IMG/VR virus record: IMGVR_UViG_3300009034_000198
Location: 1 to 24,976 of that record
Strand: one strand, 5' to 3'
DNA length: 24,976 nt
From: a virus
Shown: positions 1-24,976 of the stretch, one piece after another
Numbering within the stretch: the stretch's first letter is position 1
Layout of the letters: each line of letters starts with the position of its first letter
The notes under the pieces: generated by a model
The model's database searches: none
What the model was told of the DNA's origin: nothing
Seen by the model: only the letters and a program-made list of their open reading frames with translations
Position numbers and translations under genes: made by a program

Positions 1-356
1 TCCTTCGCGGTCTTCGGCTCCATTCTTTGCTTGAGCATTGCCTCAGCAATGGTCTCCTCCAAAGGAACTGGGCCCATTGGTGGTCTTCTGGGATCAAACG
101 GTGCACCTATAACCTGTAAAATTTTCCCCAGTGTCGATTTGGCACGCTCCGGTCCCTTGGCTTCAGGTATTTCCTCGCCACCCAAAATTGCCTTTACTAT
201 TTCTGCCTGCCTTCTCTGTCGCCTTATCTGCTCAGCAGTTCCTGCTAAAGTCTCGACTCCGCCTAAAATCTCTTCCAAAGTCGAAGTTGGATAGGGGCTA
301 TAGCTCAAACCCCTTGGTCTATTCAATCTGAGGCTTGTAGGTAATCCTCCGTTCAT
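1..356 (-). CDS. Putative internal virion protein, partial (runs off left edge)
   Basis: An open frame of at least 118 codons starts at ATG 354-356 behind a strong ribosome site (AAGGAGG, 8 nt spacing) and continues past base 1, so the C-terminus is missing. The visible part is rich in Gly, Pro and Arg, with a helical stretch full of Gln/Arg/Glu at about residues 30-60. It resembles no enzyme family I know. It directly follows another Ala/Gly-rich protein at the end of the structural operon, where short-tailed phages keep ejection or internal head proteins. That role is inferred from position only. Confidence 0.7.
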   Translation of the reverse strand, partial: MNGGLPTSLRLNRPRGLSYSPYPTSTLEEILGGVETLAGTAEQIRRQRRQAEIVKAILGGEEIPEAKGPERAKSTLGKILQVIGAPFDPRRPPMGPVPLEETIAEAMLKQRMEPKTAK

Positions 357-369
357 TGTATTGCCCTCC

Positions 370-921
370 TTAAGCAGCATAACCTCCAACTGAGGCTGCC
401 TTTAATATTATCGGTGCTAATTTTCCGACGACATCTATAATCTGACTAAATGGGCTTGGCGTTTCCTCATAGGCAGGGTACATCCAAGGTGCATATCCAA
501 GCAATATCTGGGCCAATTGAGACATCTCTAAGGGATACTTTTGTTTCCTTAGATGTTCCTGGTATGATCTCTCTTTCTCTGTTGCCCTTTCAGTTTCCGC
601 CATTCCCCCGAGAATCTGTTGAAGCCTCGTAGTCGTTCCCCCGATGAGTTTTGCCTCTGCTCCAAGTCTCGGTGTAGAATAGAGCATTCCTCCAAGCTGG
701 GCACCTCTTCTTAATCTACCTATTCCTGCCGTTTCTTCCCTTAAAGCCCCTGTTTTCAGGGCTTGATAATAAGGAGACTCAAGGATCCTTCCGACTTTCG
801 TCTCTCCTACCGGGTAAGCTTCATAAGGTTGACCAAGCCATTCCTCCATTTTTGCTGTCGTTCGCTTTTGCCAAGGAGTCTCTAAAAGCTCAGGTTCTAT
901 CTTCTTCTTTTTTGATATCAT
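370..921 (-). CDS. Putative internal virion / DNA ejection protein
   Basis: The product has 183 residues: a basic N-terminus (KKKK), a Gln/Glu/Arg-rich helical middle (about 75-135) and a hydrophobic C-terminal segment (about 155-183, ending in VGGYAA) that could insert in or lie along a membrane. It starts at ATG behind GGAGG, inside the last codons of the upstream gene (32-nt overlap), which suggests coupled translation. No catalytic motif is visible. Its place behind nozzle and fibre genes, together with its composition, fits small ejection proteins of short-tailed phages. This is inference, not a family match. Confidence 0.65.
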   Translation of the reverse strand: MISKKKKIEPELLETPWQKRTTAKMEEWLGQPYEAYPVGETKVGRILESPYYQALKTGALREETAGIGRLRRGAQLGGMLYSTPRLGAEAKLIGGTTTRLQQILGGMAETERATEKERSYQEHLRKQKYPLEMSQLAQILLGYAPWMYPAYEETPSPFSQIIDVVGKLAPIILKAASVGGYAA

Positions 922-1549
922 TGTCTTTTGCCTCCTTTTTCTGTAAATTCTTCATTTTCTTCAGTTTATAATGTTCTTTACGCTTCTGAAGAATTTTTTG
1001 CCTATTTTTTGCATAGTATTCTATATTTTTTTGCTTGCGTGAGGTAAACTCCTTAGATGCATTATTGTCCTTTTGTAGCCTTATTTTAACCTCTTTATCG
1101 TCATTTTGTAGCCCATCTGGGACTTGTTTTAAGTCCTTGACCATAATAGTGCTGTACCGCCTAAAGCCATATTTTCCAAACATCGCCTTTTCCTGGCCCC
1201 TCAAGGTAAATCCCGAGATCCTGCTCAAATTCAGTTTTCTGGTATAATCTTCTACCTTCTCCAGAAGCTCTTCACCGACTTTCCCATTCGTTCCTTTCTT
1301 GATCCAAGCCAAGTCAATAAAGACCTCAGGTCTTTCGGTGACTACATCTTGACTCAGACTACAGATTGCAAAGCCATTGATCTCCTTGTTTTCCACATTC
1401 ACAAAGACCTTAATTCTGTCCTTATCAAACCGATCTATCAGATAGTGAAAAAATGTCTCGGCGGTGAAGTCTATGCCTTTAAACTCTCCCAGGTCTATCA
1501 GTCTTGAAAGTTTGTATAACTGATGATAATCGATGACATTGTAAATCAA
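890..1549 (-). CDS. GNAT-like N-acetyltransferase with basic C-terminal tail
   Basis: Residues about 40-140 look like a GNAT fold: a strand pair around INGFAIC (57-63), an acetyl-CoA-loop-like segment KKGTNGKVGEELL (84-96) at the start of a helix, and the terminal GKYGFRRYSTIM strand (125-136) typical of GNATs. Residues 165-219 are extremely Lys-rich and include YYAKNRQKILQKRKEHY, a pattern often seen as a basic tail on phage HNH and DNA-binding proteins. The start is TTG 1547-1549 with GGGAG 7 nt upstream. The gene sits among virion genes, so it may modify a structural protein or be packaged. The substrate is unknown. Confidence 0.65.
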   Translation of the reverse strand: MIYNVIDYHQLYKLSRLIDLGEFKGIDFTAETFFHYLIDRFDKDRIKVFVNVENKEINGFAICSLSQDVVTERPEVFIDLAWIKKGTNGKVGEELLEKVEDYTRKLNLSRISGFTLRGQEKAMFGKYGFRRYSTIMVKDLKQVPDGLQNDDKEVKIRLQKDNNASKEFTSRKQKNIEYYAKNRQKILQKRKEHYKLKKMKNLQKKEAKDNDIKKEEDRT

Positions 1550-1551
1550 TT

Positions 1552-1713
1552 TTATGCTCCCGTCTTCTTAAACAATGTTTTCAGGTCCTCATAAACATCG
1601 GTGTGCTCCTCTTCCAAATATTCCATTAGTTGTTTTAAGAATTCCTTTAAGCTTTCAAAATCTCGAACATCCTCTATTTTAGTCGGGGGAAGCGTCTCCT
1701 TTGGGGTTTTCAT
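1552..1713 (-). CDS. Small acidic helical protein
   Basis: A 53-codon gene whose ATG (1711-1713) directly abuts the TAG stop of the nozzle gene; its stop lies 2 nt before the next gene. The product is strongly acidic and predicted helical (SLKEFLKQLMEYLEEEH at about 21-37). The exact fit between two genes and the conservative composition argue that it is real. Function is unknown. A short coiled-coil in this place could be an assembly cofactor, which is only a guess. Confidence 0.7.
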   Translation of the reverse strand: MKTPKETLPPTKIEDVRDFESLKEFLKQLMEYLEEEHTDVYEDLKTLFKKTGA

Positions 1714-3471
1714 CTATCTCTCGCCGACCTCCTGGTATTTCAAAATCAGGCCCAGCAACTTAAATGGATTCTGGCCCGAAGGTTTGATTTTAAAGCTTTT
1801 TGCTAAATAATCTACGGGCAGCTCTCTGATTAAAATTTCTCTATCTCCAACCAAGTTTATGCTCCCCGCATTTTGCCAAGCTGGCTCATCATCTCTTTTG
1901 ATATAAAAACCTAAGACCCCTGATGCCTCTTGCCTTACATAGACTTGAATCAAGAGAAGTCTGTCGAATATCGCCAATCGTTTTTTGCTACCCAAATCAG
2001 TCTCGAGAACTTGGTAGCCGGTATAATCTTGACCTGCATCTTTTTCGGAAGCATTCAGGCGATAAATTTTGCCATCATAACTTCCCATAAGGTCAATTGG
2101 GAAAGCCGCCAAGCCCGCTCGGTATTTCCAAGAAGGCCACCACCAATCAAGCCAGTTACTAAAGATCGAAAGCGATGACCAATCATAACCTGTTTCTGTT
2201 TCGTAATATCCAAGGGATGCAACTTCCATGTCTTCGACGGCCCAATTATTTCTCGCAAAGTCCAAATCATAGATTAGAATTTTATTATTCACCTGGCTAT
2301 CTGCATAGGGAATTGCCCATAGGATCTGATTTAATTCTTCAACCAAAGTGACTTGGATATACTGCTCAAAGTTCGGGTTTATGTTTTTGACTATCGGGTC
2401 TATCGCGCCAGATATCATCGTGGCTACCAAACCGTTGAAAAACCTAAAAGTATTATCTCCCGAATAAAAATAAGTTCCCTCCTCCATTTCAAGAATAGAA
2501 TCGGGAGCATTAGTTCCTATCCCATCAATGATCAGCTTTTTATTAAAAACCATCGTTCCCTCTACATTCCATGCCCTGACTATTGCCCTGTTTTTAAAAA
2601 TTAACAGATTTCCTTTGTAAGTAGCATTCCCCTGCAAAATCCCTGTTCCCTCATTCACTTCCATGGCCCCTGCATCCGAGCCGGACCCTCCCCAATCGGT
2701 CTCATCTGCCAAGCCCGACCATCTGATTCTAAAAGGGTATTCCGTTCCGTTTTCGATTGTTCTTATCAACAAAACCCTTTCGTTGTAGTCGTAAAGAAAA
2801 GTCGCCTTGTAAGGACAGTTCAAATCTGAAACCTGCCCGGCCCCCTGCCAGATAATGATAGGGTCGCTTCCCCTGTTCGTTGCCAATACTTTCTCGTGAA
2901 ACACTATTACTGACCAATAATCGAGATCAGTCCCAGAAAAAGTCTTTCTTGCCACATAAGCAGAACCCGAACAGGTCTCGGCATCGGTCTTGAGGTATAA
3001 AACCGTCTCCGACTCGATTGAATCTACCTCGTACCAGGTCGAACCTGAATGAACCTCCCCTGCGCCTATCTTCAGGAAGTCTCCTATCTTGAGGTTGGTC
3101 TGGAAAGCCGTTCCCGAGCCGATAACTTTTTTTAGGTTGGCTGCTTCAATGGTGATTGTGCCTGTATCGTAAAGTTTGTTTATGAAATTAAACCTGCTAT
3201 TCTGTATGTCCCTGTAAGCGACATCCCTTTTGGTGAATACCAAGAACCACCATTCGGTTGTGGTATCCTTAAAGTAATATTCCATATTAAGGATTTTATC
3301 AGGGAATTGATAGCTGAACTCCAATAGTCTCTTTTTGATGCGATGGACTTCTCCATCTTGCCAGATTACATCTTGACAGTCAGGACTATACGCTTCCTTT
3401 AGCAAGATTGAAGGGATGTCTTTTCTTAAACCAAGAATCGGTGAAAATATGCCATAACTTTTCATTTGCAT
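1714..3471 (-). CDS. Nozzle-like tail protein (beta-propeller, P22 gp10 / T7 gp12-like role)
   Basis: A 585-residue, beta-rich, Trp/Tyr/Asp-rich protein. It opens with an element (GIFSPILGLRKDIPSILL) typical of short-tail nozzle proteins, in which the N-terminus names the preceding connector face. Repeated blade-like segments follow, for example WWFLVFTK, DYWSVIVFHEKVLATN, YKGNLLIFKNRAIVRAW and TYFYSGDNTFRFFNG. Its size and place after adaptor and fibre genes fit the DNA-retaining nozzle of short-tailed phages. The start ATG overlaps the TAA of the fibre gene by 1 nt (TAATG). The exact family is uncertain because such proteins diverge fast. Confidence 0.72.
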   Translation of the reverse strand: MQMKSYGIFSPILGLRKDIPSILLKEAYSPDCQDVIWQDGEVHRIKKRLLEFSYQFPDKILNMEYYFKDTTTEWWFLVFTKRDVAYRDIQNSRFNFINKLYDTGTITIEAANLKKVIGSGTAFQTNLKIGDFLKIGAGEVHSGSTWYEVDSIESETVLYLKTDAETCSGSAYVARKTFSGTDLDYWSVIVFHEKVLATNRGSDPIIIWQGAGQVSDLNCPYKATFLYDYNERVLLIRTIENGTEYPFRIRWSGLADETDWGGSGSDAGAMEVNEGTGILQGNATYKGNLLIFKNRAIVRAWNVEGTMVFNKKLIIDGIGTNAPDSILEMEEGTYFYSGDNTFRFFNGLVATMISGAIDPIVKNINPNFEQYIQVTLVEELNQILWAIPYADSQVNNKILIYDLDFARNNWAVEDMEVASLGYYETETGYDWSSLSIFSNWLDWWWPSWKYRAGLAAFPIDLMGSYDGKIYRLNASEKDAGQDYTGYQVLETDLGSKKRLAIFDRLLLIQVYVRQEASGVLGFYIKRDDEPAWQNAGSINLVGDREILIRELPVDYLAKSFKIKPSGQNPFKLLGLILKYQEVGER

Positions 3472-4208
3472 TAACTCAATCTGTGGATAGACATATGAGA
3501 GTAGGTACCACTTTTTACACTTCTATCTACTCCAGCATTATGCCAGACCCATACTTCTATATAATCGTCAGCCGCCAAAGACAAAATATCTACAATACTA
3601 TTTGTCAGCCTAAAACCGCTTCCTGCGGAATTATGTACTGTTGAGTTGATAATTGTAGCGCCGTTTTTATAAATCCTTACATCCAAAACTTTAGGGGCCT
3701 CTATGGCCATGCTGATATGGGAATTAATCAAGTAATAGCCCGCCGCTTGTGCAGTAAATCTATAATTTGTCAAGCTATATTCATTCAATCCATCGTAACT
3801 TTCTACATCGAATTGCACCTTGGTCCAGTCTCCAGAGGAAATTGATTGGTCGCTACTTCTGTAAACTCTGCATTTGGAATTAAAAGCGCCAGGCTTAATA
3901 TTGCCTCCACTAGTTATCTGTATCTCATTTCCGTTTTCATCTCTGGCAAACAATTCTGCTACACCGCCCACATCTTTTGCATAAACAATTATCTTGTCTG
4001 CCTCAGCAGCCGGGGCAGAACCAGTGTTAAGTGGGGCTTTCTTTAGTCCTTCCTTGGTCTCAGAATCATCTGTCTTAAAACTGTAAATCCAGTTAGTGAG
4101 TCTTTCACAAATCGCATTTTTTAAATCCCTTATTCTACTTGCGCCCAAAGATGGCGATTCGCCAGTGTCTGGCGGTTTATCCACATCTAAATTTTTATTC
4201 CAAGCCAT
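3471..4208 (-). CDS. Receptor-binding fibre with C-terminal C1q/TNF-like jelly roll
   Basis: The N-terminal 40 residues (NLDVDKPPDTGESPSLGASR) look like a virion attachment segment. A middle element, AELFARDENGNEIQITSGG, is a recurrent motif of phage fibre and head-decoration proteins. Residues about 105-245 have the alternating strand pattern of a trimeric C1q-like domain: WTKVQFD, YRFTAQAAGYYLINSHISM, LDVRIYKNGA, DDYIEVWVWHNAG and the closing SHMSIHRLS. This is probably the host-recognition or decoration fibre. ATG follows AGGAGG. It lies between adaptor and nozzle genes. Confidence 0.75.
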   Translation of the reverse strand: MAWNKNLDVDKPPDTGESPSLGASRIRDLKNAICERLTNWIYSFKTDDSETKEGLKKAPLNTGSAPAAEADKIIVYAKDVGGVAELFARDENGNEIQITSGGNIKPGAFNSKCRVYRSSDQSISSGDWTKVQFDVESYDGLNEYSLTNYRFTAQAAGYYLINSHISMAIEAPKVLDVRIYKNGATIINSTVHNSAGSGFRLTNSIVDILSLAADDYIEVWVWHNAGVDRSVKSGTYSHMSIHRLS

Positions 4209-4219
4209 TGTCTACCTCC

Positions 4220-4810
4220 TCAAATATCGTGGTATTCAACTCTGTCTGCAGATTCAGAGTATATCCTTTTCAATTGTCCAACTGCCTTTGTGTATAAACC
4301 CAGATGAACCTGACCTGGCGGCGAGGACCCTATGCCTTTCGATTCATAAAGTTTGAAGCAGGACCCCTCTATAAGAACCTCTTCAAAATTATCATCCAGG
4401 TCTATCGTGTCTACATCCCTTTCAATGTAAGAGCTGAAAATTGTCAATGTGTAAATTTTATCCGGGGTCGGCCATAGATAAAGGACTCTGTTATGAATTA
4501 TGTAGCGCTTGGGTTCTTTCCGGTTGGATTCAGTTTCCTCCGCGATCAATTCTTGGTATTCTTCCCAGGTATTTATTTTCTCGAGGGGATCCTTATCATT
4601 AATTTTCACCAAGCTGACCTTTCTATGAATATCATCGAGAGTATAATCTGGCTGGGCTGCCTCTGTCGGAGTAGTAAATTCTCCTTTCAAAAAAGGAAAG
4701 TCAATTGTGAGGTCCAGAAGCACTGCCCTTAACAAACTATCTATATTCGTCTCTTTTCTTCCAGTTCGCTTGTTTACTTCAGTCAATATCGTTTCTTTGG
4801 ATAACGCCAT
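4220..4810 (-). CDS. Head-to-tail adaptor protein
   Basis: A 196-residue protein that begins with a helical part (ILTEVNKRTGRKETNIDSLLRAVLLDL), followed by a beta domain (YTLDDIHRKVSLVKIND, YIIHNRVLYLWPTPDKIYTLTIFSSYIER) and a C-terminal helical part ending near the tail. The RVLYLWPTPD...TLTIFSSYIERD pattern is characteristic of SU10/P22-gp4-like adaptors that bind below the portal ring. ATG follows AAGGAG. Downstream of the capsid gene and upstream of fibre and nozzle, the position agrees. Confidence 0.7.
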   Translation of the reverse strand: MALSKETILTEVNKRTGRKETNIDSLLRAVLLDLTIDFPFLKGEFTTPTEAAQPDYTLDDIHRKVSLVKINDKDPLEKINTWEEYQELIAEETESNRKEPKRYIIHNRVLYLWPTPDKIYTLTIFSSYIERDVDTIDLDDNFEEVLIEGSCFKLYESKGIGSSPPGQVHLGLYTKAVGQLKRIYSESADRVEYHDI

Positions 4811-4813
4811 TTT

Positions 4814-5368
4814 CTAACTCCTTAAAAAGTTTTTACGGTCGATTATTTCTAACTTGAGATTCTTTGTGTTAAATCTTTCAAATTTCTCTCTCCACCATTG
4901 AATCGGCTTTACTGTCAAATGAAACTTAAATCCCTGCCTGTTATCTTCAAAGGTAGCGATATTGTGAAAAGTCGTATATTTTGTGATCCTGTAAATCTCT
5001 TTGATTGCCTGATCTACCATCTGCGGAGGTAAATGCTCCAGAACATCAGTAGAAAAGGTAAAGTCAAATTCGTCATCCTTGAAAGGCATCCTCCAGATAG
5101 GAGCTTCATAAAAGTAATTTTTCATATCTGGTATTAGCTTCGCTGAAGTTATGTCCAAACCATAACAATTGAAATCTCTGTCTCTCAAGACCATCGCTAC
5201 TATCCCATTGCCACATCCGATATCAAGCATTTTCCCATAACCGCATTGACTAATATATTTAACCAAAGGCATTACGCACTGAGAATGTTTCTCGGCCCCA
5301 CAATTCCAAGCTCTTGTATATTTTTCTTTTTCCTCTTTTTCTAAATTAACCATTCTTACTTTTAACAA
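4814..5368 (-). CDS. Class I SAM-dependent methyltransferase (Methyltransf_11 type)
   Basis: Motif I LDIGCGNG at about 48-55, the acidic ribose-binding position in GLDIT (70-74), and motif IV/V region FTFSTDVLEHLPP (103-115) show a Rossmann methyltransferase of the type acting on sugars, lipids or small molecules. The length (184) is short but covers the core. The ATG at 5353 (residue 6) may be the real start; the frame upstream overlaps the preceding gene by 23 nt. It is the last of a three-gene cassette with another methyltransferase and a DUF115-like protein. The substrate cannot be read from sequence. Confidence 0.82.
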   Translation of the reverse strand: MLKVRMVNLEKEEKEKYTRAWNCGAEKHSQCVMPLVKYISQCGYGKMLDIGCGNGIVAMVLRDRDFNCYGLDITSAKLIPDMKNYFYEAPIWRMPFKDDEFDFTFSTDVLEHLPPQMVDQAIKEIYRITKYTTFHNIATFEDNRQGFKFHLTVKPIQWWREKFERFNTKNLKLEIIDRKNFLRS

Positions 5369-5897
5369 AATGGATTAAGGATGTTACTTGATTTACTCTG
5401 TTAAAATTTATATCCTTCACCACAACTTCGTCTATAACCCTTCTCACACCCGGTAAAATTGGGTAATCGTGGAATAGTAAATGTCCACCTTGTTTTAATG
5501 CGTTTTTCAAATGCTCAAAGTCTTTTCTGATACCGTGATAACTATGGTCGCCGTCTATGAAAATCAAATCATACTTATCATTTTCAAACTCAAGTTCATT
5601 GATGTCATTTATAATAAGATTAACATTACTTAGCTTTAAATTCTGAAGTATCTGCAAAACAGACCTATCATCTTGAGGTCGAATGTCAACGCTGTCAATT
5701 CTTCCCTTACTAACTGCACAAGCCAGAAGAACTGTTGAACCGCCCTTGAACCTTCCAACTTCTAAAACTTTGGAGCTGTCATTGAGAGATCTCGCTACTT
5801 TATAAAGATACGCTCCTTCGTCAAGATTAAGTCGGACAATGTTTCTGCTTGTCTCACCACAATTAAAAAGCCAAATTATATCTTCAAATGGCAGCAT
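5346..5897 (-). CDS. Class I SAM-dependent methyltransferase (Methyltransf_24 type)
   Basis: VLEVGRFKGG (44-53) is the SAM-binding loop, VDIRP (70-74) carries the ribose-binding Asp, and FIDGDHSYHG (113-122) with LLFHDY (140-145) is the signature of the Methyltransf_24 / O-methyltransferase-like group. In cellular genomes this group often sits in polysaccharide and rhamnosyl O-methyltransferase clusters. The gene overlaps the preceding one by 14 nt and the following one by 23 nt, so the cassette is tightly coupled. It probably methylates a glycan or a virion-attached sugar, which is inference from the cluster. Confidence 0.85.
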   Translation of the reverse strand: MLPFEDIIWLFNCGETSRNIVRLNLDEGAYLYKVARSLNDSSKVLEVGRFKGGSTVLLACAVSKGRIDSVDIRPQDDRSVLQILQNLKLSNVNLIINDINELEFENDKYDLIFIDGDHSYHGIRKDFEHLKNALKQGGHLLFHDYPILPGVRRVIDEVVVKDINFNRVNQVTSLIHFVKSKNG

Positions 5898-6483
5898 TCC
5901 TTAAAACCCCTACTATATTGACTTTCGGAAATTGCGCTATCTTGCTTTCCAAAGAGCAATTGTAAATCTCATAGTCCTTGAACACATCATAATTCTTGTT
6001 GGCGGTGGTAAATACTCTCTCTTCCTTTTCTCTTTCATACAGGTTATGAAAATGCAACCTATTGCTTACTTTTCCGCCATCGTACCCGAGAAGGTAGATC
6101 GGTGAATATCCCAGGCTGATTGCAAGGCTGATCGCCAGGATCCCGGTAAAATATGATCCCTTGCCTCCAAACAATCCTTTCGTTAATCCTTCCTCGCCAT
6201 AAAATTGTTCGCTTTTTTTGTAAGGCAAGACCTCTTTGTAATCTGGATTTATCGCTTCCTGCCACGCATATTTTACGGACTTCAACGCATCTATCTCTTC
6301 CTTGTACTTTGGATAGATATCAACATCCGACCAGATTAAAATCCTCGGTTCATAGAATTTGAAAATTATGTTTATGCCAATGGTAACTTCAAAGTTCAAC
6401 CGGTTAAAATTAAAGCCAACCAAACTCTGACCGCCGCCAAGCAGAAAACATCTTATCTTCGTCTGCGTCTTTTCTTCGCCAAT
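5884..6483 (-). CDS. DUF115/MptE-like protein (sugar-related, phage 'norphogenetic'-type), probable ATT start
   Basis: The protein reads FLLGGGQSLVGFNFNRL near its N-terminus, then GIN, LIWSDVDIYP, and a C-terminal TGILAISLAISLGYSPIYLLGYDGG block followed by RLHFHN. This order matches the DUF115 / MptE-like superfamily seen in flagellin- and glycan-modification proteins and in phages. The GGGQSL motif lies upstream of the first usual start codon in frame (TTG 6421-6423), so translation must begin earlier. The only initiator-like codon with a good ribosome site is ATT 6481-6483, 6 nt after AGGAG. It forms a cassette with two methyltransferases. Enzymatic activity is unproven. Confidence 0.72.
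   Translation of the reverse strand: MGEEKTQTKIRCFLLGGGQSLVGFNFNRLNFEVTIGINIIFKFYEPRILIWSDVDIYPKYKEEIDALKSVKYAWQEAINPDYKEVLPYKKSEQFYGEEGLTKGLFGGKGSYFTGILAISLAISLGYSPIYLLGYDGGKVSNRLHFHNLYEREKEERVFTTANKNYDVFKDYEIYNCSLESKIAQFPKVNIVGVLRNAAI
6453..6482 (-). CDS. Possible 9-residue basic peptide MAKKRRRRR (nested start)
   Basis: TTG at 6480-6482 shares the AAGGAGAG ribosome site with the ATT start of the DUF115-like gene, in another frame, and encodes nine residues with five consecutive arginines before TAA. It may be a leader peptide, the true product of that ribosome site, or chance. Kept because the site is strong and no ATG lies nearby. Confidence 0.25.
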   Translation of the reverse strand: MAKKRRRRR

Positions 6484-6503
6484 TCTTCTCTCCTTATTAG
6501 TCC

Positions 6504-6536
6504 CGGGGAAGAGGATCTCGCGTGTCCCCTTCCCCG
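6504..6536 (-). other. GC-rich hairpin after the capsid gene
   Basis: CGGGGAAG and CTTCCCCG (6504-6511 and 6529-6536) form an 8-bp stem about 30 nt after the capsid stop. On the minus strand it is followed by GGACTAATAAGGAG and no U-run, so it is not an intrinsic terminator. It may protect the 3' end of capsid mRNA or set the boundary between capsid and the cassette. Confidence 0.55.
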
Positions 6537-6565
6537 ATTTATCCCAGAAAGACTAACCTCACGAA

Positions 6566-7516
6566 TCAGGTGTCAGGTGTGTAGTTAGTCTTGAGCTGAA
6601 TAACTCCGAAATCCTCGTTGTTGAACACGCTTTTCGCGTGTGCAAGGACCATATCCGTTGCTACTCCAGGGATTCGACCGTAATCAAACATCTTCTCAAG
6701 CCAGGAAGGATACTGAGAATATCCTAGGACCCCAGCCTGAGCTCCCAAAAGCAGGTTCAAAGCGACATCGCCACTTGCGAGGAGTTCGTCTCTATTGTAC
6801 TCGTGGACAATGACCTTATCTATCATTCCCAAAGCGCCAGAGAAAATGGGATTCTTCCGACCCTTGATGTTAGCGTACAACTGGGCATTCTTCCAATCGG
6901 CATCGGCCTTCAGCCCTTTGGTTGAATACGAATTCGCCAGTAGCACATAACACTTTTCACCCTCCACCATCACTGGTCTAACCATTGGGGTTGCATGTTC
7001 AGCTGCCCTTTTCAGTTGCTGAATTAGAGCTACAGTAAGTTCTGATCCGCCGGATCCACTCTTATCGATAAGACGATTCGTAGTTGGAGATGCCAGCAGA
7101 GCAGTAACTAGTAGTTTCTCTAACTTCTCTGGTATCCATTCCTTCAGGGCATCCTTCATCTCGGTTCTGAGGTCAAACGCCGGCCTCTGAAGGTCGAGCT
7201 TACCACCAGCCTTGACGGCATGTCCATAGATGTAAAGCTCCACTGCAAAGTCGTAGAAAATCAAAGCCTCTTCGTTGCCTTCAAGGGTAATACTGGTTTG
7301 ACTACTCTGGCCAGCCTCGGTCATCCTCATCCTCAAGGGAAAAGTGATCTTGTCCCCTTTTTTCTTGGTCAAATCATTCTTCAGCTGAATGATATTGTCC
7401 GCGCTCTGACCCATGAATTTACTTAGGTAGATCTCTTTGGCAGCTTCCTTGAACAAGGTTGCTGACCAAATTTTCTGGGTAAGGAGATCACCCTTAGCAA
7501 AGGTTGTATCAGCCAT
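6566..7516 (-). CDS. Major capsid protein, N4-gp56 (DUF4043-like) family
   Basis: The 316-residue product starts ADTTFAKGDLLTQKIWSATLF and continues with FMGQSADNIIQLKNDLTKKKGDKITFPLRMRM, the N-terminal arm and E-loop pattern of the N4-gp56 family of HK97-fold capsid proteins. Middle and C-terminal parts (GKLDLQRPAFDLRTEMKDAL; LLGAQAGVLGYSQYP; MVLAHAKSVFNNEDFGVIQLKTNY) agree. ATG follows GGGAGGGGGTGA, an excellent ribosome site as expected for the most abundant virion protein. The scaffold gene lies immediately upstream. Confidence 0.9.
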   Translation of the reverse strand: MADTTFAKGDLLTQKIWSATLFKEAAKEIYLSKFMGQSADNIIQLKNDLTKKKGDKITFPLRMRMTEAGQSSQTSITLEGNEEALIFYDFAVELYIYGHAVKAGGKLDLQRPAFDLRTEMKDALKEWIPEKLEKLLVTALLASPTTNRLIDKSGSGGSELTVALIQQLKRAAEHATPMVRPVMVEGEKCYVLLANSYSTKGLKADADWKNAQLYANIKGRKNPIFSGALGMIDKVIVHEYNRDELLASGDVALNLLLGAQAGVLGYSQYPSWLEKMFDYGRIPGVATDMVLAHAKSVFNNEDFGVIQLKTNYTPDT

Positions 7517-7538
7517 CTATTGTCACCCCCTCCCGTTG

Positions 7539-8321
7539 CTATGTCTGTTTTCGCAACTTTTCCAAATCTTTATCCGGAAGGTCTATCAGCTCTTGAAGCG
7601 TATACTTTGTGGCATCAATGCCTGTTCCTCCGCCACCTGAACCTACGCCTGTCTTTACTTTAGTCGTAGTCAATTTGTCGACTACGGTTTCAGCTGTCTT
7701 CTGTTTCATAAGAGCTGCAAAATCCGGATGGGTGAGTCCGATTTTGTAAGCTTCAAGGGCAGGATTAGCTGAATTCCTAACGGCTACCTTGTAACCAGGA
7801 TTCTCTTCCACGAGTTTGGAAAAGCCCTCATCAATCACTTTGTCATAGCAAAGATCCTTGCCTACCTTCTCCGGGGAAAACTCCTTTTTCACAGTATCCT
7901 CTGAGGTTTTTATCCTGTCCGCATCAAGCATCGCCATAATACCGGCGAATCGTTTCTCAACCTCATCTTCTCTCTTGGACAGGACCTCGCCTAAGAGCTT
8001 CTTTGCGTCTCCTTTTGTAAGCATTTCCCCATCGTCTTCACTGGGCTCTTCCTCTCTCTTCTTAGCTGCTTCTGCAAGCTTCTCTTCTAGATCAGCAATC
8101 CGTCCTTCAAGGTCATCCGTCTTTCCTTCTGCCTCTGATCGACGACCTCTTTCCTTCCTCAAGTCCTCCAGCAATCCTTTGATCTGTTTCTCAGTCTCGG
8201 ACTCTTGAGCCGGTAGCGGGGCCTGTTCAAGGAGTTTCTGTTGTTCTGCCTCATCTTTATCTTCAAACTCCTCCTTGGTAATACCTAGCTTCTCTAGGTC
8301 TACTTTGTTTACATCTACCAT
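7539..8321 (-). CDS. Capsid scaffolding protein
   Basis: A 260-residue, highly charged protein between portal and capsid genes. Residues about 40-130 are a long coiled coil (QIKGLLEDLRKERGRRSEAE, DLEGRIADLEEKLAEAAKKR), then a helical region and a Gly-rich linker (GVGSGGGG) before a C-terminal helix-turn-helix-like tail (TLQELIDLPDKDLEKLRKQ) that probably binds the coat protein. ATG 8319-8321 was chosen because it has a perfect AAGGAGG site; the frame upstream is open to 8438 but crosses a terminator hairpin and is not coding. Confidence 0.87.
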   Translation of the reverse strand: MVDVNKVDLEKLGITKEEFEDKDEAEQQKLLEQAPLPAQESETEKQIKGLLEDLRKERGRRSEAEGKTDDLEGRIADLEEKLAEAAKKREEEPSEDDGEMLTKGDAKKLLGEVLSKREDEVEKRFAGIMAMLDADRIKTSEDTVKKEFSPEKVGKDLCYDKVIDEGFSKLVEENPGYKVAVRNSANPALEAYKIGLTHPDFAALMKQKTAETVVDKLTTTKVKTGVGSGGGGTGIDATKYTLQELIDLPDKDLEKLRKQT

Positions 8322-8391
8322 TTGCCTAACCTCCTTATACGGTTGGGTTGTTAACCGAAACACAAGTTTTTTACCTGCATTGCGAGGCAGG

Positions 8392-8470
8392 GTATATATA
8401 AAAAGCCCTGCTTCTGCTGAGTCAGGATTGTTTTCCAATCCTTTCCCCTGTGGCCACAGAAACAGGGCTT
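8392..8470 (-). terminator. Structured intrinsic terminator between portal and scaffold
   Basis: On the minus strand AAGCCCTG (8463-8470) pairs with CAGGGCTT (8403-8410) and the stem continues with CTG/CAG after 3-nt internal loops. Inside is a second hairpin GGATTG-GAAAA-CAATCC (8425-8441). TTTTATATATA follows directly. It lies inside the structural operon, just before the scaffold ribosome site, so it may lower or regulate capsid-module expression. Confidence 0.7.
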
Positions 8471-8492
8471 GAAAGTATTTGTCCGCCTATTA

Positions 8493-10178
8493 TTATTTAG
8501 GAACGCTCCCCGGTGGAACTTGCTGTTGCTGTTGTTTAATCGCCTCCAAAATTGCTTCTTTATTCGGTAAATCGCTTGCTTCAATTATTAAGTCAGGTGG
8601 AATGGGTAGTCCTTGTTTTGCTGCATCAAGCATTGCATAGAAATCCGCCATCCTCTGCGTGGGAGTAGATTTTTTGGTTGTCAGCACCACTTGGTATTTA
8701 CCCACTTTTCTCGATTTCAAAAGGTCAAGGTCAACCTCCGCATTCCTTTCTTGGATAATCGCCTTCATCTCCTCTTCACTCAAGACATCCGTTTTCCTGA
8801 TAAACTCAAGAATCGTTTCTCCTAAGATCTGTTGTGTAAATTGGAAATTGTCAAAGACGGTCTCTACTCCAAGCAGTCCCTGTTGTCGTCTTACCAGCAT
8901 TGCTTTGCCTGATTCTTGGTGTTCAGGAGTATATCCCAAGAGGTCAGCATTTACATTTGAGATTTTTTTCATGTCATCTTCAGCCATTTTTTCCAGAGCT
9001 ATATGCCCTTCTGATAATCTTCCTGGCTGGATTCTATCGAACCTCTTGTTTGGCCGAACTTTTATTATCACGCCAGGAGTAGCCCCCATACTTTTCACTT
9101 TCTCTTCTTCGTCAGGATTTAATGCGTTTTCTTCCATTATGTATCCTGAGTGCGCCTCCGTATTGAGCAAGTGCAATGATTGGGACCGGCGTTTGTTATG
9201 CTCTTTCTGGGGATCAATCAAATCATCTACTTCGCCTTTCACATAACCATCTATCCAATCAGCACAAAATCTGACTAAAGGAAAAAGCGAAATGCCTTCA
9301 AACGGGTCTTTAACATCCTGCAAAATTATCTTCCCTACAACAGTAGTCAGGTTCAAAACCGGCATAACTATATCTACTATTCTGATCCAAGGGACAGCAT
9401 TTACCAATTTCTGGGCTCGTTCATCATTTATTTTTGCCTCTGTAAAATCGAGAGTTTTCGTATTTGCCACTATCCGTTTTTTTACATACTCGCGCCAATA
9501 GTATTCCTTCACCAGATATCTGTATTTTTCTAATTCCTTCGCTTCCCCAGCCTCTGCTCCAGTGATCTCGTCTTTCTCTGTGGCATCTATGTTTGCAAGC
9601 GACCCGATATCTTTTTTGGCTTTCGGGAATTCCTGCTCGATTTTCTCTTTATCTGCCCACCGGGTCCTGATTATGAATTTGGCATCGGATAAATCATATC
9701 GCTGGGCATTAGGATCCTCATAAACCATCGTTGGCCGTTCTCTTTTCAGAAGAAGCTCCCCGTTCAAAGGATCTTTTGTATAATCAATATCCAAAGCTAG
9801 CCAACCTTTTCCGCAAACTGCTCCATCAAAAAATATCATAGAATTCTCAAAATCTGCGTGAGATTGGTCGTAAAAATACTTCAGGAGTTCAGTGAATACC
9901 TCCGCCAATGGGCCAGTCCCTCCCCTTCTTGCCAAAACTTTCAGGTCTTGGCGATTCTGTCTCTGCCACCCTGACAAGATTCTTAGAATAGGCTTGATTT
10001 TATTCAGGGTCAAGTGAGGCCTTTTTTCCCTGTCTAGTTTCTCAACCACATCAGACTCCCATTGCTTGCCTTTGTAGAAGTCGTAGGCAGCATTGGCTCT
10101 CTTTCTCCAATCATCCCAACCAGTAGTAGCAGTTTTCCAGAATTGTTCAAGTTTGGCTAATTTATCTTTGTCTTCCAT
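8493..10178 (-). CDS. Portal protein, P22-like
   Basis: A 561-residue protein with the P22-type portal signature near the N-terminus: AAYDFYKGKQW, then REKRPHLTLNKIKPILRILSG and NRQDLKVLARRGG. Further shared segments are FDGAVCGKGWLALDIDY, YEDPNAQRYDLSDAKFI and LVRFCADWIDGYVKGEVDDL, and a C-terminal helical barrel-like part ending in poly-Gln (KQQQQQVPPG). Twelve copies form the ring through which DNA is packaged and to which the adaptor binds. It starts 1 nt after the stop of the preceding small gene, with GGGAG as ribosome site. Confidence 0.92.
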   Translation of the reverse strand: MEDKDKLAKLEQFWKTATTGWDDWRKRANAAYDFYKGKQWESDVVEKLDREKRPHLTLNKIKPILRILSGWQRQNRQDLKVLARRGGTGPLAEVFTELLKYFYDQSHADFENSMIFFDGAVCGKGWLALDIDYTKDPLNGELLLKRERPTMVYEDPNAQRYDLSDAKFIIRTRWADKEKIEQEFPKAKKDIGSLANIDATEKDEITGAEAGEAKELEKYRYLVKEYYWREYVKKRIVANTKTLDFTEAKINDERAQKLVNAVPWIRIVDIVMPVLNLTTVVGKIILQDVKDPFEGISLFPLVRFCADWIDGYVKGEVDDLIDPQKEHNKRRSQSLHLLNTEAHSGYIMEENALNPDEEEKVKSMGATPGVIIKVRPNKRFDRIQPGRLSEGHIALEKMAEDDMKKISNVNADLLGYTPEHQESGKAMLVRRQQGLLGVETVFDNFQFTQQILGETILEFIRKTDVLSEEEMKAIIQERNAEVDLDLLKSRKVGKYQVVLTTKKSTPTQRMADFYAMLDAAKQGLPIPPDLIIEASDLPNKEAILEAIKQQQQQVPPGSVPK

Positions 10179-10179
10179 A

Positions 10180-10437
10180 TCAGCTCCCTAAAATTTTTCC
10201 CAATTTCGACGGGGATTTTATCTTTTGGATTTCTAAATCATAACTCTCTCTTTTCTTTTCACCGGCAGCCTGGCTCAATCGCTGACTGACTACTCTCGCT
10301 TTTACCAAAAGGCTTACCAACTTGCCGAGCTTCCCCTTCAATGAGTCCGGGATCTTAATGCCTGAAGCCGATTCCAGATACAACATTGTCTTCGGTTTGT
10401 AAGGTGCTTCTAAAACTGCTTTTGATTTCTTTGCCAT
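10180..10437 (-). CDS. Small basic protein with SKLGKIL C-terminal tail
   Basis: An 85-residue basic protein of unknown function just upstream of the portal gene. It has a basic N-terminus (AKKSKAVLEAPYKPK), a central helical region (KGKLGKLVSLLVKARVVSQRL) and ends SPSKLGKILGS. The two genes before it, different in the rest of their sequences, end in closely similar tails. ATG follows AGGAGTTAGCT. A scaffold- or capsid-associated role is possible from position. Confidence 0.75.
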   Translation of the reverse strand: MAKKSKAVLEAPYKPKTMLYLESASGIKIPDSLKGKLGKLVSLLVKARVVSQRLSQAAGEKKRESYDLEIQKIKSPSKLGKILGS

Positions 10438-10439
10438 AG

Positions 10440-10667
10440 CTAACTCCTTAAAATTTTCTCTAATTTGGATTTGGGTTTCTTCTTCTTCATTTTCCTGTAT
10501 TTGGCCCTAACAGTCTGCCAATAGGCAGCACCCGCTACCTTCTTCCCGCTTGTCGCACCTCTTGCAGATGCGCTCCTTTTAATCCTCTCAAATGTGGAAG
10601 GCTTCATTATCGCTCCTTCTTTTTGTCTTGCTCGCCAATCCAAAACTTTTCTCGATAGTTTTGACAT
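10440..10667 (-). CDS. Small basic protein with SKLEKIL C-terminal tail
   Basis: A 75-residue, very basic protein: DWRARQKEGAIMKPSTFERI, an Ala/Gly-rich helix (SARGATSGKKVAGAAYWQTV) and a Lys-rich tail ending KPKSKLEKILRS. The motif GAIMKPSTFERIKR resembles small phage proteins encoded next to portal genes. It is spaced 1-2 nt from both neighbours, showing a tightly packed operon. Function unknown; the tail is shared with both neighbouring genes. Confidence 0.75.
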   Translation of the reverse strand: MSKLSRKVLDWRARQKEGAIMKPSTFERIKRSASARGATSGKKVAGAAYWQTVRAKYRKMKKKKPKSKLEKILRS

Positions 10668-10668
10668 T

Positions 10669-10839
10669 TCACACCAACCTCTCTAATTTCGATTTTCCCC
10701 TTGCCTTCCTCAGCTGGCTATAACAAACCGCCACCCGTTGTTTACTTTCTGGGAATTCTTTTTTCATTGTCTCGCTATCCATACACCGGCTAATAAAGTC
10801 CTTGCTCTTCTCTTTCTTCCTTGGAACAGGTAAAGGCAT
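10669..10839 (-). CDS. Small Cys-containing protein with EFPESKQRVAVCYSQ motif
   Basis: A 56-codon gene. The core FISRCMDSETMKKEFPESKQ followed by RVAVCYSQLR is a recurrent motif of tailed phages, roughly F-x2-RC-x6-M-x-KEFP-x3-QR-x-AVC, found as a small protein or at the end of prohead-protease-type proteins between terminase and capsid genes. The two cysteines could bind a metal. The protein ends GKSKLERLV, similar to the tails of the next two genes. The gene lies between the 48-residue gene and its paralogue-tailed neighbours with 1-2 nt gaps. Confidence 0.8.
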   Translation of the reverse strand: MPLPVPRKKEKSKDFISRCMDSETMKKEFPESKQRVAVCYSQLRKARGKSKLERLV

Positions 10840-10841
10840 AA

Positions 10842-10988
10842 TCAAATCCTCTTTAAAAGAATCTTAAAAGCAAAGTGAATCCTTGTTCTCAACGGAGTTT
10901 TATTTATAAAGTTTTTGAAGCTTACGCCTTCTTTATCTAACCTCTTTCTTATTTCCTTGCGTATCTTTGTTGCGAGTTTTCCTCTCAT
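10842..10988 (-). CDS. Small very basic protein coupled to the large terminase
   Basis: A 48-codon gene; its ATG (10986-10988) overlaps the terminase TGA as ATGA. The product is strongly basic (KIRKEIRKRLDKEG; FKILLKRI at the C-terminus) and probably two helices. The coupled start and close fit to the next gene 2 nt downstream support it as real. Function is unknown. Confidence 0.7.
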   Translation of the reverse strand: MRGKLATKIRKEIRKRLDKEGVSFKNFINKTPLRTRIHFAFKILLKRI

Positions 10989-12283
10989 GTGGCCATATAG
11001 CCCCCAACTTCTTTCTTTTCGTGATAAGCGTCTATCTTTACTTCTTTCTCCTTCGGCGTGGCGTATTTCAGCCCCCAGAGTCCCATAACCCAGGCATCTG
11101 CCCTGTCCGGGGACCTGCCTATCCTTTTCTTGATCTCTTCTTTCTTCTCTATTTGTATCTGGCTGAAAGAATTCCTGTGGTGCTTGATAGCCGATAATTC
11201 CGCCATTAACTGTTCATCAAAGATTTTCGGTAGCCTTTCCTGGAACTGCTCCCGGGCATGCCAGTAGATCTCTGCCCTGAGATTGAAGAATTTTGAAGGA
11301 TCAGAAGATTTCTCTGAGACCTTCAGGGCAAGGGTCGGCTCGTCCATCTCATCCAACCGAGAAAATATCCCAGACCCGACCCCAAGGGCATCTCCAACAA
11401 TCAGGTTGGCTTTGTGCTTCCTCTTCATAGCGATAATTCTTCCCACTGTCTCCATTGGGCGCTTCTGGGAAAAAATATCTTCATCAATCTTCTTCTCATT
11501 CTCCAGGGCATAAATAACGGTCTCATCATCTCCCATTTCTGCTGGGTCGCAGGCGATTATCTTTTTGGTGAAAGGCTGGATTATATGAACCTTCTGCGAT
11601 TCAATAATGTCTGAAAAAAGTATAACTATGTCTCCTTCTTCAAGCTCATCCCAAGAATTAGAAACGAACCTGTTGTAATGAACCGGGGATTCCTTCTTCA
11701 TTGTCTCGAGGTCTTTGATATAACTTGCCGGTAGGTTGTCGGCATTATCGAAAGTAGTGGCTTCCCATAGCTTGTAGTCATTTGAGGGGGGATTTGCTTT
11801 CCATAGTCTCCAGATCCAGTTGTGGCCTTTCACATTGCCAATTACCATACCGCACTGGTATGGAACACTCCTTCTTAACCTGCCTCTCAGATACTGAAAC
11901 TGCTCAGCAGTATCAAATTCCTCCGCCTGCTCTATCAGGAACCAGCCGAGATTGATATTCTTCAAGACATCCAGCTCTTTGCCATGCCTGAACATTATCA
12001 TTGAGCCATTCGGTAGGACCACATTTTTGTCGCTATTTAGTTTGAGCCCTGTATAATCCTCAAAGTCCTTGATTGTCGAATCTCTCAAATCAGTGAATTC
12101 TTTCCTGACTATCAAGCCAAGGTTATTGGGAATGGCCGAAAGCCTTAATCCCCTCAGGAGCGCAAACAGGGTCTTGCCGGTCCCCCAGGCGGCGATAAAG
12201 GCCGGATACCGGGCATCTGTGTTCAGGAACCCTTCCTGGAACGGTTTAGGCTGGATCTGTAGTTTCTCCAAGTCGTTTTCCAA
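10985..12283 (-). CDS. terL: Terminase large subunit
   Basis: DNA-packaging motor and nuclease. From the TTG start at 12281-12283 the protein has 432 residues. Walker A is AAWGTGKT (31-38). The Walker B region reads GWFLIEQAEEF (113-123), with E-Q where many terminases have D-E. The RNase H-like nuclease shows ACDPAEMGDDE (D246), VGDALG (D298) and SPDRADAW (D396). TTG was preferred because GTGGAGG lies about 6 nt before it; the in-frame GTG at 12302-12304 lacks a site. It overlaps the small subunit by 38 nt. Confidence 0.9.
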   Translation of the reverse strand: MENDLEKLQIQPKPFQEGFLNTDARYPAFIAAWGTGKTLFALLRGLRLSAIPNNLGLIVRKEFTDLRDSTIKDFEDYTGLKLNSDKNVVLPNGSMIMFRHGKELDVLKNINLGWFLIEQAEEFDTAEQFQYLRGRLRRSVPYQCGMVIGNVKGHNWIWRLWKANPPSNDYKLWEATTFDNADNLPASYIKDLETMKKESPVHYNRFVSNSWDELEEGDIVILFSDIIESQKVHIIQPFTKKIIACDPAEMGDDETVIYALENEKKIDEDIFSQKRPMETVGRIIAMKRKHKANLIVGDALGVGSGIFSRLDEMDEPTLALKVSEKSSDPSKFFNLRAEIYWHAREQFQERLPKIFDEQLMAELSAIKHHRNSFSQIQIEKKEEIKKRIGRSPDRADAWVMGLWGLKYATPKEKEVKIDAYHEKKEVGGYMAT

Positions 12284-12716
12284 GCTTATCCTCCACTTTC
12301 CCACTAGCTATTACTATGATCTGTTTGAACCCTATCCCAGTATGCTGTATCTCTTGCTTGTTCCGCCACCTATCTGGCATACGATTCCCAAGCCAGTAGA
12401 TACAAGCAGTTACATCAGGAGGGACTTCTTTCGTGGTAACAGTCCTTATTAGTCTGACCCCTCTTCTTTCCCTCTTTCTTTCAATATATCGGTAACCAAT
12501 AGCACGCTTAAATAAGGCCTTTTCTACTTTCCTATCCGGGATTTCTTTCGCTCTCTTTATGGTGTCAACTAAACCATTGGATTTCAGAGCATAAAGGAAG
12601 GTAGTTCTTGACATTCGCAGAACATCTGCAACCTCTTGGTCGGTCTTGCCTGTCTGGTACAGCGCCACTATCAGTTTCTGCTCTTTTTCGCTAAATATCC
12701 TTTTCGGTCTACCCAT
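12246..12716 (-). CDS. terS: Terminase small subunit
   Basis: A 156-residue DNA-recognition subunit. A helix-turn-helix lies at about 18-50 (KTDQEVADVLRMSRTTFLYAL). The next part has the usual small-terminase layout: KVEKALFKRAIGYRYIE and then KEVPPDVTACIYWLGNR with MPDRWRNK, a segment conserved in many phage small terminases. ATG follows AGGAGAATTAAG. It overlaps the large-subunit gene, the standard order. Confidence 0.88.
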   Translation of the reverse strand: MGRPKRIFSEKEQKLIVALYQTGKTDQEVADVLRMSRTTFLYALKSNGLVDTIKRAKEIPDRKVEKALFKRAIGYRYIERKRERRGVRLIRTVTTKEVPPDVTACIYWLGNRMPDRWRNKQEIQHTGIGFKQIIVIASGKVEDKLGKRLGETTDPA

Positions 12717-12726
12717 CTTAATTCTC

Positions 12727-12924
12727 CTATTCGGGGTCCGAAATAGTTACCCTAAAGGTCTTGCCTTTCAATGCGCTTAATTTAAGGATGGATAACATTG
12801 AGCTTTCCGGCACATCCAACTTTATCCTCGCCCCTTCCAGTCCATCAAGCTGAATGGCTGACTGTATAGGGGGCAGACTTGCGATAAACTCTATTTTTAA
12901 GCCCTTTTTCTCAGGTTCCGGCAT
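12727..12924 (-). CDS. Small hypothetical protein before the terminase genes
   Basis: A 65-residue product (69 if the GTG at 12934-12936 is used) of mostly beta-type sequence: GLKIEFIASLPPIQSAIQLD, ARIKLDVPESS, GKTFRVTISDPE. The upstream GTG overlaps the U-tract of a terminator, so ATG 12922-12924 was chosen. It starts directly behind two tandem terminators and stands 10 nt before the small terminase gene. Function unknown. Confidence 0.6.
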   Translation of the reverse strand: MPEPEKKGLKIEFIASLPPIQSAIQLDGLEGARIKLDVPESSMLSILKLSALKGKTFRVTISDPE

Positions 12925-12935
12925 AGCTGCCACCA

Positions 12936-13003
12936 CAAATAAAAAAGGGCTGAATTATCCTACTCTGGATCCTCTGGACCCGTTCAAGTGGATAACTCAG
13001 CCC
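12936..13003 (-). terminator. Intrinsic terminator with inner hairpin (second of a tandem pair)
   Basis: On the minus strand GGGCTGAGTTATCC (12990-13003) pairs with GGATAATTCAGCCC (12947-12960): a 14-bp stem with one G-U pair. It is followed by TTTTTTATTTG. The loop holds a smaller GGGTCC-AGA-GGATCC hairpin. It ends transcription from the ribbon-helix-helix gene, or limits readthrough into the terminase genes. Confidence 0.85.
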
Positions 13004-13012
13004 TCTGTATAT

Positions 13013-13073
13013 AAAAAAGGCCCTACCTAGCGTAGGTGTCACGGCCGTGACCTCCTACTACCAGTATAGGGCC
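13013..13073 (-). terminator. Intrinsic terminator carrying a 14-bp palindrome (first of a tandem pair)
   Basis: On the minus strand GGCCCTA (13067-13073) pairs with TAGGGCC (13019-13025), followed by TTTTTTATAT. The loop contains GTAGG/CCTAC arms around the perfect palindrome GTCACGGCCGTGAC (13038-13051). It comes right after the ribbon-helix-helix gene. The palindrome could also be a protein-binding site. Confidence 0.8.
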
Positions 13074-13102
13074 AAATTATTTCAAACTCAACTTATTTTT
13101 TG

Positions 13103-13288
13103 CTATTTTTTCCTATGTTTTCCTAGCTTTTCCTGAGCCGCAAAGAATTCTTCAATTCGGTCTCTGACGAAATATTTCATTTTGCCCTTCGGCCCAAGGT
13201 AATCATAGATCTTGTTTCTTAAAGCTGGCGGTACGCTAACATTTAGCTGAACATCCGGGCCATCTTCCTTGGCTCTGGCTCTTTTCAT
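13103..13288 (-). CDS. Ribbon-helix-helix DNA-binding protein
   Basis: A 61-residue basic protein. DVQLNVSVPPALRNKIYDYL fits the ribbon strand and first helix of a MetJ/Arc-type fold, then GKMKYFVRDRIEEFFAAQEK gives the second helix. Such proteins dimerise and repress phage promoters. The gene has its own near-consensus promoter whose expected start site falls at or 1-2 nt before the ATG, so the mRNA looks leaderless, and two terminators follow. This isolation from the neighbouring operons suggests a regulator. Confidence 0.75.
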   Translation of the reverse strand: MKRARAKEDGPDVQLNVSVPPALRNKIYDYLGPKGKMKYFVRDRIEEFFAAQEKLGKHRKK

Positions 13289-13295
13289 ATTATTT

Positions 13296-13325
13296 ATTAT
13301 AGCATAATAATAGCCAGTAAATCAA
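13296..13325 (-). promoter_or_regulatory. Sigma70 promoter, extended -10, leaderless start
   Basis: On the minus strand TTGATT (13320-13325), an 18-nt spacer and a perfect TATAAT (13296-13301) preceded by TGC, an extended -10. Only 7 nt separate TATAAT from the ATG of the ribbon-helix-helix gene, so transcription should start within about 2 nt of the start codon. No ribosome site is possible. Confidence 0.85.
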
Positions 13326-13329
13326 GCCC

Positions 13330-13351
13330 CTGAAATCATGTGCGTTTTCAG
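13330..13351. promoter_or_regulatory. Operator-like inverted repeat
   Basis: CTGAAA (13330-13335) and TTTCAG (13346-13351) are exact inverted arms spaced by 10 bp, centred about one helical turn upstream of the -35 box of the ribbon-helix-helix promoter. It could be an activator or autoregulator site; no copy was found at the other promoters. Confidence 0.4.
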
Positions 13352-13399
13352 CTCCTGAGATATACCAGTACTGCCCAGGCACCACAATAAATCATATTA

Positions 13400-13681
13400 T
13401 CATTTACTGCTGGCATAACGCAATCTATAAGGTCCAGAAGAGCCTTCTTCCTCAGTGACAGAGCAACTATTTTTTCCATCGCCTTGTGTCTCCTTTTTTG
13501 GTTTAACGATCAACTGACCGCTTACCTGGCTCCAAACCAGGTCCCGAACCCGCATAATCCGATGTCGCTGACTTAACAGCCCATACCGGGTGAGGAACAT
13601 AAGGCAAGTTCCTATACAGGTTACAAGGTCACCAAGCTCTTCCTTGGTTAGCTTTAGAACAAGGTCTCTCTTCTTGTCCAT
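13400..13681 (-). CDS. Hypothetical protein, first gene behind the late-type promoter
   Basis: A 93-residue product: charged N-terminus (DKKRDLVLKLTKEELGDLVT), a helical middle (LTRYGLLSQRHRIMRVRDLVWSQV) and a Ser/Gly-rich tail. No family recognised. Its ATG has an almost perfect ribosome site (GGAGGTGA) just after the U-tract of a terminator hairpin, so expression depends on readthrough of that hairpin. It is the first gene after the promoter at 13766-13794. Confidence 0.65.
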   Translation of the reverse strand: MDKKRDLVLKLTKEELGDLVTCIGTCLMFLTRYGLLSQRHRIMRVRDLVWSQVSGQLIVKPKKETQGDGKNSCSVTEEEGSSGPYRLRYASSK

Positions 13682-13696
13682 TAGCCCTCACCTCCG

Positions 13697-13749
13697 ATAA
13701 AAAAGCCTGGCGGTGTGGCGCCAGGCTAAGGATTTCCTGCCACACCAGG
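13697..13749 (-). promoter_or_regulatory. Leader with terminator / antiterminator alternatives
   Basis: Terminator on the minus strand: AGCCTGGCG (13719-13727), loop CCACAC, CGCCAGGCT (13704-13712), then TTTTTT. Upstream in the same leader, GGTGTGGC (13739-13746) is exactly complementary to GCCACACC (13712-13719), which lies in the terminator loop and stem; with CCTGG/CCAGG the alternative helix reaches 11 bp with a 3-nt bulge. The two folds exclude each other. The ribosome site of the next gene starts about 8 nt after the U-tract. Confidence 0.75.
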
Positions 13750-13765
13750 TTGTCGCCTTTATTTA

Positions 13766-13794
13766 AGTTTACCACGGATTTGGGGCTCCGTCAA
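13766..13794 (-). promoter_or_regulatory. Sigma70 promoter of the structural region
   Basis: On the minus strand TTGACG (13789-13794), a 17-nt spacer and TAAACT (13766-13771). The expected start is near 13759, giving a leader of about 78 nt before the ATG at 13681. The next upstream gene ends at 13894. Confidence 0.8.
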
Positions 13795-13817
13795 CCCTGT
13801 TTTTCTAGGATCGTTCA

Positions 13818-13873
13818 GCCCCTTCAAGATAAATAGAAGGGGCAAGGAATGGCTGAAAATAACCCGCCCCTTC
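13818..13873. repeat. Three-copy GAAGGGGC/GCCCCTTC inverted repeat
   Basis: GCCCCTTC occurs at 13818-13825 and 13866-13873, and its complement GAAGGGGC at 13836-13843 between them. The middle copy can pair with either flank; with the left flank, TTCA/TGAA extends the stem. It lies between the stop of the HNH gene and the late-type promoter. No U-run follows on either strand, so it is not a standard terminator. Confidence 0.6.
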
Positions 13874-13893
13874 GCACCCCCATCAAGTTTCCC

Positions 13894-14205
13894 TTACCTG
13901 TTCTCACCTCCCTTCAACCAATTTTTAACTTCTGGATGTCTTCTGCGAAATTCTCGCCGGCCCAATATATTCCTTTGAATATGATGTTTGAGGCATAATG
14001 GCATCAGGTTCTTTTCGGAATCCGCCCCTCCGGCACCTCGGCTCCTGATGTGATGGGGAGTGCTCTTCTTGCCACAGATAATACATCTGGGATATTTTTT
14101 CTTAAATTTCATTATTGCCCTTAAGTCTCTCTTTCTGGTCCTGTAAAGTTGTTTCTCTTTTGGGTGTGGATGGAATTCCTTACTCAGGTTTATAATTTTG
14201 CCCAT
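13894..14205 (-). CDS. HNH endonuclease
   Basis: A 103-residue protein with a beta-beta-alpha-metal nuclease core: CIIC (41-44), the catalytic HH (51-52) in STPHHIRSRG, N66 in DSEKNLMPLC, and the second zinc pair C71 / HH 74-75 in LCLKHH. The N-terminus is basic. Small HNH proteins in tailed phages often act in genome packaging with the terminase, or nick DNA near replication. It overlaps the resolvase gene by 26 nt and is the last gene of the middle operon, facing the terminase region. Confidence 0.88.
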   Translation of the reverse strand: MGKIINLSKEFHPHPKEKQLYRTRKRDLRAIMKFKKKYPRCIICGKKSTPHHIRSRGAGGADSEKNLMPLCLKHHIQRNILGRREFRRRHPEVKNWLKGGENR

Positions 14206-14728
14206 GTTGCCTCTCTATAACGCTTTTTAATACTTCCCTTTCGTATTTCTTAAGAGCCGATACAAATTTTTCGTCGTTTCTTAACATAACCATTTCGCCA
14301 ATTTTGGCCAGAGCAAATGCCTCAACTATATGCTCGCTTTCAGATATTCCCCATTTTTGGTACGCGCTTCTTAAAATTTCGCTTTTTTTGCTTCTACCGG
14401 AACCTGTAATAAACTTTTTCAAAGTGCTTGGAGCGACAAGAACTAATGGCATTTGATTGATATAGAACATCCTTTTGAGGATAGCTACCAGTTCAATATT
14501 GACAATTCCGCGGGCATAGTAGGGAGAATACACAAATTCCTCCATAACGGCCAAGTCAATTTTCACCAACAATTTGTCCTTAATTTTTTCCTCTATTTCC
14601 AAAAACTTTTTGATTCCCTCTTCTTTTGGCGTGATCTCGCCACATACATCTTTGATTAGTATGCTTTCACTATCTAAGATATAAAAACCAGTACAGGATA
14701 GCGCCGGGTCTATGCCTAAAACTCTCAT
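14180..14728 (-). CDS. ruvC: RuvC-type Holliday junction resolvase
   Basis: Resolves four-way junctions in replicated or recombined phage DNA. From ATG 14726-14728 (AGAGGG site, 6 nt spacing) the protein has 182 residues. Motif LGIDPALSCTGF places Asp at position 7, as in cellular RuvC. A conserved Glu follows in VMEEFVYSPYYARG (62-75). Then APSTLKKFITGSGRSKK (99-115) and SEHIVEAFALAKIG (131-144), where H133 and E136 stand where Thermus-type RuvC has H-x2-D, so the last acid is Glu instead of Asp. The 182-residue length is normal. Confidence 0.85.
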   Translation of the reverse strand: MRVLGIDPALSCTGFYILDSESILIKDVCGEITPKEEGIKKFLEIEEKIKDKLLVKIDLAVMEEFVYSPYYARGIVNIELVAILKRMFYINQMPLVLVAPSTLKKFITGSGRSKKSEILRSAYQKWGISESEHIVEAFALAKIGEMVMLRNDEKFVSALKKYEREVLKSVIERQHGQNYKPE

Positions 14729-14744
14729 TTTCAACCCTCTTGTC

Positions 14745-14903
14745 TTATTTTACGGAACATCGCGGTTTGATATTGATTCTCTTTTCTGCATACTTTGGGT
14801 TTTCTCTTTGGGCGATCCTATCGGCTATCTTTCCCGAGGCCAAAATAGCAGCAATAAAAAATCCCAAAATTGCACCAACGAAAAGTCCAATAATAAATCC
14901 CAT
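14745..14903 (-). CDS. Small single-span membrane protein, DUF3789-like
   Basis: A 52-codon gene with an excellent site (AAAGGAGGG) before ATG 14901-14903. The first 22 residues, GFIIGLFVGAILGFFIAAIL, form one Gly-rich transmembrane helix; a charged tail follows (ADRIAQRENPKYAEKR). The pattern is that of the small phage DUF3789 family, whose function is not established. It stands between another small membrane protein and the resolvase. Confidence 0.78.
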   Translation of the reverse strand: MGFIIGLFVGAILGFFIAAILASGKIADRIAQRENPKYAEKRINIKPRCSVK

Positions 14904-14917
14904 CTGCGTGCCCTCCT

Positions 14918-15037
14918 TTATTTTGCAGAGTCCTTCTTTTTTATATGCTTAACCAATTTCTTGAACAATGTAATGTACATATTGACCACAACGAAAAAAC
15001 CAATTAGTGCAAAAGCAATCAACAATGTTTTTTTCAT
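14918..15037 (-). CDS. Small single-span membrane protein
   Basis: A 39-codon gene: KKTLLIAFALIGFFVVVNMY is a clear membrane segment with a positive N-terminus, followed by a Lys-rich cytoplasmic tail (KKLVKHIKKKDSAK). ATG 15035-15037 follows the stop of the preceding gene by 1 nt; the ribosome site is weak, which suggests coupling. Together with the next gene it forms a pair of mini membrane proteins of unknown role. Confidence 0.65.
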   Translation of the reverse strand: MKKTLLIAFALIGFFVVVNMYITLFKKLVKHIKKKDSAK

Positions 15038-15038
15038 C

Positions 15039-15251
15039 TTATTTTTCTTTTGCCGGTATAAAGGCCGGTCTTTTTCCGCCGACCCTTAGTTTTCCCAAAT
15101 ATTCATAATTACCGCACTGATTCCAGATTTGGCATCCTTGCGGATTTTTGTCAGGATGGAATGCACCAAGGCAATCAGCGTCGGACTCCATCAAACAGCT
15201 GTTGCTTTGTTTCGTTCGACTATAAACCTTATAAATTATAGCGAGGCTCAT
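15039..15251 (-). CDS. Small Cys-rich hypothetical protein
   Basis: A 70-residue product with cysteines at about 19, 27, 40 and 46 in the order C-x7-C-x12-C-x5-C (SCLMESDADCLG; GCQIWNQCGNY), possibly binding a metal. The C-terminus is basic. The start overlaps the preceding stop as ATGA. Function unknown. Confidence 0.65.
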   Translation of the reverse strand: MSLAIIYKVYSRTKQSNSCLMESDADCLGAFHPDKNPQGCQIWNQCGNYEYLGKLRVGGKRPAFIPAKEK

Positions 15252-15436
15252 TTCTTTCCCTTCTCAAAAGAGCATTCATAAAGATTTCTCAATCGAAAAA
15301 GTTCTCTGCCTAACTCGTACATATTTTCCTCTCCCTTTTTGATAGCTTCATCAACGTAACCGGCTAATAATTCTCCATCCCACTCCTCTAAATCTTCCAG
15401 ATAGACTTCTTTTGGCTTCTTTTCTTTTTTGGCCAT
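15248..15436 (-). CDS. Small acidic hypothetical protein
   Basis: A 62-residue, Glu/Lys-rich, probably all-helical product (VYLEDLEEWDGELLAGYVDE, then NMYELGRELFRLRNLYECSF). ATG follows AAAGGGAG. It is coupled to the Cys-rich gene by a 4-nt overlap. No family recognised. Confidence 0.65.
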   Translation of the reverse strand: MAKKEKKPKEVYLEDLEEWDGELLAGYVDEAIKKGEENMYELGRELFRLRNLYECSFEKGKK

Positions 15437-15456
15437 TTTTCAATCTCCCTTTAACA

Positions 15457-15912
15457 TCATTGCCCGCATCCTTCTTCGCATCCTTCATAACAGGGCTTAC
15501 CCTGGGACATATTTACTAATGTTTTATTGTCCGGGAAAGGCAAATTGTATAATTCGCATATTTGTTTTAGGATGGGCGCTCCATAATTTGCGTAATTATC
15601 CCAGTTGATTTTATCCTCATCGTCGAGCAACCATATCCAGGCATTCATTTTCTCTATGCTACGAATTGCCGACAGGCCTCGATGATTTTCCGCCTTTCCT
15701 AAAGCGAACTCCATATATTCTCTTATTTCTTTAATTACATTTTCTCTTGTTGCTTTAATGTATATTTTGTTCCATTGTTCTGCTGTCGTCCCCTCTTTCA
15801 AAAATTCTTTCGCTTCCTCATAGGGCAAAAAATTTATAAGAGCTTCTGCGTCAAAACTAAGTGGAGATTTTGGGTTTCTGCATCTTTCCAAAATTTCTTT
15901 AATTGTTTTCAT
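15457..15912 (-). CDS. Conserved-looking phage hypothetical protein
   Basis: A 151-residue, mainly helical protein. The segment GLSAIRSIEKMNAWIWLLDD, followed by YANYGAPILKQICELYNLPFP, has a motif-like pattern I associate with uncharacterised phage proteins; the C-terminus is Cys-rich (CYEGCEEGCGQ) and may bind metal. ATG follows GGAGGGG and overlaps the previous stop by 4 nt, so the two genes are translated together. Confidence 0.7.
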   Translation of the reverse strand: MKTIKEILERCRNPKSPLSFDAEALINFLPYEEAKEFLKEGTTAEQWNKIYIKATRENVIKEIREYMEFALGKAENHRGLSAIRSIEKMNAWIWLLDDEDKINWDNYANYGAPILKQICELYNLPFPDNKTLVNMSQGKPCYEGCEEGCGQ

Positions 15913-16154
15913 TTCCCCTCCTTCGCCCTTATCGGTTTAGCAGATGCGATGGCGGTGGCTAATTGTTCCCATAAATCAGGATGAACTTTCTCCATATATT
16001 GCCTAACATACCTTTGTGTAATTCTTATTATTTCCTTCTCATCAATCTCCACTAACTCTGGAAGTTTAGCAAGGATGGCTTTAACACAATTCTTAATATC
16101 CCCCTTAGCCCACCCTTCAATAATAATCCATTCCAGCTCTCTCTTTGCATCCAT
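15909..16154 (-). CDS. Small helical hypothetical protein
   Basis: An 81-residue product (DAKRELEWIIIEGWAKGD at the start, KEIIRITQRYVRQYMEKVHP in the middle). ATG 16152-16154 has a good GGAGG site; the frame is open upstream to a TTG at 16193 but that part overlaps the promoter of the plus-strand RNA and lacks a ribosome site. Function unknown. Confidence 0.68.
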   Translation of the reverse strand: MDAKRELEWIIIEGWAKGDIKNCVKAILAKLPELVEIDEKEIIRITQRYVRQYMEKVHPDLWEQLATAIASAKPIRAKEGK

Positions 16155-16175
16155 TAGCAGTCCTCCATTTTGTAC

Positions 16176-16204
16176 TTGACAATTTTTTCCCAAAGCGATA
16201 TGTT
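16176..16204 (+). promoter_or_regulatory. Sigma70 promoter on the plus strand, for the structured RNA
   Basis: TTGACA (16176-16181, perfect), a 17-nt spacer, TATGTT (16199-16204, matching the key positions 1, 2, 3 and 6). The expected start is about 16209-16212, exactly where the first helix of the RNA begins. No plus-strand open frame follows. Confidence 0.8.
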
Positions 16205-16207
16205 TAA

Positions 16208-16350
16208 GCTCGGGGTCGGGTGTGCCCCATAGGAGAAAAGTAAGTGCGAAAGCACGAAGGTACTCCGAGGACCCACGGCACTCCGCGGCAACGCGGACCC
16301 GTGGTACTCTGAGGACAATACCCTATGGAGAGCCCGGCCCCTTTTTGTTT
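16208..16350 (+). ncRNA. Structured small RNA of unknown family, three-way junction with two GNRA loops
   Basis: Visible helices: P1 GGGGUCGGG (16212-16220) with CCCGGCCCC (16333-16341), one G-U pair; P2 CCAUAG (16227-16232) with CUAUGG (16323-16328); P3 GUGC-GAAA-GCAC (16244-16255); P4 GGUA (16259-16262) with UACC (16319-16322), continued by CUCCGAG/CUCUGAG (one mismatch), P5 CCACGG/CCGUGG and P6 UCCGCG-GCAA-CGCGGA. UUUUUGUUU (16342-16350) closes it. The strand is plus: both loops are GNRA only in this sense, the G-U pair of P1 would be A-C on the other strand, and promoter and U-tract fit. UACUCCGAGGAC and UACUCUGAGGAC (16261 and 16305) face each other. I match it to no known family. Confidence 0.8.
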
Positions 16351-16356
16351 GGCCAT

Positions 16357-16623
16357 TTAGGTCTCCGTACCGAATAATTTTTTCGCCACTAATCCGATAT
16401 CATCAGGTCCTCTATAATATTCAATTTTCTGGGCAATCTTTTTCAAGTTTTCAGGAATACTGGTGCCTTCTTTAACTACCAAGTAAATTGGTTTATCCAA
16501 TAAAACTGCCAGCCCAAGTTCGAGGGCACATCTTTCATCTTTCAAAAAATTCTTCGTAACCAGAGCCATGTAAATATTGCTTTGAAGTAACTTTTCTGCT
16601 AATTGTTCATAATATCTACTCAT
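16357..16623 (-). CDS. Small TIR-like domain protein
   Basis: An 88-residue single domain. QSNIYMALVTKNFLKDERCA then LELGLAVLLDKPIYLVV (35-50) and ENLKKIAQKIEYYRG match the strand-helix order of short TIR / nucleoside-deoxyribosyltransferase-like folds: beta strand ending in T, helix, Glu (E35, catalytic position) in the LELG helix, then the KPIYLVV strand. Usual TIR domains are about 130 residues, so this is a minimal version. Possible roles are NAD-nucleotide processing or interference with host TIR signalling. It overlaps the zinc-ribbon gene context and faces the 3' end of the plus-strand RNA. Confidence 0.65.
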   Translation of the reverse strand: MSRYYEQLAEKLLQSNIYMALVTKNFLKDERCALELGLAVLLDKPIYLVVKEGTSIPENLKKIAQKIEYYRGPDDIGLVAKKLFGTET

Positions 16624-16624
16624 C

Positions 16625-17083
16625 TCATCCCTTCCCTTTCCATTTAATTTTTTCCATCAATTTTCTTATGGCCACAATTTTCTTGGGTAACTTAATAAAT
16701 ACGTCGTCCGGATAATTTCGTAGCCACCAGTCTATTATCCGCTCCAAGGTTAATTCATCGAAACCAGCATGAAGGATGGCTTGGGCAAGGTCTCTAATTA
16801 AATTTGGCTTTTGTGCCAAGGCAGTTCTTAACAGCCATTCAGTCATTTCGCTTTTGCCAATTATCTTCTCCAATTTTTTTGCGCTCTCCAAATGATTTTT
16901 ATATCTCCTGACCTGGTCCTCAAATGGATCCCTAATATGTTCCTGATAATAAAAGCCGCAGCTTGTACACCCACCCACATCAGGAGAAAGCTTCTTTGCG
17001 CCACTTTCATCAGGGATATCATATTCTCCCTGGGTTATTGAAAATGTAAGATTCCCACAAACCGGACATTGCTCTTGGCTCAT
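16625..17083 (-). CDS. Zinc-ribbon protein with helical C-terminus
   Basis: CPVC (6-9) and CTSC (39-42) are the knuckles of a zinc ribbon; then a helical domain (RRYKNHLESAKKLEKIIG, EWLLRTALAQKPNLIRDLAQ, DELTLERIIDWWLRNYP) and a Lys-rich end. ATG follows AAAGGAG and overlaps the previous stop by 4 nt. The layout suggests a nucleic-acid or protein adaptor; no specific family. Confidence 0.7.
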   Translation of the reverse strand: MSQEQCPVCGNLTFSITQGEYDIPDESGAKKLSPDVGGCTSCGFYYQEHIRDPFEDQVRRYKNHLESAKKLEKIIGKSEMTEWLLRTALAQKPNLIRDLAQAILHAGFDELTLERIIDWWLRNYPDDVFIKLPKKIVAIRKLMEKIKWKGKG

Positions 17084-17364
17084 TCTATTCTCCTTTCAGA
17101 TTGACGCGGTAAATTTAGGCTGAATAATCTTTGATACTTCTTAGATGGTTCACTGCGGTGGACTTCGAGAAATAAACGAATATTCCCTTTTATTACTACT
17201 TTTTTTTCTTCCTTATTTGTCGGTTCACCATTGAGTTCCTTACTAACAATTTGCCCATATCTTTTCCATTGCCTTCCTGTCATTTTAACTTTCATTCTTA
17301 TTCTTTTGGGGCCAGCCAGGCAGTGCTTTATGCCTAAGATTCCTCTGCCGGTCGCATACCTCAC
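17080..17364 (-). CDS. Hypothetical protein, paralogue of the next gene upstream
   Basis: Up to 94 residues from a GTG start. The part from residue 24 (MKVKMTGRQWKRYGQIVSKE, then LNGEPTNKEEKKV) aligns with the 51-residue protein encoded just upstream, sharing GR-x-W-x2-Y, K-x-L-x-GE and EKK. An internal ATG at residue 24 or 28 is an alternative start. The C-terminus differs (RLFLEVHRSEP). GTG follows the repeated AAGGCTGGCGG sequence. Function unknown. Confidence 0.65.
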   Translation of the reverse strand: MRYATGRGILGIKHCLAGPKRIRMKVKMTGRQWKRYGQIVSKELNGEPTNKEEKKVVIKGNIRLFLEVHRSEPSKKYQRLFSLNLPRQSERRIE

Positions 17365-17376
17365 TACCCGCCAGCC

Positions 17377-17532
17377 TTATATTGGAATATTCCCATAGCT
17401 CTTTTTGACTTCTGCGTCTCCCTTCTCCTGGATCTTCTTCTCCTTCCGGGAAGTCTGTTCTCCTGCCAGCTGTTTCTTGATCACGGCCTGATATTTTTCC
17501 CATTCACGTCCTTTCAGATATTTTCTGGCCAT
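17377..17532 (-). CDS. Small basic protein, tandem paralogue
   Basis: A 51-codon gene with ATG 17530-17532 behind GCGAGG. The product, MARKYLKGREWEKYQAVIKK then QLAGEQTSRKEKKIQEKG, is basic and probably a helical hairpin. It aligns over about 28 residues with the next gene downstream, so the two arose by duplication. A longer frame on the same strand through this interval is shifted and lacks such support. Confidence 0.72.
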   Translation of the reverse strand: MARKYLKGREWEKYQAVIKKQLAGEQTSRKEKKIQEKGDAEVKKSYGNIPI

Positions 17533-17554
17533 AACCGCCTCGCGATATCTCTTT

Positions 17555-17815
17555 TTATAATCTGGACCTAATTTTTATAAACAACTTTTCAAAATACATT
17601 TTTGCCTTGGTTAGCCACTGCCTCCATTTCGGTATCCTTACCATCGGCATATCTTCATCTACAAGGACCAAGTCGTCCACTGGGAAAGAAAATCTCCTGG
17701 GGAGAGGTTGGGTTAAATCTTTAAATTCCCTGATCTTCTCCGCAATCTTTAAATATCTCAATCCCTCTCTTTTTAATCTTCTGATTCCTATTAGTTGGCG
17801 GATTGCTTTTTTCAT
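17555..17815 (-). CDS. Basic hypothetical protein
   Basis: An 86-residue, Arg/Lys-rich protein (KKAIRQLIGIRRLKREGLRY at the N-terminus, KMYFEKLFIKIRSRL at the C-terminus) with an acidic central loop (FPVDDLVLVDEDMP). ATG lies after GGGGGCCGATT, a moderate ribosome site. It could be a nucleic-acid-binding accessory protein; no family recognised. Confidence 0.62.
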   Translation of the reverse strand: MKKAIRQLIGIRRLKREGLRYLKIAEKIREFKDLTQPLPRRFSFPVDDLVLVDEDMPMVRIPKWRQWLTKAKMYFEKLFIKIRSRL

Positions 17816-17863
17816 AATCGGCCCCCGATATAATGTTTCACATGCAACAATTTATTTCCCAGA

Positions 17864-18163
17864 TTATCGATGCTTTTCATATCCGTCGCAGTTTTCTAAC
17901 CAGGTCGGGTCGAAATTAAATGGAAAATTAAACCACCCTCTTTTGACACCAGTCGGATTGGCTTTGATATTTAATTCCTTGTTGTTGAACATAAAGGGCG
18001 CTACCCTGCCCACGCTTGCTAAAATTCCCATAAGAGAAAGTGCGGGGTTTGTGCTTACTTCATTTAAAGATGGATGATTACACCGAATATGGTGAGTGCC
18101 CGGGTTATTCCTTTTCCATTCACAAGTCGAACAATCAAAATTTTTTTCTACTTCTTTTCCCAT
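17864..18163 (-). CDS. Cys/His-rich hypothetical protein
   Basis: A 99-residue product with CSTC (about 11-14), HHIRCNHPS (about 24-32) and a final ENCDGY. The C-x2-C...H-x2-RC-x-H pattern suggests a metal site that joins N- and C-terminal parts, a layout I have seen in uncharacterised phage proteins. ATG follows GGGAGG. The inverted repeat at 18174-18252 lies just upstream. Confidence 0.68.
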   Translation of the reverse strand: MGKEVEKNFDCSTCEWKRNNPGTHHIRCNHPSLNEVSTNPALSLMGILASVGRVAPFMFNNKELNIKANPTGVKRGWFNFPFNFDPTWLENCDGYEKHR

Positions 18164-18243
18164 AATTCCTCCCAGGCTGGCGGCACAGTGGGATTACTCA
18201 GTAGCAAAGGTGGCATGTACGGTAGGTTGTTTGAGGTAAGCAC
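18148..18243 (-). CDS. Possible 31-residue peptide gene
   Basis: GTG 18241-18243 stands 6 nt after AAGG and opens 31 codons of protein-like sequence (LTSNNLPYMPPLLLSNPTVP, ending AWEELWEKK). It fills the gap between two genes and overlaps the next start by 16 nt. The reading is plausible but short, and its ends coincide with the arms of an inverted repeat. Confidence 0.35.
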   Translation of the reverse strand: MLTSNNLPYMPPLLLSNPTVPPAWEELWEKK

Positions 18244-18252
18244 CGCCAGCCT
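18174..18252. repeat. 10-bp inverted repeat, AGGCTGGCGG / CCGCCAGCCT
   Basis: Exact arms at 18174-18183 and 18243-18252 with a 59-nt loop. The minus-strand copy on the right reads TAAGGCTGGCGG, and the same 12-mer recurs at 17367-17378 before another GTG start. No U-run follows, so a terminator is unlikely. Confidence 0.6.
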
Positions 18253-18265
18253 TAATTTTATCGTC

Positions 18266-18520
18266 TTATCCAAGAGCGCGCAATATCCTTCGTTCAAGCT
18301 GTTTCTCCGTTCTCACGCCCCGCACATTAACGCCGGTACTCATGGCCGCATTAATCAAAGCCCTGATTATATAAGTCCGAGGAAGTTTGTAACCGCCATT
18401 CTTTTTCATGACCAAACTTAATGTATGAAACCACTCAAGAGCTTCGTCGGAAACGGTTGCAGTGATCTTGCGCAGTCCTTTTTTTACATCTGATCGGAAT
18501 CGCTTATACTCTTTTGCCAT
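18266..18520 (-). CDS. Ribbon-helix-helix-like DNA-binding protein
   Basis: An 84-residue basic protein. After a Lys/Arg-rich start, RKITATVSDEALEWFHTLSL looks like the ribbon strand plus helix, and LPRTYIIRALINAAM like the second helix of a ribbon-helix-helix fold; the tail is Arg-rich. ATG follows AAAGGAG. It may be a transcriptional regulator of the early or middle genes. The match is by pattern only. Confidence 0.6.
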   Translation of the reverse strand: MAKEYKRFRSDVKKGLRKITATVSDEALEWFHTLSLVMKKNGGYKLPRTYIIRALINAAMSTGVNVRGVRTEKQLERRILRALG

Positions 18521-18532
18521 TATTTTCTCCTT

Positions 18533-18820
18533 TCACAGCACAAAATATTTTTCTCTAAACTCCACCCTGGGGATTTCTTCATAATCCTTCGCCATCTGTT
18601 TAAATAGCGTCTCGAAGTCTATTCTGAATCTTTTGCCCCACGCAATTACCTTGGTAGAGTTTTCCTCATCAAGTACACTAAATAAGTAAATCGGCGCCTT
18701 CATCAATGCGGCCTTTTCTAAGATATAACCGGGGTCTTTCGCCATTATTCCTTGCCCGTGTTGCATCAACGTGCAAAAAGCTACAAGGCTGAATAACTTT
18801 ACTTCTGTTTTTTGGTCCAT
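18533..18820 (-). CDS. Conserved-looking small hypothetical protein
   Basis: A 95-residue product. The segment LMQHGQGIMAKDPGYILEKA resembles a motif of small phage proteins of unknown function. No catalytic residues or membrane segments. ATG follows AGAAGGAG; 13 nt separate it from the next gene. Confidence 0.68.
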   Translation of the reverse strand: MDQKTEVKLFSLVAFCTLMQHGQGIMAKDPGYILEKAALMKAPIYLFSVLDEENSTKVIAWGKRFRIDFETLFKQMAKDYEEIPRVEFREKYFVL

Positions 18821-18833
18821 TGGTCTCTCCTTC

Positions 18834-19082
18834 TTACTGAAAAATTAAATTTAAAACATATTTGCCCAGATAAAAAACAACTGGGCGCAACAATAGTCCC
18901 ACTGCAAAGCCTATTCCCATCGCAACCAGGGGAAAACGCCTGGCTTCTCGGATCACTAGCGAAGGCGCCCGGTAGACCTCTACCTTATCTATCCAACAGG
19001 CAGGTAATCCAGTCGTTTTTATTTTATGTTTTTTCCTGTCTTTGCATTTTTCCCGGATAATATCGGACATTGTTCGTCTCAT
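18834..19082 (-). CDS. Small membrane protein with basic cytosolic N-terminus
   Basis: An 82-residue protein: a basic N-terminal half (REKCKDRKKHKIKT) and a hydrophobic C-terminal half (FPLVAMGIGFAVGLLLRPVV, FYLGKYVLNLIFQ), probably one or two short membrane helices with the N-terminus inside. ATG follows AAAGGAG. Function unknown. Confidence 0.68.
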   Translation of the reverse strand: MRRTMSDIIREKCKDRKKHKIKTTGLPACWIDKVEVYRAPSLVIREARRFPLVAMGIGFAVGLLLRPVVFYLGKYVLNLIFQ

Positions 19083-19094
19083 GTTTCTCTCCTT

Positions 19095-19532
19095 TCAGTA
19101 CCTGATGTACTCCGGGTTGGTTTTCGACGGCTTCCGGAACTCGGAATCCAAAACCACATCGCCCAATTTCTGCGCCAAACTCAATAGTTTTTTCTCAATA
19201 AATGCCCGGTCGCCCTGATACAATTTGGTTGTATCCAAAATCTCATCGCAAGGAAAAGCGTGGATGCCAAAAAGGCGAAATAAAACTTCCGCGGTTTTAT
19301 ACCCTGCTCCGCCTTCGCCCGCTCTATCCATTCTGAAACCGTCCCCGGTAAACGTTGCCGACTGCCATTCCCAGTCCAAAATTAAGAATCCACAACACAA
19401 GTCTGAGGTTGGAATTTCAAACACCACCAATCGATGACCTATCATCTGTGCTAGACTATCTCGCAACATCTTTAGAGACCTCTGGGTGATCCCAAACGTT
19501 TCTTCCTCAAAAATCACATGGGTAACCCTCAT
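19095..19532 (-). CDS. Hypothetical protein with FTGDGFRMDRAGEGGAGY motif
   Basis: A 145-residue, alpha/beta protein. The Gly-rich block SATFTGDGFRMDRAGEGGAG followed by YKTAEVLFRLFGI is striking and motif-like; it could be a ligand loop, but I cannot assign it to an enzyme. ATG has a GGAGG site and overlaps the previous stop by 4 nt. It belongs to the same packed block as the replication gene. Confidence 0.72.
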   Translation of the reverse strand: MRVTHVIFEEETFGITQRSLKMLRDSLAQMIGHRLVVFEIPTSDLCCGFLILDWEWQSATFTGDGFRMDRAGEGGAGYKTAEVLFRLFGIHAFPCDEILDTTKLYQGDRAFIEKKLLSLAQKLGDVVLDSEFRKPSKTNPEYIRY

Positions 19533-19711
19533 TGCTTCTCGCCTCCTATTTCCTTGGTTTCGACCTTCTCTACTTTAACACCCTCTTCTGCCAACTTCTC
19601 GATCAGGTTCCATAGCTTCTGGACCACATTTTCCTTTCTCCTGGGCTGGTAGGCCTGAAATACCAAAGTCCCATCGGAAAGAGTAAACCTTGCCATCCTC
19701 TCTTTCGTCAT
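19529..19711 (-). CDS. Small hypothetical protein
   Basis: A 60-residue product: a short beta part (ARFTLSDGTLVFQAYQPRRK) and one amphipathic helix (VVQKLWNLIEKLAEEGVKVE). ATG overlaps the stop of the replication gene by 1 nt and follows GAGGGAG. The next gene overlaps by 4 nt. Function unknown. Confidence 0.65.
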   Translation of the reverse strand: MTKERMARFTLSDGTLVFQAYQPRRKENVVQKLWNLIEKLAEEGVKVEKVETKEIGGEKQ

Positions 19712-20511
19712 TAGTCTCCCTCGCTTATTGCTAGTCTTAGAAAGTGTTTAAAATTTGCCTTTTCAAAAAGAGTCAAAGGCTCGAGTTCTTTGCGGCTTTC
19801 CTCATTATCTTTCCACTTGGCGACTCTATCGCTTATCACGAGTTTTACGTCATCCAGGGTGTAACCTAAGCTGTAGATCGCTGTTAGGAGGCGCACCGTT
19901 GCGGTATCGCTATCTGAAAAATTTGTGTCCGCTTTTTGATTAAAATAGGCGATGGCCTCTTTTTTGAATTTAGAAAAAGATAATTTTTCGGTTTGCTTTT
20001 TTTCCCTTTCCCTTTGCGATTCCTTTTCCTTTTCTAATTCTTTTCTAGTTCTAATTCTACTTCTACTTCTAATTCCTGGAACATTTCGTAACGGTCCGTT
20101 ACGGGCTCCAATGTCGACTTTTTTTGGCGTTACGGCCCGTTTCGCTTTGTGATGTTTCGTTCCAGTCCGTTTCGGCGGTTCGGGAAAGAGAATTTTGGCC
20201 CGAAGGTCTTTTCGCAGTGGCTGATGTTCGTGGAATTTTATAAGCCTCAAAAAATGGGCAGAATTGACCTGATAGAGTTGTAGTAGTTTCTGCTTCTTCA
20301 ATTCCTTAAGCCATTCGGCAATCTGCTGATCAGTAACATCATCCCTGGCTGTAAAAATAAGCTTGTTAATTTTTTTGGGGTCCGCATAATACCTTCCATC
20401 GTCGTCGGTGTGTGGGATAAGGCGGTCAAAAAGAAGGTTCGCTCCAAACGAGCATTTTGCGAGCTGTTCACATTCGCTTATTTTTCTCCAGATTAGTCTG
20501 GCCTCTGCCAT
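19711..20511 (-). CDS. Replication initiator / replisome organiser, DnaD-like
   Basis: A 266-residue protein. The N-terminal 110 residues look like a winged-helix domain (LIWRKISECEQLAKCSFGAN, LLFDRLIPHTDDDGRYYADP, FLRLIKFHEHQPL). A very basic linker spans 112-178. Residues about 185-262 match the conserved phage C-terminal domain Phg_2220_C: AIAYFNQKADTNF, LGYTLDDVKLVISDRVAKW and LTLFEKANFKHFLRLA. Such proteins bind the phage origin and load the host helicase. The linker-coding DNA (20030-20175) holds repeats that may be that origin. ATG follows GGAGG. Confidence 0.85.
   Translation of the reverse strand: MAEARLIWRKISECEQLAKCSFGANLLFDRLIPHTDDDGRYYADPKKINKLIFTARDDVTDQQIAEWLKELKKQKLLQLYQVNSAHFLRLIKFHEHQPLRKDLRAKILFPEPPKRTGTKHHKAKRAVTPKKVDIGARNGPLRNVPGIRSRSRIRTRKELEKEKESQREREKKQTEKLSFSKFKKEAIAYFNQKADTNFSDSDTATVRLLTAIYSLGYTLDDVKLVISDRVAKWKDNEESRKELEPLTLFEKANFKHFLRLAISEGD
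20032..20175. repeat. Iteron-like repeats inside the initiator gene (candidate replication origin)
   Basis: Five tandem hexamers TTCTAG-TTCTAA-TTCTAC-TTCTAC-TTCTAA at 20043-20072, with another at 20032. Beside them a 17-nt palindrome, CGTAACGG-T-CCGTTACG (20087-20103), and a family of 9-mers: CCGTTACGG 20096, GCGTTACGG 20127, CCGTTTCGC 20137, CCGTTTCGG 20167. An A/T-rich tract follows at 19940-20000. Origins within the linker of the initiator gene are known in lambda-type and Gram-positive phages. Confidence 0.55.
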
Positions 20512-20677
20512 AATTCCTCCTTTTTCTTTTTATGCCCCCCTTGACTCTTTTGCTGCGAGGCTTCCTACCCCTTCGGTCAAAAATCCTGTCCGTTTCCTCT
20601 TTCAGCGCCAGAATTTGAGGATCTCTTATCTGAAAGTCAGCAGGATCAGTGCTTCCAAATTCCCACCCCTGTGCCAC
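20468..20677 (-). CDS. Small basic hypothetical protein
   Basis: A 69-residue product: DPADFQIRDPQILALKEETD, then a strongly basic tail (RRGRKPRSKRVKGGIKRKRR). GTG 20675-20677 has a strong GGAGGG site 4 nt upstream. It overlaps the replication gene by 44 nt. The tail suggests nucleic-acid binding. Its ribosome site lies in a hairpin, so translation may be controlled. Confidence 0.6.
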   Translation of the reverse strand: MAQGWEFGSTDPADFQIRDPQILALKEETDRIFDRRGRKPRSKRVKGGIKRKRRNYGRGQTNLEKNKRM

Positions 20678-20706
20678 CTTTCCCTCCTTTGTGGGCCAGG
20701 GAAAGG
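20677..20706 (-). promoter_or_regulatory. Hairpin that covers a ribosome site
   Basis: On the minus strand CCTTTCCCT (20698-20706) pairs perfectly with AGGGAAAGG (20677-20685), 9 bp with a 12-nt loop. The right arm contains half of the GGAGGG ribosome site and the first base of the GTG start of the small basic gene. GGGCC upstream could pair with GGCCC in the loop as an alternative. Confidence 0.55.
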
Positions 20707-20734
20707 GAGTGAGTCCCAGTCCCGGCCCTTTTTA

Positions 20735-21538
20735 TTATTCGGAAAGTTTCAGCTGCCCTTCTTTATAAAGCGTCTGGCAACGTCCGCATAACAGATTCCC
20801 GCCGCAATATCGCTTTGAAGATGCTACTTCATCCTGGGTTATATCTTTGCCGCAATTCTTGCAGCTGGGCTTCTTTGCCTGCGCCTTTTTAGCCAGGGTC
20901 TCTTCTTTGCTTGGAAACTTGGCTTTCCGGGCATAGACCAGTTTTATTCCCGCCTTCTCAAATTCTTCCTTCGGGATATTTCTAAGGCCAAAGAGAATCT
21001 TCACACCCTCCTTCATACAATCGTGGTAAGCAGCCTTCTTAATGTTGCCCTCATCGATGTCGCTTAGCTCTCTCCTTTCCCCATAAGCCATAGAAAAGAA
21101 TTTATCCCTGGAACTCGCTCGGCCGATACACATGACGATCCTGCCGCCATAGATGGCATCGCACTGATACCAGTATCGGTACCAAGGCCCCTTTTCGTCT
21201 GTACCCAGGTCCTTAACCGGATCCTTCCAATTCACGAATTGAACCCCAGGCGGAAGACTGGCGATTCTTTCCGCGCCAGCACCGGTAAGACATACCGAGC
21301 TCCGGACCCCGCCTTCCTTGGTTTTTGATTCAAAGACTACCCAGTCCTCGGATTTGGCCAGTTTTAGGATTCCATGCCAGATCTTCTCCCGGGCCGCAAG
21401 AAACCTATCGATATTTTCCGCCAGCCATTCTGCCCGTCGGAGTCTTTCAACATCGCTAATTTCTCTCTCCACGAGTTCGGTCGGCTCTTTCTCAACTATC
21501 CCGCGCTCGTCCATTTCAATCTTCTCCTTTTCCTTCAT
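20735..21538 (-). CDS. Putative single-strand annealing / recombination protein with zinc ribbon
   Basis: From ATG 21536-21538 (AAGGAGG, 8 nt) the protein has 267 residues. The segment MAYGERRELSDIDEGNIKKA then AYHDCMKEGVKILFGLRNIP and EEFEKAGI resembles the core of Rad52-like / phage annealing proteins, where an N-x-K-K-A motif precedes a GLRN turn. The C-terminus carries CKNC, YC, LCGRC (about C226, C229, C245, C251, C254), a zinc-ribbon-like knuckle. It sits beside an exonuclease-like gene, the usual partner. The in-frame GTG at 21547 overlaps the ribosome site and was not chosen. Family assignment is tentative. Confidence 0.62.
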   Translation of the reverse strand: MKEKEKIEMDERGIVEKEPTELVEREISDVERLRRAEWLAENIDRFLAAREKIWHGILKLAKSEDWVVFESKTKEGGVRSSVCLTGAGAERIASLPPGVQFVNWKDPVKDLGTDEKGPWYRYWYQCDAIYGGRIVMCIGRASSRDKFFSMAYGERRELSDIDEGNIKKAAYHDCMKEGVKILFGLRNIPKEEFEKAGIKLVYARKAKFPSKEETLAKKAQAKKPSCKNCGKDITQDEVASSKRYCGGNLLCGRCQTLYKEGQLKLSE

Positions 21539-21555
21539 CCTTCTCACCTCCTTTT

Positions 21556-22167
21556 TTATCCGCCCACTTTTACCGACTCCTTTTGATAAATCCGAAGTCC
21601 CGAGATATACCGACTACCCTGGCGAATAGCCTGCATTACTGCCACTGTGTCCAAGGTTAAGTATTCCCGAGGCACCTTGTTAATATCCTGTATCTCATAA
21701 GTCCAAGTCTTTACCATAGTGATTCCTTCCATAGTCTTCGGGACCTCAACCGTAGGCATCGGCGGCGGTGGTGGTGGCGCTTCACCTTTAGCCTCGGCTT
21801 TCTCAACTTGCTTTTGCCTTTCCTTTTCTGCCTTGCGTTGTAATTCCTCCTCTTTTTTCTTGGCTTCTTCCTTAATCTTGATACGATAATCAACCACCTT
21901 GCCCCGGATTATAACATCCGCCTTGATTAGTGGCTCAGCGACCATCTTGAGTTCGGCCTCTATCCTTTTCACATGGTCTTTCAGTGGCGTGATAAAAAAC
22001 TTCTTTCGTTCCTCAAGCACCTTTTTTTTCCCGGCTATCCAATGAAGAACAATGTTAGCATCACTTGCCGTTTCCTCAGAAACTATCTGGAAGTTTTCCG
22101 CCCTGGTAACGATGTTTGCCGACTCGTTCTGGACTACCAGAACCTGTTTGTCCTTTAGCACTTCCAT
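21556..22167 (-). CDS. Coiled-coil recombination-cluster protein of unknown function
   Basis: A 203-residue product. Residues about 35-120 form a long charged coiled coil (KKKVLEERKKFFITPLKDHV, KIKEEAKKKEEELQRKAEKE), then a Pro-rich linker (APPPPPPMP) and a C-terminal domain WTYEIQDINKVPREYLTLDT with MQAIRQGSRYISGLRIYQKE. That last pattern is common in phage proteins encoded next to annealing or RecT-type proteins; the function is not established. ATG follows AAAGGAGG. It overlaps the nuclease gene by 92 nt. Confidence 0.75.
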   Translation of the reverse strand: MEVLKDKQVLVVQNESANIVTRAENFQIVSEETASDANIVLHWIAGKKKVLEERKKFFITPLKDHVKRIEAELKMVAEPLIKADVIIRGKVVDYRIKIKEEAKKKEEELQRKAEKERQKQVEKAEAKGEAPPPPPPMPTVEVPKTMEGITMVKTWTYEIQDINKVPREYLTLDTVAVMQAIRQGSRYISGLRIYQKESVKVGG

Positions 22168-23125
22168 CCTTATCGCCTCCTTTCAAATATTCAATTTTCG
22201 TCTGCCAAGACTTTAGGTCTTTTTCCTCTGTTGCCTTAACATGGCGAACAACTTCCTTTCCTGTAATGTGGAAGTCCCCCACAACTACTTCCGGGCGGTT
22301 CTTGAAGTAATCTTTTACGTGCTTATCCAGGGCGCTATATTCCGCCCTGGAGGGCTTGAGTTCTTCCCGCCGTTTTAGCTCAAGCTCGATGCTCGGGTCA
22401 TCAATAATCTCTACCCCTTCTTTAATGTGGATATCCGGCGCGCAAACTCGCCCTAGGGCCCAGCATCTTCGGCAGATGGAATAATCCTTATGGAAGGGCG
22501 GTGGACTACCCTTTTCGACACAATCCATTACATACTCGCAGCGCTGCAGTATCTTTTCAGTTTCATCATAATTGAGCTGCACAGCAAAATACTTTTTATG
22601 CCCGAGCAAATCGCTGAGAATGTAAATTCCCTCTTCCATATTTTCTCCAAATTCATAAGTCTGCATCTGTCGGGGATACTTGCGGGCCCAGACATACTTG
22701 TTGAAATCCTCTATGCAGTTGATCTGGGTAAATAGGTTTGGGTTTAGACTTTTTGCCTCAAAGGGCAGCCTTACTCCTTCCATTCGGATTTTTCCATCAA
22801 TGTGGCCAACAATGATTATCTTGCCATTTCTGCCTTTGATCTCGAAAGGCTTTTCGCCTTCAACGACATCGAACCCATCCTCTAGCAGTTCTCTACGAAT
22901 TTTTTTGTGTTCTTCGTTTCCCACATTGAATCGGGCCTGGAGTTCCGGCTCTGTCTTGGGTTTATCCTCCCAGTTGATTATCTGGTAGAAAATCTCCCTG
23001 GCGCACTCTCCGATGTCGCTTGCCCGGCACACGGTCTGTCTCTGTTTCCTTGCTTGGGCTTGTAATCGTTGAAGCCGCCGACGCTTAATTTCCTCAATGA
23101 TTTTTTCTGCTATCACTTTTCTCAC
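22076..23125 (-). CDS. Cas4/RecB-like exonuclease with Fe-S cluster
   Basis: A 349-residue PD-(D/E)XK nuclease: GHID (D110), FEAKS (E123, K125) and the Q-x-x-x-Y-like MQTYEF (Q155, Y157) give the active site. One Cys in ASDIGECAREIFY (C41) plus C-x2-C-x6-C at 218-228 (ICRRCWALGRVC) would hold a 4Fe-4S cluster as in Cas4 and AddB. It processes DNA ends for recombination with the neighbouring annealing protein. The last 31 codons, Gly/Ser/Lys-rich, overlap the next gene. GTG at 23125 or 23116 may start; the second has better spacing. Confidence 0.85.
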   Translation of the reverse strand: MRKVIAEKIIEEIKRRRLQRLQAQARKQRQTVCRASDIGECAREIFYQIINWEDKPKTEPELQARFNVGNEEHKKIRRELLEDGFDVVEGEKPFEIKGRNGKIIIVGHIDGKIRMEGVRLPFEAKSLNPNLFTQINCIEDFNKYVWARKYPRQMQTYEFGENMEEGIYILSDLLGHKKYFAVQLNYDETEKILQRCEYVMDCVEKGSPPPFHKDYSICRRCWALGRVCAPDIHIKEGVEIIDDPSIELELKRREELKPSRAEYSALDKHVKDYFKNRPEVVVGDFHITGKEVVRHVKATEEKDLKSWQTKIEYLKGGDKDGSAKGQTGSGSPERVGKHRYQGGKLPDSF

Positions 23126-23135
23126 TTCCTTTCTT

Positions 23136-23378
23136 TTACATTTTCACGGGTCGCCGATTGCAGTGGATATTTTTTGTCCTGATATAACCTTCCATCCAAG
23201 TCTCTGCGTAGCGGCAGACCTCCTCTCTATCAACAAAACTTTCGCCCACTTCGTCCTTCTGGGCTTCCAGGTCTCGAGCGTAGGCCTGGAATTTTCCGTC
23301 CTTGGTCAACCTGACGGCAAATCTATAACCGGCCGGATAACCGACATCTATTTCAGTTCCGTAGCGGTATTCTCTCAT
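23136..23378 (-). CDS. Small hypothetical protein
   Basis: An 80-residue product with a beta-rich first half (YGTEIDVGYPAGYRFAVRLT, FQAYARDL) and a helical second half (DREEVCRYAETWMEGYIRTK). ATG follows AAGGGGTGG. It lies 10 nt before the nuclease gene. No family recognised. Confidence 0.65.
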   Translation of the reverse strand: MREYRYGTEIDVGYPAGYRFAVRLTKDGKFQAYARDLEAQKDEVGESFVDREEVCRYAETWMEGYIRTKNIHCNRRPVKM

Positions 23379-23400
23379 AGGCCACCCCTTTTCTTTTGGA

Positions 23401-23514
23401 TTATTCCCAAGCCCGCATCTTTTCTTCTTCAGTTGGCTCTCTCCTTTTTATCTTCTCTTCGGCAACGAGAAGCCTGGCGAGCCTGTCTGCCGAAATACAG
23501 TTATGACTTTTAAT
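23401..23514 (-). CDS. Possible small gene with an ATT start
   Basis: A frame of 37 codons between two genes reads KSHNCISADRLARLLVAEEK then IKRREPTEEEKMRAWE, a protein-like charged helix. The only initiator-like codon in frame near the start is ATT 23512-23514, overlapping the stop of the preceding gene, with no clear ribosome site. It may be a coupled gene, a decayed one or chance. Confidence 0.35.
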   Translation of the reverse strand: MKSHNCISADRLARLLVAEEKIKRREPTEEEKMRAWE

Positions 23515-23824
23515 ATTCTACTTCATTTATTAGCGTCAAATACTTCATTACTGCTTCGTATGTTTTCTTAAATTCTTGCATATCAGGAAAAGCCTTTACA
23601 AATTCTTGTCCTGCTGAAAGATTGTGATTTATGCTTTTTATTTTTTCTAACAAACTATCTGTTCTACATAATCGTTGATAAAGTTTTTCAACTTTTTCCC
23701 AATCTTCATCAGAGATATCTAAGAAAGAATCAAATTTATCTAATGCCTCTTTTAAATGTTGAGAAAATATTGTTATCTCTTCTTTACCTACCAGAGTATC
23801 TGCAAGCTTCTTTTTTTTCCCCAT
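23510..23824 (-). CDS. Helical hypothetical protein
   Basis: A 104-residue, acidic, all-helical product (FSQHLKEALDKFDSFLDISD, DWEKVEKLYQRLCRT, EFKKTYEAVMKYLTLINEVE). ATG has a strong AGGAGG site directly behind the U-tract of a terminator, so it is expressed only if that hairpin is read through or if the upstream signal is relieved. First gene of the recombination block. Function unknown. Confidence 0.68.
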   Translation of the reverse strand: MGKKKKLADTLVGKEEITIFSQHLKEALDKFDSFLDISDEDWEKVEKLYQRLCRTDSLLEKIKSINHNLSAGQEFVKAFPDMQEFKKTYEAVMKYLTLINEVEY

Positions 23825-23840
23825 TTTACCTGCCTCCTAA

Positions 23841-23888
23841 AACAAAAAACCCTGACAAATCTTGTTTTTCAAGAAATGTCAGGGTCTT
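23841..23888 (-). terminator. Intrinsic terminator in a leader, next to a ribosome site
   Basis: On the minus strand ACCCTGACA (23877-23885), inner CTTG-AAAAA-CAAG hairpin, TGTCAGGGT (23849-23857), then TTTTTGTTTT. It ends 5 nt before AGGAGG of the next gene. Layout is the same as at 13697-13749. Confidence 0.85.
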
Positions 23889-23941
23889 ATCGTCTCACAA
23901 AGGTATCACAAAAGCGTCTACCTTAGCGACTGTTATTATCT

Positions 23942-23947
23942 ATTATA
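23942..23947 (-). promoter_or_regulatory. Candidate -10 box of the recombination operon
   Basis: A perfect TATAAT on the minus strand about 120 nt before the start of the helical gene, with a poor -35 (GTCTCA at 17 nt). Direct repeats AGATGTC stand upstream (about 23961 and 23981) and could bind an activator. In the same interval a 20-codon frame, MSGFRVSDVALVHIIDNNSR, starts at ATG 23984-23986 directly after AGGAG, so the region may instead be a translated leader. Confidence 0.4.
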
Positions 23948-24020
23948 TGTACAAGTGCGACATCTGAGACCCTAAATCCTGACATCTCCTGATATTCTCC
24001 TTATATATTCTCGCAAAATA

Positions 24021-24236
24021 TTAGCTGCTGCTTTTCCCCCTTATCATCCTCATAAACCGAGAAATCAACCATATAATAAGACGCACAAAAGCATAGGCCG
24101 TAACAAGGTAAAGGATAATTTTCAAAATCTCAAGCCCCTCCCATAAGAAAAAGGTTGAGATGACAATAGGATAGCCCAAAAGGATGATAGTGCCGATGAT
24201 AGCAACCAGGCCAAGCCCAATTGTTTTCATCTTCAT
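24021..24236 (-). CDS. Small membrane protein, two spans
   Basis: A 71-residue product with two hydrophobic helices (GLGLVAIIGTIILLGYPIVI, about 6-26, and LEILKIILYLVTAYAFVRLI, about 35-55) and a basic end (SRFMRMIRGKSSS). ATG follows AGGAG. The size and topology would fit a holin or antiholin, or a superinfection-exclusion protein, but no lysis enzyme lies nearby. Confidence 0.68.
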   Translation of the reverse strand: MKMKTIGLGLVAIIGTIILLGYPIVISTFFLWEGLEILKIILYLVTAYAFVRLIIWLISRFMRMIRGKSSS

Positions 24237-24258
24237 TAGGCTGCTCCTAGTTCTAAAA

Positions 24259-24576
24259 TTAAAAAACCAAAGAGATACCCCAGCAAAACGTTACTACCGA
24301 TGCTCCTAATAAAAAGCCACCCACAATCTTCCAGTCTCCGGTTTTAATATCGAAGTCTCCGGTGAACATAGTATAACCAAGCCATCCAGCATATATTGAC
24401 CACCCAATCAAAAGCAGACCCGTTGTTTTAGGGTATTCTTTAGTAGGCTCGATAGAAAGCACATTTTCTCTTTGTTTAAAACGATAAGTTGCACCTAGTC
24501 CAAAATTTGCAGCTAACAAAACCAAACAAAGAAACAAAACTACAAGCTTCCGCGCCCGAACTACTTTCGCTCCCAC
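24259..24576 (-). CDS. Membrane protein with N-terminal signal-like segment
   Basis: A 105-residue product. A basic start (AKVVRARK) leads into a hydrophobic segment (LVVLFLCLVLLAANFGLGA) that resembles a signal peptide or anchor; two more spans follow (GLLLIGWSIYAGWLGYTMF and VGGFLLGASVVTFCWGISLV). The GTG start (24574-24576) has only a weak site. Function unknown. Confidence 0.6.
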   Translation of the reverse strand: MGAKVVRARKLVVLFLCLVLLAANFGLGATYRFKQRENVLSIEPTKEYPKTTGLLLIGWSIYAGWLGYTMFTGDFDIKTGDWKIVGGFLLGASVVTFCWGISLVF

Positions 24577-24683
24577 CCTACTACCGTCCCGACAGCTCTG
24601 GCGCCTACGCCCCTGTACGATCTGGGCTCTACGATCTTAACGTTTACCAGGGCGTCTCCTCCCAACCCTCCAGCATCACTCAA
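24561..24683 (-). CDS. Possible small gene with TTG start
   Basis: A 40-codon frame starts at TTG 24681-24683, overlapping the preceding TGA as TTGA, and fills the gap between two membrane-protein genes. Its second half looks like real protein (ALVNVKIVEPRSYRGVGARA, ending VGTVVGWERK). No ribosome site is obvious except by coupling, so this is tentative. Confidence 0.4.
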   Translation of the reverse strand: MSDAGGLGGDALVNVKIVEPRSYRGVGARAVGTVVGWERK

Positions 24684-24901
24684 AAGAAAAATAACTTTAA
24701 AAGAAATCCTACGATAATTATAAAAGCAAGAACACTACCCTCTATTACCGACGGATATTTGAAACGCAACTTTTTAATTACCATATCGCCGAATTCTCCC
24801 CTGACTTTTTTAATTACAGGGAGTTTTTCGCCGAAGAACCTTAATCCTACCCAAAATCCTATGAATCCGCCAATTACTAATCCAAGAATGAGATTATCCA
24901 T
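24680..24901 (-). CDS. Small membrane protein, two spans
   Basis: A 73-residue product: a Gly-rich membrane helix (LILGLVIGGFIGFWVGLRFF), a basic loop (VRGEFGDMVIKKLRFKYPSV) and a second helix (VLAFIIIVGFLLKLFFF). The first helix resembles that of the DUF3789-like protein at 14745-14903. The ribosome site is weak (GGGG). It follows a structured region at the right edge. Function unknown. Confidence 0.62.
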   Translation of the reverse strand: MDNLILGLVIGGFIGFWVGLRFFGEKLPVIKKVRGEFGDMVIKKLRFKYPSVIEGSVLAFIIIVGFLLKLFFF

Positions 24902-24919
24902 CCCCAGGCTCTGCTTTTA

Positions 24920-24973
24920 AAATAAAAAAGCCGACGGGCTGCGAGCTTTGACTTTGCCGAAGCAAAGCGTTCG
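24920..24973 (-). terminator. Probable terminator / structured leader at the right edge
   Basis: On the minus strand CTTTGC-TTCG-GCAAAG forms a 6-bp hairpin closed by a stable UUCG loop (about 24951-24966), then a short AGCC-CGTC-GGCT stem is followed by TTTTTTATTTT (24920-24941). The terminator stem is only 4 bp, so strength is uncertain. It could end an operon that lies to the right. Confidence 0.45.
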
Positions 24974-24976
24974 GTT

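Follow-up and report, generated by a model that had tools for sequence, protein, structure and literature searches.

A candidate orphan structured small RNA opposing the early genes of an uncultured tailed phage

Introduction

Does a short gap among the uniformly oriented genes of a phage harbor an independent RNA gene on the opposite strand and, if so, how might its product act? The question is raised by one IMG/VR record of about 24,977 bases, the whole of which was analyzed and is termed the window here. Its gene content is that of a tailed phage of the P22-portal type, and the minus strand carries every gene. An earlier note had proposed that one intergenic gap contains a complete plus-strand transcription unit that specifies a structured RNA of no recognized family.

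Results

The gap of 202 non-coding nt extends from the stop codon of the 88-aa gene to the likely ATG of the 81-aa gene (Table 1). Both this extent and the strands of the genes agree with the plus-strand unit among minus-strand genes that had been described, and the proposed promoter is present with the sequence and spacing given previously. Only five plus-strand promoter sites in 25 kb are as good as this one. The start of transcription had been placed near position 16210: a plus-strand start holds, but the exact position does not, as G16212 is the better choice. This residue is the first base of helix P1 and is located 8 nt past the −10 hexamer with 7 bases between. The putative unit has the arrangement by which a phage-encoded small RNA is recognized in sequence, with its own promoter and a predicted intrinsic terminator around a short non-coding stretch. 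The 88-aa protein shows weak similarity to a TIR/nucleoside deoxyribosyltransferase-like fold (phrog_18163), and no matches to RNA-binding families were found among the genes that flank the small RNA.

Table 1. Positions of the predicted small RNA, its signals and helices, and genes of the window.
Feature	Position	Strand	Details
Sigma-70-type promoter	16176..16204	+	TTGACA (16176-16181), 17-nt spacer, TATGTT (16199-16204); 10/12 matches
Small RNA (predicted), ~135 nt	16212..16346	+	Putative start G16212; end in T-tract
P1, 5′ strand	16212..16221	+	GGGGUCGGGU; pair probabilities 0.96-1.00
P2, 5′ strand	16227..16233	+	CCAUAGG
P3 hairpin	16244..16255	+	GUGC-GAAA-GCAC, in three-way junction; GNRA loop plus-sense only
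Long arm	16259..16316	+	CUC-C-GAG/CUC-U-GAG mismatch helix, CCACGG/CCGUGG, UCCGCG-GCAA-CGCGGA; holds three GGYACTCYGMGG repeats
P2, 3′ strand	16322..16328	+	CCUAUGG
P1, 3′ strand, also terminator stem	16332..16341	+	GCCCGGCCCC; flush with T-tract
T-tract of predicted terminator	16342..16346	+	TTTTT, then GTTT; flush with P1
88-aa gene	16357..16623	-	Convergent with RNA; coding by codon usage
81-aa gene	15909..16154	-	Divergent from RNA; ATG 16154 with GGAGG ribosome site; coding by codon usage
P22-type portal; major head protein (Phage_capsid_3); large terminase; tail proteins		-	
Replication initiator; RuvC resolvase; Cas4-type exonuclease		-	

The plus-sense sequence was predicted to fold with −68.1 kcal/mol (z −4.9), and none of 200 shuffled sequences folded as well. 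In the predicted architecture, P1 leads through an internal loop to P2 and on to a three-way junction, from which emerge a GAAA hairpin and a long arm with a GCAA loop at its tip. P1 comprises 10 bp, including two U-G pairs that are possible only in the plus sense, and is followed directly by TTTTT, which matches the earlier description of a P1-closed three-way junction and U-tract; P2 comprises 7 bp. The two GNRA loops also exist only in the plus sense, as had been stated along with the G-U pairing. Most pair probabilities within the helices are 0.9-1.0; lower values were obtained at the outer end of the long arm and for the outer two pairs of the CCACGG/CCGUGG helix (0.77-0.89). The mismatch helix is formed by two 3-bp blocks that flank a C-U mismatch (0.9), and its outer GU/AC pairs are weak (0.4-0.7). 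When the fold was predicted at 50 degrees or above, this outer helix of the arm was redrawn and the remainder was kept.

Facing repeats within the arm had been said to pair with each other around one mismatch. The pairing stands, but the count of two copies does not: the 12-nt repeat is threefold (GGTACTCCGAGG at 16259, GGCACTCCGCGG at 16277 and GGTACTCTGAGG at 16303), and the copies are spaced by 18 and 26 nt in differing structural contexts. In place of the GACAA bulge envisaged previously, the prediction contains an internal loop in which GAC faces UA, plus single-stranded AAUAC at the junction. No evidence was found in favor of a designed binding site.

The frequency of this arrangement was assessed by scanning for a promoter with at least 9 of 12 matches and a helix of at least 8 bp that extends from near the start site and ends at a T-tract, thresholds that were chosen after the case had been seen yet are looser than the case itself. 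Exactly one instance was recovered in the window compared to an expectation of 0.007 (two in 300 Markov-resampled windows). When the T-tract was relaxed to four Ts, 1.19 Mb of sequence from TerL and portal relatives contained one weak case, the interior of which is open. The RNA stretch has a G+C content of 61-63% compared to 43% for the window, and the locus is both the highest-G+C and the best-folding 130-nt plus-strand stretch.

Searches with the Rfam 15 covariance models at the gathering cut-off returned zero families for the interval, in agreement with the statement that no family is recognized, and a known element on the minus strand was sought without success. At permissive thresholds the best match was to Flavi_ISFV_repeat_Rb (16.6 bits against a cut-off of 43; E 0.77). 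Neither a tRNA nor a tmRNA was detected, and blastn against phages, plasmids and E. coli genomes produced nothing beyond one chance 32-nt match. Exact DNA patterns for the repeats and the junction were searched in viral and genome sequences and yielded, among the matches listed, only chance matches and coding repeats. The repeat TACTCAGAGGACACGGCACTC (L260) looked similar, but forms part of a local repeat on a Desulfobacterales contig and was judged to be unrelated. When applied to the phage relatives and the listed viral pattern matches, a covariance model built on the single sequence identified only P1-like terminators (L144 and L074) and a weak match (L110). The same model found nothing in about 600-650 sampled bacterial genomes in total. 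These genomes were drawn in sets of 348, 297 and 249 from two Bacillota-type groups that share at least some members and from the phylum of a Desulfobacterales genome, and were picked without host identity. The RNA need not be unique, even though the databases sampled yielded no homolog.

L002 is among the nearest relatives found (portal 73%, terminase 79%), covers the late region only and ends 3 kb short of the small RNA locus. The other nearest relatives found are L269 (terminase 52%) and L003/L004 (portal 39%), the early regions of which have no detectable similarity to the window. A search for relatives via the proteins near the small RNA recovered none, and the portal produced only distant matches in host genomes (≤24%), in the Desulfobacterales phylum. 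In a distant relative (G002), the minus strand of L264 contains two long hairpins with a strong fold at 16330-16480 (z −6.1). Elsewhere in the window, the minus-strand product of 3471-4208 is similar to C1q and the BclA C-terminal region and probably serves in the tail or as head decoration.

A second element was noted on the minus strand at 13091-12941, immediately ahead of the terminase genes. It comprises two hairpins (z −7.2), each of which ends in U6. The layout is the same in L002 (L267, 592-720): in a comparison of base pairs made by eye on the alignment, the first hairpin has an inner stem of different sequence that still pairs, and the outermost G-C pair of this hairpin is replaced by A-U in L002. 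With a relative that carries compensatory changes, the 13.0-kb element appears better supported at the sequence level than the small RNA. The first hairpin also includes TTGAGT-17-TATACT, for which the counterpart in L002 is TTGAAT-17-TATACT. By analogy with lambda PR′-tR′, the element possibly is a late promoter with an immediate terminator, and this combination may perhaps indicate an antitermination switch. A structured leader with a terminator-like hairpin (ACCCTGACA...TGTCAGGGTTTTTT) at its end was observed separately on the minus strand at 23840-24000 (z −4.1) and has no Rfam match at gathering score.

The minus-strand interval 13894-14734 encodes a RuvC-type resolvase (14180-14734), then an overlapping 103-aa HNH protein (13894-14205). 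The latter was matched to the HNH portion of the IscB model (E 7e-6) and adjoins the RuvC protein, and for this reason an IscB omega RNA was considered. This assignment was rejected. An omega RNA is expected next to a co-directional IscB that has RuvC and HNH in one protein, whereas here two separate small phage proteins are encoded on the opposite strand, at a distance of about 1.5-2.3 kb. The resolvase and the HNH protein are judged to be ordinary phage nucleases.

Discussion

The independent plus-strand structured RNA that was proposed for this locus is supported by its base composition and fold, by its promoter and the geometry of its terminator, by the asymmetry between the strands, and by the absence of both a coding signal and an Rfam match. 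From this single sequence, it is likely that this is a real orphan small RNA of the phage, structured and without a known family. The orphan could also be chance or decaying sequence.

Two ORFs overlap the unit and invite the view that it is a short gene instead. The minus-strand ORF of 50 aa (16204-16356) is open, spans the gap and joins the stop codon upstream through a TAAATG junction; the plus-strand ORF of 22 aa, also open, starts with GTG at 16244 and is preceded by TAGGAG, which is like a ribosome site. Nevertheless, the codon-usage scores of both are about −0.28, which is well below every gene tested: the longer minus-strand genes reach 0.15 to 0.35, and values for the flanking pair are 0.31-0.35. 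A short gene on either strand is scarcely credible. In view of these scores, the U-G pairs and GNRA loops confined to the plus sense, and the plus-strand promoter and T-tract, our reading of the sequence is that the unit is plus-sense and does not encode a protein. It is improbable that its minus-sense counterpart acts as a structured spacer of the early mRNA, in the form of a processing or stabilizing hairpin, with a plus-strand promoter and T-tract that are coincidental. The minus strand is the reading direction of all genes and folds well too (−62 kcal/mol, z −3.2), but P1 is interrupted twice in this sense, the loops become UUUC and UUGC, and coincidence would have to produce the plus-strand arrangement of promoter, P1 and T-tract despite the low expectation per window given above. 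The long arm is also a large imperfect palindrome, parts of which are both direct and inverted repeats, and as such might function as DNA rather than RNA, either as a replication or packaging site or as the remnant of a mobile repeat. This is highly improbable: strand-specific RNA features are present, a second copy is absent from the contig, the locus has no iterons, the replication initiator gene is 3.4 kb off, and flanking duplications are unconvincing.

With regard to function, the chances appear even that the locus is a stand-alone phage small RNA gene whose product acts as a folded RNA, most likely via a protein. RNA polymerase would start at the dedicated sigma-70 promoter and oppose the early genes, the ~135-nt transcript would fold into one compact RNA with a three-way junction closed by P1, and transcription would stop at P1 plus the following U-tract acting as an intrinsic terminator. 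As both ends are within P1, the RNA should be stable. The long arm, through its internal loops, may then be recognized by a phage or host protein. We infer both transcription and mode of action, the latter from the anatomy of the predicted RNA. Action as a folded RNA is preferred over a base-pairing regulator because the predicted structure is nearly all paired and its few unpaired stretches were no more complementary to the starts of 42 phage genes than shuffled controls were. Protein binding is the preferred mechanism in the model, and cis-antisense action is next.

The antisense alternative has precedents in lambda OOP, aQ and P22 sar, which have terminators of their own. The RNA would similarly pair with the minus-strand early transcript across the gap and cause RNase III cleavage or the uncoupling of upstream from downstream genes. 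As it would be transcribed against the early genes, it would be fully complementary to any read-through transcript, and no minus-strand terminator was detected in the gap. All three precedents are small antisense RNAs that phages transcribe from dedicated promoters, and they are complementary to transcripts opposite (reviewed in PMC12197685). The predicted RNA would be like them in being a small phage RNA that has its own promoter and opposes neighboring genes. However, whereas OOP, aQ and sar overlap the target gene or its start, this RNA is predicted to adopt a single compact multi-branched fold and is wholly intergenic, overlapping neither flanking coding sequence. Complementarity is limited to the stretch of the minus transcript that lies between the genes, and it stops short of the downstream gene's ribosome site, which is ~45 nt from the RNA start; unlike with sar, the start codon remains unmasked. 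Overall, cis-antisense action is rather unlikely.

Other phage RNAs offer points of comparison. The pRNA of phi29 is of similar size, contains a three-way junction and serves a phi29-type ATPase motor. A packaging role, which the earlier note had entertained, is unsupported here. Instead of the packaging ATPase of a terminal-protein phage, the window encodes a conventional large terminase and a P22-type portal, which disfavor a phi29-type pRNA, and an Rfam match is absent. ToxI RNA has short internal repeats. A ToxI-mimic RNA of phage PhiTE is reported to feature in the evasion of ToxIN (PMC3475682). The predicted RNA shares with it the presence of short internal repeats in a phage RNA, but the spacing and contexts of the 12-nt repeats differ as outlined above, and a toxin partner is unsupported. 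Positive support is absent also for the decoy of host defense suggested previously. A new family of structured, protein-binding phage RNAs, for example one that, in infected cells, would capture or mimic a target of a host protein, is unlikely.

Characterized phage-encoded small RNAs are mostly those of a few model phages. Compact, equipped with its own signals for transcription and without a family, the predicted RNA from this uncultured lineage is a concrete candidate to test directly.
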